Source: Burkholderiales bacterium | GTDB lineage: Bacteria > Pseudomonadota > Gammaproteobacteria > Burkholderiales > Casimicrobiaceae | Direction of reading: 5' to 3' | Assembly (NCBI GenBank): GCA_016790165.1 | Contig: JAEUPL010000037.1 | Span: forward strand, 46,865 to 110,864 | Length of the DNA stretch: 64,000 nt | In this document: positions 1-64,000 of the stretch, piece by piece | Layout of the letters: each line of letters begins with the position of its first letter | Position numbering within the stretch: the first letter of the stretch is position 1 | Notes under the pieces: model-generated | Told to the model about the DNA's origin: nothing | Databases searched by the model: none | Seen by the model: only the letters and a program-made list of their open reading frames with translations | Position numbers and translations under genes: made by a program

Positions 1-3000
1 CCGTAATCTTCGCGACGACCGTCTGCCCGTTCCACCCAGTTCTTCGCGGCCGCACCGGGTTCGCCCCCCGCCATGCCATGCGGCCGGTTGATGCGGTTGT
101 TACCGAGGATAGCCGCGGTCATTGGCTGCAGGAAACGAACGCGGCGATCCGCACCGTCGCCGCCGTGATGCGCTCCGCCGCCGCCGGTGCCCTGGTTGAT
201 CGTGTGCGAATCAACGCGCACCGGGTAGCGGAATTCGAGCACCTCGGGATCGGTCAGCCGGGAGTTGGTCATATGGCACTGAACCACGCTGGTGCCATCG
301 AACGTCGGCCCAGCGCCCGAGCCTCCGGAAATCGTCTCGTAGTACTGGTACTGATCGTTGCCGAAGGTGAAATTGGTCATGGTGCCGTACGCCCCCGCCA
401 GCACTCCGAGTGCGCCGTAGAGGCAATTGGTGGCAGCCTGCGACACCTCGACATTGCCAGCCACCACCGCAGCTGGGTAGGCCGGCGACAACATGCTGCC
501 ATCAGGGATGCGGATTTCGATCGGTTTCAGGCAACCCGCGTTCATCGGGATCTCATCGTCGACGAGCGTACGGAACACGTACAGCACCACCGCGCGGCTC
601 ACGCTGCGAGGTGCATTGAAATTGCTGGGCCGCTGTGCCGATGTACCGGTAAAGTCGACCACGGCCGAACGGCTGACCCGGTCGATCGACACCTTGACGT
701 GGATGTGACTGCCATCGTCGAGATCAACGCCGAATTCGCCGTCAGTCAGTTTGTGGATGACGCGGCGCACGCTCTCCTCGGCGTTGTCCTGCACGTGCTT
801 CATGTAGGCGACGACGACCTCGCGCCCAAAGTGCTCAACCATCCTGGCGAGCTCGGTAGCGCCCTTGTTGCAGCTCGCTACCTGCGCCCGCAGGTCAGCA
901 ATGTTCTGCGTGACATTGCGCACCGGATGGGCATCACGGGTCAGGATTTCCACCAACTCGTCCTCAAGGAACACGCCCCCGCGCACCAGTTGCACGTTGT
1001 CGAGCAGCACGCCCTCCTCGCTGATGTGCTTCGAGAATGGCGGCATTGAGCCGGGCGTGATGCCACCAATATCGGCGTGGTGGCCCCGCGCGGCCGTATA
1101 GAACAGCGGCGTCGTCTCTCCTTTCAGGAAGACCGGCGTTACCACCGTGACGTCCGGAATATGGGTGCCGCCCGCGTAGGGCGCGTTGAGCACGAACGCA
1201 TCGCCCGGCTTCATCTGCCCGGCGCGCTTTTCGAGGATCACACGCACGCTTTCGCCCATTGAGCCCAGGTGCACCGGCATATGCGGCGCGTTGGCAACGA
1301 GATTGCCTTCGGGATCAAAAATGGCACAAGAAAAATCAAGGCGCTCTTTGATGTTCACGGAATAGCTCGTGTTCGCGAGCGTCACGCCCATCTGCTCGGC
1401 GATCGCCATGAACAGGTTGTTGAACACTTCCAGCAGCACCGGGTCCGCGGTGGTGCCAATGGCGTGGGCACGCTGCTTGGCCTGAGTGCGCTCCAGCACC
1501 AGATGATTGAGCGGCGTTACCACCGCGCGCCACTCCGGCTCCACTACGGTGGTGGCGATGGGCTCCCTGATGATCGCCGGGCCGGCGATCATGTCGCCCG
1601 GGCGCAAGTCTTCGCGGTAGTAAACGCCAGTCTCGCGGTCGGCGTCTTCCATGTACGCGCGCACTGTGGCGTGCGCCTGTAAGCCATCGTTGCGCACGGC
1701 GAGCTGCGGCACCGATTCGCTGGCCGACTGCGTCTGTCCAATCGCTTCGGCAGAGATCGACTCAATCACGAGCGCGCGCCCCGGCATCAGGAAGCCGTAG
1801 CGCTGTCGATAGGTGGTCTCGAACGATGCGACGAGAACCGTCTGGCGCGTGTTTGCCGTCACGGGCAGCTCGATGGTGGTGTCGGTACCGTCGTACTTCA
1901 GCGCGACCGAATTGACCACACGCACTTGCGCCGACAACAGGCCCTGCGCCTCGACGTCGCCGCGTGCCTCGCTGCCGAGCGTCGTGAATTCGGCGCGAAG
2001 GTCCGCAAGCAGTTCGTCAGTCAGGGGCTTCTCGACAGCGGCCTGCCGCAGCGTGCGCACGTCAGCGAGCCCCATGCCATAGGCGGAGAGCACACCGGCG
2101 AATGGATGGATGTACACACGCTGCATGCCCAGTGCATCGGCGACGAGGCAAGCGTGCTGGCCCCCAGCGCCGCCGAAGCAGGTCAAGGTGTACTCAGTGA
2201 CGTCATAACCCCGCTGAACGCTAATGTGCTTGATCGCGTTGGCCATGTTTTCAACCGCGATGCGCAGAAAGCCTGCGGCAATTTGTTCGGGAGTCTTCTT
2301 CTGCCCAGTCGCGCGTTCCACCGCCAAGGACAAAGCTTCGAACTTGTTGATGACCGCACAAACGTCCAGTGGCTGATCGCCGTTTGGCCCGAATACCGCA
2401 GGAAACAATTCGGGGCGAAGTTTGCCAACCATGACATTGCAATCTGTCACCGTCAATGGGCCACTGCGGCGGTATGCCGCAGGGCCTGGATTGGCGCCCG
2501 CGCTCTCCGGTCCGACGCGGAATTTGCTGCCGTCAAACGTGCAGATTGAGCCACCACCCGCCGCAACCGTGTGAATCTGCATGATGGGAGCTCGCAGGCG
2601 AACACCGGCGACCTCGGTCTCGAACGCACGCTCGTACTCGCCCGCGAAGTGCGTCACGTCGGTCGAGGTGCCACCCATATCAAAGCCGATCATCTTGTCG
2701 AAGCCGGCGAGCTGGGTCACCGCCGCCGCGCCGACGATGCCGCCAGCCGGGCCGGAGAGGATTGCATCCTTGCCCTGAAACTTGTGCGCGTCGGTCAGAC
2801 CACCGGAGCTTTGCATGAACTGCAGGCCAACATTGCCCAGCGCCGATTGCACCTGCTCAACGTAGCGCCGCAAAATGGGCGAGAGGTAGGCGTCGACCAC
2901 CGTGGTGTCACCGCGCGACACGAACTTCATGAGCGGTGAAACCTCATGCGACACACTGATCTGGGTAAAGCCGATCTGTTGCGCAATCGCTTTCAGTGCA

Positions 3001-3524
3001 TTCTCGTGCTCGGCGTACCGATAACCATGCATCAGGCAGATCGCTACGGCGCGGAAGCCCTTGTCAAACGCGGCTTGAAGATCGGCGCGTGCGGCCGTTT
3101 CATTCAACGGTGTTACCAAGTCGCCATGCGCACCCATCCGTTCGTCGACTTCAACCACCCCTTCATAAAGCAGCTCGGGCAGTTCTATCTTGCGGACAAA
3201 CAGCTTCGGCCGTGCCTGATAGGCTATGCGCAACTGATCGCGGAACCCGCGGGTCACGACAAGCAGCGTGCGCTCGCCCTTCCGCTCGAGCAACGCGTTG
3301 GTCGCCACCGTAGTGCCCATCTTTACCGCCCCAATTCGCTCGGACGGAGTCGGCGCGCCGGCCGGCACATCAAGCAGATCACGAATGCCCTGCACCGCCG
3401 CGTCACGGTAGCGTTCTGGATTTTCGGAAAGCAGCTTGTGGGTACGTAGCGTGCCATCGGGTTCGCACGCCACGATGTCAGTGAACGTGCCGCCGCGATC
3501 AATCCAGAATTGCCATTGCTTCAT
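1..3524 (-). CDS. oplAH: 5-oxoprolinase (ATP-hydrolysing) / HyuA-HyuB fusion, 3' end outside window
   Basis: The frame opens at ATG 3524 and stays open to the window edge, giving about 1174 residues; the last C-terminal residues are missing. Residues ~5-190 form the Hydant_A_N domain with the nucleotide-binding motif DRGGTFTD, followed by a hydantoinase A domain with [11 protein letters not shown] near residue 290. From ~690 on the protein matches hydantoinase B (NPDAH-less N-acylase half, with GGTHIPDV and RGHHADIGG). HyuA-HyuB fusions of ~1200 residues are 5-oxoprolinases, which convert 5-oxo-L-proline to glutamate with ATP; N-methylhydantoinase-type substrates cannot be excluded. It lies 12 bp after dctM and is probably the last gene of the dctPQM operon. 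An SD-like GAAGAG precedes the ATG. Confidence 0.88.
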
Positions 3525-3536
3525 GTCTCTTCGGGC

Positions 3537-4835
3537 CTAGAGTTTCATGTTCGCCGGAAGCCATGTCACAAGACCGGGAACAAAATAGATCAGCAGCACG
3601 GCAGCGCACATGAGAAAGAACATGGGTAGCGACACACGCGCGATGTACGTCAACTCGCGTTTCGTCATGCCCTGCAGTACAAACAGGTTGAAGCCCACTG
3701 GCGGCGTGATCTGCGCCATTTCGACGACCAGCGTAATGAAGATGCCAAACCAAATGAGGTCGAGACCCGCACCTGTGATCGTTGGAAGGATGACCCCCAT
3801 CGTCAGCACCACCATCGAAATGCCATCGAGAAAGCAGCCAAGAATGATGTAGAAAACGGCGAGGGCGATAACCAGCGTGAACTGCGACAGGCCAAGACCC
3901 TGAATGAATTCCGCCAGATGACGTGGCAGCCCCAGATAGCCCATCGCCAGCGTGAGAAAGGCTGCTCCGGTCAGGATCATTGCAATCATGCAATAGAGCC
4001 GGGTAGCACCCAGCAAACTCTCCTTGAAGGTCTGCCAGGAGAGCGCGCCTTGCGCTGCCGACAGCACCAGGGAGCCGATGACGCCGACGGCAGCAGCTTC
4101 CGTCGCGGTTGCGATGCCAGCGTAGATTGAACCAAGCACGGCCAGGATCAGCAGCACCACGGGAATCAGATGCCGCGATTCGCGCAACTTCTCGATGAAC
4201 GTATAGCGGGTTGTTGCCGCCGGAATCTTGCCAGGGTTCAGCAAGGCCCAAACGGCGATGTAGCCCGAGAACAGCATGGCCAGCACGATGCCCGGAACCA
4301 CGCCGGCAATGAACAGTTTGGAAATTGACACATCCGCCGCTACCCCATAGACGATCATGATGATTGAAGGCGGGATGAGCAAGCCCAGCGTGCCGGAGCC
4401 CGACAAGGTGCCGATCACCATGTCGTCGGGATAGCCGCGCGCCTTCAGTTCCGGTAGCGTCATCTTGCCAATAGTGGCGCAGGTGGCGGCAGAAGAGCCC
4501 GACACGGCGGCAAAGATGGCACAGCCGATCACGTTGGTATGCAACAAACGGCCTGGGAGGCGTTCCACCCAGGGCGCGAGCCCTTTGAACATATCCTGCG
4601 ACAGACGGGTGCGAAACAGAATCTCGCCCATCCAGACAAACAGCGGGAGAGCCGTAAGCGTCCAGCTCGACGAGGCGCCCCAGATCGTAACGGCCATCGC
4701 GTCACCAGCAGGACGCGATGAGAACAACTCCATGGCGACCCACGCCACGCCGGCCAGCGTCAGACCAATCCAGACACCACCGGCAAGCAGCGCAAAGAGC
4801 ACCGCAATGAGCAGCGCGGTAATCAGCAAGTCCAT
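3537..4835 (-). CDS. dctM: TRAP transporter large permease, DctM family
   Basis: A 432-residue, very hydrophobic protein with about 12 or more predicted membrane helices, the usual length for the DctM/SiaM large subunit that carries out Na+-coupled solute uptake. The start MDLLITALLIAVLF at 4835 is preferred over an upstream in-frame codon because it begins directly with the first helix and has GAAGGG upstream. Family-typical stretches such as SGSSAATCATIGK and LIPPSIIMIVYG are visible. It starts 16 bp after the stop of the small permease and is followed at 12 bp by 5-oxoprolinase, which suggests that the carried substrate is 5-oxoproline or a related cyclic amide (inference). Confidence 0.93.
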   Translation of the reverse strand: MDLLITALLIAVLFALLAGGVWIGLTLAGVAWVAMELFSSRPAGDAMAVTIWGASSSWTLTALPLFVWMGEILFRTRLSQDMFKGLAPWVERLPGRLLHTNVIGCAIFAAVSGSSAATCATIGKMTLPELKARGYPDDMVIGTLSGSGTLGLLIPPSIIMIVYGVAADVSISKLFIAGVVPGIVLAMLFSGYIAVWALLNPGKIPAATTRYTFIEKLRESRHLIPVVLLILAVLGSIYAGIATATEAAAVGVIGSLVLSAAQGALSWQTFKESLLGATRLYCMIAMILTGAAFLTLAMGYLGLPRHLAEFIQGLGLSQFTLVIALAVFYIILGCFLDGISMVVLTMGVILPTITGAGLDLIWFGIFITLVVEMAQITPPVGFNLFVLQGMTKRELTYIARVSLPMFFLMCAAVLLIYFVPGLVTWLPANMKL

Positions 4836-4851
4836 ATCAGACCCTTCAGCG

Positions 4852-5361
4852 CTATTCGTTATGCAAGGATTCGTCGCTGGTAGTAACCACTCGTCGGCCT
4901 TGCCACTCAAGGATCAGCTCATCCAGGAATGCAATGGCCAGAATGACTGTTCCCAGCGCCATGGCAATCTGCGGAATCCACAAAGGCGTGGCGTCATTCC
5001 CAGTGGATATGTCGTTGAACTGCAGCGACTGCCAGCATAACTTGACGCTGAACATGGCGAGCAGCAGGGCCAGCAGCAATGCTGCGGCCAGCGCCAGCAA
5101 CTCCAACCGATGTTTCGCTTTGGGGGATAGCGCCTGCAGCAGCAACGTCACGCGAATATGTTCGCCGCGCTTGAGGGTGTGGGCGAGCGCCAGGAAGCCA
5201 GCGCCAGCCATCATGTAGCCCGCGTACGCATCCGTCCCGCGCACATGAAATCCGAACTGCCGGCCCAGGATGGACAGCAGCACCATGATCAGAAGCCCGA
5301 TCATCAGCAGCGCCGCGAGCCAGGCGGCAGTCATGTACACACGATCCAGTACAGAGCGCAT
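4852..5361 (-). CDS. dctQ: TRAP transporter small permease, DctQ family
   Basis: A 169-residue protein with four predicted membrane helices, the normal form of the DctQ subunit that pairs with DctM. The motif RGTDAYAGYMMAG and the region around LKRGEHIRVTLLL are typical of the family. The start MRSVLDRVY at 5361 is chosen because GGGGAAG lies just upstream and the extra upstream residues of the open frame are polar and unlike the family. It is separated from dctP by an intrinsic terminator (5410-5432), so it probably receives only read-through transcription. Confidence 0.9.
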   Translation of the reverse strand: MRSVLDRVYMTAAWLAALLMIGLLIMVLLSILGRQFGFHVRGTDAYAGYMMAGAGFLALAHTLKRGEHIRVTLLLQALSPKAKHRLELLALAAALLLALLLAMFSVKLCWQSLQFNDISTGNDATPLWIPQIAMALGTVILAIAFLDELILEWQGRRVVTTSDESLHNE

Positions 5362-5409
5362 TCGAACTTCCCCGGAGTCTGCTCTTGTTGAGCGTCTATT
5401 GCGCACAAA

Positions 5410-5432
5410 AAAGGCAGGTCATCCCTGCCTTT
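5410..5432 (-). terminator. Intrinsic terminator between dctP and dctQ
   Basis: Read on the minus strand this is a 9-bp perfect stem (AAAGGCAGG pairing with CCTGCCTTT) with a 5-nt loop, the descending arm running into a T tract. It sits inside the transcription unit, 12 bp after the dctP stop. Internal attenuation after the binding-protein gene is a common way to make the periplasmic component more abundant than the permease; that role is inferred here. Confidence 0.85.
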
Positions 5433-5443
5433 CTGCGTTCAAC

Positions 5444-6421
5444 CTACTTGCGGAAGGCGTCGACCAGCGCCTGTCCCTCGGCACCAGCGTTTTTCAGCCA
5501 CTCGGTCAGCAGGATTTCGCCCACCTTCTTCATGTCCGCCTTGAGCTGCGGCGAGGGTTGATGCACCACCAGGCCACCTTTCTTAAGTTGCTCCAGCGAT
5601 TCGGTGTTGGTCTTTTTCGACATCTCCCAGCCCCGCGCTTCGGCGTCGCGTCCAGCCTTCAGCACGGCGTCCTGCGTCGCCTTGTCGAGCGCATCAAAGG
5701 CCTTCTTGTTGATCAGTACCCCGTTCTTCGGCAGCCAGGCCTGAGTGTCGTACCAGTTCTTGATGTGTTCATAGGTCTTGCTGTCTACGCCAGTCGAGCC
5801 GGAGCTCATGTAACTGTCCACCACCCCCGTCGCCAACGCTTGCGAAAGCTCTGCGGCCTGCACCGTCACGGGTTGTGCGCCGACTAGTTCTGCGATGCGG
5901 GCAGTTGCCGGACTGTACGCGCGCCACTTGCTACCCTTCAGATCGGCAGCGCTCGCCAGTGGTTTCTTCGAGTAGATGCCTTGCGGTGGCCATGGAACGG
6001 AATAAAGCAGCATCATGCCCTGCTCGCCCAGCTTCTTGTCCATGATCGGCTTCTGGGCGCCGTAGAGTTTCATTGAACTGTCATAGCTATCAGCAAGAAA
6101 GGGAACACCGTCGGCACCGAAGATCTGCCACTCGTTCTGAAAATTGACGAGCAGAATTTCGCCCATCTGCGCACCGCCTGTCTGCACGGCGCGCTTAATC
6201 TCCGGTGCCTTGAACAACGACGCATTGGAGTGCACGGTAATCTTCAGCTTGCCGCCTGTGGCTTTCTCCACATCGCCCGCGAATTGCGTCAGATTCTGGG
6301 TGTGAAAGTTCGCTGGCGGGTAGGCTGAAGCCAGATCCCACTTGGTCTGGGCAAGCGCGGAAGTTGAGACTACCGCGCCTGTCAGCAGCGCGGACGCAAG
6401 GAGGCTTTTGTAGAGTTTCAT
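5444..6421 (-). CDS. dctP: TRAP transporter substrate-binding protein, DctP family
   Basis: A 325-residue periplasmic binding protein. The N-terminus has a clear signal peptide (MKLYKSLLASALLTG...STSALAQ) with probable cleavage after ALA. The body carries DctP-family features such as FQNEWQIFGADGVPFL and YEHIKNWYDTQAWLP. Start ATG 6421 is fixed by the signal peptide and by GGAGAA upstream; the open frame extends further but with unrelated sequence. It is the first gene of a dctP-dctQ-dctM-oplAH unit, and its promoter region contains a 20-bp palindrome (6560-6579). The substrate is unknown; the neighbouring 5-oxoprolinase and racemase-like genes suggest 5-oxoproline, hydantoins or related compounds. 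Confidence 0.92.
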   Translation of the reverse strand: MKLYKSLLASALLTGAVVSTSALAQTKWDLASAYPPANFHTQNLTQFAGDVEKATGGKLKITVHSNASLFKAPEIKRAVQTGGAQMGEILLVNFQNEWQIFGADGVPFLADSYDSSMKLYGAQKPIMDKKLGEQGMMLLYSVPWPPQGIYSKKPLASAADLKGSKWRAYSPATARIAELVGAQPVTVQAAELSQALATGVVDSYMSSGSTGVDSKTYEHIKNWYDTQAWLPKNGVLINKKAFDALDKATQDAVLKAGRDAEARGWEMSKKTNTESLEQLKKGGLVVHQPSPQLKADMKKVGEILLTEWLKNAGAEGQALVDAFRK

Positions 6422-6542
6422 CGCTCGTTCTCCGGTAGGGTTAGTGTGACGGCACCGGTGATCGGTACCGAGTTGGGACGAAGAATTCTGACTGATGGTC
6501 AGCCGCGGCACTTTTCTACAGATCGTTTGCCGATGCCGACGT

Positions 6543-6571
6543 AATATTTCATTTCGTCAACAATTTGTCAA
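6543..6571 (-). promoter_or_regulatory. Sigma-70-like promoter of the dctP operon
   Basis: On the minus strand a consensus -35 box TTGACA (6571-6566) is followed after exactly 17 bp by AATATT (6548-6543), a moderate -10. It directs transcription towards dctP, whose start is about 120 bp further on. The -35 box overlaps the palindrome at 6560-6579, the arrangement expected for a repressed promoter. Confidence 0.55.
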
Positions 6572-6579
6572 CAAATTGT
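6560..6579. promoter_or_regulatory. Candidate operator palindrome for the MarR-type regulator
   Basis: A perfect inverted repeat, ACAATTTGT-ca-ACAAATTGT, lies two bases downstream of the MarR-type gene's stop codon and over the -35 box of the dctP promoter. MarR-family dimers typically bind 16-20 bp AT-rich palindromes of this kind. Assignment to the adjacent regulator is inference from position. Confidence 0.6.
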
Positions 6580-6581
6580 CG

Positions 6582-7157
6582 TTATAGCGATGCCGCAGCA
6601 CGCGACGCCTGATCGTACAACCCCGATAACGCCCGCAGGATTGACGCGGTATCCGATAGCGACGCCCCGCTCACGCGCTCGCGCTCGACACCGTCGGTCA
6701 AACATTGCTCACGTACGCTGCGGTAGCGCTCGCACAGGGCTACGCCCTCGGTGGTGGCCTCATACACCGCTTCCTTGCCAATGCGGCTGCTGGTCACCCA
6801 CCCCAATGACACCAGTTTTTTTAACGCATAGTTGACGATATGGGTGTCCTCAACATTGAGGACGAAGCAGATGTCGGCGAGTTTTTTCGGTCTTGCTCGG
6901 TGCACGATATGGTGAATGACCAAGACCTCCATTGGCGTCATGCCCTTGGCACCAGCGGCGGCCATGCAGCGCACGATCCAGCGATTGAAGGCGTGTTCGG
7001 CGATGATGAGGCCAAATTCAAACTCTGACAGTTCAGGCTGCGCCCCGCGCGCCAGATGCGCGCTTGACACGATACCTCCGGCAGCAACGGGTGCCCCAAC
7101 TGTGGTTGCAGCGGCAGGGCGGGCGGGCTTCTGGCGTAAACGCGAGGTTTGTGGCAT
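6582..7157 (-). CDS. MarR-type winged-helix transcriptional regulator
   Basis: A 191-residue protein with a disordered, Ala/Pro-rich N-terminal ~50 residues, then a winged-helix DNA-binding domain (GMTPMEVLVIHHIVHRARPK ... LADICFVLNVEDTHIVNYAL ... LGWVTSSRIGKEAVYEAT) of MarR type. The start MPQTSRLRQ at 7157 is preferred; an upstream in-frame start at 7226 would overlap the divergent racemase promoter. It sits between the divergent racemase-like gene and the dctP operon, so it is the natural candidate regulator of both. The effector is unknown. Confidence 0.85.
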   Translation of the reverse strand: MPQTSRLRQKPARPAAATTVGAPVAAGGIVSSAHLARGAQPELSEFEFGLIIAEHAFNRWIVRCMAAAGAKGMTPMEVLVIHHIVHRARPKKLADICFVLNVEDTHIVNYALKKLVSLGWVTSSRIGKEAVYEATTEGVALCERYRSVREQCLTDGVERERVSGASLSDTASILRALSGLYDQASRAAASL

Positions 7158-7169
7158 GTCTGGACATTC

Positions 7170-7197
7170 TTGAATTGGCGCAACGTTGCCATAATCT
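7170..7197 (+). promoter_or_regulatory. Probable promoter of the racemase-xerD unit
   Basis: TTGAAT (7170-7175) and TAATCT (7192-7197) are spaced by 16 bp in the divergent intergenic region. A 10-bp palindrome, GCAACGTTGC (7180-7189), lies between the two boxes and could be a regulator half-site. Weak boxes, so moderate confidence only. Confidence 0.4.
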
Positions 7198-7257
7198 ACC
7201 GCAATGCCAAGTACAACACGCCCCATGCCTCGGGCATCGTCCAGTTCTCCATGTCAG

Positions 7258-7932
7258 ATGGACAGGCCGCTCGGAATCTTGATGCTGGACACTCAGTTCG
7301 CGCGGCCGCTCGGCGATGGGGGCAATCCTGCGTCATGGCCGTGCCCGGTGAGAATTGCCCGAGTGCCTGGTGCCCTCGCCCAGCCGGTGGTGTCGGGCAC
7401 GTACCGCTCAGTCGAAGCCTTTATCCTGGCGGCACAGTCGCTGGTTGACGAGGGTGTCTGCGCGGTTACCACCACCTGTGGCTTCCTCGTGCGCTTCCAG
7501 GAGCAACTTGCCAAGGCACTGCCGGTGCCCGTCGAGACGTCGACGCTCATGCACTTTCAACAGCTGCAGGCCAGGCAACCAGCCGGTGGCCGCGTCGCCA
7601 TCCTGACCGTGGATGCCGCTTCCATCGATGCCGACGTGCGCGCCGCCGCGAACATCCCGCCAACAGCCCCGATTTTTTCCTTGGCGCCCGATTCCCATTT
7701 CCGCCGTGCCATTCTCGACGAGGCGGTAGCGCTGGATGTCGCCGTGGCGCGCCGGGAGTGGGTTTTACTGACCCAGCAGGCAATGGCACAGTGCCCGGGC
7801 ATTGGCTATTGGCTGCTGGAGTGCGCTAACCTGCCACCCTACGGGAATGCAATTGCTGCTGCCACCGGTCGGCCGGTCTTCGACGTGCTGACTATGGGCG
7901 TTGCCCTTTGGCACCGAGCGAGCGGGCTTTGA
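7258..7932 (+). CDS. Aspartate/glutamate/hydantoin racemase-family protein
   Basis: A 224-residue protein of the Asp/Glu racemase superfamily, whose members use two cysteines to invert the alpha carbon. Both candidates are visible: Cys74 in TTTCGF and Cys189 in LLECANLPPYG. The N-terminal LGILMLDTQFARPLGDGGNP is typical of the family. Start ATG 7258 is chosen because it places this motif at the N-terminus; an in-frame ATG at 7204 would add 18 residues of unlikely composition, and neither has a strong SD. It is divergent from the MarR-type regulator and lies beside the 5-oxoprolinase/TRAP genes, so a role in racemising hydantoins or 5-oxoproline derivatives is plausible but unproven. Confidence 0.8.
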   Translation: MDRPLGILMLDTQFARPLGDGGNPASWPCPVRIARVPGALAQPVVSGTYRSVEAFILAAQSLVDEGVCAVTTTCGFLVRFQEQLAKALPVPVETSTLMHFQQLQARQPAGGRVAILTVDAASIDADVRAAANIPPTAPIFSLAPDSHFRRAILDEAVALDVAVARREWVLLTQQAMAQCPGIGYWLLECANLPPYGNAIAAATGRPVFDVLTMGVALWHRASGL

Positions 7933-8846
7933 GCGCACGGCACGCAGCGGCGGTCGAGCGAACTGATCTCGATGAATTTTGCGACCACCTGTGGTTGGCG
8001 GACGGGCTGGCCAATGCCACACTGGCGAGCTACCGTCAGGACATGGTTCGCTTCGCGGCGTGGTGCGAAGCGAACGCAACTGAGCCACTACGCGTCGGCC
8101 GCACCGACATCGAACGCTATCTCGCTGCGCAATTTGGCGAACGAGCCCGGGCGAGCTCGATCAACCGTCGACTGTCGACCCTGAAGCGATATTACCGCTG
8201 GCAATGCGAACGGGGCGCACTGGCGAACAACCCTTGCGATCTGGTGGACGCCCCGCGACGAGCTCACTACCTGCCCCGCACTCTGACCGAGGCTCAGGTA
8301 GAAGCGTTGCTCAACGCCCCCGACTCGGCGACCGCGCTGGGCGAACGCGACCGGGCGATGCTCGAAGTGCTCTACGCGACCGGCTTGCGGGTCAGCGAAT
8401 TGACTGGACTCAAACTCATCCAGCTCAATCTGGAGCAAGGCCTCGTCAAGGTCGTGGGCAAGGGCTCAAAAGAGCGCCTGGTGCCATTGGGCGAAATGGC
8501 AACCGCCGCGCTGCGAGACTACCTGCAAGGCACGCGCAGCCTGTGGCTGTCGCCACCGCGCCGCAGCGACTATGTATTCCTCACGGCACGCGGAGAACCC
8601 ATGACACGACAGGCATTCTGGTACGTCGTCAAGCGCCACGCAGGAGCCGCGGGTATTGCGGCCAGTGCCTTGTCGCCACACACGCTGCGGCACGCGTTTG
8701 CGACACACCTGCTGAACCACGGCGCGGATCTGCGTGTGGTGCAGATGCTGCTCGGCCACAGCGACATCACGACGACACAAATTTACACTCACGTTGCGCG
8801 CGAGCGTCTCAAGCACTTGCATGAGAAGCACCATCCTCGAGGGTAG
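7908..8846 (+). CDS. xerD: Site-specific tyrosine recombinase XerD
   Basis: A 312-residue tyrosine recombinase with the full catalytic set: Arg161 (YATGLRVSELTGL), Lys185 (GKGSKERLVP), His258 and Arg261 (SPHTLRHAFATH), His284 (LLGHSDI) and nucleophile Tyr293 (QIYTHV). The N-terminal SAM-like core-binding domain spans ~20-115. Length and sequence fit XerD, which with XerC resolves chromosome dimers at dif. The start is a TTG at 7908, overlapping the racemase gene by 25 bp, or a TTG at 7929 that would overlap its stop as TTGA; the sequence does not decide. Overlap implies translational coupling to the racemase gene. Confidence 0.92.
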   Translation: MAPSERALSARHAAAVERTDLDEFCDHLWLADGLANATLASYRQDMVRFAAWCEANATEPLRVGRTDIERYLAAQFGERARASSINRRLSTLKRYYRWQCERGALANNPCDLVDAPRRAHYLPRTLTEAQVEALLNAPDSATALGERDRAMLEVLYATGLRVSELTGLKLIQLNLEQGLVKVVGKGSKERLVPLGEMATAALRDYLQGTRSLWLSPPRRSDYVFLTARGEPMTRQAFWYVVKRHAGAAGIAASALSPHTLRHAFATHLLNHGADLRVVQMLLGHSDITTTQIYTHVARERLKHLHEKHHPRG

Positions 8847-8879
8847 TGGGTAGCGCTTTCTTCAACGGCAGGGTACAAC

Positions 8880-9365
8880 ATGGCGAAAGTCGACGACATT
8901 CCGACCACACAGGCCGTACGCGCTCTGCGCGCAGGCAACGTGGCATTTGTGCCGCACCTTTACGACTACGTCGAGCACGGCGGTACAGCACACTCGGCCC
9001 AGGTTTTGAACGTCGACGAGCACGCGGTGATCAAGACCATCGTATTGGAAGACGAACGCAAGCAGCCGCTGATCTGCCTGCAGCACGGCGATCAGGAGGT
9101 TTCAACCAAAAACCTCGCGCGTGCGATCGGTTGCAAGGCGATCGCACCGTGCGCGCCGGACACCGCGCACCGACACACAGGCTACCTCGTCGGTGGCACC
9201 TCACCCTTTGGCACCCGTAAAGTGTTGCCGGTCTACATGGAACGCAGCATCGCCAGTCTGTCCACAATCTACATTAACGGTGGCAAGCGGGGGTTTCTGG
9301 TCGCGATCGCGCCGGCCGAGCTGGTTCGCCTTCTGCACCCCGTGCTGGTCGACGCCGCTGCGTAG
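8880..9365 (+). CDS. ybaK: YbaK/EbsC-type Cys-tRNA(Pro) deacylase
   Basis: A 161-residue protein of the YbaK/EbsC editing family, which hydrolyses Cys mischarged onto tRNA(Pro) in trans. Family features seen are the catalytic-site lysine in EVSTKNLARAIG and the loop GGTSPFGTRKVLP. Length equals E. coli YbaK. It follows xerD after 33 bp on the same strand and probably shares its transcript. Confidence 0.9.
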   Translation: MAKVDDIPTTQAVRALRAGNVAFVPHLYDYVEHGGTAHSAQVLNVDEHAVIKTIVLEDERKQPLICLQHGDQEVSTKNLARAIGCKAIAPCAPDTAHRHTGYLVGGTSPFGTRKVLPVYMERSIASLSTIYINGGKRGFLVAIAPAELVRLLHPVLVDAAA

Positions 9366-9386
9366 TCGCGCGACCTTTAGTACATT

Positions 9387-10259
9387 ATGCGAATGTCATC
9401 CGCCCCTGCACGATCATCAGAGAACTCTGCAAGCCTTGGGCCGCAGACATGGGCCTTTGCCGGCGGAAGTGATGTTGGCCGTGAACGAGCCCACAACGAA
9501 GATGCCATTTACGTCGATGCGGAACGACGCTTGGCTGTGCTTGCTGATGGCATGGGCGGATACCAGGCAGGCGAGGTGGCCAGCCAGCTGGCGATTGACG
9601 TCGTGCGCGCCGAATCCTCCGAGCAGTCACTCACAGACCTGGATCTGGGGCGTATTGACCCAGTGACAGGCATGTCGGTCGCGATGCGGCAGCTTCGGAG
9701 TGCGATTGAAAAGGCCAACAACCGGATCTGCAGCGTTGCTCGTGGGCGTGATGAGCTCAATGGTATGGGAACAACGATCGTAGCGGCACGCTTTTACGAT
9801 GGGCGCGTTGGCGTCGCGCACGTGGGCGATTCACGCTGTTACCGATTTCGTGAGCGAACGCTAGAACAGCTGACACGGGATCACTCCTACGTTCAGGATC
9901 AACTCGAGAAAGGGCTGATTTCTGAAGATGATGCCAAACACTCCCCCCAGAAGAACCTGATTACGCGCGCCCTTGGTATCGACGCCATCGCCGAGGCTGA
10001 CGTGATGGAATTCCGGACGCGTCCTGGAGATGTCTACCTGCTCTGTTCCGATGGCCTGTCCGACCTTGTCGATGACGCATCGCTGGAGCGCGAGCTGGCG
10101 GCAAGCAGGCCGGCCAAGGAGAGTGTCGACCGCTTGATCGCCGCCGCAAATGCCAACGGCGGGCGCGACAATATTTCGGTCATTCTGGTACGAGTCGGCG
10201 AAGCAGCGGCCGAAGGGCTGTGGTGGCAGAAGTTCCTGAAGAAGCCTGACAAGGCCTGA
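9387..10259 (+). CDS. PP2C-family serine/threonine protein phosphatase
   Basis: A 290-residue PPM/PP2C phosphatase of the bacterial Stp type. Metal-binding and catalytic motifs are all present: DVGRERAHNEDA, LADGMGGYQAGEVAS, GMGTTIVAA, HVGDSRCYR, TRDHSYVQD, LLCSDGLSDLV and GGRDNISVILV. No membrane segment. It is followed six bases later by an FHA-domain protein, which by the known role of FHA in binding phosphothreonine suggests a phospho-signalling module; no Ser/Thr kinase is encoded in the window. Confidence 0.92.
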   Translation: MRMSSAPARSSENSASLGPQTWAFAGGSDVGRERAHNEDAIYVDAERRLAVLADGMGGYQAGEVASQLAIDVVRAESSEQSLTDLDLGRIDPVTGMSVAMRQLRSAIEKANNRICSVARGRDELNGMGTTIVAARFYDGRVGVAHVGDSRCYRFRERTLEQLTRDHSYVQDQLEKGLISEDDAKHSPQKNLITRALGIDAIAEADVMEFRTRPGDVYLLCSDGLSDLVDDASLERELAASRPAKESVDRLIAAANANGGRDNISVILVRVGEAAAEGLWWQKFLKKPDKA

Positions 10260-10265
10260 TCGATC

Positions 10266-11195
10266 ATGGCCAAACTGTTTTGGTTGCAACCCGACAAGAC
10301 AATCGTCGAATTTCCGCTCAAGGCGGAGCAGAATCTGATCGGTCGTAGCAGCCGCTGCGATATTCGCATCAAGCACCCCGGCATCAGCGCCGAACACGCA
10401 GTGATTCGCGTATTGCCCACCAGCGCCTCGCTTGAAGATCTCGGGAGTACGAACGGCACGCGCGTCAACGGACGCCGGGTCGAGACGCACGTACTCAGGC
10501 ATGGTGACCAGATTGGGGTAGGTCGCGAAAATCTGATGTACTTTGCTGAGCTTGATGTCGCTGCGGAGTTCGTGCAACCCGCGCCCATGCAGCCCTACGC
10601 ACAGCCAGCGCCAGGGGGAGAAATGGTTAACACGGTGTCCACACCGCGTACCTCGCCCGATAGCGCCCCGTCCGGATCCGTCTCGCTGACTTCCAGAGAC
10701 GTCACCAGCGAAACATCAGCCGTCCAGCCTCGGCCACCTCGCTCAACGCCGCGACCTGGGCAGATGCCGGAACTTGATCAATCGTTGATCGCACGGCTCC
10801 CGGTCGGCGTATCGTTTTCCGACCCGGCGACGCCCCCTGCGGGCCCGCCGGCTTCCGCCGTGGTGCGCAGTCCCGCCGCAGCCGCAGTCAGCCCTGCCGC
10901 CGCAGTCCCGCCACAGCATTCGCTTTCCGCAGCCATTTCTGTGCTGACTGGCCCCGCAGCCGGCAAGCGCTACCCGCTGGAGCAGAAAAGCGTCACCATC
11001 GGCAAGGAAGGCAAACAGGTGATCGAGTGCCAGAGGATTGGAACCTCTCAGTGGCAGGTTAGACAACGCGAAGGCGTCATTCCGGCGTTTGTCAACGGCG
11101 ACGCCTTGAACGCGCCGCGCGATCTGGTCGCTGGCGATGTCATCGAAATGACTGGCGTCCGTCTGCGTTTTGAGGTCGTGCTTCATTCACGCTAG
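10266..11195 (+). CDS. FHA-domain protein with Pro/Ala-rich linker and second FHA-like domain
   Basis: A 309-residue cytoplasmic protein. The N-terminal FHA domain (~1-95) has the canonical GRSSRCDIRI, SAEHAVIR and LGSTNGTRVNGR motifs. A linker of ~100 residues rich in Pro, Ala and Ser follows. The last ~90 residues (from LSAAISVLTGPAAGKRYPL to the end) look like a second, diverged FHA/SMAD fold lacking the classic SxxH motif. It is co-transcribed with the PP2C phosphatase; its phosphorylated partner is unknown. Confidence 0.82.
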   Translation: MAKLFWLQPDKTIVEFPLKAEQNLIGRSSRCDIRIKHPGISAEHAVIRVLPTSASLEDLGSTNGTRVNGRRVETHVLRHGDQIGVGRENLMYFAELDVAAEFVQPAPMQPYAQPAPGGEMVNTVSTPRTSPDSAPSGSVSLTSRDVTSETSAVQPRPPRSTPRPGQMPELDQSLIARLPVGVSFSDPATPPAGPPASAVVRSPAAAAVSPAAAVPPQHSLSAAISVLTGPAAGKRYPLEQKSVTIGKEGKQVIECQRIGTSQWQVRQREGVIPAFVNGDALNAPRDLVAGDVIEMTGVRLRFEVVLHSR

Positions 11196-11469
11196 GAGCG
11201 CGAAACCGTAACGCGTAACTTGAGATGCAGGCTTGCGCTGCGCTGATCGCCCCAGCTGCGCAGCAATCCTCCAGGCGAACCCGCGCGGGATGTGCGAGAT
11301 GCGTTCCGCGGTTGCGCCCTTCGCGTGAAGGCCACCTTGGATCGGACTGGCGGTACTGGAGACCGATCCGCGTCGTCGCTCACGGCCTGAGTTGCAACTG
11401 ACTGCGAGACGCATCTCGGTCGGCGGCGTGTAGAGCCCCGTCGCGAATCGCGTAAGCGCACCGTGCAAA
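11196..11469. other. Gene-free stretch with nested inverted repeats
   Basis: No credible coding frame. Three nested or adjacent inverted repeats are visible: GCTGCGC/GCGCAGC around 11240-11265, GGATCGG (11339-11345) with CCGATCC (11363-11369), and an outer pair CGAGATGCG (11295-11303) with CGCATCTCG (11410-11418). It lies between the ends of two convergent genes. It could fold as a structured RNA or be remnant repeat DNA. Confidence 0.4.
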
Positions 11470-11495
11470 AAAAGGCCGGGTCTCCCCGGCCTTTT
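11470..11495 (-). terminator. Strong, possibly bidirectional intrinsic terminator
   Basis: An 11-bp perfect stem (AAAAGGCCGGG / CCCGGCCTTTT) with a 4-nt loop, followed on the minus strand by further Ts. It ends the MFS transporter/small protein unit and could also end the FHA transcript from the other side. Confidence 0.9.
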
Positions 11496-11514
11496 CTAAC
11501 GCCTCAGCACACCG

Positions 11515-11664
11515 CTACTTCTTGGGCGCTGCGTCCTTTTCAGTGCCATGCGGCACCTGAACGTCATGCTTCTCGCCGCCCAGATCAATGTCGCCGCCCC
11601 CTTTGGTGAGCAGCCAGATGCCGAGCGCGGCGAATGCCAGAAAAGCCACGATGTACTTCAACAT
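11515..11664 (-). CDS. 49-residue single-span membrane protein coupled to the MFS transporter
   Basis: A small frame of 49 residues that begins three bases after the transporter's stop codon and ends just before the shared terminator. Residues 2-20 (LKYIVAFLAFAALGIWLLT) form one membrane helix; the rest is Gly-rich then polar and charged (GGGDIDLGGEKHD ... EKDAAPKK). The tight spacing, the sensible amphipathic layout and the terminator directly behind argue that it is translated. I do not recognise the family. A role as an accessory or stabilising peptide for the transporter is inference only. Confidence 0.7.
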   Translation of the reverse strand: MLKYIVAFLAFAALGIWLLTKGGGDIDLGGEKHDVQVPHGTEKDAAPKK

Positions 11665-11667
11665 GAT

Positions 11668-13347
11668 TTAGTCCTTCGCGTAGATATCTACGTCTTTGGT
11701 TTCACGGATGAAGAGCATGCCGATGACAAACGTCATCGCTGCCACGATCACTGGATACCACAGGCCATAGAAGATGTCGCCCGTCGCCGCGACCATCGCG
11801 AACGCCGTCGTCGGGAGCAGGCCACCGAACCAGCCGTTGCCGATGTGATAAGGCAAGCTCATCGACGTGTAGCGGATGCGGGTGGGGAACAGTTCAACCA
11901 GCATGGCCGCAATCGGGCCGTACACCATGGTAACCAGGATCACCAGGTAGACGAGGATCGCCAGCACCATCGGTGTGTTGATGGCCTTGTCATCCGCCTT
12001 CGTGCTCAAGCCTGCAGCAGCGACGGTACCCGCAACCTCTTTCTTGAATGCAGCGATAGCAGCCGCGCTATCCTTGTCGAAGCCATCGGCCTTGTCGTTG
12101 AGTTTCGCCGTCGGTGCAGTGATTTCCTTGTCGCCGATCTTGATTACGGCCGGGGCGCCAGCAGCAGCCTTCGCGTTGACATACGGCACGAACGATTGTG
12201 CCATCGTACGTTTGGCGATGTCGCACGACGTACGGAAGTCGATTTCGCGGGCAATCGGGCTGCCCTGGAACGAGCAGGTTGCCGGATCCGCCGTCACGGT
12301 GACGGTCGCTTTAGCCTGCGCTGCAGCGAGCGCCGGATTGGCGTACTTGAGCAGAGCCGGGAATACCGTAAAGTAAGTCAGCACGGCAAGCAGGCAGCCC
12401 GCCATGATGATGATCTTGCGACCGATCTTGTCCGACAGCCAGCCGAAGAAAATGAAACCTGGCGTACCGATCACCAGCGACGCTGCGATCAGCAGGTTGG
12501 CCGTCTTGCCGTCAACCTTGGCGAGGCTGGTCAGGAAGAACAGCGCGTAGAACTGGCCCGAGTACCACACCACGGCTTGACCAGCGGTGAGGCCGAGCAG
12601 CGCGAGGATCACGATCTTGAGGTTCTTCCATTGGCCGAACGATTCCGAAAGCGGAGCCTTGGAGACTTTGCCTTCTTCCTTCATCTTCTGGAAGGCAGGC
12701 GACTCGTTCATCGACAAGCGGATCCAGACGGAGATCGCCAGCAGGAAGATCGAAAGCAGGAACGGGATACGCCAGCCCCAGTCGTCGAACTCTTTACCGG
12801 TGAATTCGCGGGTAAGCAGAATCACGATCAGCGAGAGGAACAGGCCGAGCGTTGCGGTCGTTTGAATCCAGCTGGTGTAGAGACCGCGGCGGCCGTGGGG
12901 TGCGTGCTCGGCAACGTAGGTTGCGGCACCACCGTACTCACCACCGAGCGCGAGGCCCTGCAGCATGCGCAGCACGATCAGGATGATCGGTGCGGCAACG
13001 CCGATGGAGTTGTAGTTTGGCAGACAGCCCACGATGAAGGTCGCGGAGCCCATGATGAGAATGGTGACGAGGAAGGTGTACTTCCGGCCAATCATGTCGC
13101 CCAAGCGACCGAACACCAGCGCGCCAAAGGGGCGAACCAGGAAGCCCGCGGCGAACGCGAGCAGTGCGAAGATGTATGCAGACGTTGGGTCGAGGCCGGC
13201 AAAGAACTGCTTCGCGATCACAGCGGCCAACGAGCCGTACAGGTAAAAGTCGTACCACTCGAACACGGTGCCGAGTGACGACGCAAAAATGACCTTCTTC
13301 TCCTCCGCGGTCATCGGGCGATCTGCGCCCGCGGTTGCTGTTGCCAT
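11668..13347 (-). CDS. MFS transporter of the metabolite:H+ symporter (MHS) type with a large extra loop
   Basis: A 559-residue major-facilitator protein. Both family signatures occur, RLGDMIGRKYT (81-91) and WLSDKIGRK (303-311), and ~12 membrane helices are predicted. Compared with ProP/ShiA-type MHS proteins (~430-500 residues) it carries an insertion of about 120 residues (~335-458) between two late helices. The insertion is Ala/Lys/Asp-rich and contains two cysteines, 358 and 375, that could pair in the periplasm. Start ATG 13347 has AAGGGGA upstream. The substrate is not predictable; MHS members carry organic acids, osmolytes and similar compounds. A 49-residue gene follows in the same unit. 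Confidence 0.88.
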   Translation of the reverse strand: MATATAGADRPMTAEEKKVIFASSLGTVFEWYDFYLYGSLAAVIAKQFFAGLDPTSAYIFALLAFAAGFLVRPFGALVFGRLGDMIGRKYTFLVTILIMGSATFIVGCLPNYNSIGVAAPIILIVLRMLQGLALGGEYGGAATYVAEHAPHGRRGLYTSWIQTTATLGLFLSLIVILLTREFTGKEFDDWGWRIPFLLSIFLLAISVWIRLSMNESPAFQKMKEEGKVSKAPLSESFGQWKNLKIVILALLGLTAGQAVVWYSGQFYALFFLTSLAKVDGKTANLLIAASLVIGTPGFIFFGWLSDKIGRKIIIMAGCLLAVLTYFTVFPALLKYANPALAAAQAKATVTVTADPATCSFQGSPIAREIDFRTSCDIAKRTMAQSFVPYVNAKAAAGAPAVIKIGDKEITAPTAKLNDKADGFDKDSAAAIAAFKKEVAGTVAAAGLSTKADDKAINTPMVLAILVYLVILVTMVYGPIAAMLVELFPTRIRYTSMSLPYHIGNGWFGGLLPTTAFAMVAATGDIFYGLWYPVIVAAMTFVIGMLFIRETKDVDIYAKD

Positions 13348-13443
13348 GTGTTTTCCCCTTCGGTGAATGCATCTGTGCAGACAATGCACAGCTACGAGGG
13401 GATGAAAGTTAGAGAGTGGCGCTTACGGTGTTCTGACGACCGC

Positions 13444-14856
13444 TTACGCGAAGCTGACAACAAAGCTCGCACCACCCAATCGCGACGTCGCCACGTGCAC
13501 ACGGGCGCCATGCGTTTGCGCGACTTCACGCACAATGGCGAGGCCAAGCCCCGTCCCGGCAATCGCAGCGCCCGTCTCGGCGTCGACTTGCGCGACGCGT
13601 GCAAACGGCGCGAAAACCCGTTCCCGATCCGCCTCGGCGATCCCCGGTCCGGAGTCGTCGACCACGATTCGCTTTGGTGTCGCGCTGACGGTCAGCACCA
13701 CCGAACCGTGCCTCGGGGTGTACTTGAAGGCATTGTCGACCAGATTGCGCACCATTTCTCCGAGCAGGGTTGCGTCACCGACGATCTCCGCGGTGTCTTC
13801 GCTGGCGTCGAAGGCAAATTCGACATCGCGGTCGATCGCCTGTGGCAGCACATCGCGCGCCACGCCTTCGCACAACGCATTGAGGTTCACCATTTGAAGG
13901 GCGCCTGTGGTGCCCACGCTCTCGGCGCGGGCAAGCGCAAGCAACTGGTTGGCCAGACGGCTCGCTCGCTGCCCGGTAGATACCAGACGTGCGACGGCCT
14001 CGCGGCGCTCGGAGCCCTCAGGCAGACGCTGGATCAACTCTGCCTGGGCTTGCAACGCCGCCAACGGTGTGCGTAGCTGGTGTGCGGCGTTAGCGATGAA
14101 TCGCTTCTGCGCCGCGAGCGAGGTCTGCAGGCGCTGGATGAGCGCATTGGTTGATGCAATCAGTGGCGCGATCTCGTGCGGCGCCAGTTCCTCGGGAATC
14201 GGTTCGGAGTCGTCGGCGCTGCGCGCGTCGAGATGCTCCTGTAGCACCTTCATCGGTTGCGCGACGTAGGTCAGGCCGTACCAGAGCAGTGAGAATGCCA
14301 CCAGCAACACCACCGATTGCGCGACCGCTTCATGCGCCATCCCGGCGCTGAGCAGTGCGCCTTGCCGCTCGCGCGACTGTGCAACCGCAAGCGTGAATTC
14401 CTTGCCCGCCACAGCAAAAGGCCGCCGCACGACTCGCAGCACTACGTCATCGAGCACGCTGTTGAAACCACGAATCCGCTCGAACGCCTGACCTGGCGGT
14501 TTGGCAGACGAATCAAGTTCATCGTCGGCCGCCACCGTCTCGCGCAAGAACGGCACCAGCGCGTCGTCACCCGCGAGCGGCGCGCCCCGCTCATCGACGA
14601 TCAGGAACGACATCGGATACTCCGGCGCGACGTTCATCCAGCGCCGGGTCGCGTCAGACGGAATCGGGCTGTCAGGACGCGTGGTGAGGCGCTGCTCCCA
14701 TTCGCTGACGAGGATCGCGGCCACCGCGTTCAAGCCGTCGTCGAGGACAGTGTCCACGTTGTTGCGGGCACTCATGAACGAGATGCCCAGGCTGACCAGC
14801 CAGATCGACAGCAGCGGCGCCAGCAGCCACTCCAGCAGCCGCGCGGCGAGACTCAT
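13444..14856 (-). CDS. tctE: Sensor histidine kinase, TctE/QseC type
   Basis: A 470-residue membrane kinase. Two helices (~8-28 and ~180-200) frame a periplasmic sensor region. The H-box AAHQLRTPLAAL puts the phospho-acceptor at His259. The ATPase domain shows the N-box VRNLVDNAFKYTPRHG, the G1 motif DDSGPGIAEAD and the G2 motif GTGLGLAIV. It overlaps the response-regulator gene by four bases (ATGA). The pair resembles TctE/TctD, which control tricarboxylate uptake; the divergent Bug/TctC-type binding protein supports that, though the ligand here is unknown. Confidence 0.88.
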   Translation of the reverse strand: MSLAARLLEWLLAPLLSIWLVSLGISFMSARNNVDTVLDDGLNAVAAILVSEWEQRLTTRPDSPIPSDATRRWMNVAPEYPMSFLIVDERGAPLAGDDALVPFLRETVAADDELDSSAKPPGQAFERIRGFNSVLDDVVLRVVRRPFAVAGKEFTLAVAQSRERQGALLSAGMAHEAVAQSVVLLVAFSLLWYGLTYVAQPMKVLQEHLDARSADDSEPIPEELAPHEIAPLIASTNALIQRLQTSLAAQKRFIANAAHQLRTPLAALQAQAELIQRLPEGSERREAVARLVSTGQRASRLANQLLALARAESVGTTGALQMVNLNALCEGVARDVLPQAIDRDVEFAFDASEDTAEIVGDATLLGEMVRNLVDNAFKYTPRHGSVVLTVSATPKRIVVDDSGPGIAEADRERVFAPFARVAQVDAETGAAIAGTGLGLAIVREVAQTHGARVHVATSRLGGASFVVSFA

Positions 14857-15575
14857 GCGTGCGGTGCAACGGCGCTACGCACCGCCTCGTCTCCTGTACT
14901 CACTGGCTTGTCGATGCAGTAACCCAGACCACGGAAGGTCCGCACCTGAATGCCGGCAGGCTCGAGTTTCTTGCGCAGTCGATGCACATACACCTCGATC
15001 GCGTTCAGCGAAATGTCGCTGTCCCACGCGCAGAGACCTTCCATCAGCTGCTCTTTGGTCACCGCCCGGCCGGCACGCAGCAACAGCACCTCGAGGATGC
15101 CTGCTTCGCGCACCGAAAGCTCCAGCGCCACGCCGTCTGCCGATGCCTGCCTGGACGCGATGTCAAAGGTCAGCCGCCCGTGCGTCAGCATGTTGCTGGT
15201 CGCCGCGTTGCGCCGTCTTATCAGCGCACGGACGCGGGCATGCAGTTCGTCCAGGGCAAAGGGCTTGACCAGATAATCATCGGCGCCGGCATCCAATCCC
15301 TCAACCCGATCCGTCACTGAGTCCATCGCGGTCGTGATCAGTACCGGGACCGACTTCTGCGCCTCGTTGCGTGCCCGCAGTTGCCGCAGCACCTGTAAAC
15401 CCGACATGCGCGGCAAGCCGAGATCGAGAATCACCAGATCATATTGCGCCGTCGTCAGCGCGGTAGACGCCGAGGGACCATCGGTCACCCAATCCACCGC
15501 GTAATGCTCACGCTTGAGACTGGCGACCACGCCGCCGCCCAATTCAGCGTCGTCCTCCACGAGCAGAATTCGCAC
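14853..15575 (-). CDS. tctD: OmpR-family response regulator, TctD/QseB type
   Basis: A 240-residue two-domain regulator. The receiver domain (1-~120) has acidic residues in LVEDDAE, the phospho-acceptor Asp51 in VILDLGLPRMSG, and the lysine of YLVKPF. A winged-helix Trans_reg_C domain (~135-225) ends with RLRKKLEPAGIQVRTFRGLGY, the recognition-helix region of OmpR-type proteins. The kinase gene follows with a four-base overlap. It is divergent from the Bug-type gene across a ~300-bp spacer and is its likely regulator (inference). Confidence 0.92.
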   Translation of the reverse strand: MRILLVEDDAELGGGVVASLKREHYAVDWVTDGPSASTALTTAQYDLVILDLGLPRMSGLQVLRQLRARNEAQKSVPVLITTAMDSVTDRVEGLDAGADDYLVKPFALDELHARVRALIRRRNAATSNMLTHGRLTFDIASRQASADGVALELSVREAGILEVLLLRAGRAVTKEQLMEGLCAWDSDISLNAIEVYVHRLRKKLEPAGIQVRTFRGLGYCIDKPVSTGDEAVRSAVAPHA

Positions 15576-15624
15576 GATTCACTCCTCCTCAGCTGAAGTG
15601 TAGTGCGACGCCCGGTTTTTCCGA

Positions 15625-15754
15625 TCAGCTTTCGGGCCCTATCGACTGCACGTCCGCGCCTTCACCGTGCTGGGACGCAAAGTCGACTTTCCCGTTTTTT
15701 TGGCGACAACGGCCGCCCGCTGGTCGTTGTATTCGTATTTGAGGCTGAAGCTGT
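15625..15754. repeat. Intergenic element family, copy A
   Basis: First of five copies of a ~120-bp element. The left end TCAGCTTTCGGGCC is the approximate reverse complement of the right end GAGGCTGAAGCTGT. The core is a 12-bp palindrome AAAGTCGACTTT, with GTCGAC starting 57 bp from the left end. A hairpin follows (ACAACGGCC paired with GGTCGTTGT). It fills much of the 305-bp divergent spacer between tctD and the Bug-type gene. Confidence 0.6.
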
Positions 15755-15880
15755 AACCAGGTGCACGCCGTCGGAAGCACTCCGAAAAAATGCGAACCCA
15801 AAAGCGACCGCCACCACGCTGACGATGCTATGGTTTCGTTCGTATCTCGTGCGCAGTGCATTCAACAGGAGGCTTTCGTG

Positions 15881-16900
15881 ATGCAACCAGGATCGAGGGG
15901 ATGGCGAGAACTCGGCGTGGCAATGCTGACCGGCTGCGCGCTGGCGTGTGCGGTCGTGAGCAGCGGCGCGCGTGCGCAGACGACGGCGGCGAGCGGAGCG
16001 AGTTTCCCCGCCAAGCCAGTCAAGCTCGTCGTGCCCTACCCGGCAGGTGGCTTTCCCGACACGGTGGCGCGCGTGTTGGCCAAGGCGCTGACCGAACGCT
16101 GGGGACAGCAAGTCATCATCGACAACCGGCCGGGCGGCAACGGTGCGGTTGCCGCGCAAACCATCAAGTCCCTACCGCCCGATGGCTACACGCTGCTCGT
16201 CACCGACGGCTCGATGTTTACCATCAACCCGGCGCTCTACCAAAAGCTGGAATACGACCACAAGAAGGACTTCGTCCCGGTCAGTGCACTCGGCAAGGCG
16301 CCGCTGTTCCTGACCGTGCATCCGAGCGTACCGGCCAACTCGCTGAGCGAATTCATCGCCTACGTCAAGGCCAATCCGGGTCGCGTCAACTATGGCTCCT
16401 CCGGTATCGGCAGCACGCACCATCTCAATACCGAAGCGATGGCCGCGGCGCTGGGGCTCAACATGGTGCACGTGCCGTTCAAAGGCATGGGGCAGGCGGT
16501 GCCGGCACTGGTCGGTGGTCAGGTGCAGATGATTTTCTCGGCGCTGCCGGCGATTGCCGGATTCGTCAAGGACAACCGCGTGAAGTTACTGGCGCAGAAC
16601 TCGAACAAGCGCTTCTCGCAGGCGCCGCAAATTCCCACCATCGGAGAGTCTGCGATTCCCGGCTTTGACTTCGCGCCCACGACCATTCTGATGGCGCCGA
16701 GCGGCACACCGCCGGCGGTGCTACGCCAGCTCGCGACCGACGTCGCCGCGGCAGTGCGTGCGCCCGCCGTCGCCGAAACGCTCCTCAACTCGGGCGTCGA
16801 AGTCATCGGCAGCACGTCTGAGGAGCTGGGTCGCGCGCTGGCCGATGACGCCGAACGCTTCGCAAAAGTCGTGAAGAGCATCAACATCAAGGCGGATTGA
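15881..16900 (+). CDS. Bug/TctC-family tripartite tricarboxylate transporter binding protein
   Basis: A 339-residue periplasmic binding protein. A signal peptide spans ~1-33 (WRELGVAMLTGCALACAVVS ... GARAQ). Bug-family hallmarks follow: PVKLVVPYPAGGFPDTVAR, VIIDNRPGGNGAVAAQ, HVPFKGMGQAVPALVGGQV. Start ATG 15881 has a perfect AGGAGG eight bases upstream (15867-15872). No TctA/TctB membrane subunits are nearby, as is usual for Bug proteins in Burkholderiales. It is followed after nine bases by a class II aldolase gene and is divergent from tctDE, so it probably captures an organic acid whose use involves the aldolase. Confidence 0.92.
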   Translation: MQPGSRGWRELGVAMLTGCALACAVVSSGARAQTTAASGASFPAKPVKLVVPYPAGGFPDTVARVLAKALTERWGQQVIIDNRPGGNGAVAAQTIKSLPPDGYTLLVTDGSMFTINPALYQKLEYDHKKDFVPVSALGKAPLFLTVHPSVPANSLSEFIAYVKANPGRVNYGSSGIGSTHHLNTEAMAAALGLNMVHVPFKGMGQAVPALVGGQVQMIFSALPAIAGFVKDNRVKLLAQNSNKRFSQAPQIPTIGESAIPGFDFAPTTILMAPSGTPPAVLRQLATDVAAAVRAPAVAETLLNSGVEVIGSTSEELGRALADDAERFAKVVKSINIKAD

Positions 16901-16909
16901 GCGTGTCCC

Positions 16910-17674
16910 GTGAGCAGCGCCTGCGCCGCCCTGATTGACGATCTCGTCAGCGCCAATCACATCCTGTTTGTCGAAGGCGTGGTCGATGGCTTCGGCCACG
17001 TCAGCGTGCGCCACGATCGTCGCGACGACCACTTCCTGCTGGCCTGCGGCGTGGCGCCTGCCACGGTCACAGCTGAGGACATCGTCGAAGTCGATTACGA
17101 CGGGGTCGTACACGACGACGCCGGTCGACGCAGCTACCTTGAGCGCTACATTCACAGCGAAATCTACAAGGCGCGACCGGATGTCATGGCTGTCGTGCAC
17201 AGTCACTCACCGGCCATCATTCCGTTCGGCGTGACGCGCGCCACGTTGCGCCCGGTGTGCCATATGAGCGGCTTTCTCGGGCTCTCTACGCCAGTCTTCG
17301 AAATTCGCGACACGGCGGGCGAAGACAACGACATGCTGGTAAAAAACGCGGCGCTGGGCAAAGCCCTCGCCGCCAGCCTTGGGCCGCATCAATTTGCACT
17401 CATGCGCGGGCACGGCTCGGTCACCGTGGCGCACTCGCTCAAGCTCGCCGTCGCGCGTGCGATCTGGGCCGAAATGAATGCCAGGCTGCAAAGCGAAGCG
17501 ATGCGCGTGGCTGCCCTGGCCGGTCACGCGGGCGATGCAGACGGCGGCGTGCGCTACCTCACGGCGGGCGAAGCGAAAGGCTCGATGGCGATCAATGAAA
17601 CCGTCGTCGACCGGCCTTGGGACTTCTGGAAGTCACGCGCGAAGGCTGCGCTCGCCGGGATGACGCGCATCTGA
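16910..17674 (+). CDS. Class II aldolase/adducin-family protein
   Basis: A 254-residue protein of the class II aldolase/adducin fold. The zinc-binding histidines are visible in VVHSHSPAI and LMRGHGSV, and the general organisation (NHILF near the start, GHVSVR, RYIHSEIY) resembles hydroxyaromatic-acid decarboxylases of this family as well as fuculose-phosphate aldolases. It starts at GTG 16910, nine bases after the Bug-type gene, and clearly belongs to the same unit. Substrate uncertain; a decarboxylase acting on an aromatic or sugar acid is possible. Confidence 0.82.
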   Translation: MSSACAALIDDLVSANHILFVEGVVDGFGHVSVRHDRRDDHFLLACGVAPATVTAEDIVEVDYDGVVHDDAGRRSYLERYIHSEIYKARPDVMAVVHSHSPAIIPFGVTRATLRPVCHMSGFLGLSTPVFEIRDTAGEDNDMLVKNAALGKALAASLGPHQFALMRGHGSVTVAHSLKLAVARAIWAEMNARLQSEAMRVAALAGHAGDADGGVRYLTAGEAKGSMAINETVVDRPWDFWKSRAKAALAGMTRI

Positions 17675-17696
17675 GCGATGCGCCAAGCCTGATGCG

Positions 17697-18479
17697 CTAT
17701 TCGGCGAGCGCGGCCAGTCGCTTCAGCGCAACACCCGCCGCCATCAACCCCATGCTTGCGGTCATGTGCATCGCAGAGCCGTAGCCGGCACAGGCCAGTC
17801 CGGCCCCACCATCCTCGGGCGCTGCGGCCTGCGGCTCCGTGCTGTAGACGGCAGACACACGAAACTTGCGTTCGCCACGCGGGAAGCCGTAGTCGCGGCG
17901 CAGTGCGACACGCAGTTTGGCCAACAAGGCGTCATGGGCGGTTTGTGCGAGGTCAGCAACCGTGAAACAGCTCGGGTCCGTCTTGCCGCCTGCGCCGCCA
18001 CACACAACCACTGGCTGCCCCCTGGCGGCGCAGTGAGCCACCAACGCGGCCTTGGCGCGCACCTGGTCAATGGCGTCAATCACCAGCGTAGCGGCAGCAG
18101 GCACCCGCTGCGCCACGTTTTCTGGCGTGACGAAATCGTCAACGGTCACAACTTGGCATGTCGGTGCGAAGCTCGCGATACGATCGCGCATCGCGTCCAC
18201 TTTGTTGCGGCCAAGGTTCGCCAGCGTGGCATGCGCTTGCCGGTTGAGGTTCGATTCGGCAACGACATCGAGATCAATCAATGTCAGCGTGCCCACGCCA
18301 GAGCGCGCCAGCGCTTCGGCAGCCCAGGAGCCCACGCCACCGATGCCCACGACCACTGCATGCGCGGCGCGAATGCGCGCGAAGCCCGCGTCGCCATACA
18401 GGCGGATCAGGCCGCCAAAGCGGCGTGCCGCCTCATCGCCATCGGCAACGCATGCGGGATCAGCGGCGTTCACGGGCAC
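17697..18479 (-). CDS. tcdA: tRNA threonylcarbamoyladenosine dehydratase (TcdA/CsdL)
   Basis: A 260-residue E1-like enzyme that cyclises t6A to ct6A at position 37 of tRNAs, using ATP. The Rossmann motif VVVGIGGVGSWAAEALARSG, the metal/ATP segment LIDLDVVAESNLNRQ and VVCGGAGGKTDP are typical of TcdA. Length matches E. coli TcdA (268). It converges with the aldolase gene and is the last gene of a long minus-strand run. Confidence 0.92.
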   Translation of the reverse strand: MPVNAADPACVADGDEAARRFGGLIRLYGDAGFARIRAAHAVVVGIGGVGSWAAEALARSGVGTLTLIDLDVVAESNLNRQAHATLANLGRNKVDAMRDRIASFAPTCQVVTVDDFVTPENVAQRVPAAATLVIDAIDQVRAKAALVAHCAARGQPVVVCGGAGGKTDPSCFTVADLAQTAHDALLAKLRVALRRDYGFPRGERKFRVSAVYSTEPQAAAPEDGGAGLACAGYGSAMHMTASMGLMAAGVALKRLAALAE

Positions 18480-18539
18480 CCTGCCGATTCAACACGCCCC
18501 CCATCGCGCCGCACAACGGCCCACCCGGCGGCGATCGCG

Positions 18540-18728
18540 TTACTTCGTCGCGTACGGGTACGGCTTTTGCGGCACGCGCGCCGCGTCCTGCTCGGCGCGT
18601 TCTCTTACGTCGAGGGGTTTCTTGTCCCACAGCAGCGACCGCCCTGCGCGTTGGTCGGCCTCGAGATGCGGACGCGCCGCCTTGAGCTCAGTGATGAACT
18701 GGGTGAATTCGGAGACGTAGCCAGCCAT
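18540..18728 (-). CDS. DUF3460-family protein
   Basis: A 62-residue polar protein (AGYVSEFTQFITELKAARPH ... GRSLLWDKKPLD ... RVPQKPYPYATK) that matches the small DUF3460 family found in betaproteobacteria. Function unknown. Start ATG 18728 has AGGACAAGG upstream, which rules out the longer open frame. Its position between tcdA and an RlmL-type gene is common in this lineage. Confidence 0.8.
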   Translation of the reverse strand: MAGYVSEFTQFITELKAARPHLEADQRAGRSLLWDKKPLDVRERAEQDAARVPQKPYPYATK

Positions 18729-18780
18729 AGTCCTTGTCCTGTGAGGTGCACGACTCATCCGCGCACCAGAAGCAATGTCG

Positions 18781-20166
18781 TCAGGCCCGTATTTTAGGCG
18801 TGGCCGCGCCGTCGGTGTCCGCACGGTCCGTCCGTCGCGAGCCCGCATACAGTTCGAATTCAAATAGTCGGCAATCGAGCGCCCCGTTGAACAGCGGCGT
18901 GCGTCTGGACGGTTTGAAGCCGATGCCACCGGGCAGTCCGCGGTCGGCGGTGATGAAGCAAGCGCGCCAGCCGGCCATCGTTCGCTTGAGCCAGGCGCCT
19001 ACGGCGGGGTACCACGCCTTCAGTTCGGCCAGTTCGTTCAACCGTTCGCCGTAGGGCGGATTGGTCAACAGCAGACCGGATGCGGCCGGCGCTGGCAGCG
19101 TCTCCATCGCCTCGCTGGTCAGCGTCACCGCCGTCGCGGTGGCGTCCCCGCCGATGTTCTGCAGGTGGCGGCGCGTGGTCGCCACGGCGTCCGCGCTTCG
19201 GTCGTTGCCGAACAACAGATGAGCGGCAAGCGGCGTCACGCCCTGCGCCGCCCCGTCGCGCATCTGCCTGAACGCAGCCGCGTCGTAGTTGCGCAGTTTT
19301 TCGAAAGCAAAGCCGCGCTGGGCGCCGGGCGCGACGTGCATCGCGATCATCGCCGCCTCCGTCAGGATGGTGCCGCTGCCGCACATCGGGTCAAACAGCG
19401 GCATCTGTCCCGTCCAGCCCTTGAGCGCCAGCATGCCTGCGGCGAGGTTTTCCCGTAGCGGCGCCGACAGGCCCTCGCGGCGATAGCCGCGCTTGAACAG
19501 CGCCTCGCCTGCCAGATCGAGGTAGACGGTCGCCTTGTACGCAGTAAGGAACACATGAATTCGCATGTCGGGCATGCTGGTGTTCACCGACGGCCGCGAC
19601 GCCATGGCCGCACGGAAGCGGTCAACAATGGCATCCTTCACCCGTAGCGTGACAAATTCAAGGCTGGTCACTGGCGAGCGCATGGCGTCCACCTGCACGC
19701 GAATCGTCTCGCGCGCGGAGAACAGATGCGGCCAGTCGACGTTACGCGCGAGCCGGTAGATCTCTTCCTCGTGCCGGTACTCGCTCTCGGCCAGTTGCCA
19801 CAGCACGCGGCTCGCGATGCGGCTCCACAGGCAGACGCGATAGCCCATCGTGAACGGCCCGCTGAACCCCACGCCGCCGTCGGTTGCAGATACGTGCGCG
19901 GCGCCGAGGGCAACGAGCTCGTCCGCGAGTACCTGCTCCAACCCGCGCGGACAGGGCGCGAAGAATTTCTGCGCCCGCTCCGGGGCGGGTTTGGCCCGGA
20001 TCGACAGCGTGCCGGCGCGCGGCACGGCGGGGCGCGGTGCCACCTGGGGCGCGGTTGGTGGATGTTGCGGTGGCTGCGACGGCTGTGGTTGCGGGCGCTG
20101 ACGCTTTGGCAACGACAGTGGCATCGGCGACTTCGGTGCGTTCGGCGCCTTAGGTGGAATAGCCAT
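18781..20166 (-). CDS. rlmL: THUMP-domain 23S rRNA methyltransferase, RlmL (N-terminal YcbY) type
   Basis: A 461-residue protein. The first ~65 residues are a Pro/Gln-rich low-complexity tail. A THUMP RNA-binding domain (~70-175) precedes a Rossmann methyltransferase domain with FDPMCGSGTILTEAA (SAM site), LFGNDRSADAV and the catalytic TNPPYGERL. These are features of RlmL, which makes m2G2445 in 23S rRNA; the RlmK half of the E. coli fusion is absent. The start overlaps the queD stop by one base (TGATG), so the gene is translationally coupled to queD. Confidence 0.85.
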   Translation of the reverse strand: MAIPPKAPNAPKSPMPLSLPKRQRPQPQPSQPPQHPPTAPQVAPRPAVPRAGTLSIRAKPAPERAQKFFAPCPRGLEQVLADELVALGAAHVSATDGGVGFSGPFTMGYRVCLWSRIASRVLWQLAESEYRHEEEIYRLARNVDWPHLFSARETIRVQVDAMRSPVTSLEFVTLRVKDAIVDRFRAAMASRPSVNTSMPDMRIHVFLTAYKATVYLDLAGEALFKRGYRREGLSAPLRENLAAGMLALKGWTGQMPLFDPMCGSGTILTEAAMIAMHVAPGAQRGFAFEKLRNYDAAAFRQMRDGAAQGVTPLAAHLLFGNDRSADAVATTRRHLQNIGGDATATAVTLTSEAMETLPAPAASGLLLTNPPYGERLNELAELKAWYPAVGAWLKRTMAGWRACFITADRGLPGGIGFKPSRRTPLFNGALDCRLFEFELYAGSRRTDRADTDGAATPKIRA

Positions 20167-20531
20167 CAGGGTCGTGACAGCGTACAGCCGTCACCCATGC
20201 CTTCGCGCCACACGCACACCCGTGAGACGTTGGCGAACGCCGGCTCCACCGCGCGCCAGACGTAGGTGCAGAGGTTTTCGAGCGTCGGCGCGCCGAGACC
20301 GGGCACTTCATCAAGATAGTGATGATCCAGCTGGGTACGCACGGTTTCGAGATGCGCGCGCAGAAAACCCAGGTCGCTCACCATGCCGGTCTGTGCGTCC
20401 GGCGAACCGGCCAGCGCGACTTCGCAGTGATAGGTGTGACCGTGAATGCGCCGCGAGCCTTCCGCCTCGATTTTGCGCTTCAACGTGTGCGCAGCGTCGA
20501 AAAAAAAGCGCTGAGTAATTTCGTAGTGCAT
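20166..20531 (-). CDS. queD: 6-carboxy-tetrahydropterin synthase-like protein (QueD/PTPS family)
   Basis: A 121-residue PTPS-fold protein. The zinc histidines are present in FFDAAH and RIHGHTYH, and the catalytic Asp-His pair in LDHHYLDEVPG. The residue aligned with the catalytic Cys27 of E. coli QueD (four residues before HGH) is Ser here (EGSRRIHGH, codon TCG). It is the first gene of queD-queE-queC in reverse display and makes the precursor of preQ0 in queuosine synthesis, if active. Stop overlaps the rlmL start by one base. An alternative is a PTPS paralogue with altered chemistry. Confidence 0.85.
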   Translation of the reverse strand: MHYEITQRFFFDAAHTLKRKIEAEGSRRIHGHTYHCEVALAGSPDAQTGMVSDLGFLRAHLETVRTQLDHHYLDEVPGLGAPTLENLCTYVWRAVEPAFANVSRVCVWREGMGDGCTLSRP

Positions 20532-20538
20532 AACCTAA

Positions 20539-21198
20539 TTATCGGATGCCGATGACCTTGTGCGTCTGCACCGACAACCGCCACTCGGGATGTTGCAGGC
20601 ACCAGTCAATTGCAAATTGGGTATTGCGCGCTCGATCCGGACCATCCATCGGCTGCACGAAGCGATACGCGAAATCAAGCGCGGAGAGTTCGTCGAAATC
20701 GAGTGGCTGCGGCACGACCACTTTCAACTCGTCGCCCTCTCGTTGCAAGAGAACGCTCCCCGCCTTCGGGCTCACACAGATCCAGTCAATGCCGTCCGGC
20801 GCGATGATGGTGCCGTTGGTTTCAACGGCGATCTCGAAGCCACGCGCGTGCAACGCGTCAATCAGCGGCGCGTCGAGCTGCAGAAGCGGTTCACCCCCGG
20901 TGCAGACGACAAGCGGCTTCGCATCTTGAGGCGTGCGCCGTTTACGGACCAACTCGGGCCACTGGCCGAGAACCACCTCGGCAAGGGCGTCGGCGGTCGC
21001 GAACTTTCCACCGAGCGTGCCGTCGGTGCCAACAAAATCGGTATCGCAAAACCGGCACACTGCAGTCGCGCGGTCGCGTTCCAGGCCGCTCCACAAGTTG
21101 CATCCGGCAAAGCGGCAGAACACGGCAGGGCGACCGGCGTTCGCGCCCTCACCTTGCAGCGTGTAGAAAATTTCCTTGACGGAGTAGGTCACGCTCAA
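20539..21198 (-). CDS. queE: 7-carboxy-7-deazaguanine synthase
   Basis: A 219-residue radical SAM enzyme converting CPH4 to CDG in the queuosine pathway. The cluster motif is the expanded form, with Cys in FAGCNLWSG, then after 14 residues VCRFCDTDF, as known for some proteobacterial Que[17 protein letters not shown] and [11 protein letters not shown] are canonical. It overlaps the queC stop by four bases and ends seven bases before queD, forming one coupled unit. Confidence 0.92.
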
Positions 21199-21920
21199 GC
21201 CTCAGTGCGCCACTTCGCATACCCGGCCTTGCGAAGCACGCACGCCGGGCATTCACCGCAGCCATAGCCCCACTCGTGCCGGCTGCCGCGCACACCGTGA
21301 TAGCAGGTGTGGGTGTGTTCCACAACCAAGCCCGTCAGCACGGCGCCACCGAGCTGATGCGCCAGCGCCCAGGTCTGCGCCTTGTCGATCCACATCAGTG
21401 GCGTTTCGACGCGGAGCTTGCGGTCGAGCCCGAGCGACAATGCGAGTTGCATCGCCTTCATCGTGTTGTCGCGGCAATCGGGATAGCCGGAAAAGTCGGT
21501 CTCACACATGCCGCCCACCAGCACGTCCAGCCCACGTCGATAGGCAACGGTCGCGGCAAACGTGAGAAACAGCAAGTTGCGACCCGGCACAAAGGTGTTC
21601 GGCAGTCCGCTCTGTTCGTACGCAATCGCGACGTCCCGCGTGAGCGAGGTCTCGCTGATCTGACCAAGCACGGAAAGATCGATGACGTGATCGTCGCCAA
21701 GCCGCGCGCTCCATCGCTCAAATCCGGCGCGCAGCTGCCGCAGGGTCTCGAGCCGCACATCCATCTCGATACGATGCCGCTGACCGTAGTCGAAGCCGAT
21801 GGTCTCGACGTACGCGAATTCTGAGAGCGCCCAGGCGAGGCAAGTGGTGGAATCCTGGCCGCCGGAAAACAGGACCAGGGCCTTCGGTGCGGGCGCGGCG
21901 GTCGTCATGGGCGCAGTCAT
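21195..21920 (-). CDS. queC: 7-cyano-7-deazaguanine synthase
   Basis: A 241-residue ATP-dependent enzyme that makes preQ0 from CDG and ammonia. The PP-loop [17 protein letters not shown] is near the N-terminus, and the zinc site is seen as Cys in THTCYHG plus [12 protein letters not shown]. Start ATG 21920 overlaps the hemJ stop by one base; a longer frame upstream lies inside hemJ and is discarded. Another ATG 12 bases downstream is possible. Confidence 0.93.
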
Positions 21921-22342
21921 CAGAACGGTTTCAATACAACCAGGATCACGATGCCGAACAATAGGAAAACCGGCAGTTCGTTGACGACGCGGAAGTAGCG
22001 CTCGGTGCGCGTATTGCGGTCGTCCCGAAACGCGCGCAAGTGCGACCAGCAGAGACCGTGGAACACGATGAGCAACAGCACGAGCATGAGCTTTGCATGC
22101 AGCCAGCCGCCGCTGATTCCGTAGCCCAGCCACAGCCACAAGCCAAAGACAATGCTGAGCACGGCGCCAGGCGTCATGATGCCGTTGAACAGTTTGCGTT
22201 CCATGATCTTGAAGCGCTCGCTGCCGCGAGCATCGCCTTCATTCAACGCCTGAACGTGGTAGACGAACAGTCGCGGCAGATAAAAAATCGCTGCCATCCA
22301 GGTGACAACGAAGATGATGTGAAGGGATTTGACCCAAAGCAT
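21920..22342 (-). CDS. hemJ: Protoporphyrinogen oxidase HemJ
   Basis: A 140-residue membrane protein with four helices, matching HemJ (heme synthesis, protoporphyrinogen IX to protoporphyrin IX). The conserved His in [13 protein letters not shown], the block [20 protein letters not shown] and [15 protein letters not shown] are characteristic. Overlaps the queC start by one base. Confidence 0.9.
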
Positions 22343-22360
22343 GCGATTGGTCCTGCGGAG

Positions 22361-22981
22361 CTAGATGCGGCAGTTGCGCTTAACCACGGCCTTCAGTTCG
22401 GTCAGACGGCCATGAAAAAAGTGCCCGGTGCCGGGAAATACTGTCACCGGCAAGCCTTGCGGCCGCGCCCAGGCCATGACGGCGTCGAGAGGCACCACGT
22501 CGTCTGCTTCGCCATGAATGACCAACGTGTCCTGTGGTACGCCGGCCAGCTGAAAGCGGCTCACCGCTGGCCCGACGAGCACCAGCTGCTGCGGCTGCGA
22601 GCGCGGCAGCAGGCGCGACTGGACAAAACAGCCAAACGAGAAACCGGCAGCGATCAAGGGCAGCGACGATGGCACCTGCGCGCGCGCCCACAGCAGCGCC
22701 GCTGCCGCATCTTCGGTTTCGCCGATGCCGTCGTCGAATGCGCCCGCGCTTTTGCCAACACCACGAAAGTTGAAGCGCAGGGTAGCGCAACCCAGTTCGG
22801 CGAACGCCTTGGCCAGGGTCTGCACGACCTTGTTGTCCATGGTGCCGCCGTGCACGGGGTGGGGGTGGCAGATGAGCGCGAGCGCTGCGGGTTGCTCCGG
22901 CGCGTGAAAGGCGATCTCAAGGGCACCGGCAGGGCCGTCGATCAAGGCGCTGGCAGCGCGGGCGGGCGGGAGCGTCGTCAT
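22361..22981 (-). CDS. Alpha/beta hydrolase
   Basis: A 206-residue hydrolase with no signal peptide. The oxyanion segment is ALICHPHPVHGGTMDNKVV, the nucleophile elbow AAGFSFGCF, and the acid and histidine appear in IHGEADDVVPLD and PGTGHFFHG. This pattern is common to small cytoplasmic esterase/hydrolase proteins of unknown substrate. Its start overlaps the stop of the VanZ-like gene by four bases. Confidence 0.85.
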   Translation of the reverse strand: MTTLPPARAASALIDGPAGALEIAFHAPEQPAALALICHPHPVHGGTMDNKVVQTLAKAFAELGCATLRFNFRGVGKSAGAFDDGIGETEDAAAALLWARAQVPSSLPLIAAGFSFGCFVQSRLLPRSQPQQLVLVGPAVSRFQLAGVPQDTLVIHGEADDVVPLDAVMAWARPQGLPVTVFPGTGHFFHGRLTELKAVVKRNCRI

Positions 22982-24156
22982 CGTCGAATTTTAGGCGGCG
23001 GCGCGCCCGGGCTCACCTGGGTGGGGGCGTCCTCCGCAATACTTTCTCCCGGCGCCATCGCGCCGAAGCGCCAGAACAGCACCGCCGTTGCGACGAAGGG
23101 CCACGCCAGCACGATGGTGTGTGTGAGCCCGTTCAAGTGGAGCAAATGGCCATAGCTCCAGTTGAAGATGGAGAGCGGGGCTTTGGCTCCGAGCAAATCG
23201 GGGACGAGCAACGTGACCAGCACGCCCGTCAACAAGGCGATGCCTGCGAGCACCGACTTGGCGCGACGCGGCAGCCAGAACAACAACAACAATGCAAACG
23301 CGCCGGCCGCCAGGCCGAGCGTGTGCCCAGGCCGCAACCACGCCTCCCACGCCAGCGGTTTCAGCACAGCCTGCGCCGTCGCCGTTTTCAGCAACACCGC
23401 GATCGTAATCACCCATGCCAACGCCACGCCGCCCAGCCAGCGTTTACGCATCGTGAGGTCGGTGAACAAACCGATGCCGATCAGCGCGGCTGCTGTTTGC
23501 GTCATTTCTACGAGCACGACGGCCGGCTCAAACGCCGCCGCCTGGCCGGGATGAAAGGTGACGCCAAACAGCGGAATCGCCGGGTTCACCTGCGCCAGCA
23601 ACCAAAGCACCAGCAGCACCAGCATCAAATCCCCCGTCGCGCCTCGCACGATCCAGTGCTCGCGAATCCAGGCCGCACTGCGGAACAGCCACCGCGCCGC
23701 GAGCAGGAGCAAACCAAGCAGACCGCCCGCCAGTGCACCGAGCCCGTTGCCGAGCAAGTCGAACACGCTGGCGTGACGTGTCGGCAGCCACATCTGTGCC
23801 GACTCCATCGAAAACGAGAGCGCCAGGGCAAAGAGCACCGTGACAACCAATCGCCGCGCGCGCGTCCACGTTGGCGGCCACACCAACACGCCCGCCAACC
23901 CGAGCGGCACGTAAGCGGTCACGTTGAAGAGCATGTCGGACCACGGCAGGCGCGCTGGCGGTTGCCACAGGAAGAAGCGAACACCAGTCGGCCAGGGGGT
24001 CCAACCGGTAAACGGCTGGAGACTGGCGTAAATAATCACGCCAACACAGGCGATGAACACCCAGATTGGCAACACCAGCCGACGGGGACTGGACGCGCGT
24101 GGCGACGCCGACATCATGGTGTGCAACCCGGTGTTTACCGCCGAGCGGTCCGACAT
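22978..24156 (-). CDS. VanZ-like membrane protein
   Basis: A 392-residue protein with roughly ten membrane helices. The N-terminal half fits the VanZ-like domain: IYASLQPFTGW, DMLFNVTAYVPLGLAG, SMESAQMWLPTRHASVFDLLGN. The C-terminal half is additional helices of unknown function. Start ATG 24156 lies one base after the stop of the upstream DUF3426 gene; an upstream start would overlap that gene. Function unknown; envelope-related by family. Confidence 0.8.
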   Translation of the reverse strand: MSDRSAVNTGLHTMMSASPRASSPRRLVLPIWVFIACVGVIIYASLQPFTGWTPWPTGVRFFLWQPPARLPWSDMLFNVTAYVPLGLAGVLVWPPTWTRARRLVVTVLFALALSFSMESAQMWLPTRHASVFDLLGNGLGALAGGLLGLLLLAARWLFRSAAWIREHWIVRGATGDLMLVLLVLWLLAQVNPAIPLFGVTFHPGQAAAFEPAVVLVEMTQTAAALIGIGLFTDLTMRKRWLGGVALAWVITIAVLLKTATAQAVLKPLAWEAWLRPGHTLGLAAGAFALLLLFWLPRRAKSVLAGIALLTGVLVTLLVPDLLGAKAPLSIFNWSYGHLLHLNGLTHTIVLAWPFVATAVLFWRFGAMAPGESIAEDAPTQVSPGAPPPKIRR

Positions 24157-24157
24157 C

Positions 24158-25180
24158 CTATAGGTAGGCGTGGTCAACCTTGAAGCCCACGACATTCACC
24201 TGGCTGGCATCGAGGTAGAGTTTGACCTCCACCTCCGCGCCGCCATCGAGCCCGCGCGTCAGCTTGGCCGTAGCCGGGATGAACTCTGCCGGCGCAAAAA
24301 CGCGCCGCACCACCGCCTCGCCTCCCACGCCGTCTAGCGACAGGACCAGATGCGGAAATGCCACCGCCTCCCGTCCGGAGTTACGCAGTGTTGCCGTAAA
24401 AATAAGCAAGCCCTTGTGTGCCGGGTCGGCTGCCAGATCGGCGCCCACAAACCCCAGATGATCGGCGCGCCGTGGCGCCTGCAACCTGCAACCGACCACG
24501 TCGCAAAACTGCGCCAACGCCGGGTTGAGCGCTGGCAATTTGCTCGCAATCTCATCATGAAAAAACCAGGCGCCTTGCGCCACGAGCCCGAGCAGGGCAA
24601 CGACGCTCAGTAATGTGTAGACAACCCGCATCGCCATGCTCGCTGGCTGTGAGGGGGCGCGCCACCGGTAGTCGTCGTAGTCCCCTGTCGGCCCGGTGCC
24701 CGGGGGCCGCGAATCGTCTCCGATACCGGACATGGCATCCGCCTGCGTACGAAGCGGTTGATGTGACGTATCGCTGGCAAGCTGCGCGTCGAGATTTCGG
24801 ACTCGCGGTTCGGCGGTTGCCGGACTGCCGCCCGCTTTACTCCCGGCATGCGCAACCGTGCTCGACGGCTCGCGCGTGCCCCCCCCAATGGCCACGTCGT
24901 CATTGGCCGGTGCCGCGGCTTCGGCTTGGGTTAGCGCCGGTGAAACCGCTGGCGGTGCCTGCACGATCGTGCGCGGCGGCTCCACAAAATCGTTGTCTTC
25001 GGGAAGCGTGACCGGTGGCAAGGAGCCCTCGATCAAATGCTCAATCGCATCAAAGATGCCGCGGCAGGCGCCGCAGCGGACCAGGCCGGCGTGCGCCTTA
25101 ACGTGCTCGCTACGAACGCGGAACCGCGCGCCGCAGTGCGGACATTGGGTAACGGCGGAGGCCTGACTGAGCAAACTCAT
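24158..25180 (-). CDS. MJ0042-type zinc-finger protein with DUF3426 domain
   Basis: A 340-residue protein. An N-terminal zinc ribbon (QCPHCGARFRVRSEH ... VRCGACRGIFD) is followed by ~140 disordered residues, a single membrane helix (~RVVYTLLSVVALLGLVAQGAW) and a C-terminal DUF3426 domain of ~130 residues. This architecture and its location next to prmA are conserved in betaproteobacteria. Function unknown. Confidence 0.85.
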   Translation of the reverse strand: MSLLSQASAVTQCPHCGARFRVRSEHVKAHAGLVRCGACRGIFDAIEHLIEGSLPPVTLPEDNDFVEPPRTIVQAPPAVSPALTQAEAAAPANDDVAIGGGTREPSSTVAHAGSKAGGSPATAEPRVRNLDAQLASDTSHQPLRTQADAMSGIGDDSRPPGTGPTGDYDDYRWRAPSQPASMAMRVVYTLLSVVALLGLVAQGAWFFHDEIASKLPALNPALAQFCDVVGCRLQAPRRADHLGFVGADLAADPAHKGLLIFTATLRNSGREAVAFPHLVLSLDGVGGEAVVRRVFAPAEFIPATAKLTRGLDGGAEVEVKLYLDASQVNVVGFKVDHAYL

Positions 25181-25228
25181 GGTGCAATCGTAGCGCAGGG
25201 GGCGCTCGCACGGACTTCGCGGTCGCGT

Positions 25229-26197
25229 TCAGCGCAGCGTATTCACGGGCATCGGAACCGCGACATGCCGCGTGCCCGTCATGCGCACCCAGCCTTCGCG
25301 CTCCGCGCTCACTGACAGCGCGATCCAGGGGGCGTACGCCTCGCGGATGCGCTCGATTTGTGGCGAGAGAATACCGGCGAGTGCCAGCACGCCACCCGGC
25401 TTGACGTGCGCGCAAATGGCGGGGGCGAGCACCGTCAGCGGTCCGGCCAGAATGTTGGCAACGACGACATCGAATGCGTCCTCCAGCGCCGCGTCGGACA
25501 CGTCGAAGCGCGCGGTCAGGCGGTTCATGGCCGCGTTTTGCCGTGCGGTCTCCACAGCATACGGGTCAATGTCAACGCCCACGACGTCCATCGCACCGAG
25601 CGCAGCGGCTGCCATCGCGAGAATGCCCGAACCGCAGCCGTAGTCGAGCACCCGCTTCCCGGGCAACGGCAACTCGCAGAGCCAGGCCAGACACAGCCGG
25701 GTGGTGGGGTGCGTGCCGGTACCGAAGGCCATGCCTGGGTCGACGCGCAGATTTATCGCGTCGGGATTCGGCGGTTCGCACCAGGTAGGAACGATCCACA
25801 GCGACGGCGTAATTTCAATCGGCTCGAACTGCGCCTGCGTCGCGCGCACCCAATCGGTCTCGGGAACGACGCGAAATTCATGGGGGCCGAGAGCCTCGGC
25901 CGACTGCGCCTGCAGTGCCGTCCAGATCGCCGCAATGTCGTCGGGAGCAATGTCGCCTTCGAACAGCGCAGCAATGCGGCTATCCGCCCAGCGCTGCGAG
26001 AGCGCCATGCCGGGTTCGCCAAAAATCGGCTGCTCGGCGTCGCTCTCGGCGTGGAGGTCCGCGACATCCACCGCCAGCGCGCCCGCGTCGAGCAACGCGT
26101 CAGCGATCGCGTCCGCCGCTTCGCCTTTCACCGGGCCGGAAATTTCGATCCACGTAGTCACAACATTGCGTCCTGGCGCCAAAAGGCGCGTCGTCAT
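25229..26197 (-). CDS. prmA: Ribosomal protein L11 methyltransferase
   Basis: A SAM methyltransferase that trimethylates L11. The N-terminal substrate domain has the conserved IFGEPG segment, and the catalytic domain shows DPGMAFGTGTHPTTRLCL, VLDYGCGSGILAMAA and VVANILAGPL. As annotated it has 322 residues. The real start may be a GTG at 26161 (VTTWIEISG): family members begin near there, and the 5' part of the longer form contains a hairpin (GCGCC-aaaa-GGCGC) more typical of a spacer. Confidence 0.92.
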   Translation of the reverse strand: MTTRLLAPGRNVVTTWIEISGPVKGEAADAIADALLDAGALAVDVADLHAESDAEQPIFGEPGMALSQRWADSRIAALFEGDIAPDDIAAIWTALQAQSAEALGPHEFRVVPETDWVRATQAQFEPIEITPSLWIVPTWCEPPNPDAINLRVDPGMAFGTGTHPTTRLCLAWLCELPLPGKRVLDYGCGSGILAMAAAALGAMDVVGVDIDPYAVETARQNAAMNRLTARFDVSDAALEDAFDVVVANILAGPLTVLAPAICAHVKPGGVLALAGILSPQIERIREAYAPWIALSVSAEREGWVRMTGTRHVAVPMPVNTLR

Positions 26198-26257
26198 CGG
26201 CGCAGAAGGCGCCGTCGTCCTGGCCTCGAAGCGGCGACGTACTGCGCGCGAAGCGCG

Positions 26258-27616
26258 CTACCTGCGCCGCTCCGCCAGCTTGGCCATACGATGCTCAAGG
26301 TAGTGGATCGAGAACCCGCCCTTGATGAACTGCGCATCGTCCATCAGTTCGCGGTGCAGCGGGATATTGGTCTTGATGCCCTCAACGATCATCTCGGAAA
26401 GCGCAACCCGCATGCGTGCGATCGCCTGCTCGCGCGTAGCGCCATACGCAAGCAATTTGCCCACCATTGAGTCGTAATTCGGCGGCACGAAATAGCCGTT
26501 GTAGGCGTGGGAGTCAACGCGAATGCCCGGGCCACCCGCGGCATGCCAACTCGTAATCCGACCTGGCGAAGGCACGAAACTGTTCGGGTCTTCGGCGTTG
26601 ATGCGACATTCGATCGCGTGCCCGCGCTTGACGATGTCTTTCTGCCTGAGCAGCATCTTTTGATTGGCAGCGATCTTGATCTGCTCCTGCACGATATCGA
26701 CGCCGGTGATGAGCTCGGTCACCGGATGCTCCACCTGCACGCGAGTGTTCATCTCGATGAAATAGAACTCACCGTTTTCGTAGAGGAACTCGAAGGTCCC
26801 TGCGCCGCGATAGCCGATCTTGCGGCATGCCTCGGCACAGCGCTCGCCAATTTTTGCGATCAATTTGTCGGGGATGCCCGGCGCTGGTCCCTCCTCGATG
26901 ATTTTCTGATGCCGACGCTGCATCGAGCAGTCGCGCTCGCCGAGGTACACCGCATTTCTGTGCTGGTCGGCAAGCACCTGAATTTCGATGTGGCGCGGGT
27001 TTTCAAGAAATTTCTCGATATACACCGTGCCATTGCCGAACGCGGCGAGCGCTTCGCCCTTGGTCAGCGTGACGGCGTTGATCAGTGCGGCTTCGGTCTG
27101 CACAACGCGCATGCCGCGCCCACCGCCACCGCCAGCCGCCTTGATGATGACCGGATAGCCAATGCTGCGCGCAATCTTGGTGATTTCGCGTGGATCGTCC
27201 GGAAGCGCACCGTCAATGCCCGGCACGACCGGCACGCCAGCCTTCTTCATCGCGAGCTTGGCCGATACCTTGTCGCCCATCAGGCGAATGGTCTCTGCGC
27301 GCGGCCCGATGAACACGAAGCCCGACTTCTCGACCTTTTCGCAGAAGTCGGCATTTTCGGACAGAAAACCGTAGCCGGGGTGGATGGCCTGAGCATCGGT
27401 CACCTCCGCCGCCGCGATGATGGCGGGCACATTGAGGTAGCTCTGCGCGGACGGCGCCGGCCCGATGCACACCGACTCATCGGCAAGCTTGACGTATTTC
27501 GCGTCGGCATCGACCTCGGAGTGCACGACGACCGTTTTTATGCCCATTTCGCGGCAAGCCCGCTGGATGCGCAGTGCGATTTCGCCGCGGTTGGCGATCA
27601 GCACCTTGTCGAACAT
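26258..27616 (-). CDS. accC: Acetyl-CoA carboxylase, biotin carboxylase subunit
   Basis: A 452-residue ATP-grasp enzyme that carboxylates the biotin of AccB in the first step of fatty-acid synthesis. [20 protein letters not shown] at the start, the Gly-rich loop [14 protein letters not shown], the [11 protein letters not shown] segment and [16 protein letters not shown] are canonical. The start at 27616 matches family N-termini and length (E. coli 449); a start at 27658 would add 14 unlikely residues. Lies directly after accB. Confidence 0.96.
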
Positions 27617-27664
27617 CTGGGGTTCCGGCTTTTTCGCCGATGCAAGTGAAAGCGCCATCTTCAG

Positions 27665-28150
27665 TTATTCGATGATGAACATGGGTTGGCCATATTCGAC
27701 CGCCTGCCCCGACTCGACGAGGATCGCCTTGACGGTACCGGACTGGTCGGCCTCGATCTCATTCATCAGTTTCATCGCCTCAATGATGCAGAGCGTGTCG
27801 CCCTGGGTCACCGTTGAGCCGACATCGACAAACGGTTTGGCGCCGGGCGACGGCGCGCGGTAAAACGTTCCGACCATCGGCGATTTGACGGCGTGACCGC
27901 TCGGCTCGGCCGACGCCGCGGGCGTTGCGGCCGGCGGCGCAGCCACGGCAGCAGCCGCTGCCGGAGCCGCCACCGGCGCCGCGGCAGCCATCGGGGCCAT
28001 CATCGGCGTGGCGTAATGCATCATCGGTTGTGCGGCTTGCGCCACAGTGCGCGTGATGCGAACTTTTTCTTCGCCCTCGGTCACTTCGAGTTCAGCAATG
28101 CCGGACTCCTGAACCAGTTCGATCAGTGTTTTCAGTTTGCGCAAATCCAT
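27665..28150 (-). CDS. accB: Acetyl-CoA carboxylase, biotin carboxyl carrier protein
   Basis: A 160-residue BCCP. The N-terminal ~60 residues form the AccC-interacting part, then a Met/Pro/Ala-rich linker, and a C-terminal biotinyl domain with the modified lysine in [11 protein letters not shown] and the thumb region [10 protein letters not shown]. Start ATG 28150 has GGAGGATC just upstream. First gene of accB-accC. Confidence 0.96.
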
Positions 28151-28275
28151 GCGTGGATCCTCCGGTGGGGGAATGGGGAATCCGCCTCGCTGCGTGCCGT
28201 CGTCGCCGGATCGTCCGGCCAACCAGAATGCGGGGCGGTGAAAAAAGGGGGTTCGGACCGTGCTTCTCGTCGGCC

Positions 28276-28746
28276 TCAGGCGTGTTCCGCCATCAGGAAA
28301 TCCAGCGCGAGGTCGTAACCGCGCACTCCCAAGCCCACAATGATGCCGCGGGCAATCGCGCTGAGGTAGGAGTGGTGCCGGAACTCCTCCCGCGCGTGAA
28401 CATTGGTGATGTGGACTTCAAGAAACGGCAATGCGGCGCCAGCAAAAGCGTCCCGCAAAGCGACGCTGGTGTGCGTCCAGGCACCGGCGTTGATGATGCA
28501 GCCCACCGTGCCGTCGGTCCGGGTGGCGTGAATCCGGTCCAGCACCACCCCCTCATGGTTGCTTTGCAGGCATTCCAGATGGAAGCCCGCCGCGGTCGCG
28601 CGCGCCGTGAGGTGCGCCTCGAGCTGCGCCAAGGTGGTCGAGCCATACTTCTCAGGCTCACGCGTTCCCAGCAAATTGAGATTCGGGCCATGTAACAACA
28701 GCAGGCGTTTGCCGCTGTTCTTGGCTGTCGACGATACTTTCGCCAT
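28276..28746 (-). CDS. aroQ: 3-dehydroquinate dehydratase, type II
   Basis: A 156-residue type II dehydroquinase of the shikimate pathway. The active-site sequence [16 protein letters not shown] contains the lid arginine and the catalytic tyrosine; [37 protein letters not shown] and the HHSY histidine follow. The usual Pro-Gly/Ala-Ala-Tyr/Phe segment is Ala-Gly-Ala-Trp here. It precedes accB after a 125-bp spacer, a conserved order. Confidence 0.94.
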
Positions 28747-28911
28747 CAGAAATCACTCGCCGACATCGATGAAATCGCAGCGAGTTGAGTTGAGATAGGC
28801 GATAGTTTGCCTGAAATCGGACTTTGTTGCCAGATGGCGACAGGAGTTTTCCGTTTTCCTCGTACTGACCGGAGGTGTCAACATCGGGTCGGATCGACGC
28901 GACAAGCAGAA
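28747..28911. other. Spacer upstream of aroQ
   Basis: Together with copy B (28912-29031) this makes a 361-bp gene-free stretch between aroQ and the TlpA-like gene. I see no coding frame. A small inverted repeat (TGTTGCC-agat-GGCGACA, near 28830) is present. The aroQ-accBC promoter is presumably here, but I cannot place it with confidence. Confidence 0.4.
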
Positions 28912-29031
28912 ACAGCTTTTTGCGCTCATCGGCCACTCTACAGTCGTTCAGTGCATATTTTTTAATAAGTCGACTTGCTGGGTTTTTCCCATGAAACCAT
29001 TGCTGATCAGTCGATCGGCCAAGAAAGCTGT
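28912..29031. repeat. Intergenic element family, copy B
   Basis: A 120-bp copy starting ACAGCTTTTTGCGC and ending GGCCAAGAAAGCTGT, which are approximate inverted repeats. AAGTCGACTT lies at 28967-28976, with GTCGAC starting exactly 57 bp from the left end. AGTCGTT occurs at offset 30, matching the GGTCGTT of copies C and E. Confidence 0.65.
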
Positions 29032-29107
29032 AGGGTGGCGAGCGTGCGGCATCTCACCGGCAAACCTTGCGTTCCGCGACCGGACGGGAGTGCTTTTTTA
29101 CAAGGAC

Positions 29108-29626
29108 TTAGGCGACGATTGCCGCAATTTCATCGTATTTCAACCGACCGACACGTCGCAGCATTACTTTGCCGTCGGGCGAAAATACCAGCGAAAAGGG
29201 CAGCACCCCCTGTGGATTGCCCATTTTCTTCACGGCTTCGAGCCACGCGACGTCACCGAGCAAAATCGGATAATTCACACCGATTTCGGCCACGAATTTC
29301 TCCGTCGGCGCGCGACGATCAATGGCGATGCCTACAAATTGCAGGCCTTTCGCGGCAAATTCCCGTTGCGCCTTCACAAAGTCCGGCATCTCTTCCCGGC
29401 AGGGACCGCACCACGTTGCCCAGAAATTGACCACCAGCGATTTGCCGCGCCACGTCGAGATCGGCACGGTTTTGCCGTCTAGCCCCTCGAAGCTTGCGCC
29501 GAGCAGCGTCGATTCCGCACCGTCTACCGCGCCGTGGCTCAGCCACCAGTAGCCTCCCGCGGCGCCCAGGCCGGCAGCGGTCAGCCCGGCACCAGCGAGC
29601 AGCAAAGCGCGGCGCCCCGTGTTCAT
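29108..29626 (-). CDS. TlpA-like membrane-anchored thiol-disulfide oxidoreductase
   Basis: A 172-residue protein with an N-terminal signal/anchor helix (RRALLLAGAGLTAAGLGAAGG) and a periplasmic thioredoxin fold. The redox motif is WATWCGPCREEM, with the cis-Pro region GVLPFSLVF. TlpA/ResA-type proteins reduce periplasmic disulfides, for example in cytochrome c maturation. The start overlaps the stop of the free-standing DsbD N-domain gene by four bases, so the two are probably partners. Confidence 0.88.
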   Translation of the reverse strand: MNTGRRALLLAGAGLTAAGLGAAGGYWWLSHGAVDGAESTLLGASFEGLDGKTVPISTWRGKSLVVNFWATWCGPCREEMPDFVKAQREFAAKGLQFVGIAIDRRAPTEKFVAEIGVNYPILLGDVAWLEAVKKMGNPQGVLPFSLVFSPDGKVMLRRVGRLKYDEIAAIVA

Positions 29627-30141
29627 TGGCTCACCTGCTTGCGGAACAAGTCTTTCAGGCTTTGCGTCTCGCGATTGGATGGCAACTGGTCGCGACCACC
29701 TGCTGTCAGTGCAAATTTCCGTTCGGCCGGGGGGTAGCAAATGCCCGCCACTTCTGAACATCCCTGAAACACAATGCTGAACGCCGCGGGCGACTGTGCA
29801 TCTGCCGGCGCGACGCGCGCCTTCGCCTCAACCGGGGCGTCGTACACCCGCACCAGCCCAAAGTGCGGGTCCTGCTTTGGTTTGCCGCCCGCCGTCAGCG
29901 AACGCTGCAGCGCCGGCCACGGCTTGCCCGCCCAGGTCGCCTCAAAACGATCGGCGTACAGATAATGGCCGGGCGCAACCTCCACCCTGAGTTGAACGCT
30001 ACCGTCGATCCAGCTCGCGCGCAGCGCGAAGGCTTCGTCAACGGGCAACGGCGGCGGTGGAGCCGCCACCGGGACCGCCGGCACGCACAGCGCCGCGGCA
30101 GCCAGTACGGTCAGCGCACCAAATCGCGCGAAGGCTGTCAT
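29623..30141 (-). CDS. Stand-alone DsbD N-terminal (alpha) domain protein
   Basis: A 172-residue secreted protein: signal peptide ~1-27 (FGALTVLAAAALCVPAVPVAA), then a domain matching the immunoglobulin-like N-domain of DsbD. The redox cysteines appear in FQGCSEVAGICYPPAER, as in the YQGC...CYPP signature, and HYLYADRFE is also typical. In E. coli this domain is fused to a membrane and a thioredoxin domain; both are absent. The coupled TlpA-like gene may supply or accept the electrons. Confidence 0.8.
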   Translation of the reverse strand: MTAFARFGALTVLAAAALCVPAVPVAAPPPPLPVDEAFALRASWIDGSVQLRVEVAPGHYLYADRFEATWAGKPWPALQRSLTAGGKPKQDPHFGLVRVYDAPVEAKARVAPADAQSPAAFSIVFQGCSEVAGICYPPAERKFALTAGGRDQLPSNRETQSLKDLFRKQVSQ

Positions 30142-30229
30142 ACTACGGGCCACTCGCCGCGTTAAGGCATTCGCGGGTGTAGCGCGACCCACCCTCGTGG
30201 GCGCGCAGCCAGTTTTTGCGGAGATATTG

Positions 30230-30619
30230 ATGCCACTCATTCTGCTTGGAATTCTAGTTGCGCTGCCCGTGCTGGATATTTACGCAACGTTTCGAGTTGC
30301 TGAATCGTTGAACGTTCCCGGATGGGCGTTGTTCCTTCCCGGCGTTGGGTTCGGCATCCTGCTCATGAAGCGCGAGACGCAAACCCTCAAATCGCGGTTC
30401 GTCGCGGCGCTCGCCAGTGTCGGCGTGCATGGTGTCGTGTTCGACAGCGGCCGCCGTCTGCTCGCCGCTGTGCTGTTGCTGCTGCCCGGCGTCGTCAGCG
30501 ACCTCTTTGCGCTCTTCCTGCTGATGGTGCCAAACCGCACACCGCAGACGGCTACCGTGGCCGCGGCGGGCAACGCCGGCCCGAAAACCGTGGACGGTGA
30601 GTTCCGGCGCGTGGAGTAG
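30230..30619 (+). CDS. fxsA: FxsA-family membrane protein
   Basis: A 129-residue protein with three to four membrane helices. PVLDIYATFRVAE near the start, and the region RRLLAAVLLLLPGVVSDLFAL, match FxsA (suppressor of F exclusion of phage T7 when overproduced in E. coli). Start ATG 30230 has GGAG upstream; the short upstream extension is not used. It stands alone, converging with lgt. Confidence 0.86.
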   Translation: MPLILLGILVALPVLDIYATFRVAESLNVPGWALFLPGVGFGILLMKRETQTLKSRFVAALASVGVHGVVFDSGRRLLAAVLLLLPGVVSDLFALFLLMVPNRTPQTATVAAAGNAGPKTVDGEFRRVE

Positions 30620-30625
30620 GCAGCG

Positions 30626-31417
30626 CTAGTTGCCCCGAGCGGGCACCGTCCGCACCAACAACCACGTTCCAATCGCCATCAGCGGCACGCAGAGCCACTG
30701 CCCCATCGTCATGCCCAGCGACAGGAATCCGAGAAAACTGTCGGGCTCGCGGAAAAATTCGGTGGTGAAACGCAACGCGCCATAGCCGAGCGCAAACAGG
30801 CCAGCGACGCGCCCATCGGGTCTTGATTTGCGCGAAAACAGCCAGACCACGACGAAGAGCACGATGCCCTCGGCGGCAAACTGGTAGAGCTGCGAGGGGT
30901 GACGCGGTATCGAATCGACGTGCGGAAACACCATCGACCAGGGCAACGACGGGTCGCCCGCGCGGCCCGGCAGCTCGCCGTTGATGAAGTTGCCCATGCG
31001 CCCGGCGCCCAGCCCCGGCGGCACCAGCGGCGCGACAAAATCCATCACCCGCCAGAATGGCCGCTCGGTGCGTCGCGCGTACAGCCACATCGCGAACAGC
31101 ACGCCGAGCAGGCCGCCGTGAAACGCCATGCCGCCCTGCCACACGGCAAAGATTTCCAGCGGGTTGGCGAGGTAGTAGCCCGGCTTGTAGAACAGGCAGT
31201 AGCCCAGTCGCCCACCCAGCACCACGCCCAAAATGCCGTAGAGAAGCAGGTCGTCCAGATCTGCCGGCTTCCACCCTTTGAGGATCTGCTGCCGGGCACG
31301 ATAGCGCCCAAGCAGCAGAAACATCACAAACGCCGCGAGATACATCAGGCCATACCAGCGCACGGCGAGTGGGCCGAGTTGAATGGCGATGGGGTCGATT
31401 TCGGGGTGGATGAGCAT
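30626..31417 (-). CDS. lgt: Prolipoprotein diacylglyceryl transferase
   Basis: A 263-residue inner-membrane enzyme that attaches diacylglycerol to the lipobox cysteine. The Lgt signature [14 protein letters not shown] and the essential segment [12 protein letters not shown] are present, with YGLMYLAAF and [12 protein letters not shown]. Start ATG 31417 fits family N-termini. The leader upstream carries heptad repeats rather than a recognisable SD. Confidence 0.95.
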
Positions 31418-31440
31418 TTGCTTCGCAGGACGAGGTGAGC

Positions 31441-31472
31441 AAGGACGAGAGACGAAGGACGAATGACGAAAT
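31441..31472 (-). repeat. Heptad tandem repeat in the lgt leader
   Basis: Four degenerate 7-bp units on the plus strand (aaggacg, agagacg, aaggacg, aatgacg) plus four bases. On the lgt sense strand they read as TCGTNNT-type heptads ending 24 bp before the start codon. The 32-bp arm is inverted at 31577-31608 with 30 of 32 positions matching. Confidence 0.75.
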
Positions 31473-31576
31473 CCGGCGCTGGGACCGCCGTCTGTCGCCG
31501 GACGGATTGCGAGTGTAAGGCGGACACGGGGCGGTGAGAGAATAGCGAGGGAAACGCTGAACAAGTCTCACGCCTC

Positions 31577-31616
31577 ATTTCGTCATTCGTCCATCGTCTA
31601 TCGTCCTTCACCCATC
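31577..31616 (+). repeat. Heptad tandem repeat in the ilvD leader
   Basis: From 31580 the sequence reads in 7-bp steps: tcgtcat, tcgtcca, tcgtcta, tcgtcct, tcaccca, then tc and the ilvD ATG. The repeat therefore runs up to the start codon and occupies the place of the SD. It is the mirror arm of the lgt leader repeat. Confidence 0.78.
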
Positions 31617-33293
<1,677 letters not shown>

Positions 33294-33314
33294 GCCGGTT
33301 TTCGCCCTTAGCAC

Positions 33315-33343
33315 GTAGCCCCGGTTGCGAGCAACCGGGCTAC
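33315..33343. repeat. REP-like hairpin after ilvD
   Basis: GTAGCCCCGGTTGC and GCAACCGGGCTAC form a stem with a two-base loop and a single bulged C. It resembles the GTAGCCCGG...CCGGGCTAC palindromes that recur in proteobacterial intergenic DNA, and the hairpin at 40325-40344. It may also act as an ilvD transcription end, although it has no T tract. Confidence 0.65.
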
Positions 33344-33412
33344 CGGTAACACGCCTCGGTGTCCGTCAGCGGTGCTCGTCAACAAACATCGCTGAAACTC
33401 GTTATCCGCACT

Positions 33413-33850
33413 ATGCAAAGCCGATTCCTGCTCTCCTGTCTCGCGCTGGCGAGCCTGCCCGTCGCTGCCATCGATTCCATCCCGCTCGACCAGTTACAGC
33501 CCGGCCTGTGGAAAGTCGAGCGCAAGATCGAAAAGCTCGACCTCAACCCCGTTGAGTACGAGACGCGCAACAGCGAATACTGCGCCAATCCGAAAAAGGA
33601 AATCGCGCGGGTGTTGTCGGTGACCAATTTCCTGTGCAAGGCCGAAGACAGCAAAATCGGCGACAACCGCTACAAGGTGCACGCGGTCTGCCGTCTGCCC
33701 GGCATTCGTGGTGAAAACACCACCATCATCACGATCGTGAGCCCGTCCGAATACACGGCCGAAGTCGACACCGAGGGCACGAAGTTCGGCGAAAAGCAAC
33801 ACCGCAAGGAAACCATCACCGCAAAGCGCGTGAGTGACTGCAAGGAATAG
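33413..33850 (+). CDS. Secreted DUF3617-like protein
   Basis: A 145-residue protein with a short signal peptide (SRFLLSCLALASLPVAA). The mature part begins near LDQLQPGLWKVERKIE and has cysteines in EYCANPKK, NFLCKAED, HAVCRLPG and a C-terminal one, resembling DUF3617 proteins (PGLW near the start, paired cysteines). Function unknown, periplasmic. The start at 33413 is set by the signal peptide; SD is weak. Confidence 0.65.
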   Translation: MQSRFLLSCLALASLPVAAIDSIPLDQLQPGLWKVERKIEKLDLNPVEYETRNSEYCANPKKEIARVLSVTNFLCKAEDSKIGDNRYKVHAVCRLPGIRGENTTIITIVSPSEYTAEVDTEGTKFGEKQHRKETITAKRVSDCKE

Positions 33851-33912
33851 TCGCGCGCCAAAGTCGGCACTACGGCGCACTACCGACATCTACGCGCTCT
33901 ACACTCGGGCGC

Positions 33913-35355
33913 ATGAAAGCCACCAAAATCGTCGCCACGCTCGGGCCTGCGAGCGACACCGTTGACATCATCGCCGCGATGATTGGGGCCGGAGCCGATG
34001 TGTTCCGCCTAAACTTTTCGCACGGCACGCCGGAAGATCACGCCGGACGCGCCAACCGCGTCCGCGAGGCCGCCGCGCGCTGCGGCCGCGAAGTCGGCAT
34101 CATGGGCGACCTGCAGGGTCCGAAAATCCGCGTCGGCAAATTCGAACACGGGCGCGCTCATCTGGAAACCGGCGCACCGTTCATCCTCGACGCCGCGCTC
34201 GACAACAAGGCACCGCTGTCGAACAGCGAGCGCGCGAGCCTCGATTACAAAGAGCTGCCGCGCGACGTGAAGCCCGGCGATGTGCTGCTTCTGGCCGATG
34301 GGCTGATTCAGCTCACCGTAGCACGCGTTGAGGGCGAACAGGTGCATACCGTGGTCATCCACGGCGGCGAGCTGTCCAACAACAAGGGCATCAACAAACA
34401 GGGGGGTGGCCTGACCGCTCCCGCGCTCACCGCCAAGGATCTCGCCGACATCAAGACGGCGACCGACATTGGCGTCGATTACCTCGCCGTCTCGTTCCCG
34501 AAGAACGCCGCCGACATGCAGACCGCGCGCACGGTGCTCGCGGCGAGTGGCGGCAAGGCACGGCTGATTGCCAAGATCGAGCGCGCCGAGGCGATCGTGC
34601 CCGAAACGCTCGACGAGATCATCGACGCCAGTGACGGCATCATGGTGGCGCGCGGCGACCTCGCCGTCGAGGTCGGCAACGCAGCGGTGCCCGCGCTGCA
34701 AAAGCGCATGATCACCCGCGCCCGTGACAAGAACAAACTGGTCATCACCGCCACGCAGATGATGGAGAGCATGATCACCGCGCCGGTGCCGACGCGCGCC
34801 GAGGTGAGCGATGTGGCGAACGCGGTGCTCGATGGCACCGACGCCGTGATGCTCTCCGCCGAGTCGGCCGCCGGCAAATACCCGGTGGAAACGGTGAAGG
34901 CGATGGCAGCCGTGGCCCTCGCCGCAGAGCGTTCGCAGGTGTACGAACTGGACCGTGATTTCATCAACCAGCAATTCGCGCGGGTTGACCAGTCGATCGC
35001 GATGGCGGCGCTGTTCACGGCGTTTCACCTCAACGCCAAGGCCATCGCTGCGCTATCGCAATCGGGCTCCACCGCACTGTGGATGAGCCGCCACGACAGT
35101 GGTGTGCCGATCTACGCGCTGACGCCCGAAGTGGGCGCGGCGCGGCGCGCGGCGCTCTACCGAGGCGTGCGGCCCATGCTGCTGCCGTTTGAGGCTGATC
35201 GAGAGCGTGCGCTGCAGGCCGCCGAGGACGCGCTCAAGGCGCGCGGTGCGGTGGCCGACGGCGAGCTCGTCGTGCTCACCTGCGGCGAGCCCATGGGCAA
35301 GAGCGGCGGCACCAATGCGCTCAAGGTCGTGTGCGTGGGCGAGCATCGCGGGTGA
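33913..35355 (+). CDS. pyk: Pyruvate kinase
   Basis: A 480-residue glycolytic enzyme (PEP + ADP to pyruvate + ATP). KIVATLGPAS and FRLNFSHGTPEDH at the N-terminus, GDLQGPKIRVG, the catalytic-lysine segment LIAKIERAEA, the ligand loop DGIMVARGDLAVEVG and MESMITAPVPTRAEVSDVANAV are all canonical. The C-terminal allosteric domain is complete. Monocistronic. Confidence 0.96.
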   Translation: MKATKIVATLGPASDTVDIIAAMIGAGADVFRLNFSHGTPEDHAGRANRVREAAARCGREVGIMGDLQGPKIRVGKFEHGRAHLETGAPFILDAALDNKAPLSNSERASLDYKELPRDVKPGDVLLLADGLIQLTVARVEGEQVHTVVIHGGELSNNKGINKQGGGLTAPALTAKDLADIKTATDIGVDYLAVSFPKNAADMQTARTVLAASGGKARLIAKIERAEAIVPETLDEIIDASDGIMVARGDLAVEVGNAAVPALQKRMITRARDKNKLVITATQMMESMITAPVPTRAEVSDVANAVLDGTDAVMLSAESAAGKYPVETVKAMAAVALAAERSQVYELDRDFINQQFARVDQSIAMAALFTAFHLNAKAIAALSQSGSTALWMSRHDSGVPIYALTPEVGAARRAALYRGVRPMLLPFEADRERALQAAEDALKARGAVADGELVVLTCGEPMGKSGGTNALKVVCVGEHRG

Positions 35356-35561
35356 GGTGATTGCCGGGAACAGTGCGTGCCATGGGGCTGTCCTGCGAAC
35401 GCCGGAATCCGCACCTGGGCGTCTGCGTGGCTGGTGTCATTCGCGTGATGGTGGCAATCCAGACCTTCAATCAGTGCCAGCGACCCTCGCCTCGTTCTAC
35501 CGATCCTGATTCGGTCTGGGTCTCCGCCCTCGCTGGAATGACCGGGGCAGGCAACGCAACG
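35356..35561. other. Gene-free stretch with degenerate palindromic repeats
   Basis: Left part of a 369-bp spacer between pyk and coaBC. Three stretches (around 35393-35420, 35436-35466 and 35517-35545) resemble decayed copies of the common GTCATTCC...GGAATCCAGACC palindrome. No coding frame is credible. Element copy C follows. Confidence 0.4.
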
Positions 35562-35681
35562 ACAGCTTTTTGAGCCTATCTACCGCTGAGTGGTCGTTCG
35601 ACGCGTAATTTTCTCAATGTCGACTTGGTGTATTTTCTGCAGCAAACCACCTTTGGACGGTGGTTGAAGGCGAAAAGTTGT
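35562..35681. repeat. Intergenic element family, copy C
   Basis: A 120-bp copy beginning ACAGCTTTTTGAGCC and ending GGCGAAAAGTTGT. GTCGAC lies at 35619-35624, offset 57 as in the other copies. GGTCGTT occurs at offset 30. A second hairpin, CAAACCACC-tttggac-GGTGGTTG, precedes the right end. It lies 43 bp upstream of coaBC. Confidence 0.68.
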
Positions 35682-35724
35682 TTCCAGCCCGTCAAGCGGG
35701 CTCGTCGCCCGCTACACTTTTCGC

Positions 35725-36942
35725 ATGGATTCTCTCGTCAAACCCACCCAGCGCATCCTGCTCGGCATCACGGGCGGCATCGCAGCCTACAAGTCCGCCG
35801 AGCTGACGCGGCTCTTGGTCAAGTCGGGACGCCAGGTGACCGTCGCCATGACCGCCGCCGCGCGCGAGTTTGTTGGGCCGGCCACGTTTCAGGCCCTGTC
35901 CGGCCACCCCGTCTATAGCGATCTGTGGGACGCGCGCCCCGACAACGGCATGGCCCACATCGAATTGACGCGCCATAACGACGTCATGCTCATCGCCCCC
36001 GCGTCGGCCGATTTCTTGGCCCGCCTTGTTCACGGCCGCAGTGATGACTTGCTCACCACAACCGTGCTGGCGCGTACGATCCCGTTGATTGTCGCCCCGG
36101 CGATGAATCTGCAAATGTGGCAAAACCCCGCCACGCAGCGCAACGTGGCAACGCTTCGTGCGGACGGCGTACACGTCATCGGTCCCGGCAACGGCGACCA
36201 GGCCTGCGGCGAAACCGGCGACGGCCGCATGCTCGAACCCACAGAAATCATCGCCGCACTCGATGCCTGGGCGCAGCCCAAGACCCTTCGAGGTAAGCGC
36301 ATACTCATCACCGCGGGCCCAACGCAAGAGGCGATTGACCCGGTGCGAGTGATCACCAACCACTCCAGCGGCAAAATGGGCTACGCGCTCGCGCTCGCCT
36401 GCGCCGACGCGGGCGCCGAGGTCACGCTGGTCAGCGGGCCGACGCACCTCGCCACACCGCACGGCGTGACGCGCCGCAACGTCGAGAGCGCGGCGCAGAT
36501 GCTCGCCGCGGTCGAGGCCGCGGTGGACGACTGCGACGTTTTCATCGCCGTTGCCGCCGTAGCCGACTATCGACCCACGCGCAGTGCCGAGCAAAAGATC
36601 AAAAAGACCGATGCCGGGCTCACCATTGAGCTCGAGCCCACGGTCGACATCCTCGCGCGCATCGCCCGGCATGATCGGCGCGGCGCAGGCAAATCCGGGC
36701 CGCCGTTCTGTGTGGGTTTTGCCGCCGAAAGCGAAAACGTCGAGCAGTACGGCGCTGAAAAGCGCGCCCGCAAAGGCATTCCGCTACTCATCGCCAACCA
36801 CGCGCAAAGCACCTTCGGGGCCGACGATAACGAAGTCACGGTGATCGACGCGCGCGGCGCCGCCGGTGCGCAGCGCCTGCCGCGCATGGGCAAACTGACG
36901 CTGGCGCGGGCGCTGGCGGCGGAAATCGCAGCACGGCTGTAG
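35725..36942 (+). CDS. coaBC: Bifunctional phosphopantothenoylcysteine decarboxylase / phosphopantothenate-cysteine ligase
   Basis: A 405-residue CoA-biosynthesis enzyme. The N-terminal flavin-dependent CoaC half (1-~185) has LLGITGGIAAYKSAELTRLL, the active-site segment with PAMNLQMWQNPATQRN and the catalytic His in DNGMAHIELTRHND. The CoaB half (~190-405) shows LITAGPTQEAIDPVRVITNH and VAAVADYRP. Complete and of normal length. Confidence 0.95.
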   Translation: MDSLVKPTQRILLGITGGIAAYKSAELTRLLVKSGRQVTVAMTAAAREFVGPATFQALSGHPVYSDLWDARPDNGMAHIELTRHNDVMLIAPASADFLARLVHGRSDDLLTTTVLARTIPLIVAPAMNLQMWQNPATQRNVATLRADGVHVIGPGNGDQACGETGDGRMLEPTEIIAALDAWAQPKTLRGKRILITAGPTQEAIDPVRVITNHSSGKMGYALALACADAGAEVTLVSGPTHLATPHGVTRRNVESAAQMLAAVEAAVDDCDVFIAVAAVADYRPTRSAEQKIKKTDAGLTIELEPTVDILARIARHDRRGAGKSGPPFCVGFAAESENVEQYGAEKRARKGIPLLIANHAQSTFGADDNEVTVIDARGAAGAQRLPRMGKLTLARALAAEIAARL

Positions 36943-36979
36943 CGATTGCGGCGGTGGTGGCGGCCACCGTGGCAACGTA

Positions 36980-37059
36980 GCCTCGATGTCGCGTAGCGGA
37001 ATCGAGGGCCAACGGTTGCGACCCCAAAGTGCCTCGATTCCGTTTCACTGCATCGAGGC
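36980..37059. repeat. Inverted REP-like doublet
   Basis: Two hairpins: CCTCGAT...ATCGAGG (36981-37007) and GCCTCGAT...ATCGAGGC (37031-37059). Their outer sequences are also reverse complements of each other, so the pair is a BIME-like inverted doublet between coaBC and vapB. Confidence 0.7.
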
Positions 37060-37079
37060 GACCCCCTACCCGCAGACCA

Positions 37080-37114
37080 CGCATCTCGCATCTCGCATCA
37101 CGCATCTGATGCAA
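37080..37114 (+). repeat. Heptad tandem repeat upstream of vapB
   Basis: Five 7-bp units: cgcatct, cgcatct, cgcatca, cgcatct, gatgcaa. It ends 41 bp before the vapB start, just ahead of an AT-rich possible -10 (aataaaat). Confidence 0.75.
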
Positions 37115-37155
37115 TAAAATCAGCGCATCAGTTTTCCGCCAAATCGGGGCGAAGC

Positions 37156-37410
37156 ATGCGCACCACGCTCGACATCGACGACGACGTCCTCAGCGCCAGC
37201 AAGGAACTGGCCAAAGCCGCCGGCAAAACGGCCGGGCAGATCATTTCTGAGCTGGCGCGCAAGGCGCTCACCCAACCACTCGCAGCGTTGCCGCTCACCG
37301 TGGACGAGCCCAAGCCGGTGTACGGGATTCGGCCCTTCCCGCGGAACCCCAACGGACGTCTCGTGACATCCGCTGAAATCCGTCAAATGATGGACGACGA
37401 GGGCATTTGA
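37156..37410 (+). CDS. vapB: VapB-type antitoxin
   Basis: An 84-residue protein whose N-terminus (MRTTLDIDDDVLSASKELA) is a ribbon-helix-helix DNA-binding motif, followed by a C-terminal toxin-binding tail. It overlaps the PIN-domain gene by one base (TGATG), the usual antitoxin-first arrangement. VapB neutralises VapC and autoregulates the operon by family precedent. Heptad repeats lie upstream. Confidence 0.85.
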   Translation: MRTTLDIDDDVLSASKELAKAAGKTAGQIISELARKALTQPLAALPLTVDEPKPVYGIRPFPRNPNGRLVTSAEIRQMMDDEGI

Positions 37411-37844
37411 TGCCACCGCGCGCGCTCTACGATGTCAACCTGCTTATCGCGTTGTACGATCCGCTGCATGCGCGACACGACGATGCGCACAAGTGGCACC
37501 GAACCCACGGCGCGAAGGGCTGGGCAAGCTGCCCACTGACACAAAACGGCCTGATGCGCATCATGTCGCAGCCGCGTTACGCAAACCCGCAGCCACTCGC
37601 ACAACTCGTGCATGCGGTGCGCGAATTCAGCGGTGATGCGACCCATCAGTTTTGGCCCGACGATATTTCGCTCGCAAGCGTTGGCGTGCTGCACGACGGC
37701 GCAATCATGACGGCCGGTGCACTCACCGACCTCTACCTGCTCGCGCTGGCGGTGCGCCACTCGGGGCGACTCATCACGCTCGACAGCCGCATCCGCCACA
37801 CCGCTGTCTTCGGGGCGACGGCCGAGCATTTGGTCATGTTGTAG
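37410..37844 (+). CDS. vapC: VapC-type PIN-domain toxin
   Basis: A 144-residue PIN ribonuclease. Acidic residues expected for metal binding occur in LYDVNLLIALYDP, in TDLYLLALAV and in ITLDSRI. Length and fold fit VapC toxins that cleave tRNA or rRNA; the target is unknown. ATG 37410 is used; a TTG three bases upstream is also in frame. It appears intact, so the pair is probably active. Confidence 0.85.
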   Translation: MPPRALYDVNLLIALYDPLHARHDDAHKWHRTHGAKGWASCPLTQNGLMRIMSQPRYANPQPLAQLVHAVREFSGDATHQFWPDDISLASVGVLHDGAIMTAGALTDLYLLALAVRHSGRLITLDSRIRHTAVFGATAEHLVML

Positions 37845-37964
37845 CGCAATGCAGTCCGCGGCTCCACCGTTTGGGTTGAGGCACGTCTGACGGGCAGCGG
37901 CGCCTTCATCCAACAGCAAATTCCACCGCATGCGGCGGCACCGCATGCGTGGCGCCCAACGGCG

Positions 37965-38717
37965 CTACTCCCACGGCTTGAACGGCGCGATGCCGATCAC
38001 GTCACCGGTTTTTTTGTCGATCATCACCGTCAAGTCTTCGCTGCGAGCCTTGAGGCCCTGGAACACAGTGTCCGCCTCCGTGCGACCATGCGATACCAAC
38101 CACGCGCGAATCAGCGCTGCCTTACCAGGATTAACTTTCTGAAGCGTTGCGACTGGCGATGCCCCTTGCAGAATTTCCGCCGTCATGGCTGCCAGTGGCT
38201 GGTGATGTTGAGGAAAAGAGCCCAAAGAAACACCGAGGGACGAAGCCAACTCAACTCGGTCGACCTCGACGGGGTCGACCGGATACCTGGTTCCGACCCA
38301 CTGCGGTCCGAAATAGGGGAGAGCAACCCCACTCTCCGAGAGCCAACGCTCACTCACTTCGTCGGCATGGACCACCTCGAATCGGCTTCCCAATGCAGCC
38401 AAAAAAACAGGGCGACCTTGAAAAAGAGCGGCCGCGCCGTAAGCTAAGGCGACGAGTTGCAAGCAGACGACGCATGCCAAATCAATCCACAATCGACCCT
38501 TCCGCCGGTCATAGACCACTCCAGTAAGCACTGGGCCTAGCACAACATCAACGAGTACGAGTGTCAGAGCAACATTGAGAGCACCTACAGCCGCGAGCAA
38601 TCCGTGTGGATACCAAAAAAGAGTCACAACCGCGAGGAGTGCGCCTACTACACATGCCGAGAGACAGAGGTGCAACATCGCTGCCGAAATGCGTGCACGC
38701 AAAGGAAAATTCTTCAT
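37965..38717 (-). CDS. tfpZ: Type IV pilin accessory protein, TfpZ/TfpX (FimB-like) type
   Basis: A 250-residue protein with three to four N-terminal membrane helices (~10-95) and a soluble C-terminal domain. Features such as LVDVVLGPVLTGVVYDRRKG and the C-terminal KTGDVIGIAPFKPWE match TfpZ-type accessory proteins that assist pilin assembly or stability. It lies downstream of pilA on the same strand, the usual place. ATG 38717 is used; SD is not obvious. Confidence 0.82.
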   Translation of the reverse strand: MKNFPLRARISAAMLHLCLSACVVGALLAVVTLFWYPHGLLAAVGALNVALTLVLVDVVLGPVLTGVVYDRRKGRLWIDLACVVCLQLVALAYGAAALFQGRPVFLAALGSRFEVVHADEVSERWLSESGVALPYFGPQWVGTRYPVDPVEVDRVELASSLGVSLGSFPQHHQPLAAMTAEILQGASPVATLQKVNPGKAALIRAWLVSHGRTEADTVFQGLKARSEDLTVMIDKKTGDVIGIAPFKPWE

Positions 38718-38807
38718 GAATATCAAAAACTTAGGTTGAATATTGATACTCTACAATTCACACAACACTGCGTCCTAAGTTCCACAAAATTCCCGCGCCG
38801 TTAATGC

Positions 38808-38830
38808 AAAACCCCGCCGAAGCGGGGTTT
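38808..38830 (-). terminator. Terminator between pilA and tfpZ
   Basis: On the minus strand AAACCCCGC-ttcg-GCGGGGTTTT forms a 9-bp stem with a stable TTCG tetraloop. It would stop or attenuate most pilA transcription before tfpZ, consistent with the high pilin demand. Confidence 0.8.
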
Positions 38831-38894
38831 GCTTAAGTCCTATCGAAAGTCGGCACAATCGCACGCCTGTGGGCGAGAGGCACAACACGATTCA

Positions 38895-39353
38895 TCACGG
38901 GCAACCGCCTTGACCAGCGCGAAGTCCACGGGTTGCGTTACAAAGCGTTCCGGCCGTAATCGGAAACCGTACGACATTGTCGCCCGCCGCGAATTGCGGC
39001 GTGATCGTGAACGTTAGGTTAGCACCGCCATTGGAGATTGTCGCGCCGCTAGTTCCCGTGATCACGCCGTTGGCCACAGCAGCACCAGCGAGAATGTTGC
39101 GTGTCGGCACGATTGTCGGGATGCCATTAGCGGCGGTAGTGCAACCGACATTGGTCAGCAAGTCTTGGATGCAGGCCGCCACGGCAGACTTGACCGACTC
39201 CAACTCCGAAATCGTGCCCGCTGCTCGAGCGCGAGAGGTGTAGTCAGAGTACTGCGGAATCGCAATCGCCGCCAAAATACCAATGATCGCCACAACGATC
39301 ATCAACTCGATCAGGGTGAAACCCTTTTGTACTGCACGAATGGTACGTTTCAT
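38895..39353 (-). CDS. pilA: Type IV major pilin PilA
   Basis: A 152-residue prepilin with a short leader ending in Lys-Gly and the mature N-terminus [20 protein letters not shown], including Glu5. The C-terminal part has a disulfide-type cysteine pair near the end (GTLCNATR ... QGGCP). Length and sequence fit group IVa pilins. Start ATG 39353 has GGAAGGA upstream; the longer frame is discarded. Followed by a terminator and tfpZ. Confidence 0.92.
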
Positions 39354-39530
39354 CTTTGCATCCTTCCCCGGTTTCGGGATTTGATATTTCAGCGACTTGC
39401 GCTGCATGGCCGCATAGATGCAGCGCGCGTGCCACTTCGTCGATGGACGCAGCAAAAAATCGCAACCCATTGATTTTCAATAGAATTTATTTTTCCCACC
39501 GTTGCTCGTTGCATGACAATGGCAAATGCA

Positions 39531-39578
39531 GTCAGCCACCTTGCCATTTGAACTGCCAATTTTCGGCAGGTGGCTGAC
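39531..39578. repeat. Inverted repeat upstream of pilA
   Basis: GTCAGCCACCTTGCC (39531-39545) and GGCAGGTGGCTGAC (39565-39578) pair with one bulged base over a 19-bp loop. It lies between the divergently placed end of the DUF3025 gene and the pilA promoter region, and could be the DUF3025 terminator or a regulatory hairpin. Confidence 0.6.
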
Positions 39579-39586
39579 CGAAGCCG

Positions 39587-40462
39587 TCAACGCGGTACCC
39601 GCAGCGGCCGGAACACAGCGACGTCGTCGTAGCACGCGGGATCGGAGTTTTCTGCAAACCAGCCCGGTACGCCGAGAATGGGCAGCGCGAGCCGGCGCTC
39701 GCGGGCATCTAGCACGTTGTCGCGGCGAATCTGGTCAGCTAGCCAGTGGTCTACCTGCGACAAAGACGATTCACACGACACGTTCACCCACAACGCCTTG
39801 ACGGTCAAGCCGCGATGCGGATTGCTCGCCAGTTGCTCCAGCGTGCCGTGGCCGAACAGGACAACCCGGCAATCGCGCTTGAACTCGGCGCGGTGGTCAA
39901 CGAACAGGCGCCGCCAGGCGTGCGCCTCATGCAGCGCCCGCAAGTCGCTGCGCTCGCTGATGATGAGGGCACCCGCTTCGTCGAACAAGGTGAGCACATC
40001 ACGGCGGCGCGGGCGGCCGTTGGCGGTGTTGGCGGCGCCCAGCGCCACGTGCGCCTCGCTGATGGCGCGTTTGGTCAGCGGAAACACCTGCCACACGAGC
40101 GCGTTCACCGTGTCGTGCAGGTTGTTGGGGCGCACGATCAGTTCATTGTGCTCGACCAGTCGCCGCTCGAATTCGAGTGCACCGAGCGCGCGAACGAGCG
40201 GCGGGATGAGCCGCGGCGGAAATTTCGTTTCCGAATTTGAGTAAACCGGATGTTCACCTCCGGGTCTCGCTCCGCCAACGAAGTCATTTGCGATTGAGCC
40301 GTCGGACGATGCGATGCACGGGAACCCGGATGCAAGCATCCGGGCTACGCGTAACTTTGCAGCCGCGTCACGATACGGCGCAAAGGCAGGGTGCCGCAAT
40401 AGTGCGCCCGGAATCGCCGCCAGCCGCACGCCGTCGCGCACGACATCAGCGATGCTTGCCAC
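39587..40462 (-). CDS. DUF3025-family protein with an in-frame REP insertion
   Basis: A 291-residue protein. The diagnostic stretch NELIVRPNNLHDTVNALVWQ ... FPLTKRAISEAH matches DUF3025 (function unknown). The start is taken as GTG 40462 (VASIADVVRDG), overlapping the upstream zinc-ribbon gene by 17 bp; a longer upstream frame lies wholly within that gene. Residues ~48-90 are encoded by REP-like palindromic DNA (40325-40344 and flanks) and look unlike the rest of the protein, suggesting an insertion tolerated in frame. Confidence 0.68.
   Translation of the reverse strand: MASIADVVRDGVRLAAIPGALLRHPAFAPYRDAAAKLRVARMLASGFPCIASSDGSIANDFVGGARPGGEHPVYSNSETKFPPRLIPPLVRALGALEFERRLVEHNELIVRPNNLHDTVNALVWQVFPLTKRAISEAHVALGAANTANGRPRRRDVLTLFDEAGALIISERSDLRALHEAHAWRRLFVDHRAEFKRDCRVVLFGHGTLEQLASNPHRGLTVKALWVNVSCESSLSQVDHWLADQIRRDNVLDARERRLALPILGVPGWFAENSDPACYDDVAVFRPLRVPR
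40322..40350. repeat. REP-like palindrome inside the DUF3025 gene
   Basis: CCCGGATGC-aa-GCATCCGGG is a perfect 9-bp palindrome followed by CTAC, the same type as the hairpin after ilvD. It lies inside an open coding frame. Neighbouring sequence 40240-40320 has the related CCGGATG and CTCCGGG pieces. Confidence 0.75.
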
Positions 40463-41612
40463 CCGCGCTGAAAATGATGAGCACCACGACGATGAAGGCC
40501 AGCACGGCGAGCGTGATCTTGATCCAGCTCTTCGGATATTCGCCCTCAATCTTGCCGGTGACGGCGTTGATGATGACCTGATAGTCGCGGCTGGAGTAGA
40601 CGTAGGTCATCAGCCACACCGGGGCGAGGATGTGCTTGAACGTCTGCCGCGAAAAGTTCGCGTTGACCTGCAGGTTGCGCTGCGTGTCGCCGGGCACCTG
40701 TTGCGAGCAGAGCGTGCGGGTGTCCGCCGTCATGCGTTCGCGGCTGGCCTTGGCTGCGGCGATGAGGTCGATCTGGTAGCGCTCGACCGTCCAGCCGCTG
40801 ACGTAAGCCGGATCGTAGGGCTTCAACGCGCCGGTGCCTTTCGCGGTGGTGGGAAACGGCTCCACGCTGCGCAGCAGCCCGGGGTGCACACCCTTTGATC
40901 CGCAAACCAGGGTGTCGTCAAAGAAGTGATTGAGGCTGCCCGATGCATACTCCCAGCGCGTGCGCTGCACCTGCCGTGTGCGTTGCTCGCCATTCTCGTA
41001 GTAGCTCTCGGTTTCGTAGTAGTGGTAGCCCGCCTCCGCCTGCCAGCGCGCGTCGACCAGCGCGTCGAATGTCCAGTAGGGGAGGTAGACGCCCTTGACG
41101 GTGTCGGTCATTGCCTTTTTCTTGAGCGCGTTCGGCGCCCACCAGAGCTTGCCGTACCACGCGCGGATGCGGTCGCGCGCCTGCGGCTCGCTCACCTGAA
41201 TCGGCAGAATCGCCTCGGGGCGAATGACGTCGCCCGACTCGTCGTAGTCGACGATCGCTGACGCACCACAGAACTCGCAGGATTTGGCCTGCTTCGAGGC
41301 GTCGAACACGCTGATCGCCTGACATTGGCGGCACTTGATCATGCGCGTCGTGCGCGCCCAGCCGCGAGCTTCGCCTTGCATGTCACGCAGCGCGGCAACG
41401 AGGTCGTGCTCCACGATATCGGTGGACTGCATGCCGGGCATCGCCTCGGTCGCAGCGGGCATCGGTGCTTCGGTGCCGCAGAAGGCGCACACGAGTTTCT
41501 GCTTGGCAGGGTTCCAGACGGCCTCGCCGCCACAAGCGACGCAGGAATACTTGCTGCGGGCCTGCTTTTCAGGCGCAGTGGCAGGGGTATGGGTGGCGGT
41601 GGGTGACGTCAT
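40446..41612 (-). CDS. YdjG-like membrane protein with tandem zinc ribbons
   Basis: A 388-residue protein. Two zinc ribbons occupy the N-terminal third (SCVACGGEAVW ... LVCAFCGTE and IKCRQCQAISVF ... SCEFCGASA). A large soluble middle part follows, and a single membrane helix lies at the C-terminus (WIKITLAVLAFIVVVLIIFSA). It resembles B. subtilis YdjG, whose operon also encodes an SPFH protein (YdjI) and PspA. Here the SPFH gene lies immediately upstream on the same strand, so the two probably form a membrane-stress complex (inference). Confidence 0.75.
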   Translation of the reverse strand: MTSPTATHTPATAPEKQARSKYSCVACGGEAVWNPAKQKLVCAFCGTEAPMPAATEAMPGMQSTDIVEHDLVAALRDMQGEARGWARTTRMIKCRQCQAISVFDASKQAKSCEFCGASAIVDYDESGDVIRPEAILPIQVSEPQARDRIRAWYGKLWWAPNALKKKAMTDTVKGVYLPYWTFDALVDARWQAEAGYHYYETESYYENGEQRTRQVQRTRWEYASGSLNHFFDDTLVCGSKGVHPGLLRSVEPFPTTAKGTGALKPYDPAYVSGWTVERYQIDLIAAAKASRERMTADTRTLCSQQVPGDTQRNLQVNANFSRQTFKHILAPVWLMTYVYSSRDYQVIINAVTGKIEGEYPKSWIKITLAVLAFIVVVLIIFSAGGKHR

Positions 41613-41637
41613 GGCAATCCGCGTACCGGTGAACGAT

Positions 41638-41757
41638 TCAGCTTTTCAGCACCATCGACCGATCGACGGCGCTTGTAGCCCATTTCTTTACGAAGTCGAC
41701 TTTACTAAAAACATCGCGCCAACGACCATATTCTGGTGGTTGGCGCGCAAAAGCCAT
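41638..41757. repeat. Intergenic element family, copy D
   Basis: Begins TCAGCTTTTCAGC; GTCGAC lies at 41695-41700, offset 57. The second hairpin is strong: CGCCAACGACC-atattct-GGTGGTTGGCG (10 of 11 pairs). The right end is more decayed (GCAAAAGCCAT). It fills the spacer between the SPFH gene and the YdjG-like gene. Confidence 0.6.
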
Positions 41758-41765
41758 TGCGAACA

Positions 41766-42869
41766 CTACCCCTTCAGGAATGCGTCCACCGCGTCCTTCG
41801 TGATGCGCCACTGGGTGCCGATCTTGCGGCCCTTCAGGTTGCCTGCGTCCAGTTCGGCGAGCACATCCGACTCAGCCACACCGAGCACCTGCGCCACCTG
41901 GGCGGGGTTCATGAGTTCCATCGCGGGCGCAGCGGCAGGCGCTGCAGCGGCCGCAGCCACGGGCGCAGCCATCGCGCCCGGCACCATGCCACGCGGCGCG
42001 TTCGGGTTGGTGCCGACCGTGCCACCCGGCTGCTGATTCATCTGCTGCGCCACGCCCAGACCCATCGCAAACTCTGCGCCGAAGCCCATCGTGCCCGCCT
42101 TGCCTTCGCCCACGGCGTTGGCCATGTTGTAGCGGATGTATTCGCCCATGTCGCCGATGGTGGTCATCGCGCCGCGCTTGTCGATCGCCTGCTCCACTTC
42201 GGGCGGCAACGACACATTTTCGATGTTGAACGCCGTGACCTCGATGCCGTACTTGCTGGTGGTGATCGGGTTGATCGCCGGCAGAAGTGCCGAGCCGATT
42301 TCGCTGTAGCGGGCCGCCACGTCGAGCGCCGGAACCTTGGCGCTGGCGATCGCTTCGGTGAACACGGTGACAATCTTGGAGCGCATCACGTCCGCGAACT
42401 CGTCAAGGCGGAAGTGGTTGTCAGTACCAGCCACCTCTTTCAGGAACAGCGGCGGATTGACGATCTTGAAGTCGTACTGGCCGAACGCACGCATGCGCAC
42501 CACGCCAAAGTCGGCGTCGCGCATCATGATCGGGTTGGCGGTGCCCCATTTGTTGCCTGCAAAGGTGCGCGTTGTGACGTAATACACGTCGGCCTTGAAC
42601 GGCGTTTCGAAGCCGTACTTCCAGCCGAGGATCGTCGACAGGACGGGAATGTTTTCCGTTGACAGCGTGTGCTTGCCGGGCCCGAGGGTATCGGCGTACT
42701 TGCCAAGGTAGACGAACTGCGCGACCTGACTCTCGCGAACGATGAGCTGCGCGTTGTTCTTGATCTGTTTGTCGTCGTCCGGCCAGCGGTACGAGAGTGT
42801 GTCGCGCGAATCATCCTGCCAGTCGATGATCTCGATCAGCTCTTTTTTGATGAAGTCCATGAGGCCCAT
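41766..42869 (-). CDS. SPFH-domain protein (YdjI-like) fused to a C-terminal excisionase-type HTH
   Basis: A 367-residue protein. Residues ~1-270 match the SPFH/virion-core-like YdjI family (GLMDFIKKELIEIIDW at the start, LGPGKHTLSTENIPVLS). A ~50-residue Ala/Pro linker follows. The last ~50 residues (MNPAQVAQVLGVAESDVLAE ... IGTQWRITKDAVDAFLKG) are a helix-turn-helix of the HTH_17/excisionase type. B. subtilis YdjI ends in a zinc ribbon instead. Heptad repeats lie 20 bp upstream of the start. Confidence 0.8.
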   Translation of the reverse strand: MGLMDFIKKELIEIIDWQDDSRDTLSYRWPDDDKQIKNNAQLIVRESQVAQFVYLGKYADTLGPGKHTLSTENIPVLSTILGWKYGFETPFKADVYYVTTRTFAGNKWGTANPIMMRDADFGVVRMRAFGQYDFKIVNPPLFLKEVAGTDNHFRLDEFADVMRSKIVTVFTEAIASAKVPALDVAARYSEIGSALLPAINPITTSKYGIEVTAFNIENVSLPPEVEQAIDKRGAMTTIGDMGEYIRYNMANAVGEGKAGTMGFGAEFAMGLGVAQQMNQQPGGTVGTNPNAPRGMVPGAMAAPVAAAAAAPAAAPAMELMNPAQVAQVLGVAESDVLAELDAGNLKGRKIGTQWRITKDAVDAFLKG

Positions 42870-42889
42870 GTGCTACTCCCTGTGGTCGT

Positions 42890-42917
42890 GAAGACGAATG
42901 ACGAATGATGATTGACG
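42890..42917 (-). repeat. Heptad tandem repeat in the SPFH gene leader
   Basis: Four 7-bp units on the plus strand: gaagacg, aatgacg, aatgatg, attgacg. Sense to the SPFH gene they read TCGTCAT-type heptads, the same family as in the lgt and ilvD leaders, ending 20 bp before the start. Confidence 0.7.
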
Positions 42918-42947
42918 ACCCGGATACCGGGTCGGCGCGTTGCCCAG

Positions 42948-43739
42948 CTACTTTACGGCGACCTTGGTCTGTGCCGCATTCAGACGTGCTTCCAGCTGCT
43001 CGCGCGGAATGGCGCCCGCGACCATGCGGCCATCGGCGAGGAAGAACGACGGTGTGGCGCGCACGCCCAGCTTCTGTCCGAGCGCGACGGTCGCGTCCAC
43101 CGGATTGGCGCAGTCGGTCTTCGCGGCGGGGTCAAATTTTTTGCGCAAGATGGCATCCTGCCACGCCGCAAGACGGTCCTTCGCACACCAGATGCCCTTT
43201 TGCTTGTTGCGTGCGGCGGGGTGCAGCGAGTCAATCGGGTACATGAAGTTGTAGACAGTCACGTTGTCCACGTCCTGCAAGGTCTGCTCGAGGCGAGTAC
43301 AGAACGGGCAGTCGACGTCGGTGAACACGTACATCACCCGCTCGCCTTTGCCACGTACAAACTTGATGGTGTCCGCCAGCGGCAGTGACTTGACGTCAAT
43401 CGCCGTGAGCTCTGCCGTGCGCTCTTCGGTCTTGTTGGTCATCGTGGCCGTTTCGACCAGATTCCCGACGATGAAATGGCTGACCTTTTCATCGAAATAG
43501 ATGAGGTCATCGCCAATCATTGCTTCGTAGAGACCGGGCAACACCGCGGCGCGAAGCCCTTTGATCGGCGCGCCCTTGAATTGCGCTTCGAGTGCCGCCT
43601 GTACTTCCGCGAGTTTGCCGGCGGCAACGCCAGCCGCCTGCACGGGTGCAGCGCCTTTGGTGGTTGCGGGCGGTTGCTGCGCGTTACAGGCACCGAGCAA
43701 CGCGACCGAAGCGAGCAAGGCGACAAATAGAGGTTTCAT
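42948..43739 (-). CDS. dsbC: DsbC-family disulfide isomerase, predicted lipoprotein
   Basis: A 263-residue DsbC-like protein: N-terminal dimerisation region (~45-110), then a thioredoxin domain with the active site DVDCPFCTRLE and the cis-Pro loop GVRATPSFF. A second pair, IWCAKD and TDCANP, is as in DsbC. The N-terminus has a lipobox, VALLGACNAQ, so it is predicted to be lipidated and, with Asn at +2, sent to the outer membrane. E. coli DsbC is soluble and has CGYC. It lies in the same run as the UbiH-type gene and hslV. Confidence 0.88.
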   Translation of the reverse strand: MKPLFVALLASVALLGACNAQQPPATTKGAAPVQAAGVAAGKLAEVQAALEAQFKGAPIKGLRAAVLPGLYEAMIGDDLIYFDEKVSHFIVGNLVETATMTNKTEERTAELTAIDVKSLPLADTIKFVRGKGERVMYVFTDVDCPFCTRLEQTLQDVDNVTVYNFMYPIDSLHPAARNKQKGIWCAKDRLAAWQDAILRKKFDPAAKTDCANPVDATVALGQKLGVRATPSFFLADGRMVAGAIPREQLEARLNAAQTKVAVK

Positions 43740-43763
43740 GTCGTGGGGTTTCCTTTGGCGCGA

Positions 43764-44972
43764 TTAAAGCGCGTGATGTATCGCCGCGGTAGACAAGGTG
43801 CGACGAAATGCGGGTAGTCGACCGAAAAGACGCATTCCAGCGTCGCCAGCCGCCATGAGCACGGGATGATCGAGACGATTGTAGAGTCGCATCAGGGCGT
43901 CGGTCGCGAACTGCATGGCGAACGTCGGCCCGTAGCGCTCCCGGCGGTACCGCCCGGTCAAAAGCGGGTGCCCGGCGTCGGCACCGACCTGTAACGCGCA
44001 CTGCCAAACCGAATGCAGGCAACGCGCGTCTGCCAGGCCGACATTGACGCCCTGCCCGGCCAGCGGGTGCATGGCGTGTGCGGCATCGCCGACGGCGAGC
44101 ACACGGCCAGCAACAGGGTCAGCCAGGCGCAGCACCGACAACGGAAAGGATTGCGCCGGACTGGTCACCTGCAGCACCCGCACGGCTGGCGCGGAAACAG
44201 CGTTTACCGAGGCCAGCAACGCAACCGGTTCAAGCGCAGAGAGCGCCTTCGCGCGAGCATGCGGCAGCGACCACACCATCGAGACGGCGCCGTGCGCCGC
44301 ATCTCCCGAAAGTGCCGCGATGGGCAGCAGCGCGAGGATGGAGCCATCCGGCAGGAACCATTGTCGGGCGACACCGCGATGCGCTGTCGCGCACGCGAAG
44401 TTGGCGACCACCCCGGACTGCGGGTAAGCGTGTTGCGCTGCCCGCATCCCGGCTGCCTCGCGAACCGCAGACCGCACGCCATCCGCGGCGATCAATAGCT
44501 GCGTCCCCAGCAACCGTCGATCAGAGAGTTCGGCGAGCACGCCATCCCCTTCCCGGTGCAGGCCCACGCAGTCGCCGGTGATCAAGGTCACGCCGAGCGC
44601 CTGGGCGCGCGCCGCGATCGCAGAGGTCAGCGCCTCATGCTCGACGACATTCGCCAGCTCAGCGCAACCGGCATCGTCGGCACAAACATGCAACGACTCC
44701 CGGCCATCGCGACCGTGGACAACGATGCCACTCACGGCGGCCATGCGGCCCTCGTCAAACTCAACACCCTGGTGCTTCAGCCAGGTCAGGTTGCCGGCGG
44801 CTACCGTATAGACACGCGCCGACAGCGGGCCTGACGTCGGCACCGCGTTGCTGGATTGCCGCTCGACCACGGCGATGCGCTGCTCGCGCCCGAGCGCCGC
44901 TCGCGCGGCCAGTGCGCACGCCCAGCCCACCGGGCCGCCGCCAGCGATCAGCACCGAATACCGCGAATTCAT
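43764..44972 (-). CDS. FAD-dependent hydroxylase of the UbiH/UbiF/COQ6 family
   Basis: A 402-residue flavoprotein monooxygenase, probably acting in ubiquinone ring hydroxylation. The FAD-binding GxGxxG motif is VLIAGGGPVGWACALAARA, the second site is LLIAADGVRS, and the family signature is GDAAHAMHPLAGQGVNVGLAD. Start ATG 44972 has GGTGAG upstream and lies four bases after hslV. Which ring position it hydroxylates cannot be told from sequence. Confidence 0.88.
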   Translation of the reverse strand: MNSRYSVLIAGGGPVGWACALAARAALGREQRIAVVERQSSNAVPTSGPLSARVYTVAAGNLTWLKHQGVEFDEGRMAAVSGIVVHGRDGRESLHVCADDAGCAELANVVEHEALTSAIAARAQALGVTLITGDCVGLHREGDGVLAELSDRRLLGTQLLIAADGVRSAVREAAGMRAAQHAYPQSGVVANFACATAHRGVARQWFLPDGSILALLPIAALSGDAAHGAVSMVWSLPHARAKALSALEPVALLASVNAVSAPAVRVLQVTSPAQSFPLSVLRLADPVAGRVLAVGDAAHAMHPLAGQGVNVGLADARCLHSVWQCALQVGADAGHPLLTGRYRRERYGPTFAMQFATDALMRLYNRLDHPVLMAAGDAGMRLFGRLPAFRRTLSTAAIHHAL

Positions 44973-44976
44973 GGTC

Positions 44977-45525
44977 TCACCACGACAGCTCTTCGATGAC
45001 GTGATTCTGGTTGGTGTAGATGCAGATTTCGCCGGCGACTTTGAGCGACTCCGCGACGATGTCGCGCGCAGAAAGCTCACTGTGCTGTAGCAACGCTCGT
45101 GCAGCGGCTTGCGCGAATCCGCCGCCTGAGCCGATCGCGACCACACCGTGCTCCGGCTCCAGTACATCGCCGTTGCCGGTAATGATCAGCGACGCACTGC
45201 GATCAGCCACCGCGAGCATCGCCTCCAGCCGTCGCAGGATACGATCCTGCCGCCAGTCCTTGGCGAGTTCCACCGCCGCGCGCGTCAGATGCCCCTGATG
45301 CTTTTCGAGCTTGCCTTCGAAGCGCTCAAACAGCGTGAAGGCATCGGCCGTGGCGCCAGCGAAACCAGCCAGGATGCGGTCATGATAGAGCCGACGCACT
45401 TTGCGCGCTGTCGCCTTGACCACCATATTGCCGAGCGTGACCTGACCATCACCACCGAGCGCAACCGTGTTGTCGCGGCGTACGCAGAGGATGGTGGTGC
45501 CGTGAAATTCAGCCGTACTGCTCAT
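44977..45525 (-). CDS. hslV: ATP-dependent protease subunit HslV
   Basis: A 182-residue proteasome-like peptidase. The propeptide ends before the catalytic threonine ([22 protein letters not shown]), and the C-terminal half is complete ([15 protein letters not shown]). HslV needs the HslU ATPase; the usual hslU gene downstream is replaced by the UbiH-type gene, four bases away, and no hslU occurs in the window. Confidence 0.94.
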
Positions 45526-45640
45526 GACAGCCCACTGTTAGCCGTGGCTTGTCCGCCACGGTCAGTCGTTGAAACCGCTATTTTGACCGGGTCTGCGAAA
45601 TAAGGTGCCGCATCCTGCCCCGCCGAACGTGTCCGCCGGG

Positions 45641-46855
45641 CTAGCGCCGGGCGAAGACGCTCGCGGGCGTGCCAGTCAATTGCAGCAGGGCTTGCACGAT
45701 CGGCGACGCGCCGACCACATGCACGTCAATCGCCTGTGCCATGAGGCGGGTAAACGCGTTGGCAATGGCACCACCGCAAACGAAGTCCGCACGCAACACC
45801 TGGCGCATATCCACGATCGCCGGATTGGTGGTGACCCGATCGGGGTCGAGCAGCTTGAGATTGGCGTCACTTGATCCCTTGAGTTCGCCCGCCAGCGTAA
45901 TGCGGTCGTCGGGAAGCGCCGCAGCCGCGTCGGCGTGCGCATCCGACGTCGCCGCATCCGACAACACGCTGCGTTGCAGCGGCGTCAAAGGTTCGGCGGA
46001 CGGTGGCGAAATCTCAAAGGTCACCGCAAAATCAACCGCGCGGTCTTCAAACTGCGTCGTCAGGCTCGCCCACTGCAGCAACTCGAGCACCAGATACCAC
46101 TGGCCACGATTGTTGCGATTGCCAGATTGCAACGGCACCGAGAGGCGCCGGATCGTGCTTTCCAGCGACCGGAACCCCACCACCACACCCTTGCGGCGCA
46201 AGGCCGACAGGGCGCCCGCAAGGAGAGTTCCGCACGTGTCGTCCACGCCGTTGAGGTCACCAATATCGAGGTCAAACCGCTGCTGCGCCGCCGCAGCGTC
46301 CTTTCGCCGGGCACCCGCCATCAGGGCAACCAGCACCGGCGCATGCGGATCGGTCAGTTGCCCACGCAGCAGGGAACGCGACTTCGCCTTCTGGCCAGCA
46401 TCGGCGGAAGCGCCATGCCTACCGCCTGGCGCCATTTCGTCCCAGGACGGTGCCGAGCGCTCGAACTGCACCACAAACCGCAGCGCCAGATCATCGAATG
46501 CGACGCGATTGTCGGCCCGAGCGTAGAGGTCGAACAGGCACATCCAGACAAACGGCTGGTTGCGATCGGCAGTGTCCAGCGCGTGAACGAGCGCCGCTGT
46601 CGCCGCGGTGACGTTGCCATGGGCGAACATCAACGCCGCATTCTCAAGCGACGGTCCGAGTCCACCGTTTTCGTCTACCTCGATCGCAGACGACTGCGGG
46701 ATCCAGTCTGGGTCCCCAGGGCGTCCGCCTCGCGTCACCGTCATCGGCTCCCGCGCAGTCGGTTTGCCACCGGCGCCACGGCTCGGCGCCTGAGCATCGA
46801 CCTGGGCCGACGAGGGCGCCGGTTTGGCGGTCTTGGGGAAGAGTTTGAAAGCCAC
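45641..46855 (-). CDS. STAS-like domain protein with helical N-terminal region
   Basis: A 404-residue cytoplasmic protein. The first ~60 residues are disordered. A middle helical region (~65-140) resembles tetratricopeptide-type packing. The C-terminal ~100 residues (ITLAGELKGSSDAN ... IVDMRQVLRADFVCGGAIAN ... VVGASPIVQALLQLTG) resemble a STAS fold. The family occurs in Burkholderiales near hslUV. Function unknown. Confidence 0.55.
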   Translation of the reverse strand: MAFKLFPKTAKPAPSSAQVDAQAPSRGAGGKPTAREPMTVTRGGRPGDPDWIPQSSAIEVDENGGLGPSLENAALMFAHGNVTAATAALVHALDTADRNQPFVWMCLFDLYARADNRVAFDDLALRFVVQFERSAPSWDEMAPGGRHGASADAGQKAKSRSLLRGQLTDPHAPVLVALMAGARRKDAAAAQQRFDLDIGDLNGVDDTCGTLLAGALSALRRKGVVVGFRSLESTIRRLSVPLQSGNRNNRGQWYLVLELLQWASLTTQFEDRAVDFAVTFEISPPSAEPLTPLQRSVLSDAATSDAHADAAAALPDDRITLAGELKGSSDANLKLLDPDRVTTNPAIVDMRQVLRADFVCGGAIANAFTRLMAQAIDVHVVGASPIVQALLQLTGTPASVFARR

Positions 46856-46880
46856 GAAACGCTGCCGTCAGGCGCAATCG

Positions 46881-47414
46881 CTACTGCACCAGGACCGCAT
46901 CCAGCAGGCGGTAGTACAGCCCGGCCGGGTCGTCTTTCAACAATTGCAGCTTGCCCGTCAGCGCGATCGCGTCAAACCCATAGCGCACATCGCTCTTGGC
47001 GCGCACTTCAATCATCGCGTCCGGTCCCGCCGGAAGGCAGTAAGAACAGTGCGGCGGCGCTGCCACGAGAAGGAAGCGGCGCTGTTTGTCGCCAATGTCG
47101 AGCGGCATCATGAAACCCTGCACGCGGATCGTCTTGCCATCGAGTGCCACCACCGGTTGCGCAAAGGAAGGTAGCAATTTGCGATCCTGCTTGACCAGCT
47201 CGACTTGCCCTAACGTACGCCAGGAGGTAAAGCCCGGTTTTTCGGGCAGAAACTGTGACGGCGGCATCAACGCGCCATTTGAAGGCACCGGCGTCACCGC
47301 GTCCGAGAGAAGCGGTGTGCACATCACAAGCGCCGCGAGCGTGACCGCGACTCGGCCAGCCACCTGACGCGAACCACGTGCGCCATCGCGGCAAACAATT
47401 TGAGATCTAACCAT
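46881..47414 (-). CDS. Secreted DUF3299 protein (ZrgE-like)
   Basis: A 177-residue exported protein with an N-terminal signal helix (VAVTLAALVMCTPLLSDA). The DUF3299 domain contains VRVQGFMMPLDIG-type sequence (IRVQGFMMPLD) and a possible metal site APPHCSYCLPAGPD. Start ATG 47414 has GAGAGGTAAG upstream. It is the last gene of an ABC transporter unit; DUF3299 proteins accompany such transporters in zinc-regulated (zrg) operons. Confidence 0.8.
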   Translation of the reverse strand: MVRSQIVCRDGARGSRQVAGRVAVTLAALVMCTPLLSDAVTPVPSNGALMPPSQFLPEKPGFTSWRTLGQVELVKQDRKLLPSFAQPVVALDGKTIRVQGFMMPLDIGDKQRRFLLVAAPPHCSYCLPAGPDAMIEVRAKSDVRYGFDAIALTGKLQLLKDDPAGLYYRLLDAVLVQ

Positions 47415-47510
47415 GATTTGTCTTACCTCTCTGCGCGGTTTCGCCAGACACAGACGCGTATCCCCGTCGTGCCGGAAACGCGGGCGGGCCACGCAAGAAC
47501 TGCTCTGTAT

Positions 47511-48698
47511 TCAGCGCGCCGACAGCAGTGCAGCCACATCCAGCGTGGCCACGCGTCGCAGTAGCGGGATAGTAGCAACAACTGCCAGCAGTAGTGCCAC
47601 GGCAAGCCCATAAAACCACCATTGCACGCCTTCTGTGGCGCTCACGCCCAATCCCGGCAAGGTGACATGTATCAATGCAAACGCCCCTGCTGCCAGCAAC
47701 ACGCCGGCAAGGCCCGAAGCAATCAGCACCAGTACCACCGCCTCGCCGAACAGCAACGCGAACAATGTGGTCCTCGATGCACCCATCGCGCGCATCACCG
47801 CGAGCTCGGGTTCGCGCTGCGCCAACGACTGCAGCAATGCCCCCAGCAGGGATGCCATGGCGGCCAGCAGCAACACACCGGCAAACGCTTTCACGACAGT
47901 CGCCATCCATTCGAAACTGCTCAGCAATCGCGCCGATTCCAGCGCTGGCACAGCGGCCTGCATCGATGTGGTCTGATTGATCAGACGTGGCAGACTCGCC
48001 ACACCAACGGGGCCTCGCGCCTCAATCAACGCAAAGGTCGCCTCGTGTTCACTGCCCGGCGCAGCATGTCCTTCGTGCACCTGCCACACGCTGGCGAGTG
48101 GCGTCACCACGGTCTGGTCGATCACACGTCCCGTCGGCTTGAGTACACCCACCACCACGTACGGATCGCCTTCGTGATCCGTCGCTCCCTCACCGACGCC
48201 GTGCGCGCCGACGAAGTGATCACCGAGCTTGAGCCCCGTGCGCCGCGCGAACGCCGCACCAAGCACCGCCTCCATCGGCGCCGACGGAAGACTGCCCCGA
48301 TCAATCACGGCGCCATAGAGGTCGATCAACTCGTTGTCGGCCCCAACGATGCGCGCCCCGGCCACGGAGTCGCCCATACCCACGGCAATTGCGCGCTTCA
48401 CCAACGGGTGTTGTCGCAGCCGCTCCACCTCACTCAGACGGATGTTGCCGTTGGGCACGTCGAGGTGATAAACGGCCGCCAGCACGTTTTGCAGCGCTGA
48501 GCCCTTGGCGCCCACCACGATGTCGATTCCAGCTGCCTGACGCCGGGCGTGCGCCTCCAGCGTGGATTGCAACCACAGCACACCCACAGCACTGGCGAGG
48601 CCCAGCGCGCACAGCGCCACGGCGAGCGCGAACTGCCACGGCCGCGCCCGCAGAAAACCGCCGATCAGGCGCATCATGGTGCGCAATCGGACACTCAT
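47511..48698 (-). CDS. ABC transporter permease, FtsX/MacB type
   Basis: A 395-residue permease with one N-terminal helix (~22-45), a ~200-residue periplasmic domain and three C-terminal helices, the FtsX/MacB/LolC topology. The conserved REPELAVMRAMGASRTTLFALL segment before helix 3 is typical. It overlaps the ATPase gene by four bases (ATGA). By context a Zrg-like transporter linked to metals; no binding protein is encoded nearby. Confidence 0.86.
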   Translation of the reverse strand: MSVRLRTMMRLIGGFLRARPWQFALAVALCALGLASAVGVLWLQSTLEAHARRQAAGIDIVVGAKGSALQNVLAAVYHLDVPNGNIRLSEVERLRQHPLVKRAIAVGMGDSVAGARIVGADNELIDLYGAVIDRGSLPSAPMEAVLGAAFARRTGLKLGDHFVGAHGVGEGATDHEGDPYVVVGVLKPTGRVIDQTVVTPLASVWQVHEGHAAPGSEHEATFALIEARGPVGVASLPRLINQTTSMQAAVPALESARLLSSFEWMATVVKAFAGVLLLAAMASLLGALLQSLAQREPELAVMRAMGASRTTLFALLFGEAVVLVLIASGLAGVLLAAGAFALIHVTLPGLGVSATEGVQWWFYGLAVALLLAVVATIPLLRRVATLDVAALLSAR

Positions 48699-49405
48699 GA
48701 CTGCTCCCGATCGGACGCTTCGTCCTGCCGCAGCGTGATCTGCCGCACCGGATTGGCCGGGCGAAGCGCATCCATGTGCTGCGCCAGTGCTTCGTCATGA
48801 CTGGCGATGAGTGCTGCGCCACCCGCCGCTGCGTAGGCCGTGATCGCCTGCGCCACCCGCGCCGCACTCTCGCTGTCGAGTGCCGCCGTTGGCTCGTCCG
48901 CCAACAACACGACGGGCTGCCCGATCAGCGCGCGCGCGAGACTCACGCGCGCGGCTTGCCCCACCGAGATATCACTCGGGCGACGCGCTGCGAGGTCGGC
49001 GACGCCGAGCGCCCCGAACAACGCATCGGCACGCCGCATCGCTGCGGGCAGCGCATCCGATTTCGCGCCAAGCGCCACGGGCAACACCACATTTTCGTGC
49101 ACCGTCAGGCTCTGGATCAGACATAAACGCTGCGGCATCCAGCCCACAGTGAATGGCCGCAGCCGGTCGCGCTGCGCGGCCGACATGGCATGCAACGCAG
49201 CACTGCCGAGCGTGACCAGCCCCTGATCGCGTCCGACGGGCAACACACCCGCGAGCAGATTCAGCAGTGTCGATTTGCCGCTGCCGGATGCGCCACGCAA
49301 CAGGAGCACCTCTCCCGCAGCCAGCGAGAAACTGCCGAATTCAATCCGCCGCCCGCTCGTGTAGCGATGACTGAGTCGTTCAACCGAAAGCAATCCGGAA
49401 CTCAT
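48695..49405 (-). CDS. ABC transporter ATP-binding protein
   Basis: A 236-residue ATPase of the LolD/MacB type. Walker A is RGASGSGKSTLLN, the signature is DISVGQAARVSLARAL (SVGQ instead of LSGGQ), Walker B is VVLLADEPTAALD, and the switch His is in ALIASHDE. Start ATG 49405 is chosen over an upstream in-frame codon because it matches the family N-terminus. First gene of the ATPase-permease-DUF3299 unit. Confidence 0.9.
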   Translation of the reverse strand: MSSGLLSVERLSHRYTSGRRIEFGSFSLAAGEVLLLRGASGSGKSTLLNLLAGVLPVGRDQGLVTLGSAALHAMSAAQRDRLRPFTVGWMPQRLCLIQSLTVHENVVLPVALGAKSDALPAAMRRADALFGALGVADLAARRPSDISVGQAARVSLARALIGQPVVLLADEPTAALDSESAARVAQAITAYAAAGGAALIASHDEALAQHMDALRPANPVRQITLRQDEASDREQS

Positions 49406-49434
49406 GACGCAAGAATATCGCGCGCCTATCAAAA

Positions 49435-49454
49435 AAGGCCGGAACACCGGCCTT
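49435..49454 (-). terminator. Intrinsic terminator after sodB
   Basis: An 8-bp perfect stem, AAGGCCGG-tgtt-CCGGCCTT on the minus strand, followed by more Ts. It closes the sodB transcript before the ABC transporter unit. Confidence 0.88.
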
Positions 49455-49483
49455 GTTGCTCGACGCGTTGCGACGTGACGCGA

Positions 49484-50086
49484 CTACGCGGCGAAGTTGG
49501 CGTTCGCGAAGTCCCAGTTCAGCAGCTTGTCGATGAGCGTCTCCGCGTACTTGGCGCGCAGGTTCTGGTAGTCGAGGTAGTAGGCATGCTCCCAAACGTC
49601 AATCGTCAACAACGGCTTCTGGCCTTTGGTGAACGGCACTTCCGCGTTGCCCGTCTTGACGATCTTGAGCGTGCCCGCATCGGAGACCAGCCATGCCCAG
49701 CCCGAACCGAACTGCGTCAGCGCCGCGTTGGCGAAATCGGCCTTGAACTTGTCGTAGCCACCCAGATCCTTGTCGATCGCTGCGGCAATGGCACCCGTGG
49801 GCTTGCCGCCACCGTTGGGCTTCAGGCTGTTCCAGTAGAACGTATGGTTCCAGATCTGCGCGGCGTTGTTGAACACGCCCACCAGATCGGCGTTGCCAGC
49901 GGACTTCTTGATGATGTCCTCGAGCGACAGTTGCGCCAGGTCCTTGCCTTCGACCAGCTTGTTGAGATTGTCAACGTAGGCCTTGTGATGCTTTCCGTAG
50001 TGGAAGCTGATGGTGTTAGCCGAAATCAGCGGCTCAAGCGCATTGTCGGCATACGGAAGTGGCGGGAGGGAGAACGGTGCACTCAT
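49484..50086 (-). CDS. sodB: Superoxide dismutase, Fe type
   Basis: A 200-residue Fe/Mn-superoxide dismutase. Metal ligands are His in TISFHYGKHH, His in AAQIWNHTFYW, and Asp/His in LTIDVWEHAYYLDY. The Gln/Gly pattern (AAQIWNHTFYWNSLKPNGGG) favours iron, but Mn cannot be excluded by reading alone. Start ATG 50086 has AGGATT upstream. A heptad repeat lies 18 bp upstream, and a terminator follows. Confidence 0.94.
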   Translation of the reverse strand: MSAPFSLPPLPYADNALEPLISANTISFHYGKHHKAYVDNLNKLVEGKDLAQLSLEDIIKKSAGNADLVGVFNNAAQIWNHTFYWNSLKPNGGGKPTGAIAAAIDKDLGGYDKFKADFANAALTQFGSGWAWLVSDAGTLKIVKTGNAEVPFTKGQKPLLTIDVWEHAYYLDYQNLRAKYAETLIDKLLNWDFANANFAA

Positions 50087-50104
50087 CGTGTAATCCTGAT
50101 TGGG

Positions 50105-50125
50105 TCGTGGGTCGTGGTTCGTGGA
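50105..50125 (-). repeat. Heptad tandem repeat in the sodB leader
   Basis: Three 7-bp units on the plus strand: tcgtggg, tcgtggt, tcgtgga. They end 18 bp upstream of the sodB start codon and precede its SD. Confidence 0.65.
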
Positions 50126-50303
50126 GTTCGGGCACTGCCCGGGCAAGCAGCGGGCGTCAATCGCACACAGGTCGGGACTGACGGTGCAGCTAATTATGGC
50201 GTCGCATCGCAAATCCGCGCGCCGCACGCGGTCATTGCCAATGCCGCGCTCCGCACGTCAGCGCAAGCTCCCGGTCGATGATACCGGCGGGGGAAAGTGT
50301 GAA

Positions 50304-50876
50304 TCAATCGCCGAACAGCTTCTGCATGCGCTCGCGACGCTCCTGCGCCTCGATCGATAACGTGGCCGTCGGGCGGGCGATCAGACGCGGCAAGCCAATC
50401 GGCTCACCCGTCTCTTCGCACCAGCCAAAGCTGCCGTCATCGACCATGCGCAGGCACTTGTCGACCTTCTTCAGCAGCTTGCGTTCGCGGTCGCGGGTAC
50501 GCAGTTCCAGCGTGTATTCCTCTTCCTGTGTCGCGCGATCTGAGGGATCGGTGGCCACTTCGGTATCACGCAGATGCTCGCCGGTATCCGTCGCGTTGTG
50601 CAGGATGTTGTCACGCACTTCGATCAGCTTTTCGCGGAAGAACGCGAGCTGAGCCTTGTTCATGTAGTCCGATTCGGGCTGCTTGAGCAACTCTGCCTCG
50701 GTCAGGCCCGCGTATTTTTTCGCACTGTTCATCGACAGTACGGGGGCCGCGGTGGGAGCCGCAGCGACTGCCGCCTTGGTTGCCGGTTTCGCCGCTTTGG
50801 CGACCTTTGATTCGACGACGGCTGCCGGTGCGGCTTTCGCCGTTGCCGCTGCCTTTGCCTTGCTGGAAGTAGCCAT
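50304..50876 (-). CDS. dksA: RNA polymerase-binding transcription factor DksA, Cys-poor type
   Basis: A 190-residue DksA. An Ala/Lys-rich N-terminal tail (~1-60) precedes the coiled coil with the tip acidic residues (DPSDRATQEEEYTLEL) and the C-terminal domain. Only one of the four zinc cysteines of E. coli DksA remains (GWCEETGEPIG); the others are Thr/Ser/Ala (RPTATLSIEAQERRE). This is the zinc-independent form known in several proteobacteria. It modulates transcription with ppGpp. Start ATG 50876 is set by family and SD. Confidence 0.92.
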   Translation of the reverse strand: MATSSKAKAAATAKAAPAAVVESKVAKAAKPATKAAVAAAPTAAPVLSMNSAKKYAGLTEAELLKQPESDYMNKAQLAFFREKLIEVRDNILHNATDTGEHLRDTEVATDPSDRATQEEEYTLELRTRDRERKLLKKVDKCLRMVDDGSFGWCEETGEPIGLPRLIARPTATLSIEAQERRERMQKLFGD

Positions 50877-51112
50877 AACCCTGAGCGGATGCCTTGTGTG
50901 ACAGGTTTGAAGTCTATTGAATCGAACAGGCAAGCCCATCCGGAACGCACCCCGGTCAGACGGGGCGGCGCCGGATTATAGCGACACCGCCAACCGGCAG
51001 CGGCGTGGTCAAATAGGCTCTTCTCGTGCGACTCAGGGCGGTGCGTTTACCGTCGGTCGCGCGTTCGCCCCAGTTTTTTCTTAATTCTCTCGCCGCCTCG
51101 GCGCTCGAAAAC

Positions 51113-52147
51113 GTGTCCGATACCCTTACCCTCACCCGTCCCGACGACTTCCACCTGCATCTGCGCGACGGTGCAGCCCTCGCGTCCGTCGCGGGTTTCA
51201 CGGCGCGTCAGTTTGGCCGGGCGCTGGTGATGCCAAATCTCAAGCCGCCCGTCACGACCGTGGCGATGGCGTTGGCGTACCGCGACCGCATTCTGCGAGC
51301 GCTGCCTGCCGGCGTGGCCTTCGAGCCGTTGATGACGCTTTACCTGACCGACCGCACGGGTGTCGATGAGGTCGCCCGCGTGGCTGAATCCGGCGCTGTC
51401 AAAGCGTTCAAGTACTACCCGGCCGGCGCGACGACCAACTCCGACTCCGGAGTCACTTCACTCAAGAACGTCTACGGTGTACTCGACGCGATGCAACGGC
51501 ACGGCGTCGTGCTGTGCGTGCACGGCGAGGTGACCGACCCGGCGACCGACGTGTTCGACCGCGAGGCCATCTTTGTTGAACAGTCGCTCACTCAGGTCGT
51601 GCGCGACTTTCCGGCGCTGAGAATTGTGGTCGAACACATCACGACGCGCGAAGCGGCAGACTTTGTCTCTGCCGCGCCTGCCCATGTCGGCGCCACCATC
51701 ACGCCGCAGCACCTGCTGTACAACCGCACGTCGATCTTTACCGGCGGCATCCGGCCACATTTCTACTGCCTGCCCATTCTCAAGCGGGAGACGCACCGTG
51801 AGGCGTTGGTGGAGGCCGCAATCTCCGGTTCGCCCAAATTTTTCCTGGGTACCGACAGTGCGCCACATGCCCGCAATAGCAAGGAAACCTGCTGCGGCGC
51901 CGCCGGCTGCTTCACGTCACACGCGGCGATTGAGCTATACGCCGAGGCGTTCGACGCGGTGGGCGCCATTGACAAGCTGGACGCGTTCGCTAGTCGCTTT
52001 GGGGCGGAGTTCTACGGTTTGCCGCGTAACGCGGACACCATCACACTACTGCGCGAATCCTGGTCCCCGCCGGAGGAATTCGCCTTTGGCAACGAAACCA
52101 TCGTTCCGCTGACACAGGGCCGCACGCTCGCCTGGAAGATGCAGTAG
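51113..52147 (+). CDS. pyrC: Dihydroorotase, class II
   Basis: A 344-residue pyrimidine-biosynthesis enzyme. Metal ligands are His in [10 protein letters not shown], the carbamylated lysine in [17 protein letters not shown], His in VLCVHGEV and VVEHITT, and Asp in [14 protein letters not shown]. The start is GTG 51113 ([14 protein letters not shown]), consistent with E. coli PyrC (348); the frame is open further up but with no family similarity. It is divergent from dksA. Confidence 0.93.
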
Positions 52148-52173
52148 CGGCCACTTGCCGCAACCGGCGGAGA

Positions 52174-52193
52174 CCGACCCGGGGCGCGGTCGG
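52174..52193. terminator. Possible terminator hairpin between pyrC and the EamA gene
   Basis: CCGACC and GGTCGG pair over an 8-bp GC-rich loop in the 57-bp convergent spacer. There is no T tract, so this is weak evidence for intrinsic termination. Confidence 0.3.
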
Positions 52194-52204
52194 GCGAGCC
52201 GCCC

Positions 52205-53197
52205 TTACTCCATGCGAGGTGCCGGACGCGATAGCGCCCGCACGCCCACCAACACCCCGAGCACGAGCAGGGCAATGCCCGCCATCTCGTAGGCGCTCGG
52301 CGTGCGCTGATACACCAAATAGGCGTAGGCCAGCGCCGCCAGCGTCTCGAACACAATCAATTGTCCGGTCAGCGCCGTCGGCGTGTTCTTGCTGGCAATG
52401 TTCCAGAGAATCGTGCCGAGCCACGACGCGCAGAAGCCGATGCTGATCATCAGCAGCCAGAACTTGAGTGGCTCGGGCCCCGAGAGGGACTGCGCAAACC
52501 GTGCGTCGCCCGTGGCGCGCAACCAGGACAGCGAGAGCGCCAGCCCAACGGCGGCGATGGGCAGGGTCGCGATGCCCTGCGCGGTCGCCCACGTGGTCGA
52601 CGTGTGCTGCCGGTGTGCATTGAGCCAGCGCGCGTTGTGGATCGGATACCACGTCCACGCCGCATTCGCCACCAGTGCAAGCAACGCGCCACTCGCGTAG
52701 GCGCTCAACGAGCCATCGGCCCGCAGGCGCGCCATCTGGTCCGCGTTCACACACAGCAGGCCCGCCGCGATCAACAGCAGTGAGGGAAGCAGGCGGCCCC
52801 ATGAAAAGCGGTGCTCTCCGACAGAGAGCAGATTGGACGTCACCGCGATCACGACAGGGAGGGTGCCGATGATCAACGTCGGCAATGGCGCGCCTGCAAG
52901 CTGGATTGAAGCCGACAGCGCGAGGTAGTAGATGAAGTTGCCGGCGATCGACAGTTTCGTTGCCAGCCACCAGTCGGCGGGCGTCAGCGCGCGCAACGCG
53001 TCACGCTGCCACCATGCGATGGGCAACGTGATCAGCCCGAAAGCGAGGTATCGGCCAAACGAGAGCAGTGTGGCGGGGTAGTCGGGCAACAACAGCGGTG
53101 CCACAAAGACCAGGCCCCACATGAGCCCCGCCCCCAGCGCCGCGCCAATGCCCACGGTGAGATGTGCCGGAGGGTTCTGCGAAGCCATCCGCGGCAT
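52205..53197 (-). CDS. EamA/DMT-family transporter
   Basis: A 330-residue protein with ten predicted membrane helices in two EamA repeats (ALGAGLMWGLVFVAPLLLPD in the first; SIGFCASWLGTILWNIASKN in the second), the topology of drug/metabolite transporters. Substrate unknown. Start ATG 53197 or ATG 53188; neither has a strong SD. The long upstream frame is a shadow of the dehydrogenase gene. Confidence 0.86.
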   Translation of the reverse strand: MPRMASQNPPAHLTVGIGAALGAGLMWGLVFVAPLLLPDYPATLLSFGRYLAFGLITLPIAWWQRDALRALTPADWWLATKLSIAGNFIYYLALSASIQLAGAPLPTLIIGTLPVVIAVTSNLLSVGEHRFSWGRLLPSLLLIAAGLLCVNADQMARLRADGSLSAYASGALLALVANAAWTWYPIHNARWLNAHRQHTSTTWATAQGIATLPIAAVGLALSLSWLRATGDARFAQSLSGPEPLKFWLLMISIGFCASWLGTILWNIASKNTPTALTGQLIVFETLAALAYAYLVYQRTPSAYEMAGIALLVLGVLVGVRALSRPAPRME

Positions 53198-53257
53198 TTT
53201 GCCGAAACGTCCAATGAACCGCTTCGTAAAATATTCGCAACACTTCAGGAGAAACTC

Positions 53258-54106
53258 ATGACCATCAGGAACGTAGGCATCGTCGGTGCGGGCACCATGG
53301 GCAACGGCATCGCGCAAGCCTGCGCCGTCGCCGGCGTCAACGCAGTGATGCTCGACGTCAACGCCGCTGCACTCGACAAGGGCGTTGCCACCATCTCTGC
53401 CAGCCTCGATCGGCTGGTGAAGAAAGAGAAGATTCACGCAGCCGACAAGGCGGCCGCCCTGGCGCGGGTGAAGACGACGACGTCCATCGACGAGCTGGCG
53501 GGTTGCGACTACGTGATCGAGGCCGCGACCGAAAACGAAGCGCTGAAAATCAAGATACTCAAAGACCTCGACGCCGTGGTCCAACCCGGCGTCGTCATCG
53601 CCACCAACACCTCATCCATCTCCATCACGCGGCTGGCAGCGGCCACGCACCGGCCCGACCGCTTCATCGGCATGCACTTCTTCAACCCGGTGCCGATGAT
53701 GGCGCTGGTGGAGCTCATCCGGGGCATCGCCACCAGTGACGAAACCCTGGAGATCGCTCAGGGGCTCGCCAAGGCGCTGGGCAAAACGCCAATCACGGTG
53801 AAGAACTCGCCGGGCTTCGTGGTCAACCGCATCCTGTGTCCGATGATCAACGAGGCGATCTTCTGCCTGCAGGAAGGCCTCGCCACGGCAGAGGACATCG
53901 ACAACGGCATGAAGCTCGGTACCAACCAGCCGATCGGCCCGCTCGCGCTCGCCGACATGATCGGCCTCGACGTCATGATCGCCGTGATGAATGTGTTCTA
54001 CGAAGGCTTCAACGACCCGAAGTACCGCCCGGCGCCGCTGCTCAAGGAAATGGTGGCGGCGGGGTATCTGGGACGCAAGACCGGGCGCGGGTTTTATCGT
54101 TACTAG
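53258..54106 (+). CDS. 3-hydroxybutyryl-CoA (3-hydroxyacyl-CoA) dehydrogenase
   Basis: A 282-residue NAD-dependent dehydrogenase of the Hbd/PaaH type. The Rossmann motif is VGIVGAGTMGNGIAQACA; catalytic His is in GMHFFNPVP, with the partner Glu just after (LVELIRG); NSPGFVVNRILCPMINEA starts the C-terminal domain. Start ATG 53258 has AGGAG upstream. Its TAG stop codon (54104-54106) is part of the terminal inverted repeat of the 272-bp element that follows, so the last residues may have been altered by the insertion. Confidence 0.93.
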   Translation: MTIRNVGIVGAGTMGNGIAQACAVAGVNAVMLDVNAAALDKGVATISASLDRLVKKEKIHAADKAAALARVKTTTSIDELAGCDYVIEAATENEALKIKILKDLDAVVQPGVVIATNTSSISITRLAAATHRPDRFIGMHFFNPVPMMALVELIRGIATSDETLEIAQGLAKALGKTPITVKNSPGFVVNRILCPMINEAIFCLQEGLATAEDIDNGMKLGTNQPIGPLALADMIGLDVMIAVMNVFYEGFNDPKYRPAPLLKEMVAAGYLGRKTGRGFYRY

Positions 54107-54374
54107 GGCGTGTTAACACTATTTTCACGAGATGCGTTGCAGCGAGATGGTGTTGGCTGCAAGGCGCGAGGCGAAGAACGTGGTGGTTCCACGTTCAAGC
54201 ATCGCAACGCCGCAGACACACCATCTCGCTGCAACCCTGCGGGGCGTGTCGTATTTTCGCGCCCGGTGTTGTTGCGAACGCCTTGTGGTGCCCGCACCAC
54301 GGCGGCCTTCGCGCCTAACCAGGCATCGAAAATACGACCGCCGCACTCGGGAAAATAGTGTTAACACGCCCTAG
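54103..54374. mobile_element. 272-bp MITE-like element with perfect terminal inverted repeats
   Basis: The two ends, 54103-54126 and 54351-54374, are perfect 24-bp inverted repeats beginning CTAGGGCGTGTTAACAC. Inside are further perfect inverted repeats: an 18-bp pair (54136-54153 with 54218-54235) enclosing an 8-bp hairpin GAACGTGG-tggtt-CCACGTTC (54176-54196), and a 12-bp pair GTCGTATTTTCG (54248-54259) with CGAAAATACGAC (54327-54338). No transposase frame. The whole can fold as a branched cruciform. Non-autonomous mobile element is the best reading. Confidence 0.8.
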
Positions 54375-54457
54375 CAACGCGGGGCGACGGGCTGCGTCGC
54401 GCGCACGGCCTGACTTCCGGTCACGGCGCTTGCTCCGCCGACGCGACTGAGCGCGCA
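54375..54457. other. Short GC-rich spacer between two repeat elements
   Basis: Rest of the 476-bp gene-free stretch between the dehydrogenase and oxygenase genes, the other parts being the MITE-like element and element copy E. I see nothing coding in it. Confidence 0.4.
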
Positions 54458-54578
54458 ACAGCTTTTTGGCTCCAACGACCAGCTGGCGGTCGTTTGCTGT
54501 CGATTCGCACGGATGTCAACATAGCGCGTTTTTTCGGCTCAAACCACCGACAGGCGGTCAGCGGAGCGAAAAAGCTGT
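54458..54578. repeat. Intergenic element family, copy E (best-preserved ends)
   Basis: 121 bp with near-perfect inverted ends: ACAGCTTTTTGGCTC and GAGCGAAAAAGCTGT. Core GTCAAC at 54515-54520, offset 57. First hairpin AACGACC-agctggc-GGTCGTT (54474-54494) is perfect; the second is CCACC-gacaggc-GGTCAG-like. It sits five bases from the stop of the oxygenase gene and could end its transcript. Confidence 0.7.
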
Positions 54579-54582
54579 GTTT

Positions 54583-55542
54583 CTAGCTACGGGACGCGTA
54601 CGTCGCGTCCAGCCGCTCCTTGAGATACGCCGCGCCCGTCGTGGGTGGGTATTTCACCGGGCGCGCTGCGTTGGTGCAGGTCGGCAGGCATGCCACCACC
54701 GCATCGGGGTTCGGGTCGAGGAAAAACGCAACCGAGAATCGTTCGCGCCCGACGGGGTTGACCACGCGGTGCGGCGTCGAGACAAACACGTCGTTGGTCC
54801 AGCGCATCAAACAATCTCCGATGTTGCAGATGATCGCGCCCGGAATGTTCGGTGCTGCGAGCCACTCGCCCGCGCGCGTGCGCACCTCGAGCCCGCCCGC
54901 GTCGTCGGTCGCGAGCAACGTGAGGTTGCCGTAATCGGTGTGCTCGCCCGCGCCGATCTGACCCGGCTCGAATCGCTCCGGGCGCGGCGGATAGTGCAAC
55001 AGGCGCAGCGTAGCCAGCGGCTCATCGAGCTTGTCATCAAAAAAATCTTCCGCCACGCCCAACTCAAGCGAGAGCGCGCGGTGAAGTTTCATCCCCAACG
55101 CGTGGCAGGCGTCGAAATACGCCAGCATCGTCGTGCGAAACTGCGGCAGCGCCTGCGCGTCCGGCCACACGTTGACACCGCGAAACGGCTTGCCCGCAAC
55201 GATCTCCGGGTGCGTTGGCGGCAAGTCCCAACCGATGTTGAACGCCTCCTTCACGTCGCCGGGCATCGCCGAATTCAAGCGCTCCTCGCCCAGCGCCACA
55301 TAGCCGCGATTGTTGCCCACCCGCTGGATCGAGAGGGCTGCCTTGCTTTGCGCATCAGAGCCAAAGAATGCCTGTGACTGCGCAAACACCGCGGCCGTCA
55401 GCGCAGCATCAATGCCGTGCCCGACGATGACGAAGAATCCGGTGTCACGCGCGGCCGCACCCAGCGCGGCCCCGAGCGCTGCGTTGCCAGCGAAATGCTG
55501 CAAATCGACCCGCGGAATCGTCGTCGAGGTCAGCGCACCCAC
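54583..55542 (-). CDS. 2-oxoglutarate/Fe(II)-dependent oxygenase, isopenicillin N synthase-like
   Basis: A 319-residue protein. N-terminal DIOX_N region (GFFVIVGHGID) and C-terminal 2OG-FeII domain with iron ligands His and Asp in GEHTDYGNLTLL and a second His in STPHRVVNP, followed by the 2OG-binding Arg and Ser of GRERFSVAFF. Substrate unknown. The start is GTG 55542, with a perfect AGGAGG (55550-55555) seven bases upstream, overlapping the ABC-F gene by 13 bp. Longer starts such as ATG 55569 are less supported. Confidence 0.88.
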   Translation of the reverse strand: MGALTSTTIPRVDLQHFAGNAALGAALGAAARDTGFFVIVGHGIDAALTAAVFAQSQAFFGSDAQSKAALSIQRVGNNRGYVALGEERLNSAMPGDVKEAFNIGWDLPPTHPEIVAGKPFRGVNVWPDAQALPQFRTTMLAYFDACHALGMKLHRALSLELGVAEDFFDDKLDEPLATLRLLHYPPRPERFEPGQIGAGEHTDYGNLTLLATDDAGGLEVRTRAGEWLAAPNIPGAIICNIGDCLMRWTNDVFVSTPHRVVNPVGRERFSVAFFLDPNPDAVVACLPTCTNAARPVKYPPTTGAAYLKERLDATYASRS

Positions 55543-57488
55543 TGCATCGCCTCCTGCTTCTCCATCCATTCCTCTTCCAGTGCGTCGACCTTCGCTGCGA
55601 GCTCGCCGCGTTCGCGCGTCTTGTCGCCCAGCGTCGGGGCATTCTCTTGCGCGTAAGCCGCCTCGCTGGCGAGCCACGCGTCAAGCGCGTCGCGCGCGCT
55701 GGTGAGCCTGGCGAGCTCCTTCTCGATGGCGTCGATACGTTTCTGAATGGGTTTGCGCAGGTTGGCGAGGCGCTGCCGTTCCTCCGCCTCGGCGCGTTTG
55801 TCGTCCTTGCGTGAGGGCGCCGCGTCGTTGCTCGCGGGCTTGGCCCGCTGTTCGCGCAGCCAGTCGCGATAGTCGTCGAGGTCGCCCTCGAACGGCGCCA
55901 CGCGCTGATTGGCGACCAGCCACAGTTCGTCGCAACAGGCGCGCAGGATGTGGCGGTCATGCGCCACCACCACCAGCGCGCCTTCGTAGTCCTGCAGCGC
56001 GAGCGTGAGCGCCTGCCGCATCTCGATGTCGAGATGATTCGTCGGCTCGTCGAGCAGCAGCAGGTTCGGTCGTTCATACACCAGCATCGCCAGCACCAGC
56101 CGCGCCTTCTCGCCGCCCGAGAACACGCCCACCTTTTCGCCGACACGGTCGCCACGGAAGTCGAAGCCGCCCAGGAAGTTGCGGATGTCCTGATCGCGCG
56201 CACGCGGGTAGCCACGCTCTTCAACCAACTTCTTGTCGAGCTGATCGAGGTGCCAGAACGGCGTTTCATCGGTGCGCAACTGTTCCAGCTGATGCTGCGC
56301 GAAGTACGCAATCTTGAGATGCTGCCCTTCGATACGTTCGCCCGACTGCGGCTTCAGCGCGCCCGCCAGCGCCTTCACCAGCGTCGATTTGCCGGCGCCG
56401 TTGCGTCCGAGCAGACCGATCCGCGAGTTCGGCAGGATCGAAAAGCTCACGCGGTCGAGAATGGTCTTCTGCGCCTCGCCTTCGCCGTAGCCGAGCTTCA
56501 TGTCGGCGAACTTGAGCAATTGCCGCGGCTCACCCTCCGGCTTCCTGAACTCAAAGGTAAACGGCGAATCCACGTGTGCCGGCGCGATGCGCTCCAGCCG
56601 CTCCAGCGCCTTGATGCGGCTCTGCGCCTGCGCGGCCTTGGTCGCCTTGGCCTTGAAGCGGGTAATGAAGGACTCGAGGTGCTTGATGGTGCGCTGCTGC
56701 TTCTCGAACGCGGCCTGCTGCACGGAGAGTTCGGTCGCGCGCTGCTCCTCAAACGATGCGTAGTTACCGGTGTAGAGCTTCAGCTTTGAGCCCGCCGTGC
56801 CGTTCGAGGTGTCGAAGTAGAGAATCTGATCCGCAACGCGATCAATGAAATCGCGATCATGCGTGATCACCAGCAGTGTGCCGGGGTAGCGCGCGAACCA
56901 ATCCTCCAGCCAGAGCACGGCGTCGAGATCCAGATGGTTGGTGGGTTCGTCGAGCAACAGCAGGTCGCTGCGGCACATCAGCGCCTGCGCGAGATTGAGC
57001 CGCATGCGCCAGCCGCCGGAGAATTCAGTCACCGTGCGCTGCTGCATCTGATGCTCAAATCCCAGGCCCGCCAACAATTCCGCCGCACGCGCAGGCGCTG
57101 CGTAACCGCCAATGGTTTCCATGCGGGCATAGAGGTGCGCCAGCTCCTCGCCATGCTTTGCGGCGTCGGGGTTCGGATGCTCCGTTTCGCGCGCGATGGC
57201 GATTTCGAGTTCGCGCAATTCGACGTCGCCGTCCAGCGCATACTCGAGCGCGGTGCGCTCCGAGGGCGGCGTCTCCTGCGCCACGTGCGCGATCACCCAG
57301 CCGTTGGGCATGGCGATATCGCCGCGCTCGGCGTGCAGTTGGCCGCGCAGGGCTGCAAACAGCGTCGACTTGCCAGCGCCGTTGGCGCCGATGATCCCGA
57401 CCTTGCGGCCCGGGTTGATGGTGATGTTGGCGCGGTCGATCAGGGGTGCGCTGCCGCGGGCAAGAGTCAGGTCGATAAGGCGAAGCAT
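55530..57488 (-). CDS. ABC-F family ATPase, YheS type
   Basis: A 652-residue protein with two ABC domains and no membrane segment. First domain: Walker A IIGANGAGKSTLFAALRG, signature EFSGGWRMRLNLAQAL, Walker B LLLLDEPTNHLDLDAV. Second: LLGRNGAGKSTLVKALAG, VFSGGEKARLVLAML, LLLLDEPTNHLDIEM. The linker contains RFKAKATKAAQAQSRIKALE, and a C-terminal coiled coil ends it, as in YheS. ABC-F proteins act on the ribosome in translation. Start MLRLIDL (57488) matches the family; another ATG is at 57497. Confidence 0.93.
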   Translation of the reverse strand: MLRLIDLTLARGSAPLIDRANITINPGRKVGIIGANGAGKSTLFAALRGQLHAERGDIAMPNGWVIAHVAQETPPSERTALEYALDGDVELRELEIAIARETEHPNPDAAKHGEELAHLYARMETIGGYAAPARAAELLAGLGFEHQMQQRTVTEFSGGWRMRLNLAQALMCRSDLLLLDEPTNHLDLDAVLWLEDWFARYPGTLLVITHDRDFIDRVADQILYFDTSNGTAGSKLKLYTGNYASFEEQRATELSVQQAAFEKQQRTIKHLESFITRFKAKATKAAQAQSRIKALERLERIAPAHVDSPFTFEFRKPEGEPRQLLKFADMKLGYGEGEAQKTILDRVSFSILPNSRIGLLGRNGAGKSTLVKALAGALKPQSGERIEGQHLKIAYFAQHQLEQLRTDETPFWHLDQLDKKLVEERGYPRARDQDIRNFLGGFDFRGDRVGEKVGVFSGGEKARLVLAMLVYERPNLLLLDEPTNHLDIEMRQALTLALQDYEGALVVVAHDRHILRACCDELWLVANQRVAPFEGDLDDYRDWLREQRAKPASNDAAPSRKDDKRAEAEERQRLANLRKPIQKRIDAIEKELARLTSARDALDAWLASEAAYAQENAPTLGDKTRERGELAAKVDALEEEWMEKQEAMQWVR

Positions 57489-57739
57489 GGGCGACATTTT
57501 GCCGTGCGTGAACAACCGCAGCGACACCCCGCGATTCAATCGATGGCCCCCTCGCCAGAGGCGATCACAAATCGTTGGATGCCAGCGCCAACTGCCCGTC
57601 AAAACGAGCGGCGCATCGTTCGCTCCAGCGTCTCCCGCTGTGCGGGGGTGGCACAAAACCGGCGTATTCGGCGCGAACGCACCTCGGGCGGCGTATCGAT
57701 CAGTATCGTGTTTGTCAGGCGAAGACCACAGACGAGTTT

Positions 57740-58198
57740 TTACGCGGCGCTCGGTCCAGGGCCTCGACGGCGATGCATGGACAAGAACAGGAGCGAAATG
57801 GCCGTCGGGATGATAAAGCCCTTGAGGTATGACAGCGGATGTCGTCCCTCGAGGAAAGGGAATGGAAGAGCGAAGAAGTGTGCCCAGTAGTGCGTGGCGA
57901 CCAACGCACCGATTGCGGCCCACATCCCAAACAGTGCAGGTCGTCGATTCATGGCAACAAGGATCAGGCTGACAATGATCAGGACGCGAAGAACGGACTG
58001 TGTGTGCATGTACACAGGGTGTCCGTTCGCGTTCGGGCCCCCGTAAAAGTCAGTGCCTGAGCCAATGTAGAGCTCGATGAGCGTGTAGGTGTGGTAGTAG
58101 ACAAGCAGACCCGCCAGCGCGCAGATCACGACTCTCTGCAGTAGCACGAGCCAGTTGGCTGCTCCGGTGACGGGTTGCGATCTGTCGATGCCGGGCAT
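57740..58198 (-). CDS. Small four-helix membrane protein, unknown function
   Basis: A 152-residue protein with four predicted helices (around LVLLQRVVICALAGLLVYY, SVLRVLIIVSLILVA, LFGMWAAIGALVATHYW and GFIIPTAISLLFLSM). I do not recognise the family. Start ATG 58198 has GAGGAG upstream, lying inside a palindrome (58199-58217). Separate from the CPBP gene by a 166-bp spacer. Confidence 0.75.
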   Translation of the reverse strand: MPGIDRSQPVTGAANWLVLLQRVVICALAGLLVYYHTYTLIELYIGSGTDFYGGPNANGHPVYMHTQSVLRVLIIVSLILVAMNRRPALFGMWAAIGALVATHYWAHFFALPFPFLEGRHPLSYLKGFIIPTAISLLFLSMHRRRGPGPSAA

Positions 58199-58217
58199 GT
58201 TTGCTCCTCGAGCAAAC
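58199..58217. promoter_or_regulatory. Palindrome over the SD of the four-helix membrane protein gene
   Basis: GTTTGCTC-ctc-GAGCAAAC is a perfect 8-bp inverted repeat that ends at the base before the start codon; on the minus strand the loop and one arm hold the GAGGAG ribosome-binding site. As RNA it would sequester the SD; as DNA it could be an operator. Confidence 0.55.
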
Positions 58218-58363
58218 GGAATGCCGTGCATTGTGGCGGTGCCGACGACTCAATGGCTGGTTTGCGACCGGCTGCGTTTGCAACGGATGAGTCGCAGACC
58301 CAACCGCCTGATACGACCTCGGGAAACGCTGAACCAGTGTGCGCGATGTATCGCGCGGCAGAC

Positions 58364-59293
58364 CTATCGGGCGTCTCCCTGGGTTTGATCTCCCGGACGT
58401 GGCGCATCGTTTCGTTTGCGCGACCGTGCAAGCCACAGAAGAATCAGGCTAGCCACAGTCAGCATGGCAACCGTGAACACACTTCCTTCCGGTCCGTGCC
58501 CGCCCCCATTGAGATAGGCTGGCCCGACAGGCACCAATTTCACCGCCAGTGCGGGTAGACCGCTCTCCAATCCCGTGATCGGCACATCAAAGCCAGTGCC
58601 CCCAAACCAATTCCACCCGGTGTGCCAACCCATCACGCCCCAGATCGAATTCGATCGAGCCACCCAGGCGCAGGCGAAAATCGAAAAGACGAAGGTCATG
58701 GTCAGCATCAACAGCGATGTTCTCGGCGATAGGTGGAGAAAGGTGAAGGCGGCGGACGTCAACAGGAAGGCGGCGGTCGTGTTCCAGCGCCGCAGGACGG
58801 TTGAGAACAACCAGCCACGAAACACGAACTCCTCCACGCTCGCTTGCACGGCGAAGCCGGCGAACAACAGCGCGATCCAGCCAAGCGCCGCAGGGCTGGC
58901 AAAGGCGGGGGCGAGGTGTGCGGCACGGTATCCGCCGGTCAGCGTGATCGCCGTCACGATCACGCCCATCGAGGCAATGCCTCCGGCCAGCCCGATCGAA
59001 AACTTTTTGAACCGTTGTTCTCCGCGAAGCCCAACACTTTCGAGGCTTCTCTTTTCGACCCAGCGCACCCAGCCATACACCGCGAGCCCCACGGCGATAA
59101 ACGAAGCCAGAAGGAGGCAAAAACCCAAGGGCCCCCGCGGCGAACCGTTCGCGTCGGTAAAGCCGAGATAGGTGAGTCCGTAATCGAACGGCAACATGCT
59201 GACGGCAAAGAGCAGAATGCAGATAACGGGGGCGGCGATGCCCGGTGCCAGCCAGCCCTTCGGCGTCTCGTCGGAAAAGATGATTGGTGTCAT
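58364..59293 (-). CDS. CPBP-family intramembrane metalloprotease
   Basis: A 309-residue membrane protein with about eight helices. The CPBP/Abi motif set is present: EEFVFRGWLF (motif 1), FLHLSPRTS (motif 2) and GWHTGWNW (motif 3 His). CPBP proteins include CAAX-type proteases and bacteriocin self-immunity proteins. It follows the AraC-type gene after 31 bp and is probably co-transcribed. Confidence 0.87.
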   Translation of the reverse strand: MTPIIFSDETPKGWLAPGIAAPVICILLFAVSMLPFDYGLTYLGFTDANGSPRGPLGFCLLLASFIAVGLAVYGWVRWVEKRSLESVGLRGEQRFKKFSIGLAGGIASMGVIVTAITLTGGYRAAHLAPAFASPAALGWIALLFAGFAVQASVEEFVFRGWLFSTVLRRWNTTAAFLLTSAAFTFLHLSPRTSLLMLTMTFVFSIFACAWVARSNSIWGVMGWHTGWNWFGGTGFDVPITGLESGLPALAVKLVPVGPAYLNGGGHGPEGSVFTVAMLTVASLILLWLARSRKRNDAPRPGDQTQGDAR

Positions 59294-59324
59294 GTCGCGC
59301 AGGTTAACGCCCTGCCGATGACGG

Positions 59325-60254
59325 CTATAGAACGATCGTGCGGAACAGGTCGGAGCGAAGCCACGCCTTTGGCGTCAGGCCAACGGCCTTGCGGAAGGTA
59401 CGGCCAAAATGGCTCTGATCGGCAAAGCCGGCGCCATGCGCAGCGTCGGCCAGTTTCGCACCTTCGCGCAACAGTCGCTTGGCGAGATCGACCCGCCGGT
59501 ACTGCAGGTAGCGGTAGGGGCTGGTGCCAAGCAACGCCCTGAAATCGCGCGACAGCTGCCAGCGGTCACAGCCAGTCACGTGCTCAAGTTCCTCAAGTCG
59601 CGCACCGACAACGACGGTGGTGTCGAGAAATTCGCGCGCCCGCATGACGGCTGTTCGGTTGGCGATCCTGACGGTTGCCACTTTGCCTGCCACTTCGTTC
59701 ATGGCGTGCGCCAGATCATAGAGTGCATCTTCATAAGCGCCCTGATCCTCGACGACCGCGCAGTCGATGACGATGTTCATCGCCGCCGCGATCAAGGCGG
59801 GATGGGTCGAGACGCCATTGGCCACAAACGGCAAATCCGCGCCTCCAAGCACTGTCTGCACATGGGCTGGCGGAATATAGGCTGCCCGGTAGCTGAAACC
59901 CGCCTCATCACAGCAGTGGCCATCGTGCAATTCGTCGGGATGGAGGACCAGCACCTGGCCAGGCAACGAATGTCGCATCGCCCCGCGATAGTTGAACGCT
60001 TGCACCCCAGTCACCGTGAGGGCGACCGTGTAAGTGTCGTGCCGATGTGGCGAAAACGCGGCACCCGCCAGCCGGTTCGCGACTCGCTCGATCGGACCGA
60101 ACGAGTCGGTCGAACGCGAAGGGTTCGCGGAAGGCGTTGCGGGAATCATCGTTGGTGCATCTTGCGTCAAGGCGACCTGGTCACGTTTCCTTGAATAGTA
60201 AGGTCGGTGTGACCCGCCCCCCGCTTTCGCTTCGAGAGACTGATCGCCCTTCAT
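59325..60254 (-). CDS. AraC-family transcriptional regulator
   Basis: About 309 residues. N-terminal AraC-binding cupin (FSPHRHDTYTVALTVTG ... HPDELHDGH) and a C-terminal double helix-turn-helix (LEELEHVTGCDRWQLSRDF ... DAAHGAGFADQSHFGRTFRK). The start is uncertain: ATG 60254, or ATG 60149 (MIPATPSAN), which would remove a polar, unlikely N-terminus. It probably regulates itself and the following CPBP gene. Confidence 0.85.
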   Translation of the reverse strand: MKGDQSLEAKAGGGSHRPYYSRKRDQVALTQDAPTMIPATPSANPSRSTDSFGPIERVANRLAGAAFSPHRHDTYTVALTVTGVQAFNYRGAMRHSLPGQVLVLHPDELHDGHCCDEAGFSYRAAYIPPAHVQTVLGGADLPFVANGVSTHPALIAAAMNIVIDCAVVEDQGAYEDALYDLAHAMNEVAGKVATVRIANRTAVMRAREFLDTTVVVGARLEELEHVTGCDRWQLSRDFRALLGTSPYRYLQYRRVDLAKRLLREGAKLADAAHGAGFADQSHFGRTFRKAVGLTPKAWLRSDLFRTIVL

Positions 60255-60478
60255 GGCCAACCGGAATCACGCCAGAGCGCGCATTGCCGATAACGCCTCT
60301 GGCAACGATTCGTCGTCTGCCGCTTGTAGCGATTGGCACCGCGCTCACGCAGATTCCATGATGGCACGGGCCACATCAGAGCCCACCTATGTTGCCGGAT
60401 ATACGACTGCAAGCACTTCCGTTTCGCCAGACCTATCGATCAGTTTCTTGTCCTTTGGGGGGAGTCCATATACGAGGG
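60255..60478. other. Spacer between the AraC gene and the cassette region
   Basis: No credible frame. A small inverted repeat GCCAGAG/CTCTGGC flanks GATAAC at ~60272-60305. This is where the junction between ordinary chromosome and cassette array should fall, but I cannot place it exactly. Confidence 0.35.
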
Positions 60479-60485
60479 GTTAGGC
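60479..60485 (-). other. Candidate attC remnant after the secreted-protein cassette
   Basis: On the minus strand GCCTAAC follows the stop codon of the secreted-protein gene by one base, exactly as the R'' box does in the two attC sites to the right. I find no matching GTTRRRY box or complementary arm further left, so the site is probably truncated or decayed. Confidence 0.4.
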
Positions 60486-60486
60486 C

Positions 60487-61329
60487 TCAGTGGTAATTCC
60501 ACGTGAAGCGCTGCGGCTCGCCAAAGTCGGACCTGAACAGGAGATATCCATCCTGGTTGTAGCCGGAGAACCAGAATAGGTGCGCTGCTTCGCCTTGGTC
60601 AAGGGCCACAGATGCTACATAGATCATAGATGCACCGATGAATCGAGGCGTCGGCCCAAGCACAAACCAGCGAGGCTGCTCGACTCCTCCGATCTCACTT
60701 CCGCACTCGGTGAGATGCCGTTTGAGGCTGAACGCGACCAGCCGCTTGCCCCCGGGCAAACCGATGTCCTCTGTGACCGCAAGATCCGCCTTCCGGATCC
60801 GTGTTGGGCGTGGATCGTCGTAGTTCTTGCAGAGTTTGCCGGCTGACAGCGACCTTTCGAATGCGCGGCGAACAATGCGGTTCGGCGTTCTCATTGGCGC
60901 GCGGGCAGCGGGCAGCCGAGTCAAGGCCATCGGTGTTGATGAGACGAGGATCGGCTTGTTCTGCGGCGCGTCACACCAGCCGCCATACGCGCCACCTCGG
61001 TTTGGCGCGGACGGGAGCGCTGAGCCTTCGAGGGGCGTTAGCGCGAAGTCGCGGCCGAAGGTCCAGGCTGGCTCTGGCGTGGAGGGGGGTAGGCTTACCC
61101 CAAAGGAAGCCTGAGTTCCTGAGCCAGCCACGAACCACGTCCGCGGGTACAGGTCGGTGGCAAGACCCGATGCAAGAGATGACCACACCTGCCCGGTGAG
61201 TTGGAAGAGCGGTCGAACGATCCGCGCTTGATCATTGCTGCACTGCGGATGCTCAAGGACGCCAATCAGCTGCGCATGCGCAGCAAACGACACTGCAAGA
61301 AGCAGCGAGATTGCGAAAGTGCGCCGCAT
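60487..61329 (-). CDS. Secreted protein of unknown function, probable integron cassette gene
   Basis: A 280-residue protein with a clear signal peptide (RRTFAISLLLAVSFAAHAQ). The mature part has cysteines at PQCSND, GGWCDA, KLCKNY and LTECGSE, and no motif I recognise. Start ATG 61329 lies 12 bases after the GTTAGGC box of the attC site; the stop is next to another GCCTAAC. That placement, start to stop within one cassette, supports a cassette origin. Confidence 0.65.
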   Translation of the reverse strand: MRRTFAISLLLAVSFAAHAQLIGVLEHPQCSNDQARIVRPLFQLTGQVWSSLASGLATDLYPRTWFVAGSGTQASFGVSLPPSTPEPAWTFGRDFALTPLEGSALPSAPNRGGAYGGWCDAPQNKPILVSSTPMALTRLPAARAPMRTPNRIVRRAFERSLSAGKLCKNYDDPRPTRIRKADLAVTEDIGLPGGKRLVAFSLKRHLTECGSEIGGVEQPRWFVLGPTPRFIGASMIYVASVALDQGEAAHLFWFSGYNQDGYLLFRSDFGEPQRFTWNYH

Positions 61330-61341
61330 GTTGGTTCTGAG

Positions 61342-61473
61342 GCCTAACGTGAAGTTCACCGGCCCGCGACGGCGTGACGGCTTGGGCAGCGCAGGCCAAA
61401 ATGGCCGAAGGCCATGGCCTGCGATGACCGAGGCGGCATGCCGTTGCGGGTCCGGTGCAACGGCAGGTTAGGC
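61342..61473 (-). other. attC (59-be) site of the DUF4062 cassette
   Basis: 132 bp bounded by GCCTAAC and GTTAGGC, reading on the minus strand R'' (61473-61467) to R' (61348-61342). Inner boxes CACCGG and CCGGTG pair, with spacers of unequal length (nine and eight bases), the asymmetry expected of attC. The central part can fold further. The stop codon TAA of the DUF4062 gene lies inside R''. Confidence 0.78.
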
Positions 61474-62247
61474 ATCGCTCGCGGCCGGATTGGGCGGATT
61501 GCTCTCAAAGATACTCTGCAGCACACGTTCAACTTTCATCAATCCGTCGACTGCGTCATCTAGCGACATCGGGGCGCCTCGGCTCAGGACGAACGCGGCC
61601 GCCATGTTGTCTCCGCCGATGATTAGTTCGAGCGCTTCTTTGAGTATGGAGTCCGGTATAGCTCGAGCGTAGATGCCTACTAGCCGTGACTTCAAGTACT
61701 CGAAGCGAGGTTGAGTCAAGGCATGTCGTTTCGTCGCGTTCAGAGCCAGCTGGGCCATAACCTGCCCACTGGATGGTCTGGCACTGGATAGGAGCCGTAC
61801 AACGTCCTGCGTCACCTTCGCGGCTAGGTCTTCGGGCGACGAGAAGAAGTTGACGACGTGTGACTTCTTCAGGCTCGACTTGAAGACTGACAGCTTCTCT
61901 GCGGCGGGCCCCGTTTCGACGTGTTTCGGCAGCACAGGGTGAGCATCTTCGTTGATCAGGTAAATGAGTGTTGGCAGGCGCATCGCCTGCGCCTCTTCGT
62001 ACTCAAGCTGGGTCAGTGACTTACCTGTCTCCGGATCAACGTGTCCATATCTCATTCCGAAGATGCCAACGAAGGCCTGCGCGCTCCTTACAAGGCGCAG
62101 GCACTCTTCCTTCGGCGTATCGGGTAGCGCACCAAAGAGTTCCATCGCCTTCGACCCGAACTCCAGCTTTGAAACTGCGTCCCGGACGAGAGAGCGATGG
62201 CGCTCGAGATCGGAGAAGGTGGAGCTGATGAACAGTGAGGGTGGCAT
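61468..62247 (-). CDS. DUF4062-domain protein in an integron gene cassette
   Basis: A 259-residue protein. The N-terminal ~130 residues are a DUF4062 domain: SLFISSTFSDLERHRSLVRD, FGALPDTPKEECLRLV, FVGIFGMRYGHVDP and LTQLEYEEAQAM. DUF4062 is a Rossmann-like, TIR-related domain often fused to NACHT or TPR regions in presumed immune or conflict proteins. The C-terminal half is helical and unfamiliar. It starts six bases after one attC site and stops inside the next, so it is a complete cassette without its own promoter. Confidence 0.85.
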   Translation of the reverse strand: MPPSLFISSTFSDLERHRSLVRDAVSKLEFGSKAMELFGALPDTPKEECLRLVRSAQAFVGIFGMRYGHVDPETGKSLTQLEYEEAQAMRLPTLIYLINEDAHPVLPKHVETGPAAEKLSVFKSSLKKSHVVNFFSSPEDLAAKVTQDVVRLLSSARPSSGQVMAQLALNATKRHALTQPRFEYLKSRLVGIYARAIPDSILKEALELIIGGDNMAAAFVLSRGAPMSLDDAVDGLMKVERVLQSIFESNPPNPAASDA

Positions 62248-62252
62248 GCGAT

Positions 62253-62381
62253 GCCTAACGTTCGAGCTAAGCTGCCCGTGGAGGCAGGCACTGTAAGCCC
62301 GGACTGAGACAATGTACGGAGTACCTCAGACCGGGCTTACAGTGCCTGCCGTAGCGGGTCAGTTTGAGCGAGGAGTTATAC
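62253..62381 (-). other. attC-like site of the protease cassette, with a 26-bp central stem
   Basis: 129 bp reading on the minus strand from GTATAAC (62381-62375) to GTTAGGC (62259-62253), the conserved recombination box. Flanking arms pair imperfectly with extrahelical bases. The centre has a very strong stem: 20 perfect pairs beginning GGCAGGCACTGTAAGC, one mismatch, then CTGAG/CTCAG. The R'' box deviates by one base from RYYYAAC. Confidence 0.7.
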
Positions 62382-62456
62382 GTCAGCGGCAGAGGCGCGC
62401 ATACGGGCGTCAGTGCAAGCGACTGGTATGTTCAAACTATGTTGAGTGCCTGCGGC

Positions 62457-63845
62457 TCAGTCGATATCTACTAGACCTCGCGAGAGATGAACGGATGGCG
62501 GCTCCACTTGGCCCGACGCAGAATACAGCGCGCGCAGAAGATTTGTGCCGTACGCGAACTCGCTAAACTCCCAGTCGTTGAATCCGTCAAATGACTTTAC
62601 AGACCTGAAATTTAGAGGCTGCTGATCACGAATGTGGGCGACAGTAGTATCAACTCTAGTTGAGCGTGAAAAGACACCAGAGTAGATCCCGGCAAAAAGA
62701 AACTTTTCTGAAACCTTGTCGAACAGCATAAGTGGTCCGCCAGAGGCGCCGTTGAACAATACACACCCGTCCTTTGTTCTGGACGCGTACATATAGTACA
62801 TGTCCATGCCATTTTTGCCGACTATTGATTGCGGGGTTGCGCTGCCAGTTTGCGGCAGTGGACAAGGCGCAACTACCATTCTTGAAGCAATCCAGTCGCC
62901 TGGAAACCCTACTGCAATAAGTCCTGCATAGCCTCCTTTGTATTTGAAGTAGTCGTTCTGGGAGAGCATTGGCTGCAAAGGAACAAGACCATTTAGTGGG
63001 CGATCAAGTAAGAGTACTGCCCAGTCTTGGGTATTCGCGAACGCAGAGATGCGGGCCTCTGACGGAGTGGAGTTTCGTTGTGGCGCATAGAGCTCGCTTA
63101 CTCCCAAATCCCCCAATGTCAGAGTGCCTGAGTCTAGTAAACGTTTTCCATTGGCACCCTTTTCCAGTAGAGCAAGATATCGCTTTGATCCAGTTGCAAA
63201 CACTGTTGCTGAAGCCTGATCCGATAGGTTTCCAAGGCCATCAACGACCTTGACGAAGATCCTTACACTTCCTTTGCCGGCAATGCAATGTGCTGCAGTC
63301 GCAACTACTCTGGGACTTACGACTGCCGCCCCTGAACAAACTGAAATCTCGGCGCCGGCATGAATCTCTATAGCAACTACTGAGCTAAATGGCGGAATCT
63401 TGGTGTCCTGTACTTCGCGGCGAACATCTCCATATCCGTAGTACGGGGACATCGGCTTTCTATTTGCCAGTAGAAGTTTTTTTACTGAGAGCTCTTGCTC
63501 TATGGTCTGGGCTTCGCCAATGGGATTGCTATTGACAGATGAATTGATTTCATTAGAAGCCTGTCGCCTGACGATGGCTAGAAGATTCCTGCTATCCAAA
63601 GAGTCCTTGTGTGTCATTCCAAGTTTGTTCACTCGACTCGCTAGAACTCTTTCGCCAAGTGAAAGTGCTTTCAGGGTCTGTCCGGCATCGAGGTAAGCTC
63701 TGACAAGATTGCTGGCAGTTGCGAGCGTTTCCTGGTGCTCCGCACCGAGCTTGGTCTGCTGTTCGCTTTGCAGTCGCTCTCGCAATGCTAAAGTGAGGCC
63801 GTGTTGACCGATTGAATCTAGTGTAGTTATCAGAACTTCCAGCAT
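62457..63845 (-). CDS. TPR-containing trypsin-like serine protease, probably 5'-truncated
   Basis: At least 462 residues. The first ~95 residues are TPR-like (LGAEHQETLATASNLVRAYL ... LASRVNKLGMTHKDSLDSRN) and begin in mid-repeat. A trypsin-fold domain follows with an intact triad: His186 in VATAAHCIAG, Asp274 in NTQDWAVLLLD, Ser368 in FNGASGGPLMLFD. No signal peptide is seen. Base composition is clearly AT-richer than the surrounding chromosome. The frame continues five codons upstream of the ATG and then runs into the IS end at 63863, so the natural N-terminus is probably lost. Confidence 0.75.
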   Translation of the reverse strand: MLEVLITTLDSIGQHGLTLALRERLQSEQQTKLGAEHQETLATASNLVRAYLDAGQTLKALSLGERVLASRVNKLGMTHKDSLDSRNLLAIVRRQASNEINSSVNSNPIGEAQTIEQELSVKKLLLANRKPMSPYYGYGDVRREVQDTKIPPFSSVVAIEIHAGAEISVCSGAAVVSPRVVATAAHCIAGKGSVRIFVKVVDGLGNLSDQASATVFATGSKRYLALLEKGANGKRLLDSGTLTLGDLGVSELYAPQRNSTPSEARISAFANTQDWAVLLLDRPLNGLVPLQPMLSQNDYFKYKGGYAGLIAVGFPGDWIASRMVVAPCPLPQTGSATPQSIVGKNGMDMYYMYASRTKDGCVLFNGASGGPLMLFDKVSEKFLFAGIYSGVFSRSTRVDTTVAHIRDQQPLNFRSVKSFDGFNDWEFSEFAYGTNLLRALYSASGQVEPPSVHLSRGLVDID

Positions 63846-63862
63846 CCTCCAACGTCGATCAT

Positions 63863-64000
63863 TGGACTGACCCCGATTTCACGGACACTACGTGTTTGAA
63901 GAAATTGAAGGAGTCAGGGAATGGGTGGAAGGACAAAGCCGCCGTACGCGGAGGCGTTTCGGCAGCAGATAGTTGAACTGGTGGCGAGCGGTCGTCGGCC
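63863..64000 (+). mobile_element. IS3-family insertion sequence, left end
   Basis: Starts with TGGACTGACCCCGATTTCAC, a terminal inverted repeat of IS3 type (TG...), followed by an SD and the first transposase gene reading away from the end. Only 138 bp are in the window. It abuts the 5' end of the protease gene. Confidence 0.72.
63921..64000 (+). CDS. IS3-family transposase OrfA, N-terminal fragment
   Basis: The first ~26 residues (MGGRTKPPYAEAFRQQIVEL...) have the Arg/Lys-rich start and helix-turn-helix opening of IS3-type OrfA proteins. An AAGGAG lies upstream. The gene runs out of the window. Confidence 0.75.
   Translation, partial: MGGRTKPPYAEAFRQQIVELVASGRR

Follow-up and report, generated by a model that had tools for sequence, protein, structure and literature searches.

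Five intergenic elements of about 120 bp that lie in the window (the whole 64,000-nucleotide stretch of DNA that was analysed) are members of a large family dispersed through their genome. The comparisons reported here suggest, with a probability that we put at roughly 0.6, that each element is a composite double-stranded DNA site of a putative protein complex, selected for chromosome organisation and forming a genus-wide array. Intergenic palindromic repeats are usually classed as mobile remnants; here, hundreds of sites with randomised neutral columns, fixed spacing, an even distribution and species-to-species drift speak for a long-lasting function. If this is borne out, the family would constitute a countable, sequence-defined set of chromosomal anchor or topology sites, and the co-evolution of a genome-wide site set with one binding machine would become testable.

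A sequence-only reading of the window had described five elements that open with [AT]CAGCTTT and have a GTCGAC hexamer 57 bp in from the left end, replaced by GTCAAC in the last copy; for copies B, C and E it also noted [AG]GTCGTT at offset 30. All five were recovered at the coordinates it gave, the first two motifs in five of five copies and the third in the three copies named. The elements, their flanking genes and the anatomy of copy E are as follows.

15625..15754, no strand: copy A, the 120-bp plan with a 10-bp insertion just inside the right end; flanked by a response-regulator gene (minus strand) and a TctC-family gene (plus strand)
28912..29031, no strand: copy B; flanked by dehydroquinase and redoxin-family genes (both minus strand)
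35562..35681, no strand: copy C; flanked by pyruvate kinase and DFP/flavoprotein genes (both plus strand)
41638..41757, no strand: copy D; flanked by two minus-strand genes, the left without a Pfam match above the cut-off, the right of the Band_7/SPFH family
54458..54578, no strand: copy E, 121 bp; flanked by 3-hydroxyacyl-CoA dehydrogenase (plus strand) and 2OG-Fe(II) oxygenase (minus strand) genes, the end facing the latter lying 4 bp past the oxygenase stop codon
54458..54467, no strand: left terminal box of copy E, ACAGCTTTTT
54474..54494, no strand: left arm of copy E, AACGACC, 7 nt, GGTCGTT, an inverted pair of half-sites
54515..54520, no strand: dyad centre of copy E, GTCAAC (family consensus AAGTCGACTT)
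54541..54559, no strand: right arm of copy E, AAACCACC ... GGCGGTC, mirroring the left arm
54569..54578, no strand: right terminal box of copy E, AAAAAGCTGT, the reverse complement of the left box

The sequence-only reading missed that GTCGAC stands exactly at the middle of the 120-bp copies (57 + 6 + 57), and thus that the element, as a near-palindrome with two-fold symmetry, has no orientation of its own. A purely sequence-based model built from the five copies, which matches its own five copies by construction, matches all five on the opposite strand as well (E 1e-14 to 9e-7). The 130-bp copy A is the 120-bp element with 10 extra bp.

The genome to which the window belongs (G000; 3.76 Mb in 41 contigs) holds many more copies. 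A search of it with the five-copy model returned at least 150 scored matches, both strands counted, and 31 places were found in 448.8 kb made up of the window and two other contig stretches. In 1.247 Mb, one third (33%) of the genome, there are 90 copies with aligned lengths of 108–129 bp, or one per 13.9 kb, plus one weak partial match; the contigs were picked for length and were already known to hold matches, and the window with its five copies is included. By extrapolation, the whole genome would contain about 270 copies. Scanning for the frame formed by the ends and the centre gave 83 matches in the 1.247 Mb of G000 and 6–31 in five other genomes, against 1 and 0, respectively, in base-shuffled sequence, which excludes chance. 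The absence of further copies, which the sequence-only reading had named as grounds for rejecting its claim, was therefore not what was found, and the five-copy observation is confirmed as real and as part of a large family.

The copies are built to a strict plan. In a profile built on 165 of the 180 G000 halves, a half-element has CAGCTTTT on the outside, separated by about 8 nt from an arm of the form ACGACC, about 7 nt, GGTCGTT; farther in come an A/T tract and one half of AAGTCGACTT. In these 165 halves the terminal box always stands equally far from the centre. The 15 that deviate comprise four right ends displaced by exactly 10 bp (roughly a helical turn), six ends displaced by 1 bp, one by -11, and four, from two copies whose centre is poor, displaced by 7 or 9 bp. 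Motif columns of the G000 profile reach 2 bits, and columns 53–55 carry only 0.01–0.09 bits. By eye, one arm in each of two G000 copies (C33 near 44,340; C18 near 201,900, L073 1876-1995) forms an intrinsic-terminator-like hairpin followed by a T-run, and that of the C33 copy is common to G012.

The copies lie between genes and favour gene 3' ends. According to a simple custom gene caller, 89 of the 90 G000 copies overlap a called gene by no more than 60 bp. The 88 copies with both neighbours (two at stretch edges were left out) face 100 gene 3' ends, 70 of which have their stop codon within 50 bp, and 76 gene 5' ends, 18 of which have their start codon that close; between tandem genes, the stop is nearer than the start in 34 of 50 cases (p = 0.008). 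Convergent spacers are enriched, with copies in 23 of 144 of them against 65 of 735 others (p = 0.014; p = 0.075 against divergent spacers alone), and 13 copies lie between divergent genes.

The sites are also more evenly spread than chance would have them. The coefficient of variation (CV) of the gaps in G000 is 0.639, against 0.924 +/- 0.095 for random spacers matched in gene context (0 of 5000 draws as even) and 0.920 +/- 0.088 when random spacers of 120 bp or more were drawn (0 of 2000 as even), and only 8 gaps fall below 4.5 kb where 21.6 were expected. Thus, the non-random chromosomal distribution that would be expected of a chromosome-organising site is present in the G000 stretches sampled. 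Gap CVs for four other genomes, for which no null distributions of their own were drawn, are 0.61 (G012), 0.69 (G015), 0.55 (G008) and 0.42 (G001, five gaps), and site density in the sampled species is one per 9–17 kb. The G005 stretch, likewise without its own null, is not evenly spaced as it stands, with a gap CV of 1.21, or 1.48 with a broader scan. The high value stems mainly from one gap of 105 kb (C1:110,311-215,434, tiles L179-L184), the next largest being 31 kb. Of seven proteins taken from about 15 kb of this empty stretch, five have strong matches to defence families (PglZ, BrxHI, PglXI, HerA and SIR2), one a weak match and one none, and the 105-kb stretch may be an acquired island. 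It includes a BREX-like defence locus (PglZ, BrxHI, PglXI) with HerA and SIR2 as neighbours.

Among relatives, the layout persists and the arms change. Of the 17 genomes of the genus, 11 have the frame GCTTTT-N(44-52)-GTCGAC-N(44-52)-AAAAGC, with 2 to 90 exact matches each (2 in G009), and a reversed-pattern control gave 0. In 399 genomes drawn from the order, four outside the genus have one frame match each and six have one match to the reversed control, and because the control yields a similar count, the out-of-genus matches are background. Similarly, the five-copy model found matches in 10 of 40 genomes including G000 and in 0 of 23 outside the genus. Within the common frame, the arms are CGACC..GGTCG in G000 and G008, GGGC arms in G005 and G012, and TGACC..GGGGCT in G015. 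The pattern GGGC-N23-TCGA-N23-GCCC has 169 exact matches in G005, 118 in G006, 116 in G013, 111 in G012 and 77 in G007, against 0–7 in the other 12 genomes of the genus and 0–3 in 43 family genomes of other genera, with 0–2 for the reversed control; widening the gap from 23 to 25 gives a background count of 0–6 per genome. In G007 the frame is absent, and the layout is found with at most one mismatch in 5 places in 61.7 kb (shuffled mean 0.15) and as 47 matches to a half-pattern with an AT-rich centre (1 in the control). The same half-pattern is suggestive of the layout in G010 (6 against 1 in the control) and has 0–2 matches in G002, G009, G011, G014 and G016. Collectively, these searches place the layout in at least 12 of the 17 genus genomes, matches being few in G004 and G009; as far as searched, the element appears restricted to this one genus, whose remaining members may carry a drifted form. 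G006 seems to hold elements of two kinds, centred on GTCGAC or on TTATCGATAA, and may represent an intermediate stage in the drift of the centre. The arms of G013 share, by eye, unusually long identical stretches (GCGCATCCATAACGGGCTTGG), perhaps through recent duplication or a tighter binding specificity.

Many of the sites have a counterpart at the matching position in a relative. Synteny placed 8 of the 90 G000 elements against a G012 stretch, and six of these have an element in the same interval, one a degenerate one (by eye) and one none; against a G008 stretch, two of five projected elements were matched. In the reverse direction, 11 of 22 G012 elements could be projected, of which 6 have a G000 partner and 5 do not, some of the latter where gene content differs. 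Seven genomes in which both fabH and fabD were found allow one spacer to be followed: the element is present in G000, G005, G012 and G015, a drifted form in G007 and, with 2 mismatches, in G010, and G009 was not judged. Kinship between the genomes rests on FabH identities. The arms differ between species at the shared sites. The simplest account of shared intervals with differing arms is that many sites were inherited vertically while the recognised sequence drifted everywhere, and the unpartnered G012 elements (5 of 11) indicate that whole elements were also gained or lost.

These observations are most readily accommodated by a candidate binding site of about 116–121 bp with two-fold symmetry, in each half of which a terminal box (CAGCTTTT), a two-half-site arm and an A/T tract stand at set distances from a central palindrome that contains TCGA and is shared between the halves. 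A protein complex, itself dyad-symmetric, would contact the terminal boxes, the arms and the centre, and would probably wrap or bridge the DNA; sites just downstream of genes and evenly spread would serve as anchors, boundaries or topological control points. The even spacing and the placement at gene 3' ends lead us to infer action on the scale of the chromosome, and the binding of a complex, its two-fold symmetry and its chromosome-organising role are all put forward in this conditional sense. A bolder form, which we offer tentatively and would rate below even odds, is that the genus possesses a grid of several hundred nucleosome-sized dyad anchor sites for the putative complex, akin to a bacterial insulator or loop anchor, whose specificity drifted and whose sites followed, often without leaving their spacers. 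MatS, parS, SlmA and Noc sites are familiar cases in which one DNA-binding system acts on the chromosome through many dispersed sites, and the present family resembles these in its many dispersed sites for a putative single chromosome-acting system. Those sites are short (about 13–20 bp) and regionally restricted or clustered, whereas the element described here is 120 bp long and evenly spread in the G000 stretches sampled. The view of the sequence-only reading that this is a selected, extragenic family whose spacing is fixed and whose sequence drifts is supported by these data, as is one of the options it had raised, a protein-binding array. Counting against the preferred reading are the excess folding seen in column-permutation and arm-swap tests (below), the small left-right matching in four other species (below), the uneven gaps of G005, the gain and loss of elements and the alternative origin that even spacing could have in the transposition immunity of a mobile element.

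A MITE- or REPIN-like element moved in trans, with even spacing produced by target immunity or purging and motif conservation by selection for mobility, is rather unlikely, although the copies are dispersed and intergenic, have inverted terminal boxes and differ in presence between relatives. Ancestry, target duplication, left-right pairing and folding were analysed in the 77 of 90 G000 copies whose ends both lie at the unshifted distance. In 36 low-information columns, pairwise identity among these copies is 0.337 against 0.336 for a column-permuted null, and the most similar pair, at 0.611, falls within the range of null maxima (0.556–0.639). Thus, no two of the 77 look like recent duplicates, and with neutral columns at null identity, selection best explains the columns that are conserved. 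Direct flank repeats of 3–10 bp, a check that the sequence-only reading had proposed, are found at the nominal ends in 0 of 77 copies; 2-bp repeats number 8 against 7.0 by chance, and shifting the ends produces no consistent excess, the largest being 2 against 0.2 (4 bp, shift -1, overlapping the terminal box). In the third of G000 surveyed, half-element matches number 178 inside elements and 1, a weak one, outside, and matches to the outer 40 positions number 188 inside and 4 outside, against 3 in one shuffled copy; element fragments are absent there and solitary ends all but absent. As to a parent transposon with matching ends, that one weak solitary half is all that the surveyed 33% offers. 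A decaying mobile family would be expected to leave fragments, singlets, subfamilies and even decay, none of which is seen in this third, so that the decayed MITE family suggested by the sequence-only reading is disfavoured by the missing fragments and target duplications, the lack of a recently related copy pair, the near-absence of solitary ends and the uneven decay, with motif columns at up to 2 bits and neutral columns near 0. Some half-elements of G013 have long identical stretches by eye and could be recent copies.

The occurrence of RAYT-type Y1_Tnp genes in 15 of the 17 genomes of the genus speaks for mobility. The two G000 matches (C7:97470-97796 and C12:1372-1722) lie about 6.8 and 3.8 kb from the nearest elements found (at C7:90,676 and C12:5,561), and Y1_Tnp is present in G002, G011 and G014, where no clear element was found, and missing from G009, which has a few frame matches. 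REPINs accompany RAYT genes flanked by copies, and singlets (PMC3116915); like the present family they number hundreds of intergenic copies with two inverted palindromic arms per unit (PMC3116915). A REPIN is disfavoured for the third of G000 surveyed, where no RAYT gene is flanked by copies: the element here differs in its fixed spacing around a conserved centre, in the near-absence of singlets, in 77 copies without recent shared ancestry and in Y1_Tnp genes unflanked by the copies found. GTAG/CGTC-tagged palindromic repeats are 20–40 bp units with an end tag and are likewise short, palindromic and intergenic, often form inverted dimers and in some cases have no dedicated transposase (PMC3733652); the element here, at 120 bp, instead combines a terminal box, an arm and a centre whose mutual distances are fixed.

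Closer in size is ERIC (IRU), a family of about 120–127 bp intergenic imperfect palindromes present in many copies in other taxa. The likeness in length, imperfect palindromy, intergenic location and copy number was assessed by description only, as was the distinction: ERIC copies resemble each other throughout, whereas copies of the present element share only the motif columns. The papers listed for the literature searched, which left much subscription literature outside its coverage, included no description of the element.

Under the preferred reading of a composite protein-binding site, the most concrete candidate protein is a gyrase-type topoisomerase, and strong type IIA topoisomerase (gyrase) sites are a live special case, if on balance an unlikely one. 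The GyrA arms would wrap the flanks, the central TCGA would be the 4-bp cleavage region and evenly distributed sites behind genes would remove transcription-driven positive supercoils. The E. coli gyrase motif is 130 bp long and symmetric, with a 4-bp cleavage centre and G/C-periodic flanks at 10.75 bp (PMC6379681). Length and dyad symmetry are similar, as are a near-10-bp component of composition and a link to transcript 3' ends, in comparison with this motif, strong gyrase sites and BIME-2 as there described (PMC6379681), and placement behind stop codons together with enrichment in convergent spacers fits sites of gyrase need. A 9.5–10 bp component is present in the A/T profiles of all six species sampled, and in five no other period tried is stronger; in G000 a block permutation equalled it in 3 of 2000 cases. 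The best period in G000 is 9.75, an 8-bp period is the stronger in G012, and in G005 and G012 the peaks beyond 20 bp outward (about 24, 31, 37, 44, 53 and 60) are spaced by about 7 bp, not 10.75. In addition, the E. coli motif is degenerate, whereas the boxes here are specific in their bases and vary from species to species, and attraction of gyrase downstream of transcription is, according to the same source, seemingly not hard-wired in sequence (PMC6379681).

An RNA element at transcript 3' ends, acting as a bidirectional terminator or as a processing or stability element through arm hairpins and T-runs, is improbable. It would explain why copies sit just past stop codons and why the consensus arms of G000 are inverted repeats followed by an A/T tract, and the sequence-only reading had spoken of compensating stems, which are not supported. 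In the 77 copies, the halves do not compensate for each other: left-right pairing is 0.531 within copies and 0.530 between them (z = 0.18), and the fold energy is -40.97 for real and -40.79 for half-swapped elements (z = -0.31), as expected if one and the same protein reads both halves. The arms show at most a weak effect, contributed by a minority. The local arm pair count is weakly above chance (z = 1.86, p = 0.037), and real arms fold better than swapped ones (mean z -2.8 to -3.3), but after GC matching the mean z is -1.7 and the median 0.0, so that the median arm has no excess. Moreover, the same kind of swap effect is larger in spacers without elements (z = -6.7) and missing from short flanks (z = 0.5). 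Column-permuted chimeras do fold worse, at -37.4 kcal/mol against -41.0 for the real whole element, with 0 of 40 runs as stable and z of about -4 for the arms; given the null result of half-swapping, left-right pairing is not the cause of this excess, and the remainder is local.

Before length matching, left-right matching reached nominal significance in three of four other species; after it, the excess is small and positive in all four (z 0.87–1.84, n 9–15, with slid controls reaching 2.36). The length-matched tests used 72 of 83 frame-scan copies in G000, 9 of 23 in G005, 15 of 31 in G012, 13 of 20 in G015 and 10 of 12 in G008. By eye, the outer and inner arm motifs are non-complementary in G013 and only partly complementary in G015 and G001. 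An RNA element would give no part to the central palindrome or the terminal boxes, and it sits poorly with the 13 copies between divergent genes. Rfam returned 0 matches at the gathering score in the window, and for 54380-54660 there were 0 at E <= 1. Structure at the RNA level is thus disfavoured as the main constraint, and the long stem that RNAalifold proposed from five copies has an unfavourable covariation term and finds no support from the 77. The sequence-only reading had staked its case on covariation and on spacing better than random; the spacing is indeed better than random, and the covariation is nearly absent. Taken together, the folding tests speak for elements that are recognised as double-stranded DNA; a minority of arms also fold well and may have a role as hairpins, and terminator-like hairpins are visible by eye in two copies.

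Finally, operators of a global transcription regulator, although they would likewise be dyad-symmetric, base-specific and prone to drift by species, are very improbable, as the sites are evenly spaced, lie at gene 3' ends and are seldom beside starts, and nine of the ten genes flanking the five window copies have Pfam matches above the cut-off, with functions that are unrelated.
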